A stretch of 64,000 nt of DNA from Paracoccaceae bacterium. Lineage in GTDB: Bacteria > Pseudomonadota > Alphaproteobacteria > Rhodobacterales > Rhodobacteraceae. Positions 1 through 64,000 of this stretch are shown here, in pieces. Every line of letters begins with the position of its first letter. Position 1 is the first letter of the stretch. The DNA lies in assembly GCA_020446815.1 (NCBI GenBank), contig JAGRDY010000014.1:117637-181636 (forward strand), written 5' to 3'. The notes below the pieces were generated by a model. That model had not been told where the DNA came from. It searched no databases and saw only the letters and a program-made list of their open reading frames with translations. The position numbers were made by a program, and so were the translations under genes.

Positions 1-1574
1 TGGCCGAAGCGGAAACCGCCACGGATGCCCACCGGATCGGCGAAATCCAGACCCGTCTGACCGATATCGACGCCTGGTCGGCGGAGGGACGGGCCTCGGC
101 GATCCTGCGCGGTCTGGGCTTTGCGTCCGAGGCGCAGAGGCGGCCCTGTTCGGACTTTTCCGGCGGCTGGCGGATGCGGGTGGCGCTGGCCGGGGTGCTC
201 TTTGCACGGCCCGATCTTCTGCTGCTTGATGAACCGACCAATTATCTCGATCTGGAAGGTTCGCTCTGGCTTGAAAGCTATCTGGCGAAATACCCCCATA
301 CGGTGATCATCATTTCGCATGATCGCGGGCTTTTGAACCGCGCGGTCGGTGCGATCCTGCACCTGGACAACCGAAAGCTCACTCTGTGGTCCGGGCCCTA
401 CGACCAGTTCGCCCGTCAACGCGCCGCGATGCTGGCGGTGCAGGCCGCCGAGGCCAGGAAGCAGGACGCGCGGCGCGCGCATCTGCAAAGCTTCGTCGAC
501 CGCTTCAAGGCCAAGGCGTCAAAGGCGGTTCAGGCGCAAAGCCGGGTCAAGATGCTGGAAAAGATGACCCCGATCATGGCCCCCGAAGAAGCCAGAAAAC
601 AGGTCTTCACCTTCCCGGCCCCCGAACAGCTTTCGCCACCGATCATCACCATGGATGGCACCGCCGTGGGCTATGACGGTCCGCCGGTTCTCAAACGGCT
701 CGATCTGCGCATCGACCAGGATGACCGCATCGCCCTTCTGGGTCGAAATGGCGAAGGAAAATCCACTCTTTCCAAGCTATTGGCCGGCAAACTTGAACCA
801 TGCGCCGGCACGATCGTCAGATCGTCGAAACTGCGCATCGGCTATTTCGCCCAGCATCAGGTGGACGAACTGCATCTTGACGAAACGCCGCTCGATCACA
901 TCACGCGGCTCAGGCCGTCGGAGGGCCAGGCGCGCCTGCGCGCCCGGCTGGCCGGGTTCGGGCTGGGTGTCGATCAGGCCGGAACGGCGGTCGGGCGGCT
1001 TTCGGGTGGGCAAAAGGCGCGTCTGTCGCTGCTGCTGGCGACCATCGACGCACCGCATCTACTCATTCTCGACGAGCCGACCAACCATCTCGATATCGAA
1101 AGCCGCGAAGCCCTGGTGACGGCGCTGACCGAATATACCGGCGCGGTGATCCTGGTGTCGCATGACATGCACCTTCTGGGGCTGGTGGCCGACCGTCTTT
1201 GGCTGGTCAGAAACGGCAGCGTGACGCCCTATCAGGACGATCTGGAAACCTATCGGGGGCAGCTTCTGGCGGGTGACGACACCGAAAAGCCCGCGGAACG
1301 GACCGCCGAAAAGCCGGGGCCGAAGTCAGCGCAACCATCACGCGAAGTCTTGCAGGCGCTCAAGGCGGATGTCAGGAAATGCGAGGAACGGGTCAGCAAA
1401 CTCAATGACATGCGCGACAAGCTGGCTGGAAAGCTGGCGAACCCGGAGCTTTACGAACGCCCCGCCGAGGCGGTAGTCTGGCAAAAGAAATATGCCGAAG
1501 TGATGGAGGCTCTCGACAAGGCCGAAGTGCTATGGCTTTCGGCGGCCGAAAAAATGGAAAAAGCGCAGGTCTGA
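1..1574 (+). CDS. ABC-F family ATPase (5'-truncated by window edge)
   Basis: The frame is open from base 3 to the stop at 1572, so the gene enters from the left and its first Walker A motif is outside the window. Visible in order are the first-domain signature (FSGGWRMR, about 156-182), Walker B LLLLDEPTNYLD, an ABC-F linker, the second Walker A GRNGEGKST (about 740), signature LSGGQ (about 1000), Walker B DEPTNHLD (about 1075) and a C-terminal coiled-coil extension. There are no membrane segments. ABC-F proteins are soluble ATPases that mostly act on ribosomes; the C-terminal extension suggests a YheS/Uup-like member, but the exact subtype cannot be fixed. marC starts 3 bases downstream, so they are probably cotranscribed. 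Confidence 0.93.
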   Translation, partial: AEAETATDAHRIGEIQTRLTDIDAWSAEGRASAILRGLGFASEAQRRPCSDFSGGWRMRVALAGVLFARPDLLLLDEPTNYLDLEGSLWLESYLAKYPHTVIIISHDRGLLNRAVGAILHLDNRKLTLWSGPYDQFARQRAAMLAVQAAEARKQDARRAHLQSFVDRFKAKASKAVQAQSRVKMLEKMTPIMAPEEARKQVFTFPAPEQLSPPIITMDGTAVGYDGPPVLKRLDLRIDQDDRIALLGRNGEGKSTLSKLLAGKLEPCAGTIVRSSKLRIGYFAQHQVDELHLDETPLDHITRLRPSEGQARLRARLAGFGLGVDQAGTAVGRLSGGQKARLSLLLATIDAPHLLILDEPTNHLDIESREALVTALTEYTGAVILVSHDMHLLGLVADRLWLVRNGSVTPYQDDLETYRGQLLAGDDTEKPAERTAEKPGPKSAQPSREVLQALKADVRKCEERVSKLNDMRDKLAGKLANPELYERPAEAVVWQKKYAEVMEALDKAEVLWLSAAEKMEKAQV

Positions 1575-1577
1575 GAC

Positions 1578-2189
1578 ATGGAAATCGCCTTTTACCTGAC
1601 CGCGTTCGTCACGCTTTTCGTGATCATCGACCCGATTGCGCTGGCGCCGCTTTTCGTTGCCTTGACGCAGGGTATGGACCAGGCTCACCGAAGAACCGTG
1701 GGCGTGCGCGCCTGCGTGATCGCCATCGGGCTGATGACATTGTTCGGATTGCTGGGCGACAAGATATTGCAGGTCGTTGGCATTTCGATGCCGGCGTTTC
1801 GCATTTCAGGCGGGCTCCTGCTTTTCGTCACCGCGCTCGACATGCTGTTCGACAGGCGCACCCGGCGCCGCGAAGATCAGCATCCCAACACCGATGATCC
1901 TTCGGTGTTTCCCCTGGCCATGCCGCTGATTGCCGGGCCGGGCGCCTTCACGACGATGATCCTTCTGGTAAACTCGCAGCATGGCGGTATCGCTCATGTC
2001 GTCGCGGTACATGCGGTGATGATCGCGGTCGTTTCCTGTGCCTTTCTGTTTTTTCTGGCCGCCGGATATATCGAACGCGCGCTGGGGCGTATCGGAATTC
2101 AGGTCATCACCCGGCTTTTGGGCATGTTGCTGGCGGCGATGTCGGTTCAGTTCGTGCTCGACGGGGTGCGCGGCACCGGGATTTTGTGA
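1578..2189 (+). CDS. MarC family integral membrane protein
   Basis: 203-residue hydrophobic protein of usual length for the MarC (UPF0056) family. The N-terminus (MEIAFYLTAFVTLFVIIDPI) is the typical first helix with its conserved D-P, and about six transmembrane segments follow, including the conserved PLAMPLIAGPGAFTT stretch near residues 112-127. The biochemical function of the family is unsettled; the old multiple-antibiotic-resistance link is weak. The start ATG lies 3 bases after the stop of the ABC-F gene, so translation is probably coupled. The next start lies 53 bases downstream. Confidence 0.9.
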   Translation: MEIAFYLTAFVTLFVIIDPIALAPLFVALTQGMDQAHRRTVGVRACVIAIGLMTLFGLLGDKILQVVGISMPAFRISGGLLLFVTALDMLFDRRTRRREDQHPNTDDPSVFPLAMPLIAGPGAFTTMILLVNSQHGGIAHVVAVHAVMIAVVSCAFLFFLAAGYIERALGRIGIQVITRLLGMLLAAMSVQFVLDGVRGTGIL

Positions 2190-2242
2190 GGGATTGCAAA
2201 AACCCGGCCAGGGCACCATTTCATGTCCCGAAGGGGGAATGC

Positions 2243-2818
2243 ATGGTTGGCGATGATGTGGCGCGGCTTGTCTATCTGGGGCTGCTTCTGGCGGTGATTG
2301 GCGGCTATTTCCTGCTGTCGGGCAGGCACCAGTTGGGCAAGACGCTGCAGCAGGCGGCGATCTGGGGGCTGATCTTTCTGGGGGCGATTGCCGTTGCCGG
2401 CCTGTGGAACGATCTCAAGCGCGCCACGCATCCGCAAGAAGCATTGGTCACCGGCGCGGGGATCGAGGTGCCGGTCAGCCCGGACGGGCATTTTTACCTG
2501 ACCGCCATGGTCAACGGCGTCAAAGTGCGCTTTGTCGTCGATACCGGCGCCTCGGATGTCGTGCTGACCCAGCGCGACGCCGCGAGAATCGGCCTTGACC
2601 CCAAGACGCTGAATTATTTCGGCACCGCGACGACCGCCAACGGGCAGGTCATGACCGCACCTGTCCGGCTTGACACGTTGTCGCTGGGCGATCGCGTGGA
2701 CAGGGATGTGCCTGCCGTGGTCAACAACGGCGTGCTTGACACATCGCTGTTGGGGATGAGCTATCTTGGCCGTTACCAGATAGCCCTGACCCGCGATCAG
2801 ATGGTGCTGAAGCGCTGA
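2243..2818 (+). CDS. Membrane-anchored retropepsin-like aspartic protease (TIGR02281-type)
   Basis: 191 residues. I chose the ATG at 2243 because AAGGGGGAA lies just upstream; the frame could extend to a GTG at 2186 but that has no good ribosome site. Two hydrophobic segments (about residues 5-25 and 36-52) are followed by a periplasmic domain with the aspartic-protease motif FVVDTGASDVVLT near residue 100. Retropepsin-like proteins carry one such motif per chain and work as dimers. The GMSYLGR stretch near the C-terminus is typical of this clan AA family, common in alphaproteobacteria. Substrate unknown. The gene converges with the FkbM methyltransferase gene. Confidence 0.85.
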   Translation: MVGDDVARLVYLGLLLAVIGGYFLLSGRHQLGKTLQQAAIWGLIFLGAIAVAGLWNDLKRATHPQEALVTGAGIEVPVSPDGHFYLTAMVNGVKVRFVVDTGASDVVLTQRDAARIGLDPKTLNYFGTATTANGQVMTAPVRLDTLSLGDRVDRDVPAVVNNGVLDTSLLGMSYLGRYQIALTRDQMVLKR

Positions 2819-2865
2819 ACCGGCCGCGTCACGCCGGGCCGGGTCCGCGGATCACGCGCGCCGGT
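2819..2865. terminator. Candidate bidirectional terminator hairpin between convergent genes
   Basis: ACCGGC-CGCGT at 2819-2829 can pair with ACGCG-CGCCGGT at 2854-2865 with one bulged base. It fills the 33-base gap between two convergent genes and overlaps the stop of the methyltransferase gene. There is no good T-run, so this is tentative. Confidence 0.35.
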
Positions 2866-3700
2866 AAAGAGAGTTCGACCGCGTGCGCCCGGCCAGCTTG
2901 TACCCCCGGCGCTTGAAAGCGGCCGCACAGCCAGGATAATCGCCGCCATCAGGCCCGCCGCGTTCCAGCACGATCCTGCGGGGCAACATCTGCTCGGGCG
3001 CGGATTCCAGGAAAGGCGCCAGCGCCGCATCTTCAAAGCCCTCGATATCGATTTTCAGAACATCGACATGCTTGACACCCTGCGCGGCAAGAATGTCGGC
3101 CAGGGGCTGCATCGGAACCGCCCCGGTCGCGCTTTCGGCAACCGACACGATCGAAAGGTCGTCGCGGCAGATCGACAGATCGACCTTTCCGTCATGATCG
3201 CCCACGGCGCGATGGACCGGCATGATCTGCGACAGGCCGCTGGATTCGGCGTTGAACACCAGCCGCGCCAGCACGCCCGCATTCGCATCAATGGAGATCA
3301 CCCGCCCGCGTGATCCGACCGCCGCCGCCAGAGGCAGGCTGTAAAGGCCGATATTGGCGCCGATATCGACGGCGATCCCGTCCTTGCGGCACCCCTGAAG
3401 CAGAAAATCGATTTCCTGGGCATTGTAGGTCGGATGCAGCAAGAGACCGTATTCCATCAGGTTGTTGCGCCCTTCGATGCGGTAACGGCAATTGCGGAAT
3501 TCGACGTCGAGCGGGCGGCCCAACCGCGTGATCAGGTTGGTCAGCCGGTGGCGGGCGCGGCCGTGGTGCAGAAATGTGTGGCGCGCCAGCGCGATCAGTG
3601 CGGATTGCAGCGCATTGGGTCGGCACGCGCCCCAGGGCTTCTTGCGGTATCCGGGCGGCAAGGCTGTTTCGGCTGCGGTGATTGCCCGGGTTTCAGACAT
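2852..3700 (-). CDS. FkbM family SAM-dependent methyltransferase
   Basis: 282 residues. The class I methyltransferase SAM-binding motif AVDIGANIGLYSLPLA is near residue 113, followed by GRVISIDAN at motif II and VDVLKIDIEGFEDAAL near residue 215, the acidic block characteristic of FkbM-type enzymes. Family members O-methylate sugars, glycolipids or secondary metabolites; the substrate cannot be inferred. It lies on the minus strand downstream of holC with a 27-base gap, so it may be read from the pepA promoter. No sugar-biosynthesis genes lie nearby. Confidence 0.88.
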   Translation of the reverse strand: MSETRAITAAETALPPGYRKKPWGACRPNALQSALIALARHTFLHHGRARHRLTNLITRLGRPLDVEFRNCRYRIEGRNNLMEYGLLLHPTYNAQEIDFLLQGCRKDGIAVDIGANIGLYSLPLAAAVGSRGRVISIDANAGVLARLVFNAESSGLSQIMPVHRAVGDHDGKVDLSICRDDLSIVSVAESATGAVPMQPLADILAAQGVKHVDVLKIDIEGFEDAALAPFLESAPEQMLPRRIVLERGGPDGGDYPGCAAAFKRRGYKLAGRTRSNSLYRRA

Positions 3701-3727
3701 GCCTTCTTGCCCCTGTTTCAGTTGCGG

Positions 3728-4186
3728 TCATTTCTCGGCCTTCTTTTGCCAACGGCCCGCTGCCTCGCTCCAGTACTGGGCGGAAACGCCGGCCCCGGTC
3801 AGGTCCTGCCACTGCGCGCGCGCGCGGTCGAGCGATGCCTGTTCATTGCCGTCGAAGATCACGCAAACCCGTTCGACAGCCCGGCATTCCCCGGCCGCGA
3901 CATTGGCGCCATCGATGCTCATCAGGCAGGCGGCGCCGTTGGGGAAATTTTCTGCCGTGGTCAGCAACACCGGCTGATCCGCATCGAAGCGCCCGCCGGC
4001 CAATCCATGCGGCAAGAACCCGTCATCTGGACCCTGCCAGAGCTTTTCGTCCAGCCAGCCCATGCGGGCATCCGATACACCGCGCACCACGACGCGCCAG
4101 CCGGCGTGAAGCGACCGGGCCAGCAGCGACGGCAGCATCACTTCAAGAGGCGAGCGTGTGAGGTGATAGAAATAGGCCGACCCCAT
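3728..4186 (-). CDS. holC: DNA polymerase III chi subunit
   Basis: 152 residues, the expected length for HolC. The N-terminal FYHLTRSPLEVMLPSLLARSL matches the conserved start of the family, and LDEKLWQGPDDGFLPHGL near residue 45 is the typical core. Chi joins the clamp loader to single-stranded-DNA-binding protein at the replication fork. Its ATG shares one base (TGATG) with the stop of pepA; the pepA-holC pair is widely conserved in proteobacteria, which supports both the call and the start. Confidence 0.93.
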   Translation of the reverse strand: MGSAYFYHLTRSPLEVMLPSLLARSLHAGWRVVVRGVSDARMGWLDEKLWQGPDDGFLPHGLAGGRFDADQPVLLTTAENFPNGAACLMSIDGANVAAGECRAVERVCVIFDGNEQASLDRARAQWQDLTGAGVSAQYWSEAAGRWQKKAEK

Positions 4187-5655
4187 CAGCTTTCCATCGT
4201 GTCGCGGATCAACCGGTCAAGCGCCATCACCCCCCAGCCGGTCGCCCCTTTCGGGGCCAGCGCCGTTGCCTTTGGCGGCAAGGTCACCCCGGCGATGTCA
4301 AGATGGATCCAGGGTGTTTCATCCTTGACGAACCTCTTGAGGAATTGTGCCGCGGTGATCGACCCCGCCGGCCGGCCGCATGAATTCTTCATGTCGGCGA
4401 TCCGGCTTTTGAGCAATTCGTCATAGGCCGGCCCCAACGGCATCCGCCAGGCGCCTTCGCCTTCGGCGGCGGCCGCCTTGAGAAAGGCCTTGCACAAAGT
4501 ATCGTCGTTGGAAAAGGCGCCGGCGTTCTCATGACCCAGGCCGATGATGATCGCACCGGTCAGGGTGGCCAGGTTGATCATGCCCGCCGGTTTGAACCGT
4601 TCTTGCGCATACCAGAGCACATCGGCCAGAACCAGGCGGCCTTCGGCATCGGTGTTGATCACCTCGATGGTATCGCCCTTCATCGACCTGACCACATCGC
4701 CGGGGCGCTGGGCGCGCCCGTCGGGCATGTTTTCGACCAGGCCGACGACGCCCACGACATTGGCCCTGGCCTTGCGCAGGGCAAGGGCGCGCATGACGCC
4801 GGAGACGACACCGGCGCCGCCCATGTCCATGGTCATTTCCTCCATGCCGAGCGCGGGTTTGATCGAAATGCCGCCGGTATCAAAGACGACGCCCTTGCCG
4901 ACCAGGGCAAAGGGCGCCTGCCCCTTCGCGCCGCCATGCCATTGCATCACAACCACCTGCGAGGGGCTTTCAGACCCCTGCCCCACGCCCAGAAGCGCGC
5001 GCATCCCGAGTTTTTCCAACTGCTCTTCATCCAGGATTTCGATCTCCAGACCAAGATCGCGCATTGCCGCCAGACGGTCGGAAAACCCGACCGTCGTCAG
5101 GACATTTGCAGGCTCGTTGACCAGATCGCGGGTAAAGCACACCCCTTGCGCCACCGCCTGCATGGGCGCGGCGGCCGCCCTGACCGCATCGGGCTTGTCG
5201 ACATGAAATGTCGCGTTCCCCTTTTTCGTTTTATCATCAGTATGATATTGCGAAAACGCATAGCTTCCCAACGTCAGACCAAAGGCGACATCGGCGGCGC
5301 GCGGATGGTTCGCGGCCAGCACCGCAACCCCCGCTTCGCCGAGTTCCCGCCCGATCGCCGAACCGGCCTTGCGCGCCTCGATCCCCGTCGATTTTCTGGG
5401 CAGCTTGACCAGTTGGACAGCCTCGGCCGGCACGCCCGCCGGGAATTTCAGATCCAGTGCCTCCGCCACCTTCAGCTTTGCCCAGGCGCCGTTTGCCAGC
5501 GCCCGCGAAATCGCGCCGCGCATCTTGCGGTCGAGCCGGCGAACGATGGCGCCGGGCCGGTCATCCGCAGCGATCAGCACCGCGACGCGGCCCGATACCT
5601 GGCACAGGCCATCGAAGTCCGTTTCACGAAAATCCACCAAAACTTGCTCGCTCAT
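4186..5655 (-). CDS. pepA: Cytosolic leucyl aminopeptidase (M17)
   Basis: 489 residues from the ATG at 5655, preceded by GGAGG at five bases; the frame extends further upstream but without a better start. The M17 catalytic domain shows KGVVFDTGGISIKP near residue 250 (metal-binding Lys and Asp) and the family signature NTDAEGRL near residue 330 (Asp and Glu metal ligands). It removes N-terminal residues, preferring leucine, using two divalent metals, normally as a hexamer. It is transcribed divergently from lptF with 130 bases between, so both promoters should lie in 5656-5785. The stop overlaps the holC start by one base. Confidence 0.95.
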   Translation of the reverse strand: MSEQVLVDFRETDFDGLCQVSGRVAVLIAADDRPGAIVRRLDRKMRGAISRALANGAWAKLKVAEALDLKFPAGVPAEAVQLVKLPRKSTGIEARKAGSAIGRELGEAGVAVLAANHPRAADVAFGLTLGSYAFSQYHTDDKTKKGNATFHVDKPDAVRAAAAPMQAVAQGVCFTRDLVNEPANVLTTVGFSDRLAAMRDLGLEIEILDEEQLEKLGMRALLGVGQGSESPSQVVVMQWHGGAKGQAPFALVGKGVVFDTGGISIKPALGMEEMTMDMGGAGVVSGVMRALALRKARANVVGVVGLVENMPDGRAQRPGDVVRSMKGDTIEVINTDAEGRLVLADVLWYAQERFKPAGMINLATLTGAIIIGLGHENAGAFSNDDTLCKAFLKAAAAEGEGAWRMPLGPAYDELLKSRIADMKNSCGRPAGSITAAQFLKRFVKDETPWIHLDIAGVTLPPKATALAPKGATGWGVMALDRLIRDTMES

Positions 5656-5785
5656 CGCATCCTCCGGCCGGGTTTTGCCGGACCCTACCCGCCGGCCTTG
5701 CGTTTTACCAGATATCAGTTTTCCCCATTGCCGGTTTCGGTTAGAAACGACCCGACAAGCACGACGGGAAAGCGGGGGTATCAAC

Positions 5786-6928
5786 GTGGCCAGGTTCGAC
5801 AGGTATCTTCTGTCGCAGTTTCTGGCGCTTTTCGGTTTCTTTGCGCTTGTGCTTGTTGCGGTATACTGGGTCAACCGCGCCGTGACCTTGTTCGACAGGT
5901 TGATTTCCGATGGCCAGTCGGCATGGGTGTTTTTGGAATTCACCGCCCTTTCCCTGCCCAATGTGATCCGCCTCGTCCTGCCGATCGCGGCGTTCGTGGC
6001 AACCGTCTACGCGACCAACCGGCTGTCATCCGAAAGCGAACTGGTCGTGATGCAGGCGACCGGATTTTCGCCCTTTCGGATGGCCCGTCCGGTCATCTAT
6101 TTCGGGCTGATCATCGGCTTGCTCATGTCGATCCTCGTGCATGTTCTGGTCCCGGTAAGCCGCGCCAAGCTTGCCGATCGCAGCGGCGAGATTTCCGAAA
6201 ACATTGCGTCGCGTTTTCTGTCCGAAGGCGTCTTCCTGCACCCGGCCGAGGGCATAACCTTTTACATCCGCACGATCACGCCGAATGGCGAGCTGAAAGA
6301 CATATTCCTGTCGGATTCGCGCAAGAGCGGCGCGCGTGTGACCTATACGGCCAGAAGCGCATTGCTGGTCAAAAGCGAAACCGGCCCCAAACTGGTGATG
6401 TTCGACGGGCTTGCGCAATCGCTTGGGCGCGCGGACAGGAAACTGTCGGTGACGCGCTTCAAGGATTTTTCCTATGACATCGGCGCCCTGATCGCGGCGC
6501 GGGCCAGCAGAATTCGCGCACTGGACGAAATTCCCACGGCGGAGCTGCTTTTCCCGGAATCTCCTGCCACCGATGGCCGCGCCCTGCCCGATGCCGACAT
6601 CAGATTTGTCGTGCATGACCGCATCGCCAATTCCCTGCTGGGGCTGGTGGCCTCGCTTGTCGGGTTTTCGGCACTCCTGATGGGCGGCTACAGCCGGTTC
6701 GGCAAATGGCGGCAAACCGGCATCGCGGTGTTTGCGCTGATCCTGGTGCAACTCACCGTGAACGCGGCTGCGAATGCCGCGATCAGGGATGCCGCTTTCT
6801 GGCCGCTGGTTTATGTGCCGGTTCTGGTTGGGGCGGTGATTGCCTCGATGATGCTGGCTTATGCAGGACGGGTGCGCCGCCGCCCCAGGGCGTTCGCGAA
6901 CATGCCGAAGGGAAGCGCCCTGTCATGA
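5786..6928 (+). CDS. lptF: LPS export ABC transporter permease LptF
   Basis: 380 residues from a GTG at 5786 (VARFDRYLLSQF), with a purine-rich AGCGGGGG upstream; longer starts would run into the pepA promoter. Three N-terminal helices, a periplasmic beta-jellyroll domain (about residues 130-265) and three C-terminal helices match the YjgP/YjgQ family. LptF with LptG and the ATPase LptB extracts lipopolysaccharide from the inner membrane and passes it to the periplasmic bridge. The stop overlaps the lptG start (ATGA). First gene of lptF-lptG-lptD-surA-pdxA-rsmA. Confidence 0.94.
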   Translation: MARFDRYLLSQFLALFGFFALVLVAVYWVNRAVTLFDRLISDGQSAWVFLEFTALSLPNVIRLVLPIAAFVATVYATNRLSSESELVVMQATGFSPFRMARPVIYFGLIIGLLMSILVHVLVPVSRAKLADRSGEISENIASRFLSEGVFLHPAEGITFYIRTITPNGELKDIFLSDSRKSGARVTYTARSALLVKSETGPKLVMFDGLAQSLGRADRKLSVTRFKDFSYDIGALIAARASRIRALDEIPTAELLFPESPATDGRALPDADIRFVVHDRIANSLLGLVASLVGFSALLMGGYSRFGKWRQTGIAVFALILVQLTVNAAANAAIRDAAFWPLVYVPVLVGAVIASMMLAYAGRVRRRPRAFANMPKGSALS

Positions 6929-8022
6929 CGCTTGCACTATATCTGGCCCGACGGTTCGTCTGGACTTTCCTTTATGTCTTCGCCGGCTTCTTCATCATCC
7001 TTTTCTTCATCGACGTGGTCGAACAGATCAGGCGGTTCGCGCGATTTGATCTGGGTCTGGGGCCCCTGGCGGAACTGGCGCTGCTGAATGTGCCCGCTTC
7101 GGTATACCGGATCCTGCCCCTGATCGTCATTCTGGCGTCGATTGCCCTGTTTCTTGCCCTGGCGCGGTCCTCGGAACTGGTCGTCATTCGGGCATCGGGG
7201 CGTTCCGCGCTTCGGATGCTTGTCGCCCCGGTCGTGGCGGCGCTGATCATCGGCGTGGTGGCGGTGGCGGTGTTCAACCCGATCGTCGCCGGAACCACCA
7301 AGAGATACGAGGCGCTTTCCGGACGCTATCAAAGGGACGACAATAATGTTCTGTCGATCTCGCGCGAAGGATTCTGGCTGCGCCAGGGCGGCCCCGACGG
7401 GCAAACCGTGATCCGCGCGGACCGCTCCAATCCCGATGGCACGACCCTTTTTGGCGTCACCTTTCTTTCGTTTTCCCCCGATGGCGGACCTTTCATGCGC
7501 ATCGAGGCGGACGAGGCGACGTTGGGCAAAGGGGTCTGGACCATTGCCAATGCCAAGGAGTGGCGGTTCACCCAGGGCGAAAACCCCGAACAGACAGCCC
7601 AGACCCATCGAAGCATGACCTTGCCCTCCGATCTGACGGCAGACCAGATTCGCGACAGCTTCGGCACACCGTCCGCCATACCCATCTGGCAGTTGCCTGC
7701 ATTCATCACCGCGCTGGAACGTGCGGGTTTCTCGCCCAGAAAGCATCGTGTCTGGTTGCAAATGGAACTGGCATTGCCCTTACTATTGGCCACGATGGTC
7801 CTGGTGGGCGCGGGCTTCACGATGCGTCATGCGCGATCCGGGCGGACTGGCATGATGGTTCTTTTGGCGATAATTGCGGGATTTTCGATCTTTTTGCTGC
7901 GCAATTTTGCGCAGGTCCTTGGCGAGACCGGCCAGATCCCGATCCTGGTATCGGCATGGAGCCCGCCGACGGCGGCGATGCTTTTTTCGCTCAGCCTGCT
8001 TTTGCACCTGGAGGACGGCTGA
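6925..8022 (+). CDS. lptG: LPS export ABC transporter permease LptG
   Basis: 365 residues, same YjgP/YjgQ architecture as LptF: first helix TLALYLARRFVWTFLYVFAG, coupling region RSSELVVIRASG near residue 80, periplasmic domain, then three C-terminal helices. The start ATG overlaps the lptF stop by four bases and its own stop overlaps the lptD start (TGATG), so the three lipopolysaccharide-transport genes are translationally coupled. With LptF it forms the membrane part of the inner-membrane LptBFG complex. Confidence 0.94.
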   Translation: MTLALYLARRFVWTFLYVFAGFFIILFFIDVVEQIRRFARFDLGLGPLAELALLNVPASVYRILPLIVILASIALFLALARSSELVVIRASGRSALRMLVAPVVAALIIGVVAVAVFNPIVAGTTKRYEALSGRYQRDDNNVLSISREGFWLRQGGPDGQTVIRADRSNPDGTTLFGVTFLSFSPDGGPFMRIEADEATLGKGVWTIANAKEWRFTQGENPEQTAQTHRSMTLPSDLTADQIRDSFGTPSAIPIWQLPAFITALERAGFSPRKHRVWLQMELALPLLLATMVLVGAGFTMRHARSGRTGMMVLLAIIAGFSIFLLRNFAQVLGETGQIPILVSAWSPPTAAMLFSLSLLLHLEDG

Positions 8023-10154
8023 TGCGGTTGCTGCTGGCCATCTTTCTGTCGCTTTGTACGGGGCCGCTTTGGGCGCAGGAAAAGGCGACCCTGGTTGCCG
8101 ATCACATTTTTCTGGGCGGCGACGAAAAGCTCACCGCCGAAGGATCGGTCGAGATATTTTATCAGGGAACGCGGCTGACCGCGTCGCGCATCGTTTATGA
8201 CAGCGCCGCCGACAGCCTGTCCATCGACGGGCCGATCACGCTTGACGATGGCCGGGGGGCCACGGTTCTGGCCAGTTCCGCGGAATTGTCGCGTGACATG
8301 GCGCAGGGCATCTTGAAAAGCGCGCGACTGGTATTCGAAAACCGGTTGCAGATCGCCGCGGTCGAGATGACACGGGTCAGCGGCCGGTACAATCAGCTTT
8401 CCAGGGTTGTCGCCTCTTCCTGCAAGGTCTGTGCCAACAGCCCCATCCCGCTTTGGGAAATCAGGGCGCGAAGGGTCATTCAGGATCAGGTGGAACGCCA
8501 GCTGTATTTCGATCATGCCCAGTTTCGCGTGGCAGGGGTGCCGGTTTTTTACATACCCCGTTTGCGGATGCCCGACCCGACCCTGAAACGTGCCACCGGT
8601 TTCCTGATGCCCAGTTTCCGCACCAGCACCGGGCTGGGTCCGGGCATCAAGTTACCCTATTTCATTGCCATCGGGGATAGCCGTGACCTGACCCTGACCC
8701 CTTACGTTTCGACGCAGGGGACCCGGACGCTGGAATTTCGCTATCGTCAGGCCTATCGGACCGGCCGCGTCGAAATCGAAGGCGCCGTGACGCGCGACCA
8801 GCTCTTGCCGGGGGATCTGCGCGGCTATCTGTTCGCCGACGGGCAGTTCGATCTGAAAAGGGATTTCACGCTCGATCTCTCGGTCCAGAGCGTGACCGAC
8901 CGTGCCTACCTTCTGGATTATGGCATCAGCGATATCGACCGCCTCGCCAGCGGGGTGGACGTGACCCGGACGCGGCGCAACGAATATATCGACGCGCGGC
9001 TTTTCCGGTTCCAGTCGATCCGCGCCGGCGAAAACAATTCTACCTTGCCGACCCTGGTGGGCGACGCCACCTATCAGCGCCGTTTCACACCGCGCTTTCT
9101 GGGGGGCGAAGGCCAGTTTCGTTTCGAAACGCACGCGCAGCGGCGCGGCTCGACCGTCGATTTCGACGCCAATGGCGACGGGGTCACCGACGGGCGCGAC
9201 ATTGCAAGGGCCTCGGCCATCGTCGACTGGCGGCGCAATTGGGTCTTGAACAATGGCATGGTGGTTTCCGGCGCGATTGAAGCGGCCGCCGATTTTTATG
9301 CGATCGGGCAGGATGCCGGATTTTCGGCCACGGTCGCCCGTTTCACGCCGATGGCGGCGGTCGAGTTGCGATGGCCGTGGATCAAGTCGTCCCCGCGCGG
9401 CGCCGCACAGGTGCTGGAACCCGTCGCCCAGATCGTGCTCGGCCCGCAGTCGACGCAAGCGGTTCCCAATGAAGACAGCCAGATCGTCGAATTCGACGAA
9501 GGCAATCTTTTCGCCTTCAGCCGGTTTCCCGGCTCCGATCGCCGCGAGTTGGGCGACCGGCTCAATCTTGGCCTGAGCTGGACGCGCTATGCGCCGACGG
9601 GCTGGACACTTGGGGTTGTGGCGGGGCGGGTATTGCGCACCAAAGACCTTGGCCAGTTCGGCCCCGCCTCGGGACTGGACGGAACATCGTCGGACTGGCT
9701 GGTCGCAGCGCAGATCACAACCGATGGCGGCCTGTCGGCAACCAACCGGGCGCTGTTCGATGACGCTTTCAGTTTCAGCCGCAATGAACTCCGGCTCGAC
9801 TGGAATACCGACGACTACGATCTTTCGGCCAGTTACAACTGGCTGGTTGCCGACCCTGCCGAGGGGCGTGCGATCCCGACATCGGAAGTCGCCTTCGATG
9901 CCGGCTGGCGGATAAGCGACGGCTGGCGGGGGGTCGTCGCGGGGCGTTACGATTTTCAGGCCGACAGGGCCGCGAATGCCAGGATCGGCCTCGAATACCG
10001 CAACGAATGCGCCGCGATCGATCTTTCCCTCTCGCGCCGCTTTACGTCATCGACTAGTATCGCCCCGAGTACGGATATCAACTTGTCGGTCGTCCTGACC
10101 GGTTTCGGCAATGGGGCGGTTTCCCAAAACTACCAACGCCGGTGTGTGCAATGA
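8022..10154 (+). CDS. lptD: LPS-assembly outer membrane protein LptD
   Basis: 710 residues. Residues 1-19 (MRLLLAIFLSLCTGPLWAQ) form a signal peptide. Residues about 20-140 are the OstA/LptA-like jellyroll that joins the periplasmic lipopolysaccharide bridge; the remainder is a predicted beta-barrel with alternating pattern. Cysteines occur near residue 127 (SSCKVCANS) and close to the C-terminus (NECAAI, RRCVQ), in keeping with the disulfides known for LptD, although spacing differs from the enteric protein. It is shorter than the enteric form, as usual in alphaproteobacteria. Starts on the last base of the lptG stop codon. Confidence 0.93.
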   Translation: MRLLLAIFLSLCTGPLWAQEKATLVADHIFLGGDEKLTAEGSVEIFYQGTRLTASRIVYDSAADSLSIDGPITLDDGRGATVLASSAELSRDMAQGILKSARLVFENRLQIAAVEMTRVSGRYNQLSRVVASSCKVCANSPIPLWEIRARRVIQDQVERQLYFDHAQFRVAGVPVFYIPRLRMPDPTLKRATGFLMPSFRTSTGLGPGIKLPYFIAIGDSRDLTLTPYVSTQGTRTLEFRYRQAYRTGRVEIEGAVTRDQLLPGDLRGYLFADGQFDLKRDFTLDLSVQSVTDRAYLLDYGISDIDRLASGVDVTRTRRNEYIDARLFRFQSIRAGENNSTLPTLVGDATYQRRFTPRFLGGEGQFRFETHAQRRGSTVDFDANGDGVTDGRDIARASAIVDWRRNWVLNNGMVVSGAIEAAADFYAIGQDAGFSATVARFTPMAAVELRWPWIKSSPRGAAQVLEPVAQIVLGPQSTQAVPNEDSQIVEFDEGNLFAFSRFPGSDRRELGDRLNLGLSWTRYAPTGWTLGVVAGRVLRTKDLGQFGPASGLDGTSSDWLVAAQITTDGGLSATNRALFDDAFSFSRNELRLDWNTDDYDLSASYNWLVADPAEGRAIPTSEVAFDAGWRISDGWRGVVAGRYDFQADRAANARIGLEYRNECAAIDLSLSRRFTSSTSIAPSTDINLSVVLTGFGNGAVSQNYQRRCVQ

Positions 10155-10177
10155 ACCGCCGATGCGCGGCCAGGCAG

Positions 10178-10210
10178 GAACAAGACCATCACCAAGAACA
10201 AGACCATCAC
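10178..10210. repeat. 18-bp-period tandem repeat in lptD-surA gap
   Basis: The 15-base unit GAACAAGACCATCAC occurs at 10178-10192 and exactly again at 10196-10210, separated by CAA. It sits in the 90-base gap between lptD and surA. Likely a slippage duplication; an operator role is possible but unsupported. Confidence 0.8.
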
Positions 10211-10244
10211 GCGGACTATCAGCAGACTTAAAGATACTGGAACA

Positions 10245-11546
10245 ATGACGATGCGGTTGATCAATACCCTTTTTGCAGCTTTGGCGACGCTGGCATGCGC
10301 AGGTCACCCGGCTTTCGCGCAAAACCGGTTTGCACCGGTCGTGATGGTCAACGATCAGGCCGTGACACGGTACGAGCTTGATCAGCGCATCAGCTTTCTG
10401 CGCCTGTTGCGCGCGCCCGGCGATCCGGAAGCCGAAGCCATGAAGGGCCTGATCGAGGACCGTTTGCGCGCCGAGGCCGCCAAGCAGGCCGGCATCACGC
10501 TGACAGAGGCGCAGATTCAGGCCGGCATGGCGGAATTTGCCGGCCGGGCCAATCTCGATACCGAACAATTCCTGCAAGCCATCGGCGAGGGGGGCGTCGC
10601 CCCCGAGAGTTTTCGCGATTTCGTTTCCTCCGGTCTGGCCTGGCGCCAGGTGGTGCGGACCAAATTCGCCTCGCGCGTCACCATCAGCGAGGCCGATATC
10701 GACCGGGCCATGTCGGTGGCCGCGCGCCGCGGCGCGGGCCCCAGGGTATTGTTGTCGGAAATACTGATCCCGGCGGGCCCGGCGGTCGCCGTCGAGGCGC
10801 GCGAACTTGCCGCGGATCTGGCGAAATCCATCCACTCCGAGGCCGATTTCGCGCGCGCCGCGCGGGCCCATTCCGCGGCCGCGTCGCGCGCTCAGGGCGG
10901 CAAGCTGGGTTGGATTCCCTTGTCCAACCTGCCCGAACAGCTGCGCCCCATCGTCGCCGGCCTGCGCAACGGTCAGGTAAGCGCGCCGATCCCGATGGGC
11001 GGCACGATTGCGATCCTGAGAATGCGCGGGATCGAACAGGGCGGCGATATCGACGCGCGCAACCTTACCGTGGATTATGCCCAGTATCTGATCCCCGGCG
11101 GCAAGACCCAGGCCACCCTTGCCGAAGCCGAAAGGCTGCGCGGCGAGGTGGATACCTGCGACGATCTCTACCGTGCCGTGCGCGGGCCGGCGCAGGAACG
11201 GATCAGCCGGACGACGCAGCCCATGCCTGCGGTGCCCGGTGATATCGCCGCCGAGCTGGCACAATTGGACGACAGGGAAAGTTCCGCCAATCTGGTCCGT
11301 GGCGATGCACTGGTTTTCCTGATGCTGTGCAAGCGGTCGGCGACGCTTGACACCGGCGCTGCGCCCCTTGTCGCCGACGCCGATGCCGGCACACCGGACG
11401 CCCCGCAGATCATACCCGAGCTTGGCTTCGGGGCGGGGCCGACCCGCGCGCAGGTGCGCGACGAACTGGTCAACCAAAGGCTGGCCGGGCTGGCCGACGG
11501 GTATCTTGCGGAGCTGCGCGCGGATGCCATCATTCGCACCCCGTGA
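10245..11546 (+). CDS. surA: SurA-type periplasmic chaperone / peptidyl-prolyl isomerase
   Basis: 433 residues with a signal peptide ending near AHPAFA-QN (residues 1-27). The SurA N-terminal chaperone region covers about residues 30-165 and one parvulin domain about 170-265 (RVLLSEILIPAG through GGKLGWIPLSNLPEQL to TIAILRMRG). Alphaproteobacterial SurA often keeps only one recognisable parvulin domain; the C-terminal part here is divergent. SurA escorts outer-membrane proteins, including LptD encoded just upstream. ATG at 10251 is an alternative start two codons in. pdxA begins 9 bases after the stop. Confidence 0.9.
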   Translation: MTMRLINTLFAALATLACAGHPAFAQNRFAPVVMVNDQAVTRYELDQRISFLRLLRAPGDPEAEAMKGLIEDRLRAEAAKQAGITLTEAQIQAGMAEFAGRANLDTEQFLQAIGEGGVAPESFRDFVSSGLAWRQVVRTKFASRVTISEADIDRAMSVAARRGAGPRVLLSEILIPAGPAVAVEARELAADLAKSIHSEADFARAARAHSAAASRAQGGKLGWIPLSNLPEQLRPIVAGLRNGQVSAPIPMGGTIAILRMRGIEQGGDIDARNLTVDYAQYLIPGGKTQATLAEAERLRGEVDTCDDLYRAVRGPAQERISRTTQPMPAVPGDIAAELAQLDDRESSANLVRGDALVFLMLCKRSATLDTGAAPLVADADAGTPDAPQIIPELGFGAGPTRAQVRDELVNQRLAGLADGYLAELRADAIIRTP

Positions 11547-11555
11547 CCCCGGAAG

Positions 11556-12554
11556 ATGCCGGCAATTCCCATTGCAGTTACCTGTGGCGAACCCGCAGGA
11601 ATAGGCCCGGAGATCGCCGCCAAGGCGCGCGCGAAGCTGGGAGGTGAGCTGCCGTTTTTCTGGCTGGGCGACCCGCGGCACCTGCCCCGGGCAACCCCGT
11701 GGCAAGAGATCGCCACACCGCGCGATGCCGTGCATGTGCCGGCCGAACGCCTGCCGGTTCTGGTGCATCGCTTTGCCGCCGATGTGCGGCCCGGCCTTCC
11801 GCAGCCCGCGAACGCGGCCTGCGTCATCTCCGTCATCGCCCGCGCCGTCGGCCTTGTCGGCACCGGCGAGGCCGCCGCCATCGTGACCGCCCCCATCCAC
11901 AAGAAGGCGCTGAAGGACGGTGCCGATTTCGCCTTTCCGGGCCATACGGAATATCTGGCGCATCTGGGCGGCGCCGGCCGGGCGGTCATGATGCTGGCCA
12001 GCGAAGCAATCAACCCCCCTCTGAGGGTGGTGCCCGCGACAATCCATATTGCCCTCAAAGACGTGCCCGGTGCCCTTGGCGAAGCCCTGTTGGAAGAAAC
12101 CATCCGCATCACGCACAGCAGCTTGATCGACCGGTTCGCCATCCCGGCCCCGCGTCTGGCCATCGCCGGCCTGAACCCCCATGCCGGCGAAGGCGGGCAG
12201 ATGGGCGATGAGGAATTGCGGATGATCGCCCCGTTGCTCGCGCGTCTGCGCAGCGACGGCATCGCCGTTTCGGGCCCCTATCCCGCCGACACGATGTTTC
12301 ATGCCGGCGCGCGGGCGCGCTATGACGCGGCGATCGCCATGTACCATGATCAGGCTCTGATTCCGATCAAGACGCTGGATTTTTCGGGTGGCGTCAATGT
12401 GACGCTTGGCTTGCCATTCGTGCGCACATCGCCCGATCACGGCACGGCATTCGACATTGCCGGCAAGGGCATCGCCGATCCGGCAAGTCTGATCGCCGCG
12501 CTGCGCATGGCAAGCGATCTGGCTGCAAGGACACGGCGGGCGGGGCAAGGATGA
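11556..12554 (+). CDS. pdxA: 4-hydroxythreonine-4-phosphate dehydrogenase
   Basis: 332 residues, full length for PdxA. Recognisable stretches are the N-terminal [14 protein letters not shown], the metal-binding FPGHTEYLA near residue 130, [14 protein letters not shown] near residue 205 and [12 protein letters not shown] near residue 268, which carry the conserved histidines that bind the divalent metal. The enzyme oxidises 4-phospho-hydroxy-L-threonine with NAD(P) in the DXP-dependent pyridoxal phosphate pathway. The surA-pdxA-rsmA order is conserved in proteobacteria; rsmA starts 16 bases downstream. Confidence 0.96.
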
Positions 12555-12570
12555 CCCCCCAGGCCGAGCC

Positions 12571-13425
12571 ATGCCCGTGACAGGCGGCCTGCCGCCCCTG
12601 CGCGATGTCATCGCGGCCCACGGATTGGGTGCCAGGAAGAGCCTTGGCCAGAACTTCCTGCTCGATCTCAATCTGACGGCCAAGATCGCCCGAATGGCGG
12701 GTGATCTGAAGGAATGCGACGTGTTGGAGGTCGGCCCCGGGCCGGGCGGGCTGACGCGCGGGTTGCTGGCGCAGGGCGCGCGCCGGGTTCTGGCCGTCGA
12801 GAAAGACCCCCGTTGCCTGCCTGCACTTCAAGAGATCGCCGAGGCCTGGCCCGGCAGGCTGGACATCGTCAATGGCGATGCGCTGAGCATCGACATGCTG
12901 GCGCGGCTGACGCCCCCCATTCGCATCGTCGCCAACCTGCCCTACAACATCGGCACGGAACTTCTGGTGCGGTGGCTGACACCGCCGCGATGGCCACCGG
13001 CCTGGCAAAGCCTTACGCTCATGTTCCAGCGCGAGGTCGCAAAGCGCATCGTCGCGCAACCCGGTTCGCGGGCCTATGGACGCCTTGCCCTTCTGGCGCA
13101 GTGGCGTTGTGATGCCAATGTCGTCATGACCTTGCCGCCCGAGGCGTTTTCACCACCACCCAAAGTGCATTCATCCGTCGTGCATCTGACCGCATTGCCG
13201 GCGCCGCGCTATCGCGCGGATGCCGCCATTTTGAGCCGCGTTGTCGCCGCAGCGTTCAATCAGCGCCGCAAGATGCTGCGCTCCAGCCTGAAATCCCTGT
13301 CTCCGGAAATCGAGACCCTTCTGGAACGGGCGGAAATTGCCCCGACATCACGGGCCGAGGAAATTTCGCTGGAATCGTTTTGCCGCCTGGCCAGGGCAAT
13401 CGAAGGTGAAGAGCAAGGCGGCTGA
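12571..13425 (+). CDS. rsmA: 16S rRNA (adenine(1518)-N(6)/adenine(1519)-N(6))-dimethyltransferase
   Basis: 284 residues. [13 protein letters not shown] near residue 23 is the family N-terminal signature, [16 protein letters not shown] near residue 52 is the SAM-binding loop and [12 protein letters not shown] near residue 125 is the catalytic motif IV. KsgA/RsmA dimethylates two adjacent adenines in the last helix of 16S rRNA and acts as a late check on small-subunit assembly. Last gene of the lptFGD-surA-pdxA run; it converges with the DUF4167 gene across 184 bases in which I see no other gene. Confidence 0.96.
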
Positions 13426-13609
13426 CGCGTTTCGGCTTGCCATTGAAGCGTCCCGCGTCGCAAAAAGCCCCCGCGCGCCGCAGACATGGCAGGGTTCGGG
13501 CGATTCCGTGCCTTGGCGAAACGCCACAAGGCGCCCTGGCCTTGCGTTGAAACGGGCGCGTTGCCGGTCGATTCAGATTGAAGGTGGTCGGCTTTGGTAC
13601 TGGCCGTTG

Positions 13610-14341
13610 CTACTGGCCATTTTCCATTTGAGTGGCCGCAGGCTCCGCCTTGGACGCATCGAGACTGTCGGTCTTTGACTTGGGCTTGCGCGGCGCACGC
13701 GGCGCACGCGGTTTGCTTGGCGCCGCTTCCTTTGCCTTCGCCGCAACGGGTCCATCTTCCGGCATCGCGGGCATCATGGTCGCCGTCACCGGGGCGATGG
13801 GGCCGGTGGCCTGGCGGGATTCAGGTGTGTCAACCAGGCCGGACCCCTCGTCGCGGTCATCGTTGCCGGGTTGATCGGGCGCGGGTTGCGCACGGTCGCC
13901 GCTGTCGTTCTGCTTTCGCGTCCCATGACGATTGCGCTGATTTTGCTGCCTGTCACCGGTCGCATCGCCGGTTTGACCGGCGACATTGCCCTGGCCATCG
14001 TTGCCGTTCTGGCCACCGCCATTGTTGCGCCCGTTGGTGTTTTGCTGGCCGCCATCGGGCTGGTTCTGGCGCTGTTCATGTTCGCGATTCATCTCGCGCT
14101 GCGCCTCACCCAGCAGGCGGGTGTAATGTTCGGCATGCTGAAGGAAATTCTGTTCGGCCACACGGTCATTGGACAACTGCGCATCGCGCGCCAGCATCAG
14201 ATATTTGTCGATGATCTGCTGTGGCGTTCCGCGCACCTTGCCTTCGGGGCCGGAACTGTCGAACACCCGATTGATGACATTTCCGGACGGGCGCTGCCGG
14301 TTGTTCGATTTCGAACGCGAACGGGATTTGGATGATCTCAT
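13610..14341 (-). CDS. DUF4167 domain protein, basic N-terminus with Q/N/G-rich tail
   Basis: 243 residues from the ATG at 14341 (MRSSKSRSRSKSNNR), preferred over one eight codons upstream because family members begin with this Ser/Arg/Lys stretch. The DUF4167 domain covers about residues 15-95 (SGNVINRVFDSSGPEGKVRG through QQIIDKYLMLARDA). The rest is low complexity: a Gln/Asn/Gly-rich section (about 100-160) and a Lys/Pro/Ala-rich tail (about 195-243). The family is confined to alphaproteobacteria and is probably RNA- or nucleic-acid-associated; that is inference. It lies downstream of prfA-prmC, the usual neighbours. Confidence 0.88.
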   Translation of the reverse strand: MRSSKSRSRSKSNNRQRPSGNVINRVFDSSGPEGKVRGTPQQIIDKYLMLARDAQLSNDRVAEQNFLQHAEHYTRLLGEAQREMNREHEQRQNQPDGGQQNTNGRNNGGGQNGNDGQGNVAGQTGDATGDRQQNQRNRHGTRKQNDSGDRAQPAPDQPGNDDRDEGSGLVDTPESRQATGPIAPVTATMMPAMPEDGPVAAKAKEAAPSKPRAPRAPRKPKSKTDSLDASKAEPAATQMENGQ

Positions 14342-14596
14342 GTGCTTTCGTCTTGTCCGAGCCATTCGGCTGTGAAATGTCTTGCCCTGTTCTGTCCGCC
14401 AAGGCCGATGCTATTCGGCGCAGGTCGCAGAAATCTGTCTGGTAAGGCAAGACGTTCTGGGCGGCCCCTAGCGGTCCACCCAACATGATCCTGTTTGCAC
14501 GATGCGCACGTCAGAGCAAGTAAAAACTTGGGCTTTGCGCGTAAAACACCGCATTTTCCAGCCAAACGCTGCTGTTTCGCCGCAATTCCCGCCCTG

Positions 14597-15421
14597 TCAT
14601 TCTACCAGAACTACCCTGTCGCGGCCATCGAAATCGGCAAGAACCCCGATCCGGTCAAAGCCGGCCCTTTGAAATATTTCCCTGACGGCCGCCCCTTGCG
14701 CCGCGCCGATCTCCAGGATCGCCTGCCCGCCATCGGCGAGATGTTGCGACAATCCCGCCGCGATCACCCGATATGCCCCAAGCCCGTCGCCGCCGGGTGT
14801 CAAGGCCAGATGTGGTTCCCAGTCGCGCACCTCGGGGGCGAGATCGGGCATTTCCGCTTGTGCGATATAGGGCGGGTTCGACACGATCAGATCGAACCGC
14901 CCCCAGACCCCGCCAAACCAGTCCGAGACGGCGAATTCCGCGCGGTCCGCCAGACCGAAAGCCGCGGCATTCTCGCGGGCCACGCACATCGCCGCAGCGG
15001 AGATGTCGACACCGACGCCGGTCGCGCCGGCCCTTTCGGACAGGAGCGTCAGAAGAATGCAGCCCGTCCCGGTGCCAAGATCGAGAATGCGCGTGAAATT
15101 GCGGTGCAGGGCGGCCTCTATCAGGCATTCGGTTTCCGGGCGCGGATCGAGCGTATCTTGCGTCACCGTGAAGGGGCGGCCCCAGAAAAGCCGCCTGCCG
15201 GTGATCTGGCTTACGGGCTTGCGCGAGATTCTGGCCGAAATAGACCTTTCAAACTCCGATTGTTGCGCTTTGCTCAACAATAACCCGGCATTGAGCAGCA
15301 ATTGCTCACGCGGCACATGCATCGCATGGGCCAGAAGATGACGTGCGTCGCCGGCCGCCTCCTCAATGCCCGCCTGCCGCAATTGCAAGGTGGCCCGCCG
15401 CAGCGCCTCGGCCACCGTCAT
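14597..15421 (-). CDS. prmC: Peptide chain release factor N(5)-glutamine methyltransferase
   Basis: 274 residues. The SAM-binding motif [16 protein letters not shown] is near residue 117 and the catalytic NPPY, which holds the glutamine amide, near residue 181; the N-terminal helical domain is typical of HemK/PrmC. It methylates the glutamine of the GGQ motif in release factors. Its substrate gene prfA is immediately upstream and the two overlap by four bases (ATGA), so they are translationally coupled. Confidence 0.96.
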
Positions 15422-16473
15422 ATGTCCATCGCCGCGAGTTTTTCGGCCTGATCGTGCGATATGAGCGCATCGACGATTTCCACAAGATCGCCCTGCATGA
15501 TCGCATCCAGCCGATAGAGCGTGAGGTTGATCCGGTGATCGGTCATCCGCCCTTGCGGAAAGTTGTAGGTGCGGATCCGCTCCGAGCGATCGCCCGATCC
15601 GACTTGCGATTTGCGTTCGGCGGCGCGGGCCTCGTCGGCGCGTCGGCGTTCCTGATCGAACAGCCGCGCCCGCAGCACCGCCATCGCATTGGCACGGTTC
15701 TGATGCTGCGACTTTTCCGAAGACGTCACGACGATCCCTGTCGGGATATGGGTGATGCGCACGGCGCTGTCCGTGGTGTTGACGTGCTGGCCCCCTGCCC
15801 CGGAGGCCCGCATCGTGTCGATGCGCACGTCGCCGGCCGGGATGTCGATATCTACCTCCTCGGCTTCGGGAAGGACGGCCACGGTAGCCGCCGAGGTGTG
15901 AATGCGCCCGCCGCTTTCGGTTTCGGGCACCCGTTGGACGCGGTGAACGCCCGATTCGTACTTGAGCCGGGCAAAGACGCCTTCGCCGGCGATGCGGGCG
16001 GTGGCCTCCTTCACCCCGCCAAGCTCGGTTTCCGCCAAGGCCAGGATCTGGAATTGCCAGCCCTGCTGTTCGGCGTGCTTTTGATACATGCGCAGCAGTT
16101 CGGCGGCAAACAGCGCCGCCTCGTCGCCGCCCGTGCCGGGGCGAATTTCGAGAATCGCGGGGCGCGCATCCGCGGCATCCTTCGGCAGCAGCGCCAGGCG
16201 CAACCGCCCCTCCATCACTGAAATATTGTCGCGCAACCGGGGCAGCTCTTCCTCGGCCAGCGCGCGCATTTCCGGGTCATGCACCATCGCCTCGGCATCG
16301 CGCAACTCATCGAGCGCGGCCCGGTAACGGGCGATCTCGGCGATGACCGGGCGAAGGTCGGCATATTCGCGCGACAGGGCCGCGATATCGGCGGGCGGCG
16401 CGCCCGCCGCCAGTTTCGCTTCGAGAAAATCGAAGCGCCGGGTGATCTGATCTAGCTTGTCTAACGGGACCAT
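15418..16473 (-). CDS. prfA: Peptide chain release factor 1
   Basis: 351 residues, standard for RF1. The GGQ motif ([16 protein letters not shown]) lies near residue 225 and [18 protein letters not shown] near residue 107. RF1 reads UAA and UAG and triggers peptide release. The start ATG at 16473 is followed by [13 protein letters not shown], the usual N-terminus. A pair of 12-base direct repeats lies about 50-80 bases upstream of the start. Confidence 0.97.
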
Positions 16474-16523
16474 CGCCCTGATCCATCCCTTGAGTGTCTG
16501 TGGTCACGCCGCGTTGCGGCCCC

Positions 16524-16555
16524 CGGTACGAAACGCTGCCAAACGGTACGAAACG
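16524..16555. promoter_or_regulatory. Two 12-bp direct repeats, 20-bp period, upstream of prfA
   Basis: CGGTACGAAACG occurs at 16524-16535 and identically at 16544-16555. Centre-to-centre spacing of 20 bases puts both copies on the same DNA face. The pair lies 51-82 bases before the prfA ATG on the minus strand and downstream of speB, a position suitable for a regulator of prfA-prmC. The binding protein is unknown. Confidence 0.5.
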
Positions 16556-16599
16556 GCGCGATGCCTGCCCCTCACAAGCGCCTGAATCTTGCCTTCAAT

Positions 16600-17568
16600 C
16601 TAACCGTTATGCTTTTTATTCCAGCAATATAGAGCAATAAGTTCATGCGCGATATGCGCCCCGGCAATGGCCGTGGCCCCGCTCGTATCATAGGCCGGAG
16701 ATACCTCGACCACATCGCCGCCAACCAGATTGACCCCCGCCAGATCGCGCAGGATCGCCGCCGCCTGCCAGCTCGCAAGCCCGCCCCAGACCGGCGTGCC
16801 GGTGCCCGGTGCAAACGCCGGATCGAGGCAATCAATGTCGAACGTGAGATATGTGGGGCGATCCCCGACGATGCCGCGAATCTTTTCGGTAACGGCAGCC
16901 GCGCCGCTTTCATGGACTTCGCGCGCATCGATCACATGGACGCCCATGAAATCGTCATTATGGGTTCTGATCCCCACCTGAACCGAGGTCCGGGGATCGA
17001 TCACCCCCGATTTCACCGCCTTGTAAAACATCGTGCCGTGGTCGATCCGGTCAAAGTCGTCATCGACCCAGGTATCGGAATGCGCATCGAAGTGCAAAAG
17101 CGAGATCGGCCCGAACTTTTCCGCGTAAGCCTTCAGAATCGGAAATGAAATATAATGATCGCCACCAAGCGCGACAGTACCGGGGCCGGCCTTCAGTATG
17201 GCGCTGATGTGATCGGTCAGCGCGGCCGGAAAGGTCGATGTCATGGCATAGTCGAAGGCCAGATCGCCATAATCGACGATGTCGAATTCCTCCAGCGGGC
17301 TGAAGGGCCAGCCATAGGGCGGATCGAAGGGTTGCAGAGCGCTGGCCTCGCGCACTGCGCGCGGCCCGAACCGTGTACCGGGCCGGTGCGTGACGGCCTG
17401 GTCAAAGGGGATGCCGGTGATGGCCAGATCGACACCGGTCAGATCCTTGCTGTAGCGGCGGCGCAGAAAACTGGTGGCTCCGCCAAAGGCGTTTTCATAG
17501 GCAAGTCCGCGGCGGGCTTGCGATGTGAAAGCCAGATCAACCTGTTTTTTTGCATCCTCAAGGGCCAT
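16600..17568 (-). CDS. speB: Agmatinase / ureohydrolase family protein
   Basis: 322 residues. The manganese-binding blocks of the arginase fold are intact: GGDHY near residue 131, DAHSDT near residue 157 and DIDCLDPAFAPGTGTP near residue 242. Agmatinase releases urea from agmatine to give putrescine; the DIDCLDPAFAPGTG signature is closest to SpeB, but related guanidinobutyrase or guanidinopropionase activity cannot be excluded. No arginine decarboxylase or urease gene lies in the window. It is divergent from mazG with 195 bases between. Confidence 0.88.
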   Translation of the reverse strand: MALEDAKKQVDLAFTSQARRGLAYENAFGGATSFLRRRYSKDLTGVDLAITGIPFDQAVTHRPGTRFGPRAVREASALQPFDPPYGWPFSPLEEFDIVDYGDLAFDYAMTSTFPAALTDHISAILKAGPGTVALGGDHYISFPILKAYAEKFGPISLLHFDAHSDTWVDDDFDRIDHGTMFYKAVKSGVIDPRTSVQVGIRTHNDDFMGVHVIDAREVHESGAAAVTEKIRGIVGDRPTYLTFDIDCLDPAFAPGTGTPVWGGLASWQAAAILRDLAGVNLVGGDVVEVSPAYDTSGATAIAGAHIAHELIALYCWNKKHNG

Positions 17569-17763
17569 CGGCGTACCTCGTGTCTTGATGAGTATGTGCG
17601 GCCCCGAATGACGAATGCCGGGGCGGTGCGTTCAGCAGTGTATCTGCGAATCCCGCTGGAAATGCCAGCCCTTCCAAAGCGGCCGGTCCGCGTGGCATGT
17701 AGGGCCAGGCGGGCCAGGCGGCCTGTTCCGGCCGCCACACGCCGCAAGCAAAAGGATCTGCCC

Positions 17764-18600
17764 ATGCCCCTTGACCCTGAAACGAGCCTCAGGCTCTGCC
17801 TCGACCCCGAAGGCGGGGTGCCGAGGCTGCTGGAGATCATGGCGCGCTTGCGTGACCCTGAAAATGGCTGTGCCTGGGATATTGATCAGGATTTCGCCTC
17901 CATCGCCCCCTACACGATCGAAGAGGCCTATGAAGTCGCCGATGCCATCGAACGCGGCGCGATGATGGAACTGGAGGATGAACTGGGGGATTTGCTGTTC
18001 CAGACAGTCTATCACGCCCAGATGGCTGCGGAAAAGGGTCTGTTCAGCTTTGAATCCGTTGTCAAGGGAATCTGCGACAAGATGGTTTCACGCCACCCGC
18101 ATGTCTTTGGCAACGAAAGCCGCAACAAGACCGCCGTCCAGCAAAGCAGGGATTGGGAAGCCATAAAGGCGGCCGAGCGCGCCGGTCGCGCCAGGGCCGC
18201 GGTGCTGGACGGTGTGGCAAACAACCTTCCGGCCCTGACACGCGCCATCAAGCTGCAAAACCGGGCAGCGCGGGTGGGTTTTGACTGGCCGTCGACCACA
18301 GAGGTGCTTGACAAGATCGTCGAGGAGGCAGGCGAATTCGCCGAGGCGCGGGGCACCCTGGGCGAGGCGGCGGTTTTTGAGGAATTCGGCGATCTGCTTT
18401 TCGTTGTCGCCAACCTGGCGCGGCACCTGAATATCGATCCCGAAGCGGCGCTGCGCGCGGCAAATGCCAAGTTCACCCGCCGGTTTGGCGCGGTGGAAGC
18501 CGCGTTGGCGGCCAGCGGCAAGACGCCGCAAGACTCCGATCTGGCGGAAATGGACGCGCTGTGGGATGCCGCCAAGCTGGCCGAGAAGGCGCAACGCTGA
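17764..18600 (+). CDS. mazG: Nucleoside triphosphate pyrophosphohydrolase MazG
   Basis: 278 residues from the ATG at 17764, which has AAAGGAT upstream; the open frame further upstream overlaps speB and is not coding. The protein has the two tandem MazG domains: the first holds the metal-binding EEAYEV and ELEDELGDLLFQ (about residues 58-85), the second EEAGEFAEAR and FEEFGDLLFVVANLARH (about 185-230). MazG hydrolyses NTPs and dNTPs to monophosphates, clearing oxidised nucleotides and lowering ppGpp through substrate competition. Confidence 0.95.
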   Translation: MPLDPETSLRLCLDPEGGVPRLLEIMARLRDPENGCAWDIDQDFASIAPYTIEEAYEVADAIERGAMMELEDELGDLLFQTVYHAQMAAEKGLFSFESVVKGICDKMVSRHPHVFGNESRNKTAVQQSRDWEAIKAAERAGRARAAVLDGVANNLPALTRAIKLQNRAARVGFDWPSTTEVLDKIVEEAGEFAEARGTLGEAAVFEEFGDLLFVVANLARHLNIDPEAALRAANAKFTRRFGAVEAALAASGKTPQDSDLAEMDALWDAAKLAEKAQR

Positions 18601-18673
18601 TCAGGCGGTTCAGGTTTTGCGGGCATCGGGCGGCCTGCCGGGGCGTAAATTTCCCGACTCGTTTTATCAGGAG

Positions 18674-18702
18674 TTGACGGCGGCCCGTCAATCGGAAATA
18701 AC
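18674..18702 (+). promoter_or_regulatory. Candidate promoter with dyad upstream of the iron-binding protein gene
   Basis: TTGACG at 18674 and AATAAC at 18697 are 17 bases apart, a plausible sigma-70 promoter. The -35 region is the left half of a perfect dyad, TTGACGG (18674-18680) and CCGTCAA (18685-18691), which could be a repressor operator. TGA-N10-TCA within it is one base longer than the iron-rhodo-box spacing I recall, so an iron regulator is only a guess. Confidence 0.4.
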
Positions 18703-18733
18703 CACCCGGATAACCCGACCAAAGGAGTCAACA

Positions 18734-19741
18734 ATGCGCATCCCTGCATCCTGTGCCGTTCTCGCGCTTCTGTCGCTTGCCACGCCTCTGGCCGCCAGCG
18801 AAGTGAATGTCTATTCGCACCGCCAACCCGAGCTGGTGCAGCCGCTTTTCGACGCCTTTACCGCCGAGACCGGGATCGACGTCAATGTCGCCTATGTCGG
18901 CAAGGGTATGGTGGAAAGATTGCAAAGCGAAGGCGACCGCAGCCCCGCCGATCTGGTGATGACCGTGGATATCGCGCGCCTGGCGCAGGTGGTCGAGGCC
19001 GGGGTGACACAGCCGGTTCATTCGGACGTCCTGAACGCCAACATCCCGGCGGAATTCCGCGACCCCGGCGATCAGTGGTTCGGCCTGACCAGCCGCGCCC
19101 GCGTCGTCTATGCCAGCCGCGACCGGGTAAAGGATGGCGAGGTGACGACCTATGAGGATCTGGCCAATCCCAAGTGGAAGGGCCGCATCTGCACGCGCCC
19201 GGGTACGCATGACTATAACATCGGCCTGCTGGCGGCGATGATCGTGCATGATGGCAGCGCGGCCGCCGAGGAATGGGCCGGTGCGCTCAAGGCCAATCTC
19301 GCGCACAAGCCCTCCGGCTCGGACCGTGCCCAGGTAAAGTCGATCTGGGTGGGCGAATGCGATATCTCGCTGGGAAATACCTATTACATGGGCAAGATGC
19401 TGGCCGACCCCGAGCAGGCGGAATGGGCCAATTCGGTGCGCATCATCTATCCGACGTTCGACAACGCCGGCACCCATGTGAATGTTTCGGGCGTGGCGAT
19501 GACGAAAGCCGCCCCCAACCATGACAATGCGCTGAAACTGATGGAGTTTCTTTCGTCTGATGCCGCGCAGGCGATCTATGCCGAAATCAATCACGAATTC
19601 CCGGTCAAACCCGGCGTCGCCCGTTCCGCGCTTGTCGAGAGCTGGGGCGAATTCACGCCCGACACCATCAACCTGATGGAAGTCGCCGCCAAACGGCCCG
19701 AGGCGCTGCGCCTGATGGAAGAGGTGAATTTCGACGGCTGA
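18734..19741 (+). CDS. Fe(3+) ABC transporter substrate-binding protein (FbpA/FutA type)
   Basis: 335 residues from the ATG at 18734, with AAAGGAG seven bases upstream. Residues 1-20 are a signal peptide cleaved after ATPLAA. The mature start SEVNVYSHRQPELVQPLFDAF is typical of ferric-iron binding proteins; tyrosines that could bind iron occur in GNTYYMG near residue 216 and in VNVYSHR. Such proteins deliver iron to an inner-membrane FbpB/FbpC-type transporter, but no permease or ATPase gene follows here: a strong hairpin and a nucleoside hydrolase gene do. It is therefore an orphan binding protein within this window. Confidence 0.9.
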   Translation: MRIPASCAVLALLSLATPLAASEVNVYSHRQPELVQPLFDAFTAETGIDVNVAYVGKGMVERLQSEGDRSPADLVMTVDIARLAQVVEAGVTQPVHSDVLNANIPAEFRDPGDQWFGLTSRARVVYASRDRVKDGEVTTYEDLANPKWKGRICTRPGTHDYNIGLLAAMIVHDGSAAAEEWAGALKANLAHKPSGSDRAQVKSIWVGECDISLGNTYYMGKMLADPEQAEWANSVRIIYPTFDNAGTHVNVSGVAMTKAAPNHDNALKLMEFLSSDAAQAIYAEINHEFPVKPGVARSALVESWGEFTPDTINLMEVAAKRPEALRLMEEVNFDG

Positions 19742-19769
19742 GACCGCGCGCCCCCGGCCGGTTTGAAGC

Positions 19770-19806
19770 CGCCTGCCGCCGATCCGAATGCTGTCGGCGG
19801 CAGGCG
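19770..19806 (+). terminator. Perfect 13-bp GC hairpin after the iron-binding protein gene
   Basis: CGCCTGCCGCCGA (19770-19782) and TCGGCGGCAGGCG (19794-19806) pair perfectly around an 11-base loop, 29 bases after the stop codon. There is no T-run, so it may be a terminator or a 3' stabilising structure. Confidence 0.55.
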
Positions 19807-19911
19807 CGGGCGGGCGCGCGGGAAAAGGTTGCACATGGCTCTCGATGGGGTAAGCCACAAAGAGAGCCACACCCTGCGCGGTGCGATTCGGCCGCCCTTC
19901 CGGAGTCCGCC

Positions 19912-20862
19912 ATGCCCATGCCACACGCCCGCAAGATCATCATCGACACCGACCCCGGCCAGGACGACGCGGTGGCCATCCTGCTGGCTCTCGCCTCGCC
20001 GGAGCTCGATGTTCTGGGCATCACGGCGGTCGCGGGCAACGTGCCTCTGGATCTGACCGCCAGGAACGCCCGGGTGATATGCGAACTGGCCGGGCGCGAC
20101 GACATGCCGGTTCATGCCGGATGCGACCGCCCCCTGCGCCGCAGGCTGGTGACTGCGGAGCATGTGCATGGCAAGACCGGTCTGGACGGGATCACCCTGC
20201 CCGATCCGCGGATGCCGCTGGCCAAGGCCCATGCCGTCGATTTTCTCATCGATACGCTTCGCAGCCAGGCGCCCGGCAGCGTCACGCTCTGCCCGTTGGG
20301 GCCTTTGACCAATATCGCGACCGCATTCGCGCGCGCCCCCGACATCGTCGGCCGCGTGGCCGAGATCGTCTTGATGGGCGGTGCCTATTTCGAGGTTGGC
20401 AACATCACTCCTGCGGCCGAATTCAACATTTACGTCGACCCGGAAGCTGCGGAAATCGTGTTCAAATCTGGCGTGCCTCTGGTGGTCATGCCGCTCGATG
20501 TGACCCACAAGGTACTGACGACGCGCCAGCGGATCGAGACGTTTCGCGATCTGGGCAACCGCGCCGGCCATGCGGTCGCAAGCTGGACCGATTTCTTCGA
20601 GCGCTACGACATCGCCAAATATGGCGGCCAGGGGGCCCCTTTACATGATCCCTGCGTGATCGCCTATCTGTTGGCCCCGGATCTGTTTTCCGGCCGCCAC
20701 ATCAATGTGGAGATCGAGACCAAAGGCGATTTCACCCAGGGCATGACGGTTGCCGACTGGTGGGGGGTCAGCGGGCGCGCGGCCAATGCGCTGTTCATGG
20801 GCGAGGCGGACGCGGCAGGCTTTTACGCGCTGCTGACGCGGCGTATCGGGGATTTGCCATAG
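19912..20862 (+). CDS. Inosine-uridine preferring nucleoside hydrolase family protein
   Basis: 316 residues. The N-terminal IIIDTDPGQDDAVAILLAL is the calcium-binding Asp cluster that defines the IUNH fold; LCPLGPLTNIATAF near residue 125, the MGGAYFEVGNITPAAEFNIYVDPEAA region near 158 and HDPCVIAYLL near 243 complete the site. It hydrolyses the N-glycosidic bond of ribonucleosides for salvage; purine or pyrimidine preference cannot be read from the sequence. GGAG precedes the start at 19912, with a second ATG two codons in. It converges with ispZ. Confidence 0.92.
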   Translation: MPMPHARKIIIDTDPGQDDAVAILLALASPELDVLGITAVAGNVPLDLTARNARVICELAGRDDMPVHAGCDRPLRRRLVTAEHVHGKTGLDGITLPDPRMPLAKAHAVDFLIDTLRSQAPGSVTLCPLGPLTNIATAFARAPDIVGRVAEIVLMGGAYFEVGNITPAAEFNIYVDPEAAEIVFKSGVPLVVMPLDVTHKVLTTRQRIETFRDLGNRAGHAVASWTDFFERYDIAKYGGQGAPLHDPCVIAYLLAPDLFSGRHINVEIETKGDFTQGMTVADWWGVSGRAANALFMGEADAAGFYALLTRRIGDLP

Positions 20863-20896
20863 CCCCGGGCGATGCCGCCATTTTCATGCCTTGGGG

Positions 20897-21508
20897 TCAG
20901 GTCTTGTCGTCCTCGACCGCGTAGTCATGAAAGATACGGCCCTGCGCCATGAAGAAAACGAAAATCGCGGCCGTCAGCCCGAAGGTCTTGAAATTGACCC
21001 AGGCCTGATCCGACATGGTTCGCCAGACGATTTCATTGGTCACCGCCAGGGCGGCGAAGAACAGCGACAGACGCCGGGTGATGATCATCCAGCCTTCGCG
21101 CTTCAGCGGCATGGTATCATCCATCACCAGCGCCAGATAGGATTTGCCGCGCAAGAGTCCGAACCCCAGGATGCCGGCGAAAAGCAGATAGATCATCGTC
21201 GGTTTCATCTTGAAGAACCGTTCGTCGTTGAACCAGACCGACAGCCCCCCGAAAACCACCACCAGTACCAGCGTGGCGATCTGCATCGGCGCAATCCGCC
21301 CCGTCAGCCGCCACAGGATCGCGGTCGACAACAGCATCAGCGGCACGAATCCCATCGTGGCCAGAATGAAACCGCCATAATCGGTGCCGCCGATGGTGAC
21401 GGTCTGATCCTTGAGCCGAACGAAGGCCACGAAGAATGCGATCACCGGGCCCAGTTCCAGCCCCAGTTTCAGCCATGTGTTGATCTTCCTGCCGGCCATA
21501 TCCGTCAC
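20897..21508 (-). CDS. Inner membrane septation protein A family (IspZ/YciB)
   Basis: 203 residues, about six transmembrane helices. Conserved stretches are WLKLGLELGPVIAFFVAF at the N-terminus, FFKMKPTMIYLLFAGILGFGLL near residue 98 and EIVWRTMSDQAWVNFKTFG near residue 158. Family members affect septation and envelope integrity by unclear means. The start is a GTG at 21508 whose last bases overlap the stop of the upstream EamA gene (GTGA), suggesting coupling; ATG at 21499 is the alternative. Confidence 0.9.
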   Translation of the reverse strand: MTDMAGRKINTWLKLGLELGPVIAFFVAFVRLKDQTVTIGGTDYGGFILATMGFVPLMLLSTAILWRLTGRIAPMQIATLVLVVVFGGLSVWFNDERFFKMKPTMIYLLFAGILGFGLLRGKSYLALVMDDTMPLKREGWMIITRRLSLFFAALAVTNEIVWRTMSDQAWVNFKTFGLTAAIFVFFMAQGRIFHDYAVEDDKT

Positions 21509-22404
21509 CCCGCCATTTCCACGATCACCGCCCCCGCCGCAATCAATGCCATCAGGCCAAGCCGCCGCGGCCCGACCCTTTCGCCCAGCACGAGCCAGGC
21601 GATCGCCGCCGCGAATACCGTCGAGGTTTCGCGCAATACCGCCGCCTCGCCCACCTTGTCCAGCCGTGTCGCCATCATGATCGATCCGAAACTGGCAAAT
21701 GCCGTCAGCCCCCCGATGATCCCCCGCCTGAACAGCGGCCCGACCTCATCGGCAGGCAGCCGCCGCCAGCGCGGAAATACATAGATCGGCATGAACAGCC
21801 CGTCCAAGAAGAAAAACCACGCAAGAAAGGTAAAGGGGTTGGCCGTGGCCCGGATGCCGTAGGCGTCATAGGTCGTGTAAAGCGCCACGAAACAGCCGGT
21901 CAGCACCGCCAGCAGCAAGGCGGGTACCATCGTGTCGCGCCCCTGGGTGATCGTGCGCAGGTTGTAGATGGCCAGCCCGAAAATGCCCGACAGCAGCACC
22001 AGAACCCCCAGCCACTGGCCAGGGGTGAAATGTTCGCCAAAGATGATCCCGGCCCCGATGACCGCGAAAAACGGCCCCGTCCCGCGCACCACCGGGTAGA
22101 CAACCGCATAGGCCCCGCGCTGATAGGTCATCGCCTGGGCGAACTTGTAGCCGATGTGAATGACCATCGCCCCGGCAAGAATCGCCCATAGATGCGGCTC
22201 TGGCCAGGGGACGGCAAAAAAGGCGAAAGGGGCGGCCATCGCCCCATAACAGGCATCGATCGCCGCGCGGCTCAGCCAGGGGTCGTGGCGACCCTTTTGC
22301 AGGGCCCCGAAGAGCGCGTGCAAGAACGCCGCCAGAAGCGCCAGCACCAGCGCCAGATCATGCCCGGCGGATGTGCCATCGAGCGAGATCAGCCAATCGC
22401 TCAT
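21505..22404 (-). CDS. EamA/DMT family transporter
   Basis: 299 residues with about ten predicted helices in two EamA repeats of five; the glutamate-containing GEHFTPGQWLGVLVLLSGI and VLGERVGPRRLGLMALIAAG sit at the equivalent ends of the two repeats, as in drug/metabolite exporters. Substrate unknown. It lies 25 bases downstream of ftsY on the same strand and is translationally coupled to ispZ/yciB. Confidence 0.88.
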   Translation of the reverse strand: MSDWLISLDGTSAGHDLALVLALLAAFLHALFGALQKGRHDPWLSRAAIDACYGAMAAPFAFFAVPWPEPHLWAILAGAMVIHIGYKFAQAMTYQRGAYAVVYPVVRGTGPFFAVIGAGIIFGEHFTPGQWLGVLVLLSGIFGLAIYNLRTITQGRDTMVPALLLAVLTGCFVALYTTYDAYGIRATANPFTFLAWFFFLDGLFMPIYVFPRWRRLPADEVGPLFRRGIIGGLTAFASFGSIMMATRLDKVGEAAVLRETSTVFAAAIAWLVLGERVGPRRLGLMALIAAGAVIVEMAG

Positions 22405-22429
22405 CGGTGCGCCGATCCGAGGCCGGCCG

Positions 22430-23647
22430 TCACGGCGCGGTGTCCAACCCGACCAGCGCCGTGGCGAATTCCTCGGGGTCGAAGGGCGCCAGATCGTCGA
22501 TCTGTTCGCCGACGCCGATGGCGTGGATCGGCAATCCGAACCGATCGGCCAGCGCCACCAGCACGCCGCCCTTGGCGGTGCCGTCCAGTTTTGTCATTAT
22601 CAGCCCGGAAACATCTGAAATCTTGCGAAAAATATCAACCTGGCCAAGCGCGTTCTGGCCGGTTGTCGCATCCAGCACCAGCAATGTGTTATGCGGTGCG
22701 TCGGGGTCCTTCTTGCGGATCACCCGGACGATCTTGGCCAGTTCCTCCATCAGATCGGTGCGGTTCTGCAACCGGCCCGCCGTGTCGATCAGCAAGAGAT
22801 CGGCGCCGTCCGCCTCGGCCTGTGCCATGGCGTCAAAGGCCAGGGACGCCGGGTCGGCCCCTTCGGGCGCGGTCAGGACCGGCACCCCTGCCCGCCTGCC
22901 CCAGACCTGCAACTGTTCCACGGCGGCGGCGCGAAAGGTGTCGCCTGCGGCAATCACCACCGATTTGCCCGCGGCGCGGAACTGGCTGGCCAGTTTGCCG
23001 ATGGTCGTGGTCTTGCCCGAACCGTTGACGCCCACCACCAGAACCACCTGCGGTTTCCTGGCATAGATCGGCAGCGGGCGCGCCACCGGCTCCATGATCC
23101 GTGCGATTTCGGCCGCGAGAAGCCGCTTGATCTCAAGGACCGACAGTTTGCGGCCCATCCGCCCCTCGGCCAGGTTGGCCGCGACCCGCAAGGCCGTGTC
23201 AACCCCCATGTCGGACTGGATCAAAAGCTCTTCGAGGCTTTCAACCATCGCATCGTCAAGAACCCGGCGCGGGGCCGAAGGTTCCGGCTCGCGTTTGAAC
23301 ATCCGGCCAAGCAGGCCCGGCCGGGCAGGCGCGGGGGCGGTCTGTTCGTGGGAAGGCGATGTGGCGGCCGCGATCGCCACATCGGCTTCGTTCGGCTTTG
23401 AGCGCATGTCTTTGGCATGTGTCGATACCGGCGCCGCGGGCGGTTCGGGCGGCGCGGGTTCGGGGGCGGTCGGCGGCGCGCCGGCCGGCTCAGGTTCCGG
23501 CGCCCCTGGCGAATCGACAGCCTCAGGCGCCGTTTCAACGCCTGTACCGGCCTCTTCCACCGCGTCGCCGACAATCGCCTCCAGCCCCTCTTCAAGCCTG
23601 GAGGAAGACTTGAAAAGCTTGTCCTTGAGTTTTTTGAAAAACGACAT
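22430..23647 (-). CDS. ftsY: Signal recognition particle receptor FtsY
   Basis: 405 residues from the ATG at 23647 (MSFFKKLKDKLFKSSSRLEEGL), which matches the usual amphipathic membrane-targeting start; the frame continues 11 codons upstream. Residues about 40-110 are the acidic, Pro/Ala-rich A domain. The NG domain follows, with GTPase motif VVGVNGSGKTTTIGKLA near residue 212, DTFRAAAVEQL near 242, DTAGR near 295 and TKLDGTAKGG near 355. FtsY brings ribosome-nascent chains bound by SRP to the SecYEG translocon. Divergent from the alkB-like gene. Confidence 0.95.
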   Translation of the reverse strand: MSFFKKLKDKLFKSSSRLEEGLEAIVGDAVEEAGTGVETAPEAVDSPGAPEPEPAGAPPTAPEPAPPEPPAAPVSTHAKDMRSKPNEADVAIAAATSPSHEQTAPAPARPGLLGRMFKREPEPSAPRRVLDDAMVESLEELLIQSDMGVDTALRVAANLAEGRMGRKLSVLEIKRLLAAEIARIMEPVARPLPIYARKPQVVLVVGVNGSGKTTTIGKLASQFRAAGKSVVIAAGDTFRAAAVEQLQVWGRRAGVPVLTAPEGADPASLAFDAMAQAEADGADLLLIDTAGRLQNRTDLMEELAKIVRVIRKKDPDAPHNTLLVLDATTGQNALGQVDIFRKISDVSGLIMTKLDGTAKGGVLVALADRFGLPIHAIGVGEQIDDLAPFDPEEFATALVGLDTAP

Positions 23648-23820
23648 CGACGGCCCCGGAAATTTCACCTGGCTTTCCACCTAGTCAATTCGGCGCGGTG
23701 ATGGAAGGGGCTGCGCCACCACGTCCCGGCCGGCGGGCTCTTGCGGGCAAAGCCGGCCGGTCCGACGCATGGCCAATCAAAACAAGTGATCTTTGGCCAG
23801 CAGCCGTCTATCATGTTGCC

Positions 23821-25167
23821 ATGAAACGACCGATCATCAAACGACCGATCATCAGATTTGCGGCGGCGCGGCAAACCCCGGCCGACACCCCCGGCACCGC
23901 GGCGACCGATGACGAGGTGCTGGGCCGGGTCGTCTCGGCGCTGAACGATGAGACCCCCGAAGGCCCACCCGAACCTGCTGCCGAGCGGAGCGATCCCAAT
24001 GCGCACGATACAAACTCTCCGCCTGCGCCCGGCGGGGCCGGCAACACGACCAACACCGACCATCTGACAATGCTTCGGGACCGGGCCAGCGCCTTCTGGC
24101 AGGATTGGGCAAATCTTCGCCCCTTCGCCCTGGCCACCCTGACGCCGGTACCGTTCATGTTGTTCGGGGCCTTTTTCGGCGGTTTCTGGGCGTTGTTGTC
24201 GCTGCTGATCCTGACCGTGCTTGTCCCCGTGCTTGACAGGCTGATGAGCCTGCCAGAGGCTGCCCCGCCGACGAAAGACGACCTGGAGCGGGCCGACCGG
24301 CTTTCGGTGTTTCTCGCCATCAGCCATTTCGTGTTGATGCTGATCGCGGTTCATGCGCTGTCTGGCGGCAGCGGGTTGGGTTTTTTCGCCTGGATCGCGG
24401 TCTTTTTCAGTTTCGGCCTCTGGTTCGGGCAGGTCTCCAATGCCAACGCGCATGAACTCATCCACCGCAGCGACAGGCGCCTGTTCAGGTGGGGCATGTG
24501 GGTCTATGTCTCGCTGCTTTTCGGACATCACACATCGGCGCACCGGTTGATCCACCATCGCCATGTTGCCACCTCCGACGATCCCAACACCGCCGCATCG
24601 GGAGAAAGCTTCTATGCCTTTGCCCCGCGCGCCTGGTGGCAGGCCTGCCGCGCCGGCTACGCGGCGGAAAGCAAAAGGCGTGACAGTCGCAACACCGACA
24701 GGCTTTTCGATCTGCACCCCTACGCCGTCTATATCGGCGGCGCCATGCTGTGCCTGATGGTCGTGACGACGGCCTTCGGCGGATTCGGGCTTCTGGCCTA
24801 TCTGGCGCTTTGCGCCCATGCGCAGGTGCAACTGCATCTGTCGGATTATGTGCAGCATTACGGGCTGTTGCGCCAGCGCACGCCCGAAGGCGATGTCGAA
24901 CCGGCAGGCCCGCAACACAGCTGGAACGCCGCCCATCCGGTTTCATCGCTGATGATGCTTCATGCGCCGCGCCATTCGGATCACCATAGCCATCCGTCGC
25001 GCCCTTACCCGGCGCTTGCCAAGCCCCGCAAAGATGACGCGCCAAACCTGCCCTTTTCGCTTCCGGTGATGGGGGCCATCGCGCTGGTGCCGCCGCTCTG
25101 GTTTCGGGTGATGGACACGCGACTGGCCGAACTGCGCCCTGACCGGTGGTCGAAGCCGATTGTCTGA
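23821..25167 (+). CDS. AlkB-like membrane fatty-acid-desaturase-type hydroxylase (alkane 1-monooxygenase family)
   Basis: 448 residues from the ATG at 23821. The di-iron histidine boxes are present: HELIH near residue 211, GHHTSAHRLIHHRH near 234 and LHAPRHSDHHSHPSRPY near 380, with six or so helices between. The third box is the alkane-monooxygenase form. The first helix (PFALATLTPVPFMLFGAFF) starts only near residue 98; before it is a Pro/Ala/Glu-rich tail with two RPII repeats, absent from typical AlkB. A start at 24070 (365 residues) would give the usual length, but neither start has a ribosome site. No rubredoxin gene is adjacent. Alkane substrate is likely but a related hydroxylase role is possible. 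Confidence 0.82.
   Translation: MKRPIIKRPIIRFAAARQTPADTPGTAATDDEVLGRVVSALNDETPEGPPEPAAERSDPNAHDTNSPPAPGGAGNTTNTDHLTMLRDRASAFWQDWANLRPFALATLTPVPFMLFGAFFGGFWALLSLLILTVLVPVLDRLMSLPEAAPPTKDDLERADRLSVFLAISHFVLMLIAVHALSGGSGLGFFAWIAVFFSFGLWFGQVSNANAHELIHRSDRRLFRWGMWVYVSLLFGHHTSAHRLIHHRHVATSDDPNTAASGESFYAFAPRAWWQACRAGYAAESKRRDSRNTDRLFDLHPYAVYIGGAMLCLMVVTTAFGGFGLLAYLALCAHAQVQLHLSDYVQHYGLLRQRTPEGDVEPAGPQHSWNAAHPVSSLMMLHAPRHSDHHSHPSRPYPALAKPRKDDAPNLPFSLPVMGAIALVPPLWFRVMDTRLAELRPDRWSKPIV
23824..23853 (+). repeat. Perfect 15-bp tandem duplication at the start of the alkB-like gene
   Basis: AAACGACCGATCATC at 23824-23838 is repeated exactly at 23839-23853, directly after the ATG at 23821. It is in frame and encodes KRPII twice. 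The unit length of five codons preserves the reading frame. Confidence 0.9.
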
Positions 25168-25269
25168 TCCGGCCCAAGGGGGGGGCCGCAGTCGCGCCGT
25201 TCTGGCAAATCGGATGATAATCTGGCAATCTGGCCAGCGACGAACCGGTTTCGATTGTGAAAGCCAATC

Positions 25270-25704
25270 ATGACTATGATCCGCCTTGCCCGAGTCTCAC
25301 TGTGGCTGACGATCGCCGGCCATCTGGCCCTGTCACCCTTGGCGGGGCTGGCCGCCGAAACCGGCAGGCCGATGACCGGGGCCGAATTCGAAGCCGCCAC
25401 GACCGGCCGTACCCTTTACTACAATTCCGCCGGGCAAGCCTATGGTGTTGAACAGTATTTACCGGGTCGGCGGGTAATCTGGGCCTTTGTCGGAGACGAT
25501 TGCCGCAAGGGCAACTGGTACGAGAACCAGGAGCAGATCTGCTTTGTCTATGAGGATAACCCCGACCCGCAATGCTGGCTGTTCTACCAGACGCCAGCAG
25601 GTTTGACCGCCCGGTCGCTGGGCTTTCCCGACAGCGCGCCCCTGATCGCGGTCGAACAAAGCCCCGAAGCGATGGCCTGTCTCGGGCCGAATGTGGGTGT
25701 GTGA
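25270..25704 (+). CDS. Small secreted protein of unknown function
   Basis: 144 residues. A signal peptide (residues 1-29, RLARVSLWLTIAGHLALSPL then LAGLAA) is followed by a compact domain with TMTGAEFEAATTGRTLYY-like start, aromatic residues and four cysteines (DDCRKG, QICFVYED, PQCWLFY, MACLG), which could form two disulfides in the periplasm. The pattern G-R-T-L-Y/W-Y with a following D-x-C block resembles small secreted proteins seen widely in Rhodobacteraceae, but no function is known to me. A second ATG at 25276 is possible. GATAAT at 25216 could be a -10 element. It converges with xseA. Confidence 0.75.
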   Translation: MTMIRLARVSLWLTIAGHLALSPLAGLAAETGRPMTGAEFEAATTGRTLYYNSAGQAYGVEQYLPGRRVIWAFVGDDCRKGNWYENQEQICFVYEDNPDPQCWLFYQTPAGLTARSLGFPDSAPLIAVEQSPEAMACLGPNVGV

Positions 25705-25752
25705 CAAGACGCGGCCCACGCCCGGATGGCAAAGCGGTTTGCCGGTTTCATG

Positions 25753-25860
25753 GCGTTTCGCGACTGCCGCGGATCGCCCGGACCCTGCCGGACCCTGCCG
25801 CGCCTGCGGCGCTGCCGGGGTATTGGCGATGCCTGGCGGGTCCGGAATTTCGCGAAACGC
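25753..25860. terminator. Nested inverted repeats in the convergent gap before xseA
   Basis: GCGTTTCGCGA (25753-25763) pairs perfectly with TCGCGAAACGC (25850-25860); inside it CCGGACCC pairs with GGGTCCGG (about 25840-25847), and a 10-base tandem GACCCTGCCG repeat lies at 25781-25800. Position between two convergent genes fits a bidirectional terminator, although the fold is unusually large and could be a structured RNA. Confidence 0.45.
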
Positions 25861-25894
25861 ATCTATTGCCAAGACGTGCCGGTCTTGGTTTGCC

Positions 25895-27406
25895 TTAAAA
25901 CAGCGTTCCTTGATCCGGCGGTGCCGCCGGCCCGGCTTTGCGCGGTTTGGCCGGGCGCTCCGGTGCCGGAATGGCCGGCAGCCGTCCATCGTGAAACTCG
26001 ATCTCGAGTGTCGACGCCCCGGCCGCCGCGGATCTGCGGGTGGCCACGGCCCCGTCGGCGCGCACCACGGCATAGCCCCGGCGCAATGTCTCGGTATAGC
26101 CGAGCGTCTGGCGGGTGCGGTCGATGCCGGCCAGGCGTTCGGCCAGCGCGGCAAGGCGCAAGGCCGGGGCGGCGGCAAGACGCGCGGCAAGCGCCGTCAG
26201 ATCCCTGCGGTACTGTTCGTTGCCGCGAAGGGCATCGCGGCGCAGCCGGCGCAGGGCCGGGGCAAGGCGCGCGGCACGTTCCCCGAGCCGCACCCGTTCG
26301 ATGCCGATGAACCGCGTCAGCAGCCCCGGGCGTAGTCGCCCGGCCACCGCGTTGAACCCGGCCCTCTTGCGCGTGGCCGCCGCCGAGAGGGCGGGGCCGA
26401 GCCGGCCCGACCAGAGATCGAACCTTTGCCGCGCCGGATCGGTCAGCGCCGCGGGCCGCCCAAGCGCGCGGGACAGATCGGCAAGCCGCTGGCGGCGGGT
26501 CTGGGCGCGGTGCCCCATGGCGCGGGCCAGACGCGCGTCCTGATCGCCCACCCAGGCCAGCAGATCGAGCCGCACCGGCACGGCCATCTCGGCCGCCGCT
26601 GTGGGCGTCGGCGCGCGCCTGTCGGCGGCATGGTCGATCAGCGTCGTGTCGGTTTCATGACCCACCGCCGAGATCAGCGGAATCGCGCTGGCCGCGGCCG
26701 CACGCACGACGATTTCCTCGTTGAAGCCCCAAAGATCCTCGATCGAGCCGCCGCCACGCGCCACGATCAGAAGATCGGGGCGTGCGATCGCCCCGCCTGG
26801 GGCAAGCGCATTGAACCCGGCGATGGCGCGGGCCACCTCGGGGGCGCATCTGTCGCCCTGCACCGCCACGGGCCAGATCAGCACCCGGCGCGGGAACCGG
26901 TCGCGCAGGCGGTGCAGGATATCGCGGATCACCGCCCCGGAAGGCGAAGTGATGACGCCGATAACCTCGGGCAGATAGGGGATGGGCTTTTTGCGGTCGG
27001 CGGCGAAAAGCCCTTCGGCGGCCAGGGCGGCCTTGCGTTTTTCCAGCATCGCCATCAGCGCACCCGCCCCGGCAGGCACGATATCCTCGACGATCAGCTG
27101 ATATCTGGACTGGCCGGCAAAGGTGGTCAGCCGCCCGCTGGCGATGACCTCCATGCCTTCTTCCGGGCGCACCGACATTTTCGTCACCTGGCCTTTCCAG
27201 GATACCGCGGCGATGACCGCGCGGTCATCCTTGAGGTCGAAATAGAGATGCCCCGAAGCCGGCCGCGACACGCGCGATATTTCGCCACGCACCCGGACCT
27301 GGCCAAAGGTGCCCTCGATCAGCCGTTTGACCGCCCCCGAGATTTCCGAGACGCTGAATTCATGAGCGTTGCCGCCCTCCGGGCCGGTGTCGTCGATCAG
27401 GCGCAT
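25895..27406 (-). CDS. xseA: Exodeoxyribonuclease VII large subunit
   Basis: 503 residues. The N-terminal OB-fold (EFSVSEISGAVKRLIEGTFGQV and VRGEISRVSRPASGHLYFDLKD) covers about residues 15-110. The catalytic region follows with GVITSPSGAVIRDILHRLRDRFP near 148, ARGGGSIEDLWGFNEE near 216 and SAVGHETDTTLIDHAADRRAPTPTAAAE near 245, then a long helical C-terminus. The enzyme degrades single-stranded DNA with XseB, whose gene is not in the window. Divergent from purD with 68 bases between the starts. Confidence 0.96.
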   Translation of the reverse strand: MRLIDDTGPEGGNAHEFSVSEISGAVKRLIEGTFGQVRVRGEISRVSRPASGHLYFDLKDDRAVIAAVSWKGQVTKMSVRPEEGMEVIASGRLTTFAGQSRYQLIVEDIVPAGAGALMAMLEKRKAALAAEGLFAADRKKPIPYLPEVIGVITSPSGAVIRDILHRLRDRFPRRVLIWPVAVQGDRCAPEVARAIAGFNALAPGGAIARPDLLIVARGGGSIEDLWGFNEEIVVRAAAASAIPLISAVGHETDTTLIDHAADRRAPTPTAAAEMAVPVRLDLLAWVGDQDARLARAMGHRAQTRRQRLADLSRALGRPAALTDPARQRFDLWSGRLGPALSAAATRKRAGFNAVAGRLRPGLLTRFIGIERVRLGERAARLAPALRRLRRDALRGNEQYRRDLTALAARLAAAPALRLAALAERLAGIDRTRQTLGYTETLRRGYAVVRADGAVATRRSAAAGASTLEIEFHDGRLPAIPAPERPAKPRKAGPAAPPDQGTLF

Positions 27407-27474
27407 GGCTTGCCTTGTGTCCCTTGTCCGCTGATCTTAGAAGGCTACGCAGGCAAGGCCAAGCGGGGGGTCGC

Positions 27475-28737
27475 ATGAATATTCTGATCTTGGGCGGCGG
27501 GGGGCGCGAACATGCGCTGGCCTGGGCGATCAAGCAAAACCCCAAATGCGACCGGCTGATCGTGGCGCCGGGCAATGCCGGGATCGCCATGCTGGCGGAA
27601 TGCGCCGAAATCGACATCTTGGACGCCGCCGCCGTGGTGGCCTTCGCCGAGGAAAACGCCGTCGATTGCGTCGTCGTGGGGCCGGAAGCCCCGCTCGCCG
27701 CCGGCGTCGCCGATGCGCTGCGCGACGCGGGTATCCTGACCTTCGGCCCCTCGGCGGCGGCGGCGCGGCTGGAGGCGTCGAAATCCTTTGCCAAGGAAAT
27801 CTGCGATGCCTGCGGCGCGCCGACGGCAGGCTATGCGCGGTTCAGCGACGCGCGCCTTGCGGCCGAACATGTGCGCCGCCAGGGCGCGCCGATCGTCATC
27901 AAGGCCGACGGGCTGGCCGCCGGCAAGGGGGTCGTGGTGGCGATGAGCGAGGCCGAGGCGCTCGGTGCCATCGCCGACATGCTGGGCGGCGGTTTTGGCG
28001 AAGCGGGCCGCGAAATCGTGATCGAGGAATTCATGAAAGGCGAGGAGGCATCGCTTTTCGTGCTGTGCGACGGGACGGATATCCTGCCCATCGGCACGGC
28101 GCAGGACCACAAGCGGATGGGCGAGGGCGATCGCGGGCCCAACACCGGCGGCATGGGGGCCTATTCGCCGGCGCCGGTTCTGACCGATGCGGTTCTGGCG
28201 CAGGCGATGGACGAGATCGTCAGGCCGACCGTGGCGGAAATGGCCCGCCGGGGAACGCCGTTTCAGGGTGTGCTCTATGCCGGCTTGATGATCGAGCGCG
28301 GCCGGGCGCGGCTGGTCGAATACAACGTGCGTTTCGGCGACCCGGAATGTCAGGTTCTGATGATGCGCCTGGGTGCGCAGGCCTTCGATCTGATTCATGC
28401 CTGTGCCGAAGGGCGTCTGGGCGGGATGCAGGTCAACTGGGCGCGCGATCACGCGCTGACGGTGGTGATGGCGGCAACGGGGTATCCGGGTGCCTATGCC
28501 AAGGGGTCGCAGATTCGCGGCCTCGAGGAAATCCGCGAGGATTCCACCCGGATGGTGTTTCACGCCGGCACCGCCAGGCGCGACGGCACCATCATCGCCG
28601 CTGGCGGCCGGGTGCTGAACGTGACGGCGCGGGCGGCATCGCTGGCCGATGCGCAACGGCTGGCCTATGCAACGGTCGACCGCATCGACTGGCCGGGCGG
28701 GTTTTGCCGGCGCGATATCGGCTGGCGGGCGCTCTGA
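27475..28737 (+). CDS. purD: Phosphoribosylamine-glycine ligase
   Basis: 420 residues from the ATG at 27475; the open frame upstream is in the xseA promoter region. N-terminal MNILILGGGGREHALAWA, VVGPEAPLAAG near residue 65, ATP-grasp stretches IVIKADGLAAGKGVVVA near 140 and QDHKRMGEGDRGPNTGGMGAYSP near 210, and RFGDPECQVLM near 288 are all intact. It joins glycine to phosphoribosylamine in the second step of purine synthesis. A purine-rich AAGCGGGGGG precedes the start. Confidence 0.96.
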   Translation: MNILILGGGGREHALAWAIKQNPKCDRLIVAPGNAGIAMLAECAEIDILDAAAVVAFAEENAVDCVVVGPEAPLAAGVADALRDAGILTFGPSAAAARLEASKSFAKEICDACGAPTAGYARFSDARLAAEHVRRQGAPIVIKADGLAAGKGVVVAMSEAEALGAIADMLGGGFGEAGREIVIEEFMKGEEASLFVLCDGTDILPIGTAQDHKRMGEGDRGPNTGGMGAYSPAPVLTDAVLAQAMDEIVRPTVAEMARRGTPFQGVLYAGLMIERGRARLVEYNVRFGDPECQVLMMRLGAQAFDLIHACAEGRLGGMQVNWARDHALTVVMAATGYPGAYAKGSQIRGLEEIREDSTRMVFHAGTARRDGTIIAAGGRVLNVTARAASLADAQRLAYATVDRIDWPGGFCRRDIGWRAL

Positions 28738-28903
28738 AGCAGCGTCGGTCAGCCGGCGAACGCAACCCGGCCGGCCAGGGTAGCACCCTTTCGGCGCAAC
28801 CGGACCGGCAAGGCGAACGCGCGGCGCGCGACGGCCGGCCGGAAATCGGCCGTACCGGAAGTTTCCGATTCAACATAGCCGCAAAACCCGCTAGACGGGC
28901 AGC

Positions 28904-29779
28904 ATGGCCCTGCCCCGCAATTCAGATCCCAGCCTGACAGACCGGCTGACCGATGGTGCCTTTCGCGCCCTGCTGGCGCTGATGCGCCTGTTTCCCTATC
29001 ACCGGCGCATTCCGGTGGCGGGCTGGGCGGTTTCGCGGCTGGTCGCACCGCTGGCCGGCTACCGGCGCCGCGTGCGCGACAATCTGGCGCTGGCCTGCCC
29101 CGACATGCCGTCCGCCCGGATCAGGCATCTTTTGCGGGCGGTTCCCGACAATGTCGGGCGCACCATGGTCGAATTGTATTGCGGGCAGGAATTCACCGAC
29201 CGGGTGAAGGATCTGCCGCTGACAGGCCCTGGGGCCGACGCTCTGGAGCGGGCCCATCGCGAAGGCCGGCCGGTCATCCTCGCCACCGGTCATTTCGGCA
29301 ATTACGACGTGGCCCGCGCCGCATTGATCGCCCGCGGCTACCGGGTCGGCGCACTTTACAAGCCGATGAACAACCCGCTGTTCAACGCCCATTACCTGGC
29401 GGCGATTTCGGCCATCGGCACGCCACTTTTCGCGCGCGGCAACCGGGGGCTTGGGGAAATGGTCCGGTTTCTCAAGTCGGGCGGCATGCTGGGGCTGCTG
29501 ATGGATCAGCACATGGCCCACGGAGCGCCGCTGACATTTTTCGGGCAAACGGCGCGCACCGCCACCTCCGCCGCCGATCTCGCGCTCAAATACGGGGCCG
29601 AACTCATCCCGGTCTACGGCATCCGCCAGGCGGACGGGCTGAGCTTCACCATCGTCGCCGAAGCGCCGATCGCCGCGTCCGATCCGTTGACCATGACCCA
29701 GGCCATCAATGACAGCCTTGAGGCGCAGGTGCGCCAGAACATGGACCAGTGGTTCTGGATTCACCGCCGCTGGAAGTGA
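28904..29779 (+). CDS. Lysophospholipid/lipid A acyltransferase, LpxL/HtrB family
   Basis: 291 residues. An N-terminal helix (FRALLALMRLFPYHRRIPVAGWAV) anchors it at the inner membrane. The HX4D catalytic motif is ATGHFGNYD near residue 127; LLMDQHMAHGAPLTFFG near 200 and the C-terminal DQWFWIHRRWK are hallmarks of late acyltransferases that add secondary acyl chains to lipid A. Which chain or acceptor is used cannot be read; an ornithine-lipid or other lysolipid acceptor is possible. It stands alone, 166 bases after purD. Confidence 0.9.
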   Translation: MALPRNSDPSLTDRLTDGAFRALLALMRLFPYHRRIPVAGWAVSRLVAPLAGYRRRVRDNLALACPDMPSARIRHLLRAVPDNVGRTMVELYCGQEFTDRVKDLPLTGPGADALERAHREGRPVILATGHFGNYDVARAALIARGYRVGALYKPMNNPLFNAHYLAAISAIGTPLFARGNRGLGEMVRFLKSGGMLGLLMDQHMAHGAPLTFFGQTARTATSAADLALKYGAELIPVYGIRQADGLSFTIVAEAPIAASDPLTMTQAINDSLEAQVRQNMDQWFWIHRRWK

Positions 29780-29819
29780 AGGTCGGTATCCGGCGCGCCT
29801 CAAAGCGTGTCGACATGTC

Positions 29820-30527
29820 TCAACGCGCGCGCGCGGCCACCAGAACCGAGCCCGGCCCCGGTTCCTGGATGATGACGGCGAAAGATCCGCTGCCTGCGAT
29901 TTTCACGTCCCGGGCAAACTCGGCCGAGCCGTCCCAGTTGGCCAGTTTGGTCAGCTCCCGCACCGTATTGACGTAATTGATGGTCCGCCCCGAATTCTCG
30001 CCCCGCTCGATCGTGACGGTTCGGGAAGGGTCGTAGCGTACCAGTTGCACGATAGCGCCGTGCTGCAATGGCCGTAGCGCTTTGGCGCGAACCTGCAATA
30101 GCGAACCCTTGCGGGTCAGCGTGAGCTTGACCTCGGGCGGCTTGCCTGCGTGGCTTTTCAGCAATTTTTCCAGTTCAATGGCACGGACACCGACAAGATG
30201 ATCCATCCCGCCCACGATCATTTGCGGCGTATAGATCGTTCTGGCGCCCGCGACCCGCGCATAGTCGCGCTGACGCTGGGTAAAGGCCGGATTGGCGAAG
30301 GTATCCTTCCAGCCGATGTAGTCCCAGTAATCGACGTGCAGCGCCAGCGCCATCACATCGCTGCGTTTGGCCAGCCGCGCCAGAATCGCATCGGCAGGCG
30401 GGCAGGATGAACATCCCTGCGATGTGTAAAGTTCCACGACCACCGGGTTTTCGGCGGCGGGCTGTGCCATCGCCATCCCAGGTATCACCAGCCAGCAGGC
30501 CAGGACGCAGGCGGTAATTGCGCGCAT
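29820..30527 (-). CDS. DUF1223 secreted thioredoxin-like protein
   Basis: 235 residues from the ATG at 30527. Residues 1-22 are a signal peptide (CVLACWLVIPGMAMA). The mature part opens with PVVVELYTSQGCSSCPPAD, giving a CSSC pair at residues 39 and 42 in a thioredoxin-like fold, then ALHVDYWDYIGWKD and YTPQMIVGG, which are typical of DUF1223. Function is unknown; a periplasmic redox role is inferred from the fold. The frame extends upstream towards the acnA promoter, but only this start gives a clean signal peptide. Divergent from acnA. Confidence 0.88.
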   Translation of the reverse strand: MRAITACVLACWLVIPGMAMAQPAAENPVVVELYTSQGCSSCPPADAILARLAKRSDVMALALHVDYWDYIGWKDTFANPAFTQRQRDYARVAGARTIYTPQMIVGGMDHLVGVRAIELEKLLKSHAGKPPEVKLTLTRKGSLLQVRAKALRPLQHGAIVQLVRYDPSRTVTIERGENSGRTINYVNTVRELTKLANWDGSAEFARDVKIAGSGSFAVIIQEPGPGSVLVAARAR

Positions 30528-30664
30528 TTGGTGATTCCGTTTCCAGTTCCCCCCGGTGTCTATGCCAAAACGTCGCGCGATACCAATCAACGAAACGCGA
30601 GAATGCGCGCCCGACCCGGCCGCCACCGCCAGAACGGGGGGCGGGAAATGTCTGGCCGGGTCTC

Positions 30665-30693
30665 TTGCCGTCAATGGTACACAATGGTATACA
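30665..30693 (+). promoter_or_regulatory. Near-consensus sigma-70-type promoter for acnA
   Basis: TTGCCG (30665-30670) and TATACA (30688-30693) are separated by exactly 17 bases. Transcription would start near 30700, giving a leader of about 80 bases before the acnA ATG. An ATGGTA motif is repeated in the spacer and just before the -10. Confidence 0.65.
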
Positions 30694-30781
30694 TATTTTG
30701 AGCCACAGCCCTTGAACCCCTTCCCGCAATGCGGCATTAGCGGTTCACGATCCTTCTCACTTGCCCAAGGGAGACCCGACC

Positions 30782-33562
<2,781 letters not shown>

Positions 33563-33615
33563 GAGGCCGCCGGCGCCGCAATGCGCCCATGCGGGAGCCG
33601 TTCGCTGAAAGCAGA

Positions 33616-33650
33616 CGCCGGGAAATCGGATTCAGGTTTCCCGGCGATTT
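33616..33650 (+). terminator. acnA terminator hairpin
   Basis: CGCCGGGAAA (33616-33625) pairs perfectly with TTTCCCGGCG (33637-33646) around an 11-base loop, followed by ATTT. It lies 54 bases after the acnA stop. The T-run is short, so efficiency is uncertain. Confidence 0.6.
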
Positions 33651-33871
33651 CCGCGCGGGGGTGCCGGAGCCTGGGCAGCGCGCACGGCGCAGGATTTTCA
33701 ATCCTGTCGTTGAACCAGAGCGGCGAGTCGCACGCGATGCGCGATTCGGGCGGCTGTCATCCGCTGGCCCGGCGGGATTGGACAGCATCGGGAAATGATC
33801 GCCCCGGACGTCGCCGCTTGTTGCCACCGGGGCGACCCGGGGCGGCAAGTCAACATACCGACAAACCCTTG

Positions 33872-33894
33872 TTTTATTGTAATATTCAATAAAA
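33872..33894. promoter_or_regulatory. AT-rich perfect dyad, operator candidate
   Basis: TTTTATTG (33872-33879) and CAATAAAA (33887-33894) are perfect inverted copies around TAATATT. The site is 79 bases upstream of a short open frame at 33973. No T-run or GC stem, so a protein-binding site is more likely than a terminator. It does not match the FNR spacing TTGAT-N4-ATCAA. Confidence 0.45.
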
Positions 33895-33972
33895 AGACAG
33901 GTTCAGGGCTTCGCGCTGCAACGGTATCTGCTAGGCAGACGCACGATACAAGAAACGTGAAGAATAACGAGT

Positions 33973-34074
33973 ATGAAAAAAACCATCCTCAGGGTCTGGT
34001 CGCATAGGCCAAGCATGCCTTGGTTCGAATTCATCGGGTTCGGCATTCTGATCGTCGCAACCGTGAAGCGTTGA
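33973..34074 (+). CDS. Putative small protein, 33 residues
   Basis: ATG AAA AAA ACC opens a 33-codon frame ending in TGA at 34072. The product is basic at its start (MKKTILRVWSHRP), then has PWFEF and a hydrophobic stretch IGFGILIVATV and ends in KR. This looks like a tiny membrane-associated protein. A GAAG about ten bases upstream is a weak ribosome site. The upstream DNA is AT-rich with a perfect dyad at 33872. It converges with ccmG, 23 bases away. No homology that I can name; coding status rests on composition and context only. Confidence 0.4.
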   Translation: MKKTILRVWSHRPSMPWFEFIGFGILIVATVKR

Positions 34075-34097
34075 CGACACGCCGTCGCGGAGAGCAG

Positions 34098-34637
34098 CTA
34101 CTCCGCGGCGGCTTTTTCGAGTTCGGGCAAAAGGCGCTGTTCGTAATCGCTGCCGATCATCGGACCGATGAACTTGTAGGCGACCGTCCCGTCGCCGCGC
34201 AGGATGAAGGTCTCAGGCGGCCCTGTCACCCCCCAGTCGATGCGCATGTGTCCCTTTGGGTCGAAGGCGAGCGCCGCAAAGGGATTGCCGCCTTCGGCCA
34301 GAAACGCCAGGGCGTTTTCAGGGGTGTCGAGGATGTCGACTCCGACCACATGCACACCGCTTTTGGCCAGCGCCATCAGGGTCGGGTGTTCGGCCCGGCA
34401 GGGCGGGCACCAGCTGGCCCAGAAATTAATCACCGTCACCTCGCCGGTGCGCAGGTCGGCATCGGTCAGTTGCGGGATGTCCGCCAGAGCCTCGCCGGAA
34501 ACCGGCGGCGCCTGCTGGCCGATGAACACCGACGGCAGGTTGTCGGGGTCATCGCGGTACATGCCGATGGCGAAGGTCACGGCAATTGCGGCGAAAACCG
34601 CTGGCGGCAGCAGCATCAGGGGCGGGATTCTAGCCAT
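34098..34637 (-). CDS. ccmG: Cytochrome c biogenesis thiol:disulfide protein CcmG/DsbE
   Basis: 179 residues from the ATG at 34637 (MARIPPLMLL); a start five codons upstream at 34652 is possible. An N-terminal anchor (about residues 7-26) is followed by a periplasmic thioredoxin fold with active site NFWASWCPPCRAEHP, cysteines at 77 and 80, and cis-proline GVTGPPETFIL near 140. It keeps apocytochrome c haem-binding cysteines reduced for ligation. Known as HelX in Rhodobacter. The start overlaps the end of ccmD by eight bases. Confidence 0.94.
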   Translation of the reverse strand: MARIPPLMLLPPAVFAAIAVTFAIGMYRDDPDNLPSVFIGQQAPPVSGEALADIPQLTDADLRTGEVTVINFWASWCPPCRAEHPTLMALAKSGVHVVGVDILDTPENALAFLAEGGNPFAALAFDPKGHMRIDWGVTGPPETFILRGDGTVAYKFIGPMIGSDYEQRLLPELEKAAAE

Positions 34638-34785
34638 GCAGGCCCATTTCACGTTCCAGGGTTTCGAGTTTGCGGCGCATCTTCCGGCTTTTCCAGAGCG
34701 TCAGCCAGACCAGCGCCAGGACGAGGCCCAGGGACACGCCATAGGCGGCCAGCACCGGGCCGGCATATTTGCCCAGTTCCACCAT
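34630..34785 (-). CDS. ccmD: Haem exporter protein CcmD
   Basis: 51 residues (MVELGKYAGPVLAAYGVSLGLVLALVWLT in part) with a single transmembrane helix at about 10-30 and a basic cytoplasmic tail KSRKMRRKLETLERE. This is the standard size and layout for CcmD (HelD), which helps release holo-CcmE from CcmABC. The ATG shares one base with the ccmC stop (TGATG), and the stop lies inside the ccmG start region, so ccmC-ccmD-ccmG are tightly coupled. Confidence 0.9.
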   Translation of the reverse strand: MVELGKYAGPVLAAYGVSLGLVLALVWLTLWKSRKMRRKLETLEREMGLHG

Positions 34786-35513
34786 CACGCCATCCGTCCG
34801 CGGGCTTCGAGCGCGCGGAGCCGCCGCGCCCTGATCTCGGTACGGGTGCGGATCAGCACAAGGGTGACGAACAAGAGCACAAATCCCGCCATGGCCACAT
34901 ATAGCGGCAACTTGAAGGCCATGGCCATCCGCTCGCCCGGGGCCAGCGATAACGATGCCCCCTGATGGAGCCCCTGATTCCAGAAATTCACCGCATAGCG
35001 GCTCAACAGCGCGAAGATCGACCCGACGAGGCACAGAACCGAGGTGAGATCGGCGGCGGTGTCGGGATCCTCGATCGCCTCCCAAAGCGCGATATAGCCG
35101 AGATAGAACAGGAACAGGATCAGGAAAGATGTGAGCCGCGGATCCCAGGCCCACCAGGTGCCCCACATCGGCTGGCCCCAGATCGCGCCGGTGAAAAGGG
35201 CAATCAGCGTCATGGTGACCCCCACCGGCGCCGCGGCCTTGGCCGCCAGCGCCGAGACGTGGTGCCGCCGGATCAGCCAGATCAGCGAGCAGACCAGCAT
35301 CATCAGCCAGCTGTTGACCGCCATCAGCGCGGCAGGCACATGGACAAAGAGTATTTTGACCGTCGCGCCCTGCCGGTAGTCATCCACGGTAAAGAAAAAC
35401 CCCCAGACAAGGCCGGTCAGCAAGGTCACCACCGCCAGCCCCGCCACCCACGGCAAGGCCCATGCAGAGGTCTGCATGAATTTTCTCGGATTGGCATATT
35501 CCCAGATCGACAT
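34785..35513 (-). CDS. ccmC: Haem ABC transporter permease CcmC
   Basis: 242 residues, six helices. The tryptophan-rich haem-handling motif WGQPMWGTWWAWDPRLTS near residue 113 is intact, and histidines that flank it (FVHVPAALMAVNSW near 58; GLHQGASL near 181) are the usual haem ligands. CcmC presents haem to CcmE in the periplasm. Homologous to Rhodobacter HelC. It lies 54 bases after ccmB. Confidence 0.95.
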   Translation of the reverse strand: MSIWEYANPRKFMQTSAWALPWVAGLAVVTLLTGLVWGFFFTVDDYRQGATVKILFVHVPAALMAVNSWLMMLVCSLIWLIRRHHVSALAAKAAAPVGVTMTLIALFTGAIWGQPMWGTWWAWDPRLTSFLILFLFYLGYIALWEAIEDPDTAADLTSVLCLVGSIFALLSRYAVNFWNQGLHQGASLSLAPGERMAMAFKLPLYVAMAGFVLLFVTLVLIRTRTEIRARRLRALEARGRMA

Positions 35514-35567
35514 GGCCGTTTGCTAACCGTTTCCGCCCCTGCTCTCAACTCAATAGCACGTCATTGC

Positions 35568-36224
35568 CTATCGCAGGTTGACGCGGATTGCCGCAGCCGC
35601 CGCGAAGGGCAGGATCGCCACCGCCCCGAGGGTGATCGCCACGAGCATCAGCAGCGGCGTGCCCGCGGCCAGCGCCGCCGCCCCGCGCCGCGCGCAATCG
35701 GCGCCATAGATCAGCGTCGGAATGTAAAGCGGCAGTACCAGCAGCGACATCAGCAGCCCGCCCCGCTTCAGGCCGACGGTCAGCGCCGCACCAAAGGCCC
35801 CGATGTAGCTCAGCGCCGGCGTGCCCAATGCCAGCGACACGGTCAGCCAGAAAAACCCCGGACCGGGCAGATTGAGCAGCACCGCCAGCATCGGTGCCGC
35901 CAGCGTCAGCGGCAGGCCGGTCGTCAGCCAATGAGCCAGCGCCTTGACCGCCACGACAGATTCGAGAGGAATCGGTGCCGTGGCCAACAGATCGAGCGAG
36001 CCGTCTTCGTGATCGAGCGCGAAGATCCGGTCGAGCGACAGCAGGCTGGCCAGGAGCGCCCCCACCCAGAGGATACCCGGCGCGATCCGCGCCAGCGTGC
36101 CGCCTTCGGGGCCGACGCCAAAGGGCACGAGCACGGTGACAATCAGGAAAAACGCCAGCCCGAGCCCGAACCCGCCGCCCGCACGGGTGGCCAGGCGCAG
36201 ATCGCGAAGAAGCAGCGCGATCAT
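35568..36224 (-). CDS. ccmB: Haem exporter permease CcmB
   Basis: 218 residues, six helices. The N-terminal ALLLRDLRLATRAGGG and LDRIFALDHEDGSLDLLATAPIPLESVVAVKALAHW in the first half are characteristic of CcmB; the GPGFFWLTVSLALGTPALSYIGAFGAALTVG stretch is in the fourth helix region. It pairs with the ATPase CcmA. The gap to ccmA contains a hairpin repeat (36252-36290). Confidence 0.94.
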   Translation of the reverse strand: MIALLLRDLRLATRAGGGFGLGLAFFLIVTVLVPFGVGPEGGTLARIAPGILWVGALLASLLSLDRIFALDHEDGSLDLLATAPIPLESVVAVKALAHWLTTGLPLTLAAPMLAVLLNLPGPGFFWLTVSLALGTPALSYIGAFGAALTVGLKRGGLLMSLLVLPLYIPTLIYGADCARRGAAALAAGTPLLMLVAITLGAVAILPFAAAAAIRVNLR

Positions 36225-36251
36225 CTTGCGCCGCCATTCTGGCGCCGCGCG

Positions 36252-36290
36252 CCGGGGGTTTTACCCCCGGACCCCCAGAGTATTTGCACA
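36252..36290. repeat. Dispersed GC-hairpin/GAGTATTT repeat, copy 1
   Basis: CCGGGGGT (36252-36259) pairs with ACCCCCGG (36263-36270) around TTT, followed by ACCCCCAGAGTATTTGCACAAA. The same layout occurs at 57350-57399, and a related copy on the other strand at 41877-41909. It lies between ccmA and ccmB, inside an operon. Confidence 0.75.
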
Positions 36291-36309
36291 AAGGTGAAAT
36301 GGGCAGGGT

Positions 36310-36927
36310 TCATGCGAAAGCCCCGTCGAAGGCACCGGCCCTCGGTGCCGTGGCACGAAAGGCGCCAAGGTCGATCTCTTCGGCCTCGCGCAGCCCGAGG
36401 CTGATATGGGTGGCGATCAGCGCCGCGCCGCCTTGCTGCAGATGCCCGCTCAGGACCTGCAGGAAAAGTGCGACGGAAGCCGCATCGAGCGACACGGTCG
36501 GTTCATCGAGCAGCCAGAGCCTGCGCTGCGCGACCAGCAGACGCGCCAGCCCCAGCCGGCGCTTCTGGCCGGCCGAGAGGTTTTGCGCCATCCGGTCGCG
36601 CAGCGGCGCCAGCGCCATCGCCGCGAGCGCCGGACCGATATCGCCGGCGCCGAAGATATCGGCCCAGAAACGCAGGTTCTCTGCCACCGTCAGCGTGGCT
36701 TTCAGCCCGTCGGCATGGGCTGCATAGGCCGCCCCTTCGGGCGGCAGCACGATGCGTCCCGAGACCGGTGGCTGCAACCCGGCAATGGTGCGCAGCATGG
36801 TCGTCTTGCCGGCCCCGTTGGGCCCGCGGATGATCAGCGCCCGGCCGGCGCCCAGCGTCAGTGTGACGCCTTCCAGCACGGGCACCCCGCCGCGCGCCAC
36901 GGATATGTCGACCAGTTCAAGCATCAT
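36310..36927 (-). CDS. ccmA: Haem exporter ATP-binding protein CcmA
   Basis: 205 residues, a single small ABC ATPase domain. Walker [11 protein letters not shown] near residue 34, signature [16 protein letters not shown] near 115 and Walker [14 protein letters not shown] near 137 are present; the signature serine-alanine form (LSAGQ) is usual for CcmA. It drives the CcmABCD complex that loads haem on CcmE. Start shown is the first of two adjacent ATGs. Located 46 bases after the Mth938-like gene. Confidence 0.95.
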
Positions 36928-36973
36928 CCTGACCTATCACGCGCCGATCGGGTGAGCACGGCAGAGCGCGCCG

Positions 36974-37330
36974 TCAGACCGGCAAGAGCGCCGCGGCGAT
37001 GCGGCGGCCCTCGGACAGAAGCACGTTATAGGTGCGCGCCGCCGCGGGGCTGTCCATTGCCTCGAGACCGATGCCTGTCGCCTCGAGACGGGCACGAAAG
37101 GCTTCGGGCAGGCGCGCGATGCTGCGTCCCGTACCGATGAACAGCACGTCGATGCCTTTGGCCATGGCCAGAAGCGGCGCCAGATCGTCATAACCGCCCC
37201 AGGGTGTCGCACCTGTGGCGGTGACGATCACCGCGCCCTCCAGGCGTTCGCCGCCGACCCGGAAAAAGCCCGCGCCATAACCGTCGATCGGGCGGGCCGC
37301 GCCGAATTCAACCGCGTGCAGATGTGCCAT
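36974..37330 (-). CDS. Mth938-like domain protein (DUF498)
   Basis: 118 residues, full length for the family. IDGYGAGFFRVGGERLEGAVIV at about 15-36, PWGGYDDLAPLLAMAKGIDVLFIGTGRS near 43-70 and the C-terminal TYNVLLSEGRRIAAALLPV match the Mth938 fold. Relatives include an assembly factor for mitochondrial complex I (NDUFAF3); the bacterial role is unknown. It sits 10 bases after secF and before ccmA, a placement conserved in Rhodobacterales. Confidence 0.9.
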   Translation of the reverse strand: MAHLHAVEFGAARPIDGYGAGFFRVGGERLEGAVIVTATGATPWGGYDDLAPLLAMAKGIDVLFIGTGRSIARLPEAFRARLEATGIGLEAMDSPAAARTYNVLLSEGRRIAAALLPV

Positions 37331-37340
37331 GGCGCATCCT

Positions 37341-38318
37341 TCACTTGCCGTCGCCGGCGAACTGGGTGCCCGCGGGAGTGTCGCCCTTCCTGCCCCAGTC
37401 GCGTTTCACACCCAGATACAGGACCACGTTCTTGGCCACATAGATCGACGAATAGGTTCCGACGATCACCCCCCAGGTCATGGCGAAGACAAAGCCCCGG
37501 ATCACATCGCCACCCAGCACCAGAAGCGCGATCAGCGCGATCAGCGTCGTTCCCGAGGTCATCACCGTCCGGCTGAGGGTTTCGTTGGCCGACAGGTTGC
37601 ACAGGTCGCGCAGGGGGGTTTTCTTGTATTTGGTTAGGTTTTCGCGCAGCCGGTCGAAAACCACCACGGTGTCGTTGATCGAATAACCGAGAATGGTCAG
37701 CAGGGCCGCGATAATGGTCAGATCGAACTTGATCTGGAACAGCGCGAAAATGCCGATGGTCAGGGCGATATCGTGAACGAGAGCCGCCACCGCGCCAATG
37801 GCGAACTGCCATTCGAACCGCAACCAGATATAGACGACAATGGCAAATACCCCGGCGAGAACCGACAGAACCGCCGTCCTGATCAGCTCGCCCGAGACCT
37901 TCGGCCCCACCGATTCCACCGACGGAAAGGTGATCGACGGGTCAACCTGCTGCAATGCCGTCTCGATCCTGGCGATCGTCTCGGGGGTGACGGCTTCGCT
38001 GCCTTCCTGGGCCTGAATGCGCAGCATCGCCACATGCTGATCGGCGCGGAACGTCGGATCATAGACCTGGGTGATCGACACGTCGCCGAGATTCAGCGGC
38101 TTTACGGCGGCACGATAGGCGCCGACATCTACGGGTGTGACGGAATCGGTGCGGATCGTGGTGCCACCCTTGAAATCGATGCCGAAATTCAGGCCCATGA
38201 CGATGGCCAGAATGACCGCCGCGATCGACGCCACGAATGAACCGCCGAAGGTGAGCGTCGCCCAGCGGAAAAAATCTATCCTGGTGTCATCGGGAACGAG
38301 TTTCAGACGATAAGCCAT
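37341..38318 (-). CDS. secF: Protein translocase subunit SecF
   Basis: 325 residues from the ATG at 38318, with GAGAGGG upstream; a longer frame exists but overlaps secD. Six helices with one large periplasmic loop after the first. Diagnostic stretches are GLNFGIDFKGGT near residue 45, the SVGPKVSGEL near 145 and GYSINDTVVVFDRLRENL near 218. SecDF uses the proton gradient to pull exported proteins through SecYEG. It lies 10 bases after secD. Confidence 0.95.
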   Translation of the reverse strand: MAYRLKLVPDDTRIDFFRWATLTFGGSFVASIAAVILAIVMGLNFGIDFKGGTTIRTDSVTPVDVGAYRAAVKPLNLGDVSITQVYDPTFRADQHVAMLRIQAQEGSEAVTPETIARIETALQQVDPSITFPSVESVGPKVSGELIRTAVLSVLAGVFAIVVYIWLRFEWQFAIGAVAALVHDIALTIGIFALFQIKFDLTIIAALLTILGYSINDTVVVFDRLRENLTKYKKTPLRDLCNLSANETLSRTVMTSGTTLIALIALLVLGGDVIRGFVFAMTWGVIVGTYSSIYVAKNVVLYLGVKRDWGRKGDTPAGTQFAGDGK

Positions 38319-38328
38319 TTCAGCCCTC

Positions 38329-39993
38329 TCATAGCTCGATCTGTTTCGGACGCCGACGGTCGAACCAGGCGACGACAAAAAACCGGGTGACGTAAATCGC
38401 GGTAAAGACCGAGGTGACGAGCCCGACAACCAGCGTGACGGCAAAACCCTTGACCGGGCCCGAGCCGAGCATGAACAGGATCAAGGCGGTCAGGAATGTG
38501 GTGATATTGGCATCCACGATCGCCGACATGGCCTTTTCATAGCCCAGCTCGATGGCCCGCGCCGGTCCCCGCGCGGTGCGCATTTCCTCGCGGATCCGCT
38601 CGAACACCAGCACATTGGCGTCCACCGCCATGCCCACGGTCAGAACGATCCCGGCGATCCCCGGCAGGGTGAGCGTGGCGCCGATGGCCGACAGCGTCCC
38701 GAACATCAGCATGATGTTGATCCCCAGCGCCACCGACGCGAACACGCCGAAAAGCCCGTAGACCGCGATCATGAAGGCAACGACGGCGACGATACCGACG
38801 ATGGCGGCGATGCGGCCGGCATCGATGCTGTCCTGGCCCAGCTCCGGGCCGATGGTACGTTCTTCGAGAAAGGTCATCTTGGCCGGCAGCGCCCCGGCCC
38901 GCAGCAGGATCGCCAGATTGGTCGATTCCTCGACAGTGAAATTGCCGGTGATGATGCCCGACCCTCCGGCGATGTGGCTCTGGATGCGTGGCGCGGAAAT
39001 CACTTCCTTGTCCAGCACGATGGCGAAAAGCTGGCCGATATTGGCGCCCGTGTAATCGCCGAACTTGCGCGCGCCGGTCGTGTTGAAGCGAAAGCCCACC
39101 GCAGGGCGACCGTTCTGATCGAACTCGGGGCGCGCGTCGACCAGTTCCTCGCCGGTCACCACCGGCGTGGCGTCAAGGATGTAATAGACACCCTTTTCGT
39201 CGAGCGACGGATAGATCACATCGCCGGGCGGGGCGATTTCATTGGCGTTGCTCGTACGGCCGACCACCGGGTGAAAGGTCAGTTGCGCGGTGGTGCCGAT
39301 CAACGCCTTCAACTCGCTCGCCGACCCAATGCCGGGCACCTGGATCAGGATCCGGTCGGCGCCCTCGCGCTGGATCGACGGCTCGCGCGTTCCCGACCCG
39401 TCGACGCGACGGCGGATGATTTCCAGCGACTGCTGCATGGTGCGCGCATCGGTGGCGGCGCGTTCGGCGTCGCTCAGGGTGATGACCAGCTGGTTGCCCT
39501 CGCCGCGCACAGCGAGGTCGCGCTGGCCGACACCCGTCAGCGTGACCACGGGGCTCGACAGCCCCTTGGCGATCTCGATGGCCTTGGCCATCGCTTCGGG
39601 CTTTTCGATCTGGATACGCAGCTCGTCGGGCGCGGAAGGCGCGCGGCGGATACCGCCGAGTTCGGCGCGATCCTCGGCCAGCGCCTTGCGCATCTCGGGC
39701 CATAGCCCGTCCATGCGCGCCTTGTAGACATCGGCCACCTGCACCTCGGCCAGAAGCTGCGCACCGCCGCGCAGATCAAGGCCCAGATTGACGATGCCCG
39801 ACGGCAGGAATTCCGGCCACAGCGCGGCGTCAGCCTCAAGTTCCGGCGTCGCCGCCCCGGTGGCCGCGATCCTGGCCAGCGCATCGTTATGCCGCTCGAC
39901 GCGGCCATAAAAGGCATTGGGCAGCGCCGTCAGGAAACCCAGGGCGCAAATCCCCCAGATGATGATCCGCTTCCAGAGGGGAAATTGCAACAT
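38329..39993 (-). CDS. secD: Protein translocase subunit SecD
   Basis: 554 residues. N-terminal helix LWKRIIIWGICALGFLTALP, then LGLDLRGGAQLLAEV near residue 70 (SecD motif D1), a large periplasmic domain (about 75-380) and five C-terminal helices with GMAVDANVLVFERIREE near 452. Works with SecF in late steps of export. Order yajC-secD-secF with gaps of 39 and 10 bases. Confidence 0.96.
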   Translation of the reverse strand: MLQFPLWKRIIIWGICALGFLTALPNAFYGRVERHNDALARIAATGAATPELEADAALWPEFLPSGIVNLGLDLRGGAQLLAEVQVADVYKARMDGLWPEMRKALAEDRAELGGIRRAPSAPDELRIQIEKPEAMAKAIEIAKGLSSPVVTLTGVGQRDLAVRGEGNQLVITLSDAERAATDARTMQQSLEIIRRRVDGSGTREPSIQREGADRILIQVPGIGSASELKALIGTTAQLTFHPVVGRTSNANEIAPPGDVIYPSLDEKGVYYILDATPVVTGEELVDARPEFDQNGRPAVGFRFNTTGARKFGDYTGANIGQLFAIVLDKEVISAPRIQSHIAGGSGIITGNFTVEESTNLAILLRAGALPAKMTFLEERTIGPELGQDSIDAGRIAAIVGIVAVVAFMIAVYGLFGVFASVALGINIMLMFGTLSAIGATLTLPGIAGIVLTVGMAVDANVLVFERIREEMRTARGPARAIELGYEKAMSAIVDANITTFLTALILFMLGSGPVKGFAVTLVVGLVTSVFTAIYVTRFFVVAWFDRRRPKQIEL

Positions 39994-40032
39994 GATCGCA
40001 GGGCTCGATTTCTGTCAGGCAGTCGGGAAAGG

Positions 40033-40368
40033 TTACTTGCTGGCGGCCGCGGGCTCGGTCTTGGACAGGACCGTGGCAATGGTCGAACGCACGATGCGTA
40101 CCTTGACGCCGTCGGCGATCTCCACTTCCAGCTCGCCGTCTTCCTTGACCTTGGAAACCTTGCCGACGATGCCGCCCTGGGTAACCACCTGGTCGCCGCG
40201 GCGCAGCGCCTCGACCATTGCCTTGTGATCTTTCAGCTTTTTCTGTTGAGGGCGGATCAACAGGAAATACATGATCGCAAAGATCAGGATAAGCGGCAGA
40301 AACTGGGTCAGCGCACCGGCGGCTCCGGCGCCTCCGGCGGCCTGCGCAAATGCGGGGGTTACGAACAT
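40033..40368 (-). CDS. yajC: Preprotein translocase subunit YajC
   Basis: 111 residues. One transmembrane helix (about 20-40, [22 protein letters not shown]) followed by a cytoplasmic domain with [20 protein letters not shown], the YajC hallmark. It associates with SecDF. The Ala/Gly-rich N-terminus before the helix is longer than in E. coli, as is common in alphaproteobacteria. First gene of the sec-ccm run; divergent from serS with 217 bases between. Confidence 0.95.
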
Positions 40369-40585
40369 CGGGCGTCCTTCGGTTGGGTCCGGGGCGGATG
40401 GGGCCCCTCGGTTGCGCGGGGAACCTATAGACGCGCCGCCCGGTTTGCAAGCGGAGCCGCAGCGTAATCGGCGCCTTGCGCCCCGGCCTTGCGCCCGCCC
40501 GCAATGCCCGCTGACAATCCGGGTTCACCTTGCCCCTCAAATCGGGCATACCTCCGGCAATTCAACCACGCCCGAGGGGTCTTTC

Positions 40586-41875
40586 ATGCACGACATCCGC
40601 GCCATCCGCGACAATCCCCAAGCCTTCGACGCGGCGCTGGCGCGCCGGGGTCTGCCGGAAGCATCTCCGTTCGTGCTGGCGGTCGACGACTCGCGGCGCG
40701 CGGCGATCCGGTCGTCCGAACTGGCTCAGGCGGAATTGAACGGGTTGAGCAAAAAGGCCGGCGCGGCAAAGGCGGCTGGCGACCAGCCGGGTTTCGACGC
40801 GATCCGCGAAGACATCGCCGGACGCAAGGCGCAGATCGCCGAACTTTCCGCCAGGGCCAGGGACGAGGATGCGCGCCTGCGCGACTACCTCATGGGCATC
40901 CCCAACCTGCCGCTTGAAGATGTCCCCACCGGCAGCGACGAACAGGACAACGTCGAAATCCGCCGCTGGGGCACGCCACGCCGCTTCGACTTCGATCCGC
41001 TCGAACATTTCGACATCGCCGCCGTCAGATCCGGCATGGATTTCGAAACCGCCGCCAGGCTTTCCGGCGCCCGTTTCGTGGTTCTGAAAGGTGCCGTCGC
41101 ACGCTTGCACCGGGCGCTGGCGCAATTCATGCTCGATCTGCATACCGAGCAACACGGGCTGACAGAGATGATCACCCCGGTTCTGGTCCGGCAAGAGGCG
41201 ATGCAGGGCACCGGTCAACTGCCGAAATTCGCCGAAGACAGCTACCAGACCACCAACGGCTGGTGGCTGATCCCCACCTCAGAGGTGACGCTGACCAATA
41301 CCGTGGCCGGCGAGATCCTCGACGAGACCGCGCTGCCCATCCGCATGACCGCCCATACCCAGTGTTTTCGTTCCGAAGCCGGATCGGCGGGCAAGGATAC
41401 CGCCGGGATGCTGCGCCAGCACCAGTTCGAAAAGGTCGAAATGGTCTCGATCACCACGCCTGACACAAGCCTTGCCGAACACGGCCGCATGACCCGCTGC
41501 GCCGAAGCCGTGCTGGAACGGCTCGGCCTGCCCTACCGCACCGTCGTGCTGTGCACCGGCGACATGGGGTTCGGCGCGCGAAAGACCCATGACATCGAAG
41601 TCTGGCTGCCCGGCCAGAACGCCTTTCGCGAAATCTCCTCGGTCTCGGTCTGCGGCGATTTTCAGGCGCGCCGGATGAACGCCCGCTACCGCCCCGCCGG
41701 TGGCAAGCCCGATTTCGTCCACACCCTCAACGGTTCGGGCCTCGCGGTCGGGCGCTGCCTGATCGCGGTGCTGGAAAACGGCCAGCAGGCCGACGGCTCG
41801 GTGACCTTGCCCGAGGCATTGCACCCCTATCTGCGCGGCAATGCCAGACTGGGCGCCGACGGAAGGCTGGAGTGA
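40586..41875 (+). CDS. serS: Seryl-tRNA synthetase
   Basis: 429 residues from the ATG at 40586 with GAGGGGT upstream; the frame is open upstream but that part is the yajC promoter region. The N-terminal coiled-coil arm that holds the tRNA-Ser long arm covers about residues 25-100. Class II motifs are intact: motif 2 [29 protein letters not shown] near 258-286 and motif 3 [18 protein letters not shown] near 382. Charges tRNA-Ser. Confidence 0.97.
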
Positions 41876-41876
41876 C

Positions 41877-41909
41877 TTCTTCTTTGCGAAAATACTCCCG
41901 CCGGAGGCA
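41877..41909. repeat. Dispersed GAGTATTT repeat, copy 2 (minus orientation)
   Basis: Read on the minus strand, GCCTCCGGCGGGAGTATTTT followed by CGCAAAGAAGAAG shares the GAGTATTT and AAGAAGAAG parts of the copies at 36252 and 57350. It lies between the serS stop and the convergent der stop and may help terminate both. Confidence 0.6.
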
Positions 41910-41932
41910 AGCCGCCCCGCCGGACCCCGCGA

Positions 41933-43387
41933 TCATTTCCTGACCGGGTTGCCCACATGCTTGCGCAGCCGTGACGGCGTGTGGAACTTCGGGTTCCTGA
42001 ACGGGTTCTTGTCGCCCTGATCGCGAAACGTCAGCCGGATCGGCGTTCCGGGCATGTCGAAATCGGCCCGCAAACCGTTGACGAGATAGCGCGCATAGCT
42101 TTCCGGCAGCTTGTCGGCATGATTGCACATCACCACGAAGGCGGGCGGGCGCATCCTGACCTGGGTCATGTAGCGCAGCTTGATACGGCGCCCGCCGGGG
42201 GCGGGGGGCGGATGCGCCGCGGTCATCGCTGCCAGCCACTGGTTCAGCCGGGCCGTCGCCACCCGCCGGTTCCAGACATCATGGGCCTTGAGGATGGCCG
42301 CGTGAAGCCGGTCCAGCCCCTTGCCGGTCCTGGCCGAGACCGTGACCAGCGGCGCGCCGCGCAGTTGCGGCAGCAGCCGCTCGAAGGCCTCGCGCAGCAT
42401 TTTCAGCTTTTCGGTCTTTTCATCCTCGAGATCCCACTTGTTGGCCGCCACGACGACGGCGCGGCCTTCGCTTTCGGCGAAATCGGCGATGCGCAGGTCT
42501 TGCTGTTCGAAGGGGGTGTCGACGTCGAGCAGGACCACCACCACTTCGGCGAAGCGGACCGCGCGCAACCCGTCCGATACCGACATCTTTTCCAGCTTGT
42601 CGGAAATACGCGCCTTCCTGCGCATCCCGGCGGTATCGAAAATCCGCATCGGTGTGCCAAGATAATCGGCATGGACCGAAATCGCGTCGCGGGTGATGCC
42701 GGCCTCGGGGCCGGTCAACAGCCTTTCCTGGCCAAGGATCTTGTTGATCAGTGTCGATTTGCCCGCATTGGGGCGGCCGATGACCGCGATCTGCAACGGT
42801 TTGTCGCGGGTGGGAACGCGCGGCTCCGGCGCGTCCTCATCGGTGATGTCCACATCCACCTCGGGCGTGTCGGCGGCGGCGCGCGCGGCGAAGTCCGCGG
42901 CCAGCGGGCGCAGCATGTGGTAAAGCTCGTCCATGCCCTCGCCATGTTCGGCGGACAGGCGCAACGGCTCGCCCAGACCGAGGCCGTAAGCGTCGATCAC
43001 GCCGCCCTCGGCGGCCCTGCCTTCGGCCTTGTTGGCGGCAAGGATGACATGGGCGTTTTTCTTGCGCAAGATGCCGGCAAAGACCTGATCGGCCGGCGTG
43101 ACCCCTGCCCTCGCGTCGATGACGAAAAGGCAGATATCGGCCATTTCCACGGCCCGTTCCGTCAGCCGCCGCATCCGCCCCTGCAGGCTGTCGTCGCCGG
43201 CCTCTTCCAGCCCGGCGGAATCGATTACCGTAAAGCGCAGATCGCCCAGCCGCGCCTCGCCTTCGCGCAGATCGCGGGTGACGCCGGGGGTATCGTCCAC
43301 CAGCGCCAGCTTGCGGCCCACAAGCCGGTTGAAAAGCGTCGATTTGCCCACATTGGGGCGCCCGACGATGGCAAGGGTAAAGCTCAT
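41933..43387 (-). CDS. der: Ribosome biogenesis GTPase Der (EngA)
   Basis: 484 residues with the tandem GTPase domains unique to Der. Domain 1: [14 protein letters not shown] near residue 8, DTPGVT near 32, NKAE near 118. Domain 2: [14 protein letters not shown] near 204, [11 protein letters not shown] near 251, NKWDLED near 320. A KH-like domain closes the protein (about 380-470). Acts in 50S subunit maturation. Third gene of yfgM-bamB-der, an order conserved in proteobacteria. Confidence 0.97.
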
Positions 43388-43435
43388 GGCGCGGCGTTCC
43401 TGACTGCGAAGCCGACCCCTTACACCGGTTTTTGT

Positions 43436-44773
43436 CTAGCGGAAAGCGTGAAGCTGCCCGTTTTGCGTGACGACATAAAGTGTGCGGCCCGCGACCACCG
43501 GGGCGGATGCCGCCCCGGCGGGCAGTTCGACGGTTGCCAGAACCGCCCCGGAAACCGGGTCGATGCTGCGGATCAACCCGTCGCTCGAGGCGACCACCAG
43601 CCGCCCGCCGGCCAGCACCGGGCCATAATGCGCGAAGATATTGCGCCGGCGCTTGTCTTTGCCCCTGGTGAAATAGGGCAGATCGACGCGCCAGACCTCG
43701 GCGCCCGTATCCGCGTCCAGCCGCAGGATCTGGTCTTCGTCATTGACCAGAAACACCGCGCCGCCTGCCACGACAACCGGGCTGGCAGCACCTTCGGGGG
43801 CGCTCCAGAGTGCCTGGCCGGTATCGGCGTCGACCGCCGCCAGGCGCCCCGCCGAGGTGCCCGCATAGACCACACCGCCGCTGATCACCGGATCTCCGGT
43901 CAGATCGGAAATGGTGGCATAGGCGCGCCCGAGCCGTTTACCGGCGACATAGGCCTGCCACAGGCCGACACCGCTGTCCTTGGCGACGGCGACCAGCTGC
44001 CCCGAGGCAAAGGGAAAGACCACCTGGCGGGAATCGACGGCGGGCGAGGAAACGCCGATGACGCCCGAAACCGACGGCGTGCCGGGAAGCTGCCATTCGA
44101 CCTTGCCGTTGCGCGCCGTTACCGCCCAGGCCGAAGCATCGCGGGCCACCACATAGACCCGCCCGTCCGCCACCGTAGGCGCACCGCCGACCGGGGCGTC
44201 GAACTTCTGGCGCCAGGCGACGGTTCCGCTGGCGGGGTCAAGCGCCACGAGTTCGCCAAATCCCGTCGTGGCAAAGACCAGCCCCGCGCCGAATGCCAGG
44301 CCGCCGCCGGAGGCGTCGTCGTCCCTGTCGGCGGCAGGCGTCAGATCCGTTTGCCACAGCGTGGCACCATCCGCGCCGGTCGCCGTGACGGTCGCCCGGC
44401 TGTCGAGCGTGAAAATCCGCGCGCCCGCGACCACCGGGTCGGCGGTAATGCGATGCTTGCGGTCATCGCCCCTGCCGATCGGTGCCGCCCATATCTGTGT
44501 CAGCGGCGCGGCAAGCGCCACATTGCCGATGGCATGGGCAGGCGATCCGCCGCGGTGGGTCCAATCGGCGTTGCTTTGGGCGGCGGGCAAGCTGATGGGC
44601 TTGGCCTCACCCGGCTTCGGCGCCAGCGAAGCGCCCGGCTCGGCCTCGCCGCCGGCACCGATGACGGCGCTGCGCAAATCCTGCCGGTCGCCTTCCAGGA
44701 CCAGCTCGCCCTTGGAACAGCCGGCCAGCGCCGCCAGCGCTGCCAGAATAAAAACTCCTCGTGAAATCTTCAC
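43436..44773 (-). CDS. bamB: Outer membrane assembly lipoprotein BamB
   Basis: 445 residues from a GTG at 44773. The signal peptide ends in lipobox LAGC (Cys near residue 19), so the mature protein is lipid-anchored. PQQ-like repeats with Trp-containing strands (for example GTVAWRQKFDAPVGG, ADTGQALWSAPEG, TGAEVWRVDLPY) form the eight-bladed propeller. BamB helps BamA insert outer-membrane barrels. It follows yfgM by 172 bases and precedes der by 48. Confidence 0.93.
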   Translation of the reverse strand: MKISRGVFILAALAALAGCSKGELVLEGDRQDLRSAVIGAGGEAEPGASLAPKPGEAKPISLPAAQSNADWTHRGGSPAHAIGNVALAAPLTQIWAAPIGRGDDRKHRITADPVVAGARIFTLDSRATVTATGADGATLWQTDLTPAADRDDDASGGGLAFGAGLVFATTGFGELVALDPASGTVAWRQKFDAPVGGAPTVADGRVYVVARDASAWAVTARNGKVEWQLPGTPSVSGVIGVSSPAVDSRQVVFPFASGQLVAVAKDSGVGLWQAYVAGKRLGRAYATISDLTGDPVISGGVVYAGTSAGRLAAVDADTGQALWSAPEGAASPVVVAGGAVFLVNDEDQILRLDADTGAEVWRVDLPYFTRGKDKRRRNIFAHYGPVLAGGRLVVASSDGLIRSIDPVSGAVLATVELPAGAASAPVVAGRTLYVVTQNGQLHAFR

Positions 44774-44945
44774 GCCATCTGCCCCTTCGATTGAGGCGTG
44801 CCGGCCCTGAACCGGTCACACCGATCCAGAACAAACCGCCGCTGTCCCCGACGCCCGACCCCCCTGGCATCTCCGCGACCCGATCCTGATCGAAGACATA
44901 CCGCTTTGCCATGCGCAAGACGCATCATATCTTGCCAGCCTCTGA

Positions 44946-45602
44946 TCACGCAGTGTCCGGATCGGCGCCCAGTGCCACAATCAACTGTGTTGTCCGGCGG
45001 CGCAAGCCCGCGGTCACGTCCGGTTCCTCTAGAATCTGGCGCAGCAAGGCAACCGCGCCGTCACTGTCGCCCGCGCCGATCAGCGACAACGCCTGCTGTT
45101 CCATCGCCAAGGGCCGGAACGGCGCGCCGGGTGCCGCCAGCGCATCAAGCAGCTTGCCGCGTTCATCCGGTGCCATCGCGTCGCCCGCCAGGATCACCGA
45201 CTTGAGCTCGGCCAGTTGGCGAAGGCTGTCCGGAACTGTGGTATCCGCAATCACCGCATTCAGCTTTGCCAATGCTCCCTCGCGGTCATCATTTGTCACC
45301 GCTTCCGACGCGGCCAGCATCTCCAGAACGGCCTTGCGGCTGCCGCTATCGGCGCTTACCGCGTTCAGCGCCGCGATCCGTGCCGCCGGATCATCCTCGG
45401 CCATCGCCGCCATGACGGCATCGCCAAAGGCCTCGGCCGATGCGCGTGCGTGCGCCTTTTGCCATTCGGAGTAAGCCGCGCCGCCCACGATGAGCACCAC
45501 GAGCAGGATGCCGATCCAGCCATATTTGCGCATCAACGCGAAAAGCCGGTCGCGGCGGACCTCTTCGGTCACTTCTTCAATGAAACTGTCGGTTTCGCTC
45601 AC
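44946..45602 (-). CDS. YfgM-like membrane-anchored TPR protein
   Basis: 218 residues from a GTG at 45602, preceded by GGAG. A short cytoplasmic head (SETDSFIEEVTEEVRRDRLF) leads into one helix (about residues 27-45, YGWIGILLVVLIVGGAAYSEW) and a periplasmic tetratricopeptide-like domain. This matches the YfgM/DUF2133-type tetratricopeptide proteins encoded before bamB in proteobacteria; YfgM links SecYEG with periplasmic chaperones in E. coli. Role here is inferred from context. Confidence 0.85.
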   Translation of the reverse strand: MSETDSFIEEVTEEVRRDRLFALMRKYGWIGILLVVLIVGGAAYSEWQKAHARASAEAFGDAVMAAMAEDDPAARIAALNAVSADSGSRKAVLEMLAASEAVTNDDREGALAKLNAVIADTTVPDSLRQLAELKSVILAGDAMAPDERGKLLDALAAPGAPFRPLAMEQQALSLIGAGDSDGAVALLRQILEEPDVTAGLRRRTTQLIVALGADPDTA

Positions 45603-45701
45603 GCCAATCTCCAGCCCTGATGGCCCCGAACAGAGGCCGAACCCGGCCCCGTCTTACACGCAACCGGGCCGATTTGCCAAGCCCGGCGCAAGCATCGCCG
45701 A

Positions 45702-47642
45702 TCAGCCGCCGGTGCCACTGGGCAGCGCGCGCCGCCAGGCATCATTGTCGGGCCAGTCCTTTGCCGCCTCGGCACCGCGATTCGCGCCGCCGTCATCGGC
45801 GGGCCTGGCCGCAGGCAAGCCATCTTCCTCGGCGGATTGGCGCGCCCACATGGCGGCATAACGGCCCTTGTGTGCCAGAAGCTGATCGTGACGTCCCTCT
45901 TCGACGATGCGCCCGGATTCGAGAACGACGATCCGGTCGGCATCGGCGATCGTCGACAAGCGATGCGCTATCGTGACGACCGTGCGCCCCTCGCCCATCG
46001 CCCGCAGGCTGTCCTGAATATCGCGCTCGGTCTGGGTGTCGAGCGCCGACGTCGCCTCGTCCAGCAGCAGGATAGGCGGGTTTTTCAACAGCGTGCGGGC
46101 GATTCCGACCCGCTGCTTTTCGCCTCCCGACAGCTTCAGCCCGCGTTCACCGACCCTGGTGTCATAGCCTTCGGGAAGCGAGATGATGAAATCATGAATC
46201 TTCGCGGCCCGGGCGGCGGCGACGATTTCCCGCTTCGAAGCCTCGGGCCGGCCATAGGCGATATTGTAAAGCACCGTATCGTTGAAAAGCACCGTGTCCT
46301 GGGGGACCACGCCGATCTGGCGGTGCAGGCTGTCCTGGGTGACATCGCGTAAATCCTGCCCGTCGATCTTCAGACTGCCGCCGGTCACGTCGTAAAACCT
46401 GAACAGGAGCCGCCCGATTGTCGATTTGCCCGACCCCGACGGCCCGACGATCGCCACCCGTTGCCCCGCGCCTATTTTCAGGCTGACATTCTTCAGGATC
46501 GGCCGGGCCGCGTCATAGCCGAAGCTCACGCCATCCAGCACCACCTCGCCACCGGAAATCGCCAGGGCCCTGGCGCCCGGCCTGTCGGTCACTTCCGCCG
46601 GTTGTTCGAGCAGATCGAACATTTCGCCCATGTCGACAAGTGACTGGCGGATTTCGCGGTAAACCGTGCCGAGAAAGTTCAAAGGCAGGGTGATCTGGAT
46701 CATGTAGGCATTGACCATGACGAAATCGCCGACGGTCAGCACCCCGGCGCGGACCCCAAAGGCCGCCATGACCATCACGATGACCAACCCGCAGGTGATG
46801 ATCACCGACTGACCGAAATTGAGCGCCGACAGCGACAGCCCGGTTTTTACCGCCGCCACTTCATAGCCTGCCATCGCCGCGTCATAGCGCTGCGCTTCGC
46901 GGGTCTCGGCGCCGAAATACTTCACGGTTTCGAAATTGATCAGGCTGTCGATCGCCTTTTGATTGGCGTCGGTATCCTGTTCGTTCATCTGGCGGCGAAT
47001 TTTCACCCGCCATTCGGTCACCTTGAAGGTATAGGTGACGTAAAGTCCGATCGTCACCAGCACCACGACCGCATAGCGCCAGTCGAACACCAGCGCGAAT
47101 ATGACCGTGACCATGCTGAGTTCCAGAATCAGCGGCCCCACCGACAAGAGCATGAAGCGCAGCAGAAAATCGACACCCTTGACACCGCGTTCGATCACGC
47201 GGCTGAGCCCGCCCGTCTTGCGCGTGATGTGGTAGCGCATCGACAGGCGGTGAATATGGGTGAACGTCTCCAGCGCCAGCTTGCGCAGCGCCCGCTGCCC
47301 GACGCGCACGAAAATCGCATCGCGCAATTCGGAAAAACCGGTATTGCCCAGCCGGGCGACGCCGTAGGCCACCGTCAGACCGATGGCCCCGACGGCCAGA
47401 AGCCAGGTATCGTCACGGGATTCGCTGGATAGCGAATCGACGGCGGCCTTGTAAAGAAACGGCGTCAGAACCGAAACGACCTTGGCCAGGACCAGCGCCA
47501 GCATGGACAGGACGACCCGGCGCCTGACCCACAGTTCGCCGGCAGGCCACAGGTAGGGCGCAACCTTGCGGATCGTGTGCAGGCCTCCTTTGCGGCGCTC
47601 GGCGCATGTCTGTAGGGGTTCCGTCACGATTCTTGCCGCCAT
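45702..47642 (-). CDS. Atm1/HMT1-type ABC exporter (fused permease and ATPase)
   Basis: 646 residues: a six-helix transmembrane domain (about 40-335) followed by an ATPase domain with Walker A GPSGSGKST near 399, Q-loop VVPQDTVLFNDTV, signature LSGGEKQRVGIAR near 500 and Walker B ILLLDEATSALD. Sequence style (LRDAIFVRVGQRALRKLALETF and NFETVKYFGAETRE) is that of the Atm1/ABCB7 group, which exports glutathione or glutathione-metal adducts and serves metal homeostasis. The start lies 81 bases from a divergent ArsR-type gene with a palindrome between, which suggests metal control. The Ala/Asp-rich C-terminal 40 residues are disordered. Confidence 0.9.
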   Translation of the reverse strand: MAARIVTEPLQTCAERRKGGLHTIRKVAPYLWPAGELWVRRRVVLSMLALVLAKVVSVLTPFLYKAAVDSLSSESRDDTWLLAVGAIGLTVAYGVARLGNTGFSELRDAIFVRVGQRALRKLALETFTHIHRLSMRYHITRKTGGLSRVIERGVKGVDFLLRFMLLSVGPLILELSMVTVIFALVFDWRYAVVVLVTIGLYVTYTFKVTEWRVKIRRQMNEQDTDANQKAIDSLINFETVKYFGAETREAQRYDAAMAGYEVAAVKTGLSLSALNFGQSVIITCGLVIVMVMAAFGVRAGVLTVGDFVMVNAYMIQITLPLNFLGTVYREIRQSLVDMGEMFDLLEQPAEVTDRPGARALAISGGEVVLDGVSFGYDAARPILKNVSLKIGAGQRVAIVGPSGSGKSTIGRLLFRFYDVTGGSLKIDGQDLRDVTQDSLHRQIGVVPQDTVLFNDTVLYNIAYGRPEASKREIVAAARAAKIHDFIISLPEGYDTRVGERGLKLSGGEKQRVGIARTLLKNPPILLLDEATSALDTQTERDIQDSLRAMGEGRTVVTIAHRLSTIADADRIVVLESGRIVEEGRHDQLLAHKGRYAAMWARQSAEEDGLPAARPADDGGANRGAEAAKDWPDNDAWRRALPSGTGG

Positions 47643-47697
47643 TCATTGCCCTGCCCCGGTTGATCGAAGGGGCGAAGTAGGTTACTCAGGTATATAT

Positions 47698-47721
47698 TTC
47701 AACGATTCATGAGTAGTTGAA
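47698..47721. promoter_or_regulatory. Operator-like palindrome between arsR-type gene and ABC exporter
   Basis: TTCAAC (47698-47703) and GTTGAA (47716-47721) are perfect inverted copies, with TCATGA at the exact centre (47707-47712). A TATATT box (47693-47698) touches the left arm, and the regulator start GTG is two bases past the right arm. Layout fits an autoregulated ArsR-family operator controlling both genes. Confidence 0.6.
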
Positions 47722-47723
47722 GC

Positions 47724-48083
47724 GTGGAAAAGAGTAAAGCCCTCGAAGCCCTGTCCGCCCTGGCCAATCCCACCCGGCTCGATCTTGTGCGCACCCTCAT
47801 GCCGACCGGGCCTGACGGGCTTTCGGCGGGTGACATCGCGCGGCGGCTCGATATTTCGGCCTCGCGCCTGTCGTTCCACCTTTCGGCGCTGGAGCAGGCC
47901 GATCTGATTTCGTCGCGCAAAGCGGCGCGGCATGTATTTTATGCCATCAACACAAAGGGTCTTGGTGGCGTCGTCAGCTATCTGCTCAACGATTGCTGCG
48001 GGTCGAACCCGGAAATCTCGGCTTGCTGTCGTCATCCCGCCCGCAATGACAGGCAATGCGACGGGATTACTGCGGAACGGTGA
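47724..48083 (+). CDS. ArsR-family winged-helix metalloregulator
   Basis: 119 residues from a GTG at 47724; an in-frame stop just upstream (ATG AGT AGT TGA) rules out a longer start. The winged helix covers about 10-80 with DIARRLDISASRLSFHLSALEQADLI as the helix-turn-helix. The C-terminus carries two vicinal cysteine pairs, C91-C92 and C101-C102, plus C112, a likely As(III) or soft-metal site. ArsR proteins release DNA on metal binding. It is divergent from an Atm1-type exporter, with an operator-like palindrome in between. Its last 17 bases overlap the convergent LysM gene. Confidence 0.9.
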   Translation: MEKSKALEALSALANPTRLDLVRTLMPTGPDGLSAGDIARRLDISASRLSFHLSALEQADLISSRKAARHVFYAINTKGLGGVVSYLLNDCCGSNPEISACCRHPARNDRQCDGITAER

Positions 48084-49809
48084 ATATCTGACCCGGATAG
48101 ATCAGGTCCGGGTCGCGTATCTGGCCCTTGTTGGCCTCGTAGACCTTGACGTACAAAAAACCGTTTCCATAATTTTCGCGCGCTATGCCCCAAAGGGTAA
48201 ATCCCGGCTGAACGGTGATGATGGTGGCGCGTGTCGCCGATGGCACTGGCAGGGCGACCGGGGAAGGCTCCGCCGGCAAGGCGATGTTCGGGGTCGTCTC
48301 CGGGGCGGCTGCGGCGGCGGTTGCTGACGGCAGTTCGGGCACCGGGGCCGGGTCGGCTGTCGTTCGGGCCGCTGTCTTTGCAACTGGTGCTTCGGTGCTG
48401 CCCGCCTGTTCGCTCTGGGCGTGTTCGCTCTGGGCCTGTGCCAGAGCGTTGCCCAGGGTGCTGCCCGGCGTCTCGCCCGCTTTCGCAGGGCGTGCCGTGG
48501 CCTGGGGAGTCTTGGCGGCATTGGGCCCTTGCTCGATGGCAAGCGACGCGACAACCTTGTCAGGCTCTTCGCGCAAGAAAGGTATTTCGAAACGCGACGT
48601 TACGGATCCGGATGCATCCAGCTCATCAACCCGCATCGTATACAGCCCCGCCGCAACCGCGGTCAGCGAAACCGCCCAGCTCCCATCGGCATTGATGGGC
48701 GCCGTCGCGACATCCGCGTTGTTCAGATAAAGACGGATGAAGCCCTTCCCCGACCCGCGCCCCGATACCCTGACCTGCCCCTCAAGATCGTAGCCGATCG
48801 TATCGATAACCACCGAATGAAGCGGCGTCGCGGCGGCAGGTCTGTGTACCCCGCTCGAATCCACGATGAGAATTCCCGGCGCCTCGGGCGGCCCGAGCGT
48901 TGCCGGCGTATCGGCAACGGGCTGCGGTGCAGAGGGTTCGGGAAGCGCTTGCAATGTTGTCCCGGCGGCTTCCCCCGTCTCGGCCAATGTCGCCGGCACC
49001 ACGGTGGCGGCAATGCTGGCTGAGGATTTACTGTTGGTTTCCGCTGTCTTGGCCGAAGCAATTGATGTGCTGCTTTCAGCCGTTCCGGTGGTTTCGGCGG
49101 CGGCGGTGTCGGCGGCAGGCGTTTCGGTTGTGGCCGATTCGGTAATTGACGTTTCATCCGCCTTCCGGTCGCTTGCGTCAGAGGCCGACGCGTCGGCCAC
49201 CTCAACCGGCGCCGCGACCGGTGTGATGATCACGCTTTCTTCGGATGCCGTGGATGTACCGGCTTCCGACATCGCCAGGAGCGTCAGCACCCGTGGCTGC
49301 GCACTTTGCGGCAGATCGAACAGGGCCACGAAATTGCCGTTGTCATCGGCGGTAACGGTGACGGATGCGACCCCGTCCACCAAAACGGCAACGTCCGTTC
49401 GCGGCGCCGCTCTGCCCGCGACGATCACCGATCCGTCCGCCTCGGCGCGCACCGTGTCAAAACCCGGCGTCTCGGGCGCCTGGCGCGTCGTCTCGGCGTT
49501 GCTCGCGGCTTCATCCGGCGCGGGCGCGACGCTGGCAGCTTCGGCTTTCGGCTCGACTTTCGGCTCGGCCTTCGCCTCGGCTTCTGGCTCGATGGCATCC
49601 GCCGTGGCCGTTTGCGCACCGGGCGCCGCATTCGCCGGGGCGGAACCGTCCGGCGCTTGCGTGACAGCAGGCGCCACCGGCGCCGGGCTTTCGCCGGATC
49701 TCGGCAACAGATAAAAGCCTGCACCCGCGATCAGCAGCCCGGCAAACAGCCCGCCGATCCAATACACAGCTGTGCCGAAAGGCGATTGGCTTGCGTTCTT
49801 TTCCGCCAT
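48067..49809 (-). CDS. Membrane-anchored LysM protein with long Ala/Thr/Pro-rich linker
   Basis: 580 residues from the ATG at 49809 with AGGGGAA upstream. One helix (about 12-36, YWIGGLFAGLLIAGAGFYLL) anchors it. Residues about 40-130 and 200-310 are low complexity (Ala, Thr, Glu, Pro, with a short AEPKVEPKAE-type repeat). Two Ig-like segments (DTVRAEADGSVIVAGRAAP and YDLEGQVRVSGRGSGKG) resemble the BON/bacterial Ig folds of related proteins. The C-terminal 50 residues are a LysM domain (VQPGFTLWGIARENYGNG, YPGQIFTVPQ) that should bind peptidoglycan. Common architecture in Rhodobacterales; exact role unknown. Confidence 0.85.
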   Translation of the reverse strand: MAEKNASQSPFGTAVYWIGGLFAGLLIAGAGFYLLPRSGESPAPVAPAVTQAPDGSAPANAAPGAQTATADAIEPEAEAKAEPKVEPKAEAASVAPAPDEAASNAETTRQAPETPGFDTVRAEADGSVIVAGRAAPRTDVAVLVDGVASVTVTADDNGNFVALFDLPQSAQPRVLTLLAMSEAGTSTASEESVIITPVAAPVEVADASASDASDRKADETSITESATTETPAADTAAAETTGTAESSTSIASAKTAETNSKSSASIAATVVPATLAETGEAAGTTLQALPEPSAPQPVADTPATLGPPEAPGILIVDSSGVHRPAAATPLHSVVIDTIGYDLEGQVRVSGRGSGKGFIRLYLNNADVATAPINADGSWAVSLTAVAAGLYTMRVDELDASGSVTSRFEIPFLREEPDKVVASLAIEQGPNAAKTPQATARPAKAGETPGSTLGNALAQAQSEHAQSEQAGSTEAPVAKTAARTTADPAPVPELPSATAAAAAPETTPNIALPAEPSPVALPVPSATRATIITVQPGFTLWGIARENYGNGFLYVKVYEANKGQIRDPDLIYPGQIFTVPQ

Positions 49810-49903
49810 GAATTCCCCTAACCCCGCACCGCCCCGTTCCGGCACGCCTGCACGACAATAGCAATGCCGGTATCCCGGGTCAAAGAAAGCCTTTTGCCAT
49901 TGC

Positions 49904-50809
49904 TCAGGCGCCCACCACGACCGCGGACCGCCGGTTTTCTTCCTTCAGCGCCGAAATCGAATAGATCGCCAGACCGGTCCAGATCAGGGCAAAGGCCACT
50001 ACATGCCAAAGGGTGACGGGTTCGACGAAAATGAATGTCGCGACAAGGAACTGAAGCGATGGATTGATGTATTGAATCAACCCCACCGTGGCCAGACGCA
50101 CGCGTTTGGTCGCATAGGACATCAGCATCAGCGGCCCGCCGGTAATGATGCCCGAAAAGATCAACAGGACGGTATCGTGCCACCCGCGCCCGAATGCTCC
50201 GCCACCCGCGCCGACATAGCCTGCATGAACCCCGACAAGCCAGGCCAGCGCCAAGGGCGCAAGCAGGCTCACCTCGGTTGCGACCGACACCACCGGGCCG
50301 GACGGAATACGGCGTTTGATGAAGCCGTAGGCGCCGAAAGTCCCGGCAATCACCAGCGCGATCCAGGGGGCGGCGCCAAGGCCGATCGTCAGTACCAGAA
50401 CGGCCACGAAGGCCAACAGAACCGTGACCCATTGCGCCCGCCCCAGCCGCTCGCCAAATCCGACCGCCCCCAGCAACACCGCGACCAGCGGAAAGATGAA
50501 ATAACCCAGCGATGCCTCGACCGCCATGCCGATCTGAATCGAATGGATGAAGATGAACCAGTTGGCCGAAATCATCAGCGCGGCCAGAAAGACCAGCCGG
50601 ATCTCCTTGCTGGCCAACAGTCTGGGCACCAGGGAAAGCCGTCCTTGCCAGGCCAGCAGCGCGAAAAAGAACACCACCGACCAGATTGTCCGATGGGCGA
50701 GTATTTCCAGCGCGGGGACATGGGCCAGGGCCTTGTAGTAAAGCCCCGACAGGCCCCAGACCGAAGATGCCAGGGCGATCGCCAGCACACCTTTCAGCGC
50801 CTCGCTCAT
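49904..50809 (-). CDS. rarD: RarD-type EamA family permease
   Basis: 301 residues, ten helices. GVLAIALASSVWGLSGLYYKALAHVPALEILAHRTIWS at the N-terminus is characteristic of RarD (chloramphenicol-sensitive protein family) and the SYATKRVRLATVGLIQYINPSLQF stretch near 232 supports it. Transport substrate unknown. Its ATG shares one base with the stop of the upstream phosphoesterase gene (TGATG). Confidence 0.9.
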   Translation of the reverse strand: MSEALKGVLAIALASSVWGLSGLYYKALAHVPALEILAHRTIWSVVFFFALLAWQGRLSLVPRLLASKEIRLVFLAALMISANWFIFIHSIQIGMAVEASLGYFIFPLVAVLLGAVGFGERLGRAQWVTVLLAFVAVLVLTIGLGAAPWIALVIAGTFGAYGFIKRRIPSGPVVSVATEVSLLAPLALAWLVGVHAGYVGAGGGAFGRGWHDTVLLIFSGIITGGPLMLMSYATKRVRLATVGLIQYINPSLQFLVATFIFVEPVTLWHVVAFALIWTGLAIYSISALKEENRRSAVVVGA

Positions 50810-51696
50810 CAGGCCATCTCGACAAGAGTGATTTCGGGCACCATGCCCAGCCGGATCGGCAGGATCGAACAGCCGATGCCACCCGAGACGACAAGATCGC
50901 GACGCCCTTCGCGCACATGACCATAGGCAAAACGATTGCCGAACGCCGAGGGCACGACCGGCGAGTAGCCGAAAAGCCGCACCTGCCCGCCATGGGTATG
51001 TCCCGAAAGGGTGAGGGCGAACCGCTCGGGCACTTGGGGGAAAATGTCCGGCTCATGTGCCAGGAGAATGGCGGGGGCATCGTCGGTGATGCTGGCCAGG
51101 GTAGCGGGCAGATCGTCGAGCCCGCGAAACCGCATCGGCCCGATCCCTATGGCCAGCTGATCCTCGAGCCCGGCGAGCCAGAAGGCCCGCTTTCCCTGCC
51201 CCAGCTTGACCGCGTCGTTCTGCAGGACGGGGATTCCGGCGGCCCGCAGCGTCTCGGCTACGGCCGACGGGCCGCCGCCCCGGGCCTGCGCGGCGCGATC
51301 GTGCCACCAGTCGTGATTGCCGAGAACCGCGTGAACGCCCAGCGGCGCCGTCAGCCGCGCCAGTTCGCGCGCGGTATCGCGCATCGGTACGGTGCGGGTG
51401 ACGAACCTGTGGCCCGCCTCGAGATCGCCGAGTATCACGATCATGTCAGCACCCAGCGCATTGGTGCGCGTGACAAGCCGCTTGAGCCGTTTCAGTGTCA
51501 CGAAAGGTTCGCCCATGTGGATGTCGGCAAGAATGGCGATCTTCAGCGGCCCGCCTGTCCAGCGTGGCGGTGAAATCCGCCACCGCGCCACCCGCAGCCT
51601 CAGCATCGGCTCGATGAAAAACCCGTATACCGAGACAAAAAGGCCCGCCAGGAATGCCCCCAGCAGGCCCTTGAGAAACTGGCGCCGCGATATCAC
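50809..51696 (-). CDS. Tat-exported metallophosphoesterase
   Basis: 295 residues from a GTG at 51696. The N-terminus SRRQFLKGLLGAFLAGLFVSV carries a twin-arginine motif and a hydrophobic segment, so the folded protein is probably exported by Tat or anchored facing the periplasm. The calcineurin-like dinuclear metal site is complete: LADIHMG near 55, GDLEAGH near 90, GNHDWWHD near 125, AHEPD near 208 and SGHTHGGQ near 228. Relatives include YaeI-type phosphodiesterases; substrate unknown. Coupled to rarD. Confidence 0.9.
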   Translation of the reverse strand: MISRRQFLKGLLGAFLAGLFVSVYGFFIEPMLRLRVARWRISPPRWTGGPLKIAILADIHMGEPFVTLKRLKRLVTRTNALGADMIVILGDLEAGHRFVTRTVPMRDTARELARLTAPLGVHAVLGNHDWWHDRAAQARGGGPSAVAETLRAAGIPVLQNDAVKLGQGKRAFWLAGLEDQLAIGIGPMRFRGLDDLPATLASITDDAPAILLAHEPDIFPQVPERFALTLSGHTHGGQVRLFGYSPVVPSAFGNRFAYGHVREGRRDLVVSGGIGCSILPIRLGMVPEITLVEMA

Positions 51697-51723
51697 GTCA
51701 GAGCCATACCCGCAAAACGCGCA

Positions 51724-52323
51724 TCAAAGTCGCGCGGCGACATTTTCCCAGTTCACCAGCTTGTCGAGGAAGTTGCCCAGATAGGCGGGGCGCTTGTTGC
51801 GAAAGTCGATGTAATAGGAATGTTCCCACACGTCACAGCCCAGCAGCGCCGTCTGCCCGAAGCAAAGCGGATTGACGCCGTTTTCGGTCTTGGTGACCTT
51901 CAGGCTGCCGTCCTTGTCCTTGACCAGCCAGCACCAGCCCGAGCCGAACTGCCCGGCCCCGGCGGCGGCGAATTCTTCCTTGAATTTCGCCACCGAGCCA
52001 AAGCTGGCGCTGATCGCCTTTTCCAGATTGCCCGGCATCGCCTTGCCGCCCGGCCCCATCATTTCCCAGAACTGGCTATGGTTCCAGTGCTGCGAGGCGT
52101 TGTTGAAAATGCCGTTCTGCGCCACCGCGCCCGCCTTGTAGGTGCCGCGCACGATATCCTCGAGCGATTTGCCTTCCCATTCCGTCCCGGCAATCAGCTT
52201 GTTGCCGTTGTCGACATAGGCCTTGTGATGCAGGTCGTGATGATATTCGAGCGTTTCCTTCGACATGCCAAGCGATGCAAGCGCATCATGGGCGTAGGGA
52301 AGATCGGGAAGTGAAAAAGCCAT
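51724..52323 (-). CDS. sodB: Superoxide dismutase, iron-type
   Basis: 199 residues. Metal ligands are in the expected places: a His in LEYHHDLHHKAYVDN near residue 27, NHSQFW near 81, and Asp and His of GCDVWEHSYYIDF near 164-168. The glutamine before WNH (NNASQHWNH) is the arrangement typical of the iron enzyme rather than the manganese enzyme, although cambialistic activity is possible. Cytoplasmic detoxification of superoxide. It lies 27 bases after nothing else on its strand; the phosphoesterase start follows downstream. Confidence 0.95.
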   Translation of the reverse strand: MAFSLPDLPYAHDALASLGMSKETLEYHHDLHHKAYVDNGNKLIAGTEWEGKSLEDIVRGTYKAGAVAQNGIFNNASQHWNHSQFWEMMGPGGKAMPGNLEKAISASFGSVAKFKEEFAAAGAGQFGSGWCWLVKDKDGSLKVTKTENGVNPLCFGQTALLGCDVWEHSYYIDFRNKRPAYLGNFLDKLVNWENVAARL

Positions 52324-52501
52324 GGTGGAGTTCCTTTCGCGCTTTATGAAAGTTCACCCCGTATAAGCGCGCTTGGATTGCGAAGGTCAAGGGTCGGGCG
52401 GCGGCTTTTCTTGCTGAAAGACACGCGGTGCCGACCAGGGGCGCCGGCATTCCCGGCAACGCCCATGTTGCGGGCGGCGGTTTTTTTGCTAGACAGGGCC
52501 C

Positions 52502-52870
52502 ATGCGACGAAAATTCTGCCTTGTCCTGAAATACCTGTTTCTTGCCACGCTCCTTGCGGCCCATCTGGCAACCGGCATGGCTGCTGCGCAGCCCCGGGCC
52601 GTGGCCGCGCCCGGCGATTTTTGCGATGCGCACGCGACGCGGCTGGAAAATCGGGATGTCCCGGGCGGCGACCCGGCGCTTCGCCATTGCGCCACCGCGC
52701 AACCATCGTGTGCAGGTGAACGGTGTCCGGGCAATTCGTCCACCCTGTCGGCGCAACAATCCGACGCGCCGCCAACGGGTGCGGCATCGAAACGCCCGCT
52801 TTTTCATGGTGAAACGGCCCTGCGCGCGCTGATGCGCGCCGACAATCCCTTGCGCCCTCCGCAGGCCTGA
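52502..52870 (+). CDS. Putative secreted Cys-containing protein of unknown function
   Basis: 122 residues. Residues 1-30 form a clear signal peptide (RRK head, then YLFLATLLAAHLATGMAAA). The mature part is short, with four cysteines (DFCDAH, LRHCATA, PSCAG, ERCPG) and a low-complexity C-terminus. I recognise no family. The stop TGA overlaps an ATG (TGATG at 52868) in the frame of the downstream cytochrome c gene, hinting at coupling. Coding status rests on the signal peptide and on that linkage; long antisense frames also exist here. Confidence 0.5.
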   Translation: MRRKFCLVLKYLFLATLLAAHLATGMAAAQPRAVAAPGDFCDAHATRLENRDVPGGDPALRHCATAQPSCAGERCPGNSSTLSAQQSDAPPTGAASKRPLFHGETALRALMRADNPLRPPQA

Positions 52871-52968
52871 TGACCGGCCGGGGCCGCGCCCCGAACGTGT
52901 CCCGCACGAACGCGGGGTCAAGGTCCGGGCCGCATTCGGCCCGCCACATCAGAACCATCGAGGATACA

Positions 52969-53418
52969 ATGAACAAACAGATTCTGGGTGCGGTCGTCCT
53001 GGCCGCCGTCATCGGCGGCGGGTTCGCCGTCTATTCGCTCCGGCTGGGCACACCTACGCCCATTGACGGGGCGAACCGGCCTTCGAGCCTGCCGCAGGGC
53101 GCCGCGCTGGTCGAGGTGACCCCCACGACGCTGAGCGGCGACGCAATCATGGGCGAGACGGCGTTCAACGCGAAATGCGCCGCCTGTCATGGCAAGAATG
53201 GCGCCGGACGAAACGGCATGGGGCCACCGCTCATCCACAGATTCTATGAGCCCGGCCACCACGGCGATCAGGCCTTTTTCCTTGCCGCACAGAACGGCGT
53301 GCGGTCGCATCACTGGAGCTTTGGCGATATGCCGCCCGTGGCGGGTTTGACCCGCTCGGATATTGCCAACATCGTTGCCTACATCCGCGCGGTGCAACGC
53401 GCCAACGGCATCGACTGA
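52969..53418 (+). CDS. Membrane-anchored monohaem cytochrome c
   Basis: 149 residues from the ATG at 52969 with GAGGAT upstream. An N-terminal anchor (ILGAVVLAAVIGGGFAVYS) is followed by one class I haem domain with CAACHG (cysteines at 70 and 73), GPPLIHRFYEPGHHGDQAF and axial-methionine candidate GDMPPVAGL near 124. It resembles small cytochromes that carry electrons to terminal oxidases. Partner unknown. The frame is open upstream to an ATG at 52870, which overlaps the stop of the preceding gene, but that 33-residue extension is basic and precedes the membrane anchor. Confidence 0.9.
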   Translation: MNKQILGAVVLAAVIGGGFAVYSLRLGTPTPIDGANRPSSLPQGAALVEVTPTTLSGDAIMGETAFNAKCAACHGKNGAGRNGMGPPLIHRFYEPGHHGDQAFFLAAQNGVRSHHWSFGDMPPVAGLTRSDIANIVAYIRAVQRANGID

Positions 53419-53471
53419 CTGCGCGCGGCCAACACCGGCGCCGCCCTGCACGGGGGCGGCGCCGGGATTGG

Positions 53472-54032
53472 TCAGCCGAGGTTCAGTTCGGAGCCGGCGC
53501 GCGCGGACACCTCCAGCAAGGCCATCACATACCCCGCGACCGAGCGGAAGGAGACGAGCGTGTATTCCTCCGGCGCCGATTTCCAGAAGGCCGCGGCGAC
53601 CTGGGCGGCGCGGGTGCGGCGGATCTCGCCTTCGGCCAGCGTTTCGAAATCGACCGGGCAGAGCTTCATCAGCACCTCGCGCGCCTTCGCGCCCTTGATG
53701 CGGAACACCGCGCGCGCGTCGGAGACATCGGCCACGAGGTGATGCTCCTTGCCGAGCGCCCTTTCCAGCACCTCGACCGTGGCGACGGCCTCGGCATAAG
53801 GCACGAGGATCAGAAGCTCGTCCGGCGACATCCAGGCGGCCCCTTTCTCGCCCGCAAGCTCGATCCGGCGCGGCGCGGGCACCGCGGTGCCGACCGCGGC
53901 CTTCACCGCCTTCTTCATCGCCGCCGAGCCGAGATCGCCGCGCACCGTGATCATGCCGCGCTGGCCGGCCTCCGCGACGTCAACGAAACCTTTGTGAGAA
54001 ACGCCACCCAAGGCGCTGACAGCCTTAGACAT
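53472..54032 (-). CDS. soxG: Sarcosine oxidase gamma subunit
   Basis: 186 residues from the ATG at 54032. The GcvT-like fold of the family is visible in RGMITVRGDLGSAAMKKAV, GAAWMSPDELLILVPYAEA and VADVSDARAVFRIKGAKAREVLMKLCPVDFE. SoxG is the small structural subunit of heterotetrameric sarcosine oxidase. The start overlaps the soxA stop by eight bases. Last gene of soxB-soxD-soxA-soxG. Confidence 0.92.
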   Translation of the reverse strand: MSKAVSALGGVSHKGFVDVAEAGQRGMITVRGDLGSAAMKKAVKAAVGTAVPAPRRIELAGEKGAAWMSPDELLILVPYAEAVATVEVLERALGKEHHLVADVSDARAVFRIKGAKAREVLMKLCPVDFETLAEGEIRRTRAAQVAAAFWKSAPEEYTLVSFRSVAGYVMALLEVSARAGSELNLG

Positions 54033-57006
54033 TCTGCTTTTCCCCTTGCTTGTCGTAAAAGACCTGATCGACGATCCGTGCCTTGACCACCTTGCCGTCA
54101 CCCACCGGAAATTCGACCACTTCGCCCATCCGGTCGGGGCCGTGTTTGACCAGCCCCATGGCGATCCCCTTGTTCAGCGTCGGCGAATAGTAGGTGGAGG
54201 TCACACGCCCCTGCACATTGCGCTGGCCATTGGCGTTCACGCCGTCGGCCACCACATAGGCGCCGTCGGGGATGACCGATCCGTCGAGGGTTTCCAGCCC
54301 GACCAGTTTCCAGCGGTCCGGGCTCGCCATGTAGGACCGTTGCTGCGCGCGCTTGCCGAGATAGTCGTCCTTCTTCCTGGATATCGCCCATTCAAGGTTG
54401 AGATCCTGCGGAATCACCGTGCCGTCAGTTTCGTCCCCGATCATGATGAAGCCCTTTTCCGCGCGCATGATATGCATCGCCTCGGTGCCGTAGGGCGCGA
54501 CAGCGAATTCTTCGCCCGCCGCCATCAGCGCTTCCCAGAAGGCGCGGCCTTCCGAGGCCGGCACCGCGACTTCGAAGGAAAGCTCGCCCGAGAACGAGAT
54601 CCGGTGCACCCGCGCGCGACATCCGCCAAGCGTGCCCTCGCGCCATTCCATGAAGGCCAGCGTCTCTTTGGAAAGATCCATGCCGCCAAGCTTTTCAAGC
54701 AGCTTGCGGGCGTTGGGGCCGGCAATGGCCACCTGGGCATATTGCTCGGTGACATTGGCGGTATAGACCTTCCAGTCCCACCATTCGCATTGCAGCCAGT
54801 CTTCCATCCAGCCGTGAATGCGCTCGGCGCCGCCGGTCGTGGTGTGGCAAAGCCAGGTATCCTCGTTTAACCGCACCACCACGCCGTCATCGCTCAGAAA
54901 GCCGTTTTCCGAACACATGAGACCATAGCGGCATTTGCCGATCTTCAGCGTGGACATCATGTTGGTGTAAAGCATATCGAGAAAGCGCCCGGCATCCGGC
55001 CCGCTGACCAGGATCTTGCCAAGCGTCGAGGCATCGAGCAACCCGACCGAATTGCGCACCTGACGGATTTCCCGGTTGACCGCGTCATGGGTGCCCTCGC
55101 CCGGCCGGCGGTAACAATAGACCCGTCGCCACAGGCCGACCGGCTCCCAGTGCGCGCCATTGGCCGCATGCCAGTCATGCATCGGGGTCTTGCGCAGGGG
55201 CTGAAAAACCTCGCCCCGCGCCTCGCCGGCGATCGCGCCCAGGGAAATGGGCGTATAGGGCGGGCGGAAAGTGGTGGTGCCGGTTTCGGGGATTGGCCGA
55301 TGCAGCGCATCAGAAAGAACCGCAAGACCATTGATATTGCTTATCTTTCCTTGATCAGTGGCCATCCCCAGCGTCGTGTAGCGTTTGGTATGTTCGACGC
55401 TTTCATAGCCTTCGCGGGCGGCCAGCTGCACATCCGAAACCTTCACATCGTTTTGCGGATCAAGCCACATCTTGGCGCGCAGCGCCGGCCCGGCGCCCTG
55501 CGGCATGATCCAGACCGGCAGGACCGGCGTTTCGGGCTTCGCGGTTGCCTGCGGGGCCTTGCCCTTGCCGCCGGCGGCCTTGTGGGCATCGGCCAGCACG
55601 CCAGCGGCGTCCAGCACACCATTGGCCGCCCCGATCGCCGTGACCATCGCCGCGCCATCCGCGCCGGTGGCCGGGCGCGACGGGTCGGGGCGGAACATTG
55701 CGCCCCCCTCGTCCCAGATCAGCTTGCCCCCGCAATGCGACCAGAGATGAACCACCGGCGACCAGCCGCCCGACATCGCCACCGCATCGCAGGCGATGGT
55801 TTCCAGCTCCGCCCCTTCGCCGGCCTGAATGCAGGTCGAAACTCCGGTGACGCGCTTGCCCCCCTTGACCCTGGCCACCCCGTGGCCTTCCAGAACCCGC
55901 ACGCCGCGCGCCCGCACCGCCCCGGGCAGTTCGCCCCGCGCCTCGGGGCGCGCGTCGATCACGGCGGGAACGATCAGACCGGCGTCGAGAAGCGCCAGTG
56001 CGGTGCGGTAGGCATCGTCGTTGTTGGTGACGATCACGGTGCGGTCGCCGGGGCTGACCGCCCAGTTGACGACATAGTCGCGCACCGCCGAGGCCAGCAT
56101 CACGCCCGGGATATCGTTGCCGGCGAAACTCAGGGTTCGCTCGATGGCGCCGGTTGCGGTGACGACCTGGCCCGCCCGCAGCCGCCAGAGCCGGTGGCGC
56201 GGCCGCCCGTCGCCGGGGGTGTGGTCGGCGACGCGCTCATAGGCCAGAAGATAGCCGTGGTCATAAAGACCCGAGGCCATGGTGCGGGTGCGAAGCGTGA
56301 CATTTTCCATGCCTTCAAGGGCCTGGAGCGTTTCTCTCACCCATGTTTCGGCGTCCTTGCCGTCGATTTCCGCCCCGTCGACCACGGCGCGCCCGCCCCA
56401 ATGGGCGGTCTGTTCGATCAGCCAGACGCGCTTGCCCTGCCTGCCTGCCGCCAGAGCGGCGCAAAGACCGGCGATACCGCCGCCGACGATCACCAGATCG
56501 GCGAAGGCATAGGCATATTCATAGCGGTCCGCGTCGCGGCCCTGCGGCACCTTGCCGAGCCCCGCGGAACGGCGGATGATCGGCTCGAACACATGTTTCC
56601 AGGCCGCTCGGGGATACATGAAGGTCTTGTAGTAGAACCCGGCGGGAAGGAAGCGCGCCAGGCGGTCGTTGATCGCGCCCACGTCGAATTCGAGGCTGGG
56701 CCAGTGGTTCTGGCTTTGCGTGACCGCACCGCCGAAAAGCTCGGTCGTGGTCAGGCGCTGGTTCGGCTCGAAACGCGCGCCCTCGCCGAGGCCGACAAGG
56801 CCGTTCGGCTCTTCGGCGCCGCTGGCGACAAGCCCGCGCGGCCGGTGATACTTGAACGACCGGCCGACCATCATCCGGTTCTGGCCAAGCAGGGCCGAGG
56901 CGAGCGTGTCGCCCTCATAACCCTGCACCGGCTTGCCGTTGAAGGTGAAGGAAAGCGGTTTGGCGCGGTCGATCAGGCGACCGCCGTTTTGCAGACGTGT
57001 GCTCAT
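54025..57006 (-). CDS. soxA: Sarcosine oxidase alpha subunit
   Basis: 993 residues from the ATG at 57006. N-terminal ferredoxin-like domain (LSFTFNGKPVQGYEGDTLASALL), NAD-binding FAD/NAD domain with DLVIVGGGIAGLCAALAAG near 172, a second nucleotide region (GDRTVIVTNNDDAYRTALALLDAG near 315), and a C-terminal aminomethyltransferase (GcvT) domain from about 610 that transfers the methylene group to tetrahydrofolate. The enzyme demethylates sarcosine to glycine with 5,10-methylene-THF and hydrogen peroxide. Start overlaps the soxD stop (ATGA). Confidence 0.97.
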   Translation of the reverse strand: MSTRLQNGGRLIDRAKPLSFTFNGKPVQGYEGDTLASALLGQNRMMVGRSFKYHRPRGLVASGAEEPNGLVGLGEGARFEPNQRLTTTELFGGAVTQSQNHWPSLEFDVGAINDRLARFLPAGFYYKTFMYPRAAWKHVFEPIIRRSAGLGKVPQGRDADRYEYAYAFADLVIVGGGIAGLCAALAAGRQGKRVWLIEQTAHWGGRAVVDGAEIDGKDAETWVRETLQALEGMENVTLRTRTMASGLYDHGYLLAYERVADHTPGDGRPRHRLWRLRAGQVVTATGAIERTLSFAGNDIPGVMLASAVRDYVVNWAVSPGDRTVIVTNNDDAYRTALALLDAGLIVPAVIDARPEARGELPGAVRARGVRVLEGHGVARVKGGKRVTGVSTCIQAGEGAELETIACDAVAMSGGWSPVVHLWSHCGGKLIWDEGGAMFRPDPSRPATGADGAAMVTAIGAANGVLDAAGVLADAHKAAGGKGKAPQATAKPETPVLPVWIMPQGAGPALRAKMWLDPQNDVKVSDVQLAAREGYESVEHTKRYTTLGMATDQGKISNINGLAVLSDALHRPIPETGTTTFRPPYTPISLGAIAGEARGEVFQPLRKTPMHDWHAANGAHWEPVGLWRRVYCYRRPGEGTHDAVNREIRQVRNSVGLLDASTLGKILVSGPDAGRFLDMLYTNMMSTLKIGKCRYGLMCSENGFLSDDGVVVRLNEDTWLCHTTTGGAERIHGWMEDWLQCEWWDWKVYTANVTEQYAQVAIAGPNARKLLEKLGGMDLSKETLAFMEWREGTLGGCRARVHRISFSGELSFEVAVPASEGRAFWEALMAAGEEFAVAPYGTEAMHIMRAEKGFIMIGDETDGTVIPQDLNLEWAISRKKDDYLGKRAQQRSYMASPDRWKLVGLETLDGSVIPDGAYVVADGVNANGQRNVQGRVTSTYYSPTLNKGIAMGLVKHGPDRMGEVVEFPVGDGKVVKARIVDQVFYDKQGEKQNV

Positions 57007-57326
57007 TTGTAACCCTCCCAGCCGGGGCGCTTCAGCTTGATCCTTGCCTGAAGATCGACGGGCGGCTTGGTGGACTGGGCGGGATAGGTGCCGAAGACTT
57101 CGAGCGTCGCGGTGCAGCGCGCCGCCAGAAACCACTTGCCGCAGCCATAGGCATGACGCCAGCGTTCGAAATGCACGCCCTTGGGGTTCTTGCGGGCGAA
57201 GAGATAGCCGTCGAACTCCTCGTCGGTCGAGCCGGGGCCATGGCGCTTCAGATGCGCCTCGCCACCGGGCGCAAGTTCGGTTTCATCGGCTTTGACGCCG
57301 CAGTAGGGGCATTCAAGGGTCAGCAT
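57003..57326 (-). CDS. soxD: Sarcosine oxidase delta subunit
   Basis: 107 residues from the ATG at 57326, with AAAGGA upstream. The zinc site is visible: CPYCG at 6-9, with further His/Cys in HLKRHG and HAYGCGKWFLAARC near 59-71. KNPKGVHFERWRHAYGCGKWF is the conserved core. SoxD is the small zinc subunit. It is separated from soxB by a 76-base gap holding a GC hairpin repeat and overlaps soxA by four bases. Confidence 0.95.
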   Translation of the reverse strand: MLTLECPYCGVKADETELAPGGEAHLKRHGPGSTDEEFDGYLFARKNPKGVHFERWRHAYGCGKWFLAARCTATLEVFGTYPAQSTKPPVDLQARIKLKRPGWEGYK

Positions 57327-57349
57327 GTCGTTGTCCTTTCGGAAGCCGG

Positions 57350-57399
57350 CCGGGGGCGCTGCCCCCGGACCCCCGGAGTATTTGAACCAAGAAGAAGGG
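57350..57399. repeat. Dispersed GC-hairpin/GAGTATTT repeat, copy 3
   Basis: CCGGGGGC (57350-57357) pairs with GCCCCCGG (57361-57368) around GCT, followed by ACCCCCGGAGTATTTGAACC and AAGAAGAAGG. Same layout as the copy at 36252. It lies between soxB and soxD, so it sits inside an operon and could lower downstream expression or protect the upstream mRNA. Confidence 0.8.
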
Positions 57400-57402
57400 T
57401 CA

Positions 57403-58653
57403 TCAATGCGCCACCCCGGCAGCGACACTTTCGTCGATGAACCTGCCTTCGCGGAACCGGTACATGGAGAATTCCTCGGCCAAGGGCGAATGGCCCCGCG
57501 CCATCAGCTCGGCCATCGCCCAGCCCGAGCCGGGGATCGACTTGAACCCGCCGGTGCCCCAGCCGCAATTGACGAAGATGCCGTCCACGGGGGTTTTCGA
57601 GATCAAGGGCGAACGGTCGCCGGTCATGTCGACGATGCCGCCCCATTGGCGCAGGTTCTTGAGGCGCGAGATCATCGGGAAGGTTTCGACCAGCGCGCGC
57701 ACGGTTTCCTCGATATGATGGAAGCTGCCGCGCTGGGTGTAGTTGTTGAACCCGTCGGTGCCGCCGCCGATCACCATTTCACCCTTGTCGGATTGCGACA
57801 TGTAGCCGTGCACGGTGTTGGCCATCACCACCACATCCATGCATGGCTTGATCGGTTCGGAGACCATTGCCTGCAGCGCGAGGCTTTCGATCGGCAGGCG
57901 GAAGCCGGCCAGTTCGGCCAGAACCGAGGAATGGCCCGCCACGACCAGCCCCAGCTTGTCGCAATCAATGGCGCCTTTCGTCGTGTCGATCCCCGCGACC
58001 TTGCCGCCCGCGCTGCGGATGCCGGTCACTTCGCATTGCTGGATGACATCCATGCCCATGGCCGAGCAGGCGCGCGCATAGCCCCAGGCCACCGCATCGT
58101 GGCGCGCGGTGCCGCCGCGCGCCTGATAAAGCGCACCCAGCACGGGATAACGCGGGCCCTCGATATTCATGATCGGCACCAGCCGCTTGACCTCGGCGGG
58201 CTCGATCCAGCGGGTTTCCACCCCTTGCAGGTTGTTGGCATGAACGGTGCGCTTGTAGCCCCTGACCTCATGTTCGGTCTGCCCGAGCATCAGAAGACCG
58301 CGCGGCGAGAACATGACGTTGTAGTTCAGATCCTGGCTCATTGTCTCGTAGAGCGACCGGGCCTTTTCGTAGATCGCGGCGGAGGGGTCCTGCAGATAGT
58401 TCGAGCGGATGATCGTGGTGTTGCGCCCGGTGTTGCCGCCACCGAGCCAGCCCTTTTCGATGATCGCGACATTGGTCAGGCCGAAGTTCTTGCCAAGGTA
58501 ATAGGCGGTGGCGAGCCCGTGGCCGCCCGCACCGACGATAACGGCATCGTATTTCTTTCTGGGCTGCGGCGCGGCCCAGGCGCGTTGCCATCCCATGTGA
58601 TAGCTCATCGCTTCGCGGGCGATGGCAAAGACGGAATAACGTTTCATGGCCAT
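57403..58653 (-). CDS. soxB: Sarcosine oxidase beta subunit
   Basis: 416 residues from the ATG at 58653, with GGGAG seven bases upstream; a second ATG two codons in (58647) is possible. The FAD-binding motif DAVIVGAGGHGLATAYYLGK is near residue 36 and GLVVAGHSSVLAEL near 225. YQARGGTARHDAVAWGYARA near 175 holds the histidine that binds FMN covalently in characterised enzymes. First gene of the sox run, transcribed divergently from ccmI across 202 bases with a dyad at 58732. No glyA, folD or formate genes are linked here. Confidence 0.96.
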   Translation of the reverse strand: MAMKRYSVFAIAREAMSYHMGWQRAWAAPQPRKKYDAVIVGAGGHGLATAYYLGKNFGLTNVAIIEKGWLGGGNTGRNTTIIRSNYLQDPSAAIYEKARSLYETMSQDLNYNVMFSPRGLLMLGQTEHEVRGYKRTVHANNLQGVETRWIEPAEVKRLVPIMNIEGPRYPVLGALYQARGGTARHDAVAWGYARACSAMGMDVIQQCEVTGIRSAGGKVAGIDTTKGAIDCDKLGLVVAGHSSVLAELAGFRLPIESLALQAMVSEPIKPCMDVVVMANTVHGYMSQSDKGEMVIGGGTDGFNNYTQRGSFHHIEETVRALVETFPMISRLKNLRQWGGIVDMTGDRSPLISKTPVDGIFVNCGWGTGGFKSIPGSGWAMAELMARGHSPLAEEFSMYRFREGRFIDESVAAGVAH

Positions 58654-58731
58654 GTCGACACTCCCATTGGGCAAGGCTCGCCCACCGGGCGATAGATGGA
58701 ACACAGAGCATATTGCAACAGGCAGCCAAGC

Positions 58732-58754
58732 GTCGCAATTCGGATAAATGCGAC
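58732..58754. promoter_or_regulatory. Dyad in the soxB-ccmI divergent intergenic region
   Basis: GTCGCA (58732-58737) and TGCGAC (58749-58754) are perfect inverted copies 11 bases apart. The site is about 80 bases upstream of soxB and 100 upstream of ccmI. It may be an operator for a regulator of sarcosine use; the regulator gene is not in the window. Confidence 0.35.
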
Positions 58755-58855
58755 ATTGCCCCCCCCGTGCGGCGCGACGGGCGCGGATTTGCCGGGTTTG
58801 CCCCTTTCCGCGCGCGGCGCAAAGGCCTACATACGGCCGGGATATCGGAGGTCGG

Positions 58856-60061
58856 ATGTTTTTTTGGATCGTCGCAGCGCTCATCACCGCCGCAGTGGCG
58901 GCCGTGTTGTTGCGCGCGCTCTTGCAGGGCGGGGCAAGCGAAAGCACGGCATCGTTCGACATGAAGGTCTATCGCGACCAGCTTGCCGAGGTGGACAACG
59001 ATCTGGCGCGGGGGATCGTCTCTGAGAGCGAAGCCAAGCGGCTCAACATCGAAATCTCGCGCCGCATCCTTGCCGCGGATCAGGCCGGCAGGCGCGCCGC
59101 AGGTCCGGCCGGCACGGCCAGACCCCTTTGGGGCATCATCGCCGTCTCGGTGCCTCTGGCCGCCGCGCTGGCGCTTTATGAGCGCATTGGCGCGCCGGGA
59201 TATCCGGACATGCCGATGTCGGCCCGCCTTGAACGGGCCGCGGCATTCCACGATGCGCGCAAGTCGCAGGCCGAAGCCGCCGCCGAAACGCCGCGCCCGG
59301 CGGCCCCGGCCGCCGACGCGGATTATCTCGCCCTGGTCGAGCGTTTGCGCAAGGCCGTCGCGGCAAACCCCGAGGACATTCAGGGGCTGACCTTGCTGGC
59401 GCGCAACGAAGCCATCCTGGGCAACATGACGGCTTCGGCTGAGGCGCTGGCCAGGATCGCCACGCTGAAAGGGCCCGCGGCAAGCGCGGCGGATTACGCG
59501 GCGCTGGCCGATACCTATGTTCTGGCGGCCGGTGGCTATGTGTCGCCCGAAGCCGAAGCGGCGCTGAACCGGGCGGTAGAGATCGATCCGCAAAACGGCA
59601 CGGCACGCTTTTATCTGGGGCTCATGTGGGCGCAAACCGGACGGCCCGATCTGGCCTTTGCATATTGGGCCGAACTGTTGCGCGAAGGACCGGAAGATGC
59701 CCCCTGGATCGCCCCGATCCGCGCCCGCATCGCCATGCTCGCCGCTGCCGCGGGCATCGACTACACGCCGCCCGCGGCCCCGGACGGGCCCTCTGCGGAG
59801 GATCTGGCAAGTGCCGGCGATATGTCCGCCGAGGACCGCGCGGCGATGATCACCGGCATGGTTGACCGGTTGGCCGAGCGTCTGGCAAGTGAGGGTGGTA
59901 CGCCCGAGGAATGGGCGCGCCTGATCACCGCGCTGGGGGTTCTGGGCGAAACCGATCGCGCCCGCACGACCTGGCGCGAGGCCCGGTCGGTCTTTGCCGG
60001 GCAGGACGCGGCTCTGGCAGCCATTCGCCGCGCGGCACAGCAGGCCGGACTGAGCGAATGA
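58856..60061 (+). CDS. ccmI: Cytochrome c biogenesis protein CcmI (CycH)
   Basis: 401 residues from the ATG at 58856 with GGAGG upstream. Two helices (about 2-20 and 92-112) enclose a cytoplasmic leucine-zipper-like segment (FDMKVYRDQLAEVDNDLARG), and the periplasmic C-terminal part holds TPR motifs (GLTLLARNEAILGNMTASAEAL, YYALADTYV-like ALADTYVLAAGGYVSPEAEAAL) that bind apocytochrome c. It works with CcmF and CcmH in haem ligation; those genes are not in the window. The stop overlaps the ruvX start (ATGA). Confidence 0.94.
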   Translation: MFFWIVAALITAAVAAVLLRALLQGGASESTASFDMKVYRDQLAEVDNDLARGIVSESEAKRLNIEISRRILAADQAGRRAAGPAGTARPLWGIIAVSVPLAAALALYERIGAPGYPDMPMSARLERAAAFHDARKSQAEAAAETPRPAAPAADADYLALVERLRKAVAANPEDIQGLTLLARNEAILGNMTASAEALARIATLKGPAASAADYAALADTYVLAAGGYVSPEAEAALNRAVEIDPQNGTARFYLGLMWAQTGRPDLAFAYWAELLREGPEDAPWIAPIRARIAMLAAAAGIDYTPPAAPDGPSAEDLASAGDMSAEDRAAMITGMVDRLAERLASEGGTPEEWARLITALGVLGETDRARTTWREARSVFAGQDAALAAIRRAAQQAGLSE

Positions 60062-60534
60062 TCCATGAGACGATCGAGGAATTCGCCTCCGCCCTGGCGC
60101 CCGGCAAGGCGCTTGCCGGTCTCGATCTGGGCGAAAAGACCATCGGCGTTGCGGTTTCCGACCGAAGGTTGTCGGTGGCGACGCCGCTTGAAACGATCCG
60201 TCGAAGCAAGTTCACACGCGATGCCGAGGCTTTGCTGGCGATCTGTGCATTGCGCGATATCGGCGGTCTCGTTCTCGGGCTGCCGTTCAACATGGACGGC
60301 ACGGAAGGTCCGCGCTGTCAGTCGACCCGCGCTTTCGCGCGCAACCTGACCCGCCTGTCGGATTTGCCGGTCGGCTATTGGGACGAACGGCTGTCGACCG
60401 TGGCGGCGCAACGCGCCCTTCTGGAGGCGGATACGTCACGCAAACGTCGCTCCGAGGTCATCGATCACGTCGCGGCCGGGTATATCCTGCAAGGGGCTCT
60501 TGACCGGATCGGATATTTGAGGCGAAAGGCATGA
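60058..60534 (+). CDS. ruvX: Holliday junction resolvase-like / pre-16S rRNA nuclease YqgF
   Basis: 158 residues. The RNase H-like fold shows LAGLDLGEKTIGVAVSDRRL near residue 19 (first catalytic Asp), LVLGLPFNMDGTEGPRC near 77 and YWDERLSTVAAQRALLE near 107 (second acidic block), with HVAAGYILQGALD near the end. Now best known for 5' end maturation of 16S rRNA. Coupled by ATGA overlaps to ccmI before and DUF1289 after. Confidence 0.94.
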   Translation: MIHETIEEFASALAPGKALAGLDLGEKTIGVAVSDRRLSVATPLETIRRSKFTRDAEALLAICALRDIGGLVLGLPFNMDGTEGPRCQSTRAFARNLTRLSDLPVGYWDERLSTVAAQRALLEADTSRKRRSEVIDHVAAGYILQGALDRIGYLRRKA

Positions 60535-60773
60535 ACGACGACACCTGGAAACGCGACGAGATCGAATCGCCCTGCGTGAAGATCTGTGTGGTGCACCCTG
60601 TCGAACGCATCTGCGTCGGCTGCCTGCGCAGCGTCGATGAAATCACCTCCTGGAGCAGGATGGACCCGGCAACGCGCACCGCCATCATGGCCGAGCTGCC
60701 GTCACGCGCGCCGCGTCTTCGCCAGCGCCGCGGCGGGCGTGCCGCACGTCTTGAAGGCCGTTCCGCGAAATAG
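60531..60773 (+). CDS. DUF1289 small cysteine protein
   Basis: 80 residues with the DUF1289 cysteine pattern C-x3-C and C-x2-C (SPCVKICVVHPVERICVGC, cysteines at 15, 19, 28 and 31), followed by RSVDEITSWSRM typical of the family. The C-terminus is Arg/Ala-rich. The cysteines probably bind zinc or an iron-sulfur cluster; function unknown. Overlaps ruvX by four bases; converges with dusA. Confidence 0.92.
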   Translation: MNDDTWKRDEIESPCVKICVVHPVERICVGCLRSVDEITSWSRMDPATRTAIMAELPSRAPRLRQRRGGRAARLEGRSAK

Positions 60774-60822
60774 GCCCGCACAGGGCCAGGGTACCCGCGC
60801 CCGTAGCCCCCGCCCCCGCCGT

Positions 60823-61836
60823 TCAGCCGCGGTACCCGTCACCGGCGGCACGGGTCCTGTCTGGCGCAACTTCCCGCAGTGCTGCATCCACGACTTCCAG
60901 CCCGGCCCCCGTGGCGTTTGCCCCTTCGGACAACACTCTGCGCCATGCGCGCGCGCCCGGCACCCCGTGAAACAGGCCCAGCATGTGGCGGCTGACATGA
61001 TGCAGCCGTCCGCCGGCCTGAATGTGCCGGGCGATGTAGGGCCGCATCCTGCCGACCACCTCCAGCCGGTCAACCGGGCGGGGGTCATGGAAGACACGCG
61101 CATCCACCGTCGCCAGCGTATTCCAGGGGTCATGATAGGCCGCACGCCCGATCATCGCCCCGTCCAGCCCCCGAGCCAGAAAGCCCAGGGCTTCGTCCAC
61201 CGTCGCGATCCCGCCGTTGACCGAAATGTGCAGCGCCGGAAAGGCCCGCTTCATCGCCAGAACCAGCGCATGGTCGAGCGGCGGCACGTCGCGGTTTTCC
61301 TTGGGCGAAAGTCCCTGCAGCCAAGCCTTGCGGGCATGAATGGCAAACCGGCGGACGCCCGCCCCGCCGACCGTCTCAAGAAAGGCGGGAAGCACTTTCT
61401 CGGGAACCTGATCATCCACCCCGATCCGGCATTTCACCGTTATTTCAACCGGACTCGCCGCGATCATCGCCGCAACGCAATCGGCGACCAGTTCGGGCCG
61501 TTCCATCAGCACCGCCCCGAAGCAACCCGATTGCACGCGGTCGGACGGGCAGCCGACATTCAGGTTGATTTCAGCGTAGCCATATTCGGCCGCGATCCTT
61601 GACGCCTCGGCCAGTTCCTTCGGATCGGACCCGCCGAGTTGCAAGGCCACCGGATGCTCTGGCGGATCGAACGCCAACAACCTGTCGCGCGGCCCGTGAA
61701 CGACCGCAGCCGCGGTCACCATTTCCGTGTAAAGCAGCGCATGCCGGCTGATCAGGCGATGGAAATAGCGGCAATGCCGATCGGTCCAGTCCATCATGGG
61801 GGCGATGGAAAATCTAGCGTGTTGATTTATTTGCAT
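60823..61836 (-). CDS. dusA: tRNA-dihydrouridine(20/20a) synthase DusA
   Basis: 337 residues. The FMN-binding TIM barrel shows SIAPMMDWTDRHCRYFHRL at 10-28, EINLNVGCPSDRVQSGCFGAVLM near 90-112 (catalytic Cys), HARKAWLQGLSPKENR near 178 and the GLDGAMIGRAAYHDPW near 235. It reduces U20/U20a of tRNA with NADPH. The first seven codons (MQINQHA) are AT-rich, unlike the rest of the gene, and directly abut integrase remnants, as expected if an element inserted at the 5' end replaced the native start. The 5' part of dusA is a known attachment site for a family of integrases. Confidence 0.96.
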   Translation of the reverse strand: MQINQHARFSIAPMMDWTDRHCRYFHRLISRHALLYTEMVTAAAVVHGPRDRLLAFDPPEHPVALQLGGSDPKELAEASRIAAEYGYAEINLNVGCPSDRVQSGCFGAVLMERPELVADCVAAMIAASPVEITVKCRIGVDDQVPEKVLPAFLETVGGAGVRRFAIHARKAWLQGLSPKENRDVPPLDHALVLAMKRAFPALHISVNGGIATVDEALGFLARGLDGAMIGRAAYHDPWNTLATVDARVFHDPRPVDRLEVVGRMRPYIARHIQAGGRLHHVSRHMLGLFHGVPGARAWRRVLSEGANATGAGLEVVDAALREVAPDRTRAAGDGYRG

Positions 61837-61860
61837 TTTTTATATCTTCAAACTGTTGGC
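61790..61860. other. Probable left attachment junction (att) at the 5' end of dusA
   Basis: Sequence changes from GC-rich dusA coding DNA to an AT-rich stretch (GATTTATTTGCATTTTTTATA, about 61824-61844 in parts) exactly at the dusA start. A recombinase pseudogene starts about 110 bases further. The att core would lie in the APMMDWTD codons (about 61790-61815). No second copy is in the window, so the exact crossover cannot be set. Confidence 0.5.
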
Positions 61861-61947
61861 GGCGGATGCTGCTACGCTGGAATACGCCCCAATATCCCCG
61901 AATTTGCCCCGCTACGACGACCCATTGCACACACAGCGCACCCGAAA

Positions 61948-62476
61948 ATGGCCTCCTTCACCAAGCTCCCCTCCGGTGCCTACCGGATCCAGATCATACG
62001 AAAGGGCCGCTTCGCGAGCGAGACGTTCCTCCGTCGCGAGGACGCCCATCGTTGGGCCCTGCCCGAGCGGAGACCCGGGTCGATCAGGGGCTGGCGCCGG
62101 ACAAGTCGTCCGTTTCCCGCCTCCAGACCGTTGGCGACCTCATCGATCTTCATATAACCGATATGTGCGCGGTAGGGAAACCGCCGCGTCGCGAGCCAAG
62201 GCCGCCACGATTACCACGCTCAAGCGCGATCAGGGCAAGGAGAAGATCGGCCACCTCGACCGGCAAAAGCTGATCGACTACGGCAAGATGCGCGCCGAAC
62301 AAGGTGCGGGCCCGGTCACTCTCGGGATCGACATCGGCGTGATCAAGATGATCATCACCCATGCGGCAGCTGTGCACGGCCTCGACATCTCGCCGGAACC
62401 CGTCGATCTGGCGCGCGTGGCGCTCAAACGTCTCGGCCTGATCGGCAAGGGCACGGAGCGGGATCTGTCGCCCTAA
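61948..62476 (+). pseudogene. Tyrosine recombinase (integrase) N-terminal part, frameshifted and truncated
   Basis: The frame opens with MASFTKLPSGAYRIQIIRKG and RFASETFLRREDAHRWAL, an arm-type DNA-binding domain. The reading frame then shifts near 62060 (AETRVDQGLAPDKSS to HITDMCAVGK) and again near 62185 (RAKAATITTLKRDQG to DLARVALKRLGLIGKG), which restores a core-binding SAM-like domain. A stop at 62474 ends it before any catalytic residue. The concatenated product reads like a normal dusA-associated integrase up to the start of its catalytic domain. The missing end is found at 62936-63058. Confidence 0.82.
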
Positions 62477-62668
62477 TACGTGCGAGTTGAACCGCCTATT
62501 TGTAATACTCGACGTTCATATGGCGATTTTGTTGAGAGAGTTTATCCTTACGAAAATGCCGCGTCGGCCGTCGTCCGGAGGGTCAGCCACATCTCGACTT
62601 AAAGCGTTCACTTGTATTTCTAGGATACCAAACACATTGTTCCCTGAAATCTTACTAGAGGCACGAGC
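62477..62668. other. AT-rich DNA inside the disrupted integrase
   Basis: No recombinase-like reading frame and no convincing gene. Base composition is visibly lower in GC than on either side. It ends with a ribosome site for the small gene at 62669. Confidence 0.6.
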
Positions 62669-62890
62669 ATGGACGGTAGCGATCTTTATCGGATTTCCGG
62701 AATATTTATCGGCGTGCTGACTTTTATTGGTTGCTGGCTTTACGCAGTTGCAGAATGGGGTTTCTTCTTAGGTTTCGGGTTAGGATGGATTCCGTCATTG
62801 TTCATTGGGATTATCGCAGGGTTTGTTGGCCCAGCCTTGGTTTTGATGGCCATTGTTGTCGTCGCATTCATGTATGCCGCTAACAACTGA
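62669..62890 (+). CDS. Small two-helix membrane protein of unknown function
   Basis: 73 residues from an ATG at 62669 with AGAGG seven bases upstream. Two hydrophobic segments: about 10-30 (SGIFIGVLTFIGCWLYAVA) and 36-68 (GFGLGWIPSLFIGIIAGFVG then PALVLMAIVVVAFMYAANN). The EWGFFLGFGLGWIPS turn is reminiscent of small uncharacterised proteins from accessory regions of other proteobacteria. Codon choice is AT-richer than that of core genes here. It lies inside the gap in the integrase, so it probably arrived by transfer. Confidence 0.65.
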   Translation: MDGSDLYRISGIFIGVLTFIGCWLYAVAEWGFFLGFGLGWIPSLFIGIIAGFVGPALVLMAIVVVAFMYAANN

Positions 62891-62935
62891 CCGTTATTCG
62901 GCTGACGGGGTCTAGTAGTTCGACGTCCGCTCTGA

Positions 62936-63058
62936 CTGATTACCGGCCACAAGGATTGGAAAATGATGCGCCGATACACGCATATCCGCCCGGAAACGCT
63001 GCACCGGCTCGCCGCGTCACGCGCCCCTTTCCCGCTCGAGACCCGCGCAGCCGAATGA
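62936..63058 (+). pseudogene. Tyrosine recombinase C-terminal fragment with catalytic tyrosine
   Basis: From CTG at 62936 the frame reads LITGHKDWKMMRRYTHIRPE, the box II end of a tyrosine recombinase: GHK contains the conserved His/Lys position and RRYTHIRPE the nucleophilic Tyr (codon 62975-62977). It continues TLHRLAASRAPFPLETRAAE and stops at 63056. An in-frame TGA immediately precedes 62936, so it cannot be translated with the upstream part. It is the missing end of the pseudogene at 61948-62476. Confidence 0.85.
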
Positions 63059-63147
63059 TCCGAGAGTCAGAGGGGCGCCGTCCCGGACCGTGACGGGTTT
63101 GGAGGTCGAGAGAGAGGCTTTCGGCCGCCCGTCGCGGGAGAAAACCC

Positions 63148-64000
63148 ATGAATACCGAAATTATCGATGCCGGGCGTGATATCAGCGGCGGCTACAAGGT
63201 GGATGTGTCGCGCGGTACGAATGTTGATCGCGTGTCGTCCGAGTGGTTCTCGCGACCGGATGACGAGCGGTATCTGTCGCTCGACGATCTCTTTGCGTCC
63301 GTCAAGGGCCGGGCAGAGCGGAGCCGGACGCGCACGGTGGAGAGCGCGGCGATCCGTGTCGAGGCGCATCGCGACAACCCGGAGAAGCTGGGCCTTGTCC
63401 TGCCGGGCGCAGATGAACCCATCGCGCCGACGCATTGGTCCTTCGGCCAGCTCTCGAGCCTCGTCGGTGCCCCCGCGGCCTATCTGCGACAACTGCCCGC
63501 GCCGCTGGCGGGGATCAACTTGCAGTACGGGCTGACCAACCACCGGGCAGAGCAGATCAAGACGATGGAGGTCGCGGATGGCCGCACGGAACTGCGCGCG
63601 GTGACAGGCCCCGACTATGGCCGCATCTACGACCACGAACTGGTCTCAGCCGTGCAGCGCATCGCGGGCAACGGCATTGGCGACACGCGTTGGAAGGTGC
63701 CGGGCGTGCTCGGCTGGTCGACCGGCATCTACAACCCGCGCGTGGACGTGACGAGGGAGACGACGACGCTCTACGCCTCCGATCGCGACGTGTTCTTGTT
63801 CCTCGTCGACGACCTGAACCCGATCGAGGCGGGGCTGCTGCCCGACGGCTCGCCCGACCTCTACTTCCGGGGCTTCTACTGCTGGAACTCGGAGGTGGGT
63901 GCCAAGACGCTGGGCATCGCCAGCTTCTACCTGCGCGCGGTCTGCCAGAACCGCAACCTCTGGGGCGTCGAAGACTTCCAGGAGATCACGATCCGGCACT
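63148..64000 (+). CDS. DUF932 domain protein (cut by window edge)
   Basis: Open from the ATG at 63148 (MNTEIIDAGRDISGGYKVDV), with GGGAG about eight bases upstream, to the end of the window without a stop. The 284 visible codons contain WSFGQLSSLVGAPAAYLRQLP, YGLTNHRAEQIKTMEV, GPDYGRIYDHELV and GWSTGIYNPRVDVTRETTTLYASDRDVFLFLVDD, the pattern of DUF932, phage/plasmid-like proteins that are frequent on plasmids, conjugative elements and prophages. Function unknown. GC content is back to the host level. It is the first cargo-type gene after the integrase remnants. Confidence 0.88.
   Translation, partial: MNTEIIDAGRDISGGYKVDVSRGTNVDRVSSEWFSRPDDERYLSLDDLFASVKGRAERSRTRTVESAAIRVEAHRDNPEKLGLVLPGADEPIAPTHWSFGQLSSLVGAPAAYLRQLPAPLAGINLQYGLTNHRAEQIKTMEVADGRTELRAVTGPDYGRIYDHELVSAVQRIAGNGIGDTRWKVPGVLGWSTGIYNPRVDVTRETTTLYASDRDVFLFLVDDLNPIEAGLLPDGSPDLYFRGFYCWNSEVGAKTLGIASFYLRAVCQNRNLWGVEDFQEITIRH

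Follow-up and report, generated by a model that had tools for sequence, protein, structure and literature searches.

The 5' end of dusA in this Paracoccaceae genome adjoins a broken tyrosine recombinase gene, and the locus raises the question of what kind of element the gene came with, how much of that element is left and whether it can still move. The window (the whole stretch of DNA that was analysed, 64,000 nucleotides long) forms the right-hand end of contig C32, which has 181,636 bases and belongs to a draft genome assembled into 37 contigs with a total of 3.47 Mb. Window and contig end together at base 64000, so nothing further to the right can be read on C32. A sequence-only reading had described a broken tyrosine recombinase at the dusA 5' end. 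This is confirmed: an N-terminal part spread over three frames and a C-terminal piece are both divergent from dusA. The features of the locus are as follows.

60823..61836, minus strand: dusA, 337 aa, intact frame (Pfam Dus, 1.8e-74).
61791..61812, no strand: attL, codons 9-16 of dusA, 22 bp; exact copy at G000:C24:430-451 in the same orientation.
61813-61836, minus strand: first eight dusA codons (MQINQHAR), supplied by the element; start shared with other occupied sites.
61837..61947, no strand: divergent dusA-int intergenic region, presumed to hold an element-supplied dusA promoter; 93.8% identical to related locus L089.
61948..62473, plus strand: N-terminal and core-binding part of the integrase, in three frames (tblastn, DNA alignment).
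62474..62935, no strand: 462 bp of foreign DNA (the patch) where the catalytic core should be, without integrase similarity above shuffles.
62669..62890, plus strand: possible small gene in the patch, hydrophobic (73-aa ORF; putative).
62936..63058, plus strand: C-terminal piece of the integrase with tyrosine box and stop codon (tblastn, to 63055; DNA alignment; PHROGs integrase, 7e-4).
63059..63147, no strand: spacer after int, 82-97% identical in 10 related loci.
63148..64000, plus strand: first 284 codons of a DUF932-type gene, cut by the contig end; homologues are annotated DUF932.

The integrase gene is damaged in several ways. A tblastn search with the N-terminal part of a related integrase (matches on locus L074, converted to window coordinates) placed its residues 1-37, 39-77 and 81-174 at 61948-62058, 62064-62180 and 62192-62473, in three successive frames. 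Two frameshifts and one stop had been read from the sequence; two net frame changes are found in the N part, with a further one-base difference near 62464 followed by a TAA at 62474. The start of this part at 61948 stands, and its end is corrected from 62476 to 62473. When the DNA was aligned with 11 relatives whose integrase frame is open (one of these runs off its contig and one is C-terminally shortened), homology ended at 62473-62480 in all 11 and resumed at 62931-62942; in a looser blast against L089 the left edge reached 62500. The C-terminal piece retains the RRYTH box. Alone, the fragments have no significant match in Pfam and none in NCBIfam. PHROGs recognises two of the three pieces, one as an integrase and one through an unnamed family which also matches an intact relative. 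The RHRH tetrad plus nucleophilic tyrosine of the dusA-associated integrases (DAIs) is incomplete here (residues assigned by eye). The stretch with the first arginine and HxxR has been replaced and the tyrosine box alone is left, so the gene is a DAI remnant and not a working DAI.

The replacing patch has a G+C content of 47%, against 63-64% in its flanks. Relatives carry 433-451 bp of integrase at this place; the stretch in the window is longer by 17 bp in 10 of the 11 comparisons and by 29 bp in the other. The best local scores of the patch against the 11 relatives were 24-33, and 100 mononucleotide shuffles, scored against three of the 11, reached 36. As these scores lie inside the shuffle range, a hidden, highly diverged core is rejected in favour of replacement. 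The near-equal lengths and the lack of integrase similarity also bear out the original proposal that the core was replaced rather than split by a simple insertion. The DNA thus records the death of the integrase by indels and by loss of its core to foreign sequence. Among 394 genomes of the family (at most two candidates scored per genome), the patch was present in one, the window's own.

Other identities for the patch were rejected. It is not a recognisable IS or MITE, since no inverted repeats were found; it folds less well than its shuffles do (z +2.1, all 100 of them being equally or more stable), against a structured nucleic acid; and it has one place in the genome, against a copy of the genome's own DNA. 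A known gene was rejected because the 73-aa ORF lacks a significant database match: there was none in plasmids, viral contigs, Pfam, NCBIfam or PADLOC, and in PHROGs just one at E 0.05.

The window copy is a dead remnant of the DAI family. The family was published in 2015 (Farrugia et al. 2015, PMC4482086), with a sequence-relation threshold of E below 1e-20, the RHRH tetrad and nucleophilic tyrosine, and six phage integrases named as homologues. An intact relative from the present set, L060, matches Pfam Phage_integrase at 3e-22, and matches the integrases of BcepMigl, BcepIL02, DC1, mEp460 and H66 at E 6e-50 or better. These are five of the six named phages; AH2 is not among the best 30 matches listed. 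The relation below 1e-20 was established through the intact L060 against phage DAIs named in the paper, rather than through the broken copy. One genome per species was scanned; 245 relatives were confirmed, and 80 of these were retained as loci. In 75 of these 80, dusA is divergent and lies 109-127 bp from the int start, measured start to start; in the window the distance is 112 bp. This arrangement and the L060 matches agree with the earlier assignment to a family of integrases that target dusA.

The integrase is unevenly distributed among relatives. The N half from genome G014 matches at E up to 1e-3 in 79 of 394 same-family genomes, some of these matches being distant integrases. Two of the 22 same-genus genomes have the N part (the window's own and G014), so the locus varies between related genomes, as the sequence-only reading implied. 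In G014 too the integrase gene is truncated, about 20 codons beyond the point at which that of the window breaks off, and the G014 N part is an open frame. By eye, the cut in G014 joins DNA which reads like a relaxase on the opposite strand. At the same locus (L048) dusA matches in two frames, so that dusA itself may be broken there. Two further oddities were seen in genome G338. At L087 the integrase frame (about 1461-2960) seems, by eye, to switch at around residue 280 to another tyrosine recombinase unlike the dusA integrase, and is 501 residues long from the start codon; at L108 (near 1924-2640), about 84 kb from the first, there is a second, broken dusA-type integrase.

Both ends of the element can be recognised. 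The dusA gene in the window now begins MQINQHARFSIAPMM, and the MQINQH start is also present at seven of the eight other occupied sites read. When the genome was searched with window positions 61700-62000, these positions themselves and the 22-bp copy on contig C24 were found; by our own estimate, a 22-mer would turn up in 3.5 Mb by chance with a probability of about 4e-7. A second partial dusA 5' end with a direct repeat of 15-25 bp had been predicted, and this is what contig C24 holds. On the minus strand, the att copy there runs into the start MRLNTTTEAARFSIAPMM behind a GGAG-rich stretch, and the protein begins MRLNTTTEAAR. This looks like the original start of dusA before integration. Site, repeat and exchange of the dusA start are thus all legible in the assembly. 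Positions 337-461 of C24, att copy included, are 74% identical to the right end of the element in G213 (E 6e-19); the right ends of the elements in G209 and G107 match weakly (E 0.001 and 0.04). C24:1-130 resembles IS256-family ends, and C24:127-271 matches unannotated stretches of three alphaproteobacterial plasmids. C32 and C24 are separate contigs, unjoined in the assembly, and the stretch between them is unread. Gene order beyond the C24 att copy, compared with that upstream of dusA in relatives, gave no synteny support.

Elements delimited in the same way are about 73 kb (G213), 53 kb (G107) and 56 kb (G209) long, and the uninterrupted runs in their att repeats are 14, 14 and 9 bp, respectively. 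For five of eight relatives the right end was not found within the 31-80 kb read. The G107 element encodes a DUF3363/relaxase protein, TrbL, VirB8, CagX, a TrbE-like protein and a secretion ATPase; the intact kind therefore includes conjugative elements. A reverse transcriptase domain protein (L090 6747-7604; RVT_1, 2.8e-8) is also encoded inside this intact dusA element.

With its new start, dusA presumably captured a promoter from the element. A promoter scan returned one promoter-like site against 0.9 expected, with none in the dusA-int intergenic region, and two terminator-like sites against 1.5 expected. As the intergenic region has no promoter match, support for the claim comes from the published argument and from conservation. 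A search of 60500-64000 against Rfam found no family.

To the right of the integrase, the backbone is that of related elements. In five relatives the gene that follows int shares 96-97% identity with the DUF932 gene here. A DUF932 gene was found at 28 of the 80 loci; its distance from the int start is exactly 1178 bp at 20 of the 28, and 1200 bp in the window. The same order (dusA-int-spacer-DUF932) occurs in Rhodobacterales int-DUF932 elements such as those of Brevirhabdus pacifica (L191) and Poseidonocella pacifica (L203), in which the integrase is intact, whereas that of the window is broken. Past DUF932, the next 11.6 kb of the G213 backbone was not found in the searched assembly; the search returned nothing beyond a short match to a repeat and the final 31 bases of the contig itself. 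TrbL was not found in the genome, in a search whose control was positive in 3 of 14; a search for DUF3363 found no match in the genome and none in its controls. A search with the G014 N half found no second close DAI in the genome. Contigs C5, C16 and C27 (1.6-2.5 kb) read as N and could be repeats. Given the negative searches for backbone and for TrbL, and the IS256-type end at the beginning of C24, the element may be just a few kb long, perhaps with an insertion sequence in it. On present sequence, most of the element, transfer genes included, appears to have been lost. The idea of an element whose left end lies here is upheld by the att repeat and both dusA starts; the sizeable island envisaged past base 64,000 is not, as backbone and TrbL were not found.

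The locus is very probably a decayed, CIME-like remnant which keeps both att sites, has no working recombinase and is unable to excise alone. Both att copies are still there, so the remnant may be open to mobilisation, whether in trans or in cis, and a related intact DAI could in principle move it.

A rival reading is a still large island. It would consist of tens of kb on other contigs, with its own integrase dead, and would be moved by an integrase encoded elsewhere, in line with the mobilisation in trans that the sequence-only reading had proposed. The two att copies, the 53-73 kb of intact relatives, the fragmented assembly (37 contigs, with the interior unread) and the other Phage_integrase genes in the genome (five matches) are all compatible with this. 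We regard it as unlikely, given that 11.6 kb of G213 backbone, TrbL and a second close DAI all went unfound and that the far end begins in an IS256-type end. It is very improbable that the broken gene is an artefact, with unrelated DNA joined at the patch and base-calling errors for frameshifts. The contig does end about 1.1 kb past the patch; against this, the patch occurs just once in the genome, the neighbouring dusA frame is intact and similar decay of the integrase gene is seen in other assemblies.

Just as improbable is a change of function, in which the N-terminal part would have been retained to bind DNA, covering the att site or repressing dusA. The N half is frequently what survives when the C half has gone, and the N part is an open frame in G014, but in the window it is split over three frames, and stops and frameshifts occur in broken copies elsewhere too. 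The decayed remnant thus remains the preferred reading.

Decay of this kind recurs at other dusA sites. N-half pieces (at least 55% identity) form 47 merged places, and 24 of these have no such C half within 3 kb; the counts were transcribed by hand, and the 24 include several pieces of 33-42 residues, at least one at a contig end and at least one (G389) which resembles a complete but divergent integrase. Conversely, all 25 C-half places among the matches listed have an N half (at most eight candidates per genome, scored against many other integrases). Fourteen of the fetched loci have N coverage and no C coverage; in nine of them dusA lies within 97-119 bp, and one is cut by a contig end. The natural reading is that dusA anchors the proximal half of the integrase. 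Conservation lends this a little support, though not in the window itself. In 19 broken copies, identity to the nearest intact relative is 92.3% for the intergenic region and 89.7% for the int N part (1.57 and 3.67 gap positions per 100), and in 10 copies grouped as live the values are 94.8% and 93.7%. In the window they are 93.8% and 94.1%, i.e. equal.

Twelve rearrangements in this region are bounded on both sides by L089 homology. Four are swaps of similar length (window, L086, L100, L117), three are insertions (L085, L102 and a second event in L117) and five are deletions (L095, L101, L107, L108, L121). The resident and foreign lengths are about 445 and 462 bp in the window, and about 583 and 600, 1184 and 1369, and 650 and 787 bp in the three relatives. 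With three insertions and five deletions among the 12, exchange at the same length is treated as unexplained and not as a rule. It is improbable that the int-DUF932 border is a place of recurrent swaps of 0.4-1.2 kb of resident DNA for foreign, A+T-richer cargo of similar length, with dusA, which would now depend on a start from the element, anchoring the left end as an enduring scar of earlier invasions. Short-patch double illegitimate recombination is a candidate mechanism for same-length exchange; a literature search on it found no paper. In L086 (2706-3306, G152), roughly 600 bp of A+T-richer DNA stand where the first 197 or so DUF932 codons would be (net +14 bp), with a 143-residue ORF whose product looks secreted. 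A+T-richer patches with complete ORFs also lie at the int-DUF932 border in L085 (2550-3836), L100 (1920-3289) and L117 (2305-3092).

The find is real yet largely ordinary, as the element family is already known to insert at dusA. Its integrases, the dusA target, the exchange of the dusA 5' end and circular excision are covered by Farrugia et al. 2015 (PMC4482086). The dusA-specific islands described there resemble that of the window in the dusA 5' target, the divergent integrase, the element-supplied 5' end and the original 5' end at the far boundary. Their direct repeat is semiconserved over 21 bp; that of the window element is identical over 22 bp. Unlike those islands, the element here has a dead integrase with a replaced core, and most of it was not found. 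Further dusA elements are on record as non-symbiosis ICEs adjoining dusA in Mesorhizobium (PMC8627217) and as a dusA island in Acinetobacter (PMC7392541). CIMEs, as characterised in PMC7563491, are likewise decayed integrative elements that keep their att sites and have lost their own recombinase; their conjugation/mobilization module is lost, whereas in the window element TrbL was not found and the interior is unread. No account of dead DAI remnants was found in the literature, judged by titles and the beginnings of abstracts, which does not prove their absence from print.

The order of events that we infer is as follows. A dusA-specific element would have entered dusA near codons 9-16, through recombination by its DAI-type integrase between a short site in the gene and the element's own site. 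Integration would have supplied dusA with another start codon, eight other codons and, presumably, another promoter, and the original start would have ended up at the opposite end of the element. The integrase gene probably acquired several small indels afterwards, and the foreign 0.46-kb patch came to replace its catalytic core. Most of the element would have been lost, with an IS256-type element now adjoining its right end; what is left is probably small and immobile.

Former elements thus leave legible scars at dusA sites. Should an unbiased count uphold the excess of dusA-proximal halves, the scars could serve to tally past invasions of a core gene. They would also help to ask how a host gene comes to depend on the start site of its invader.
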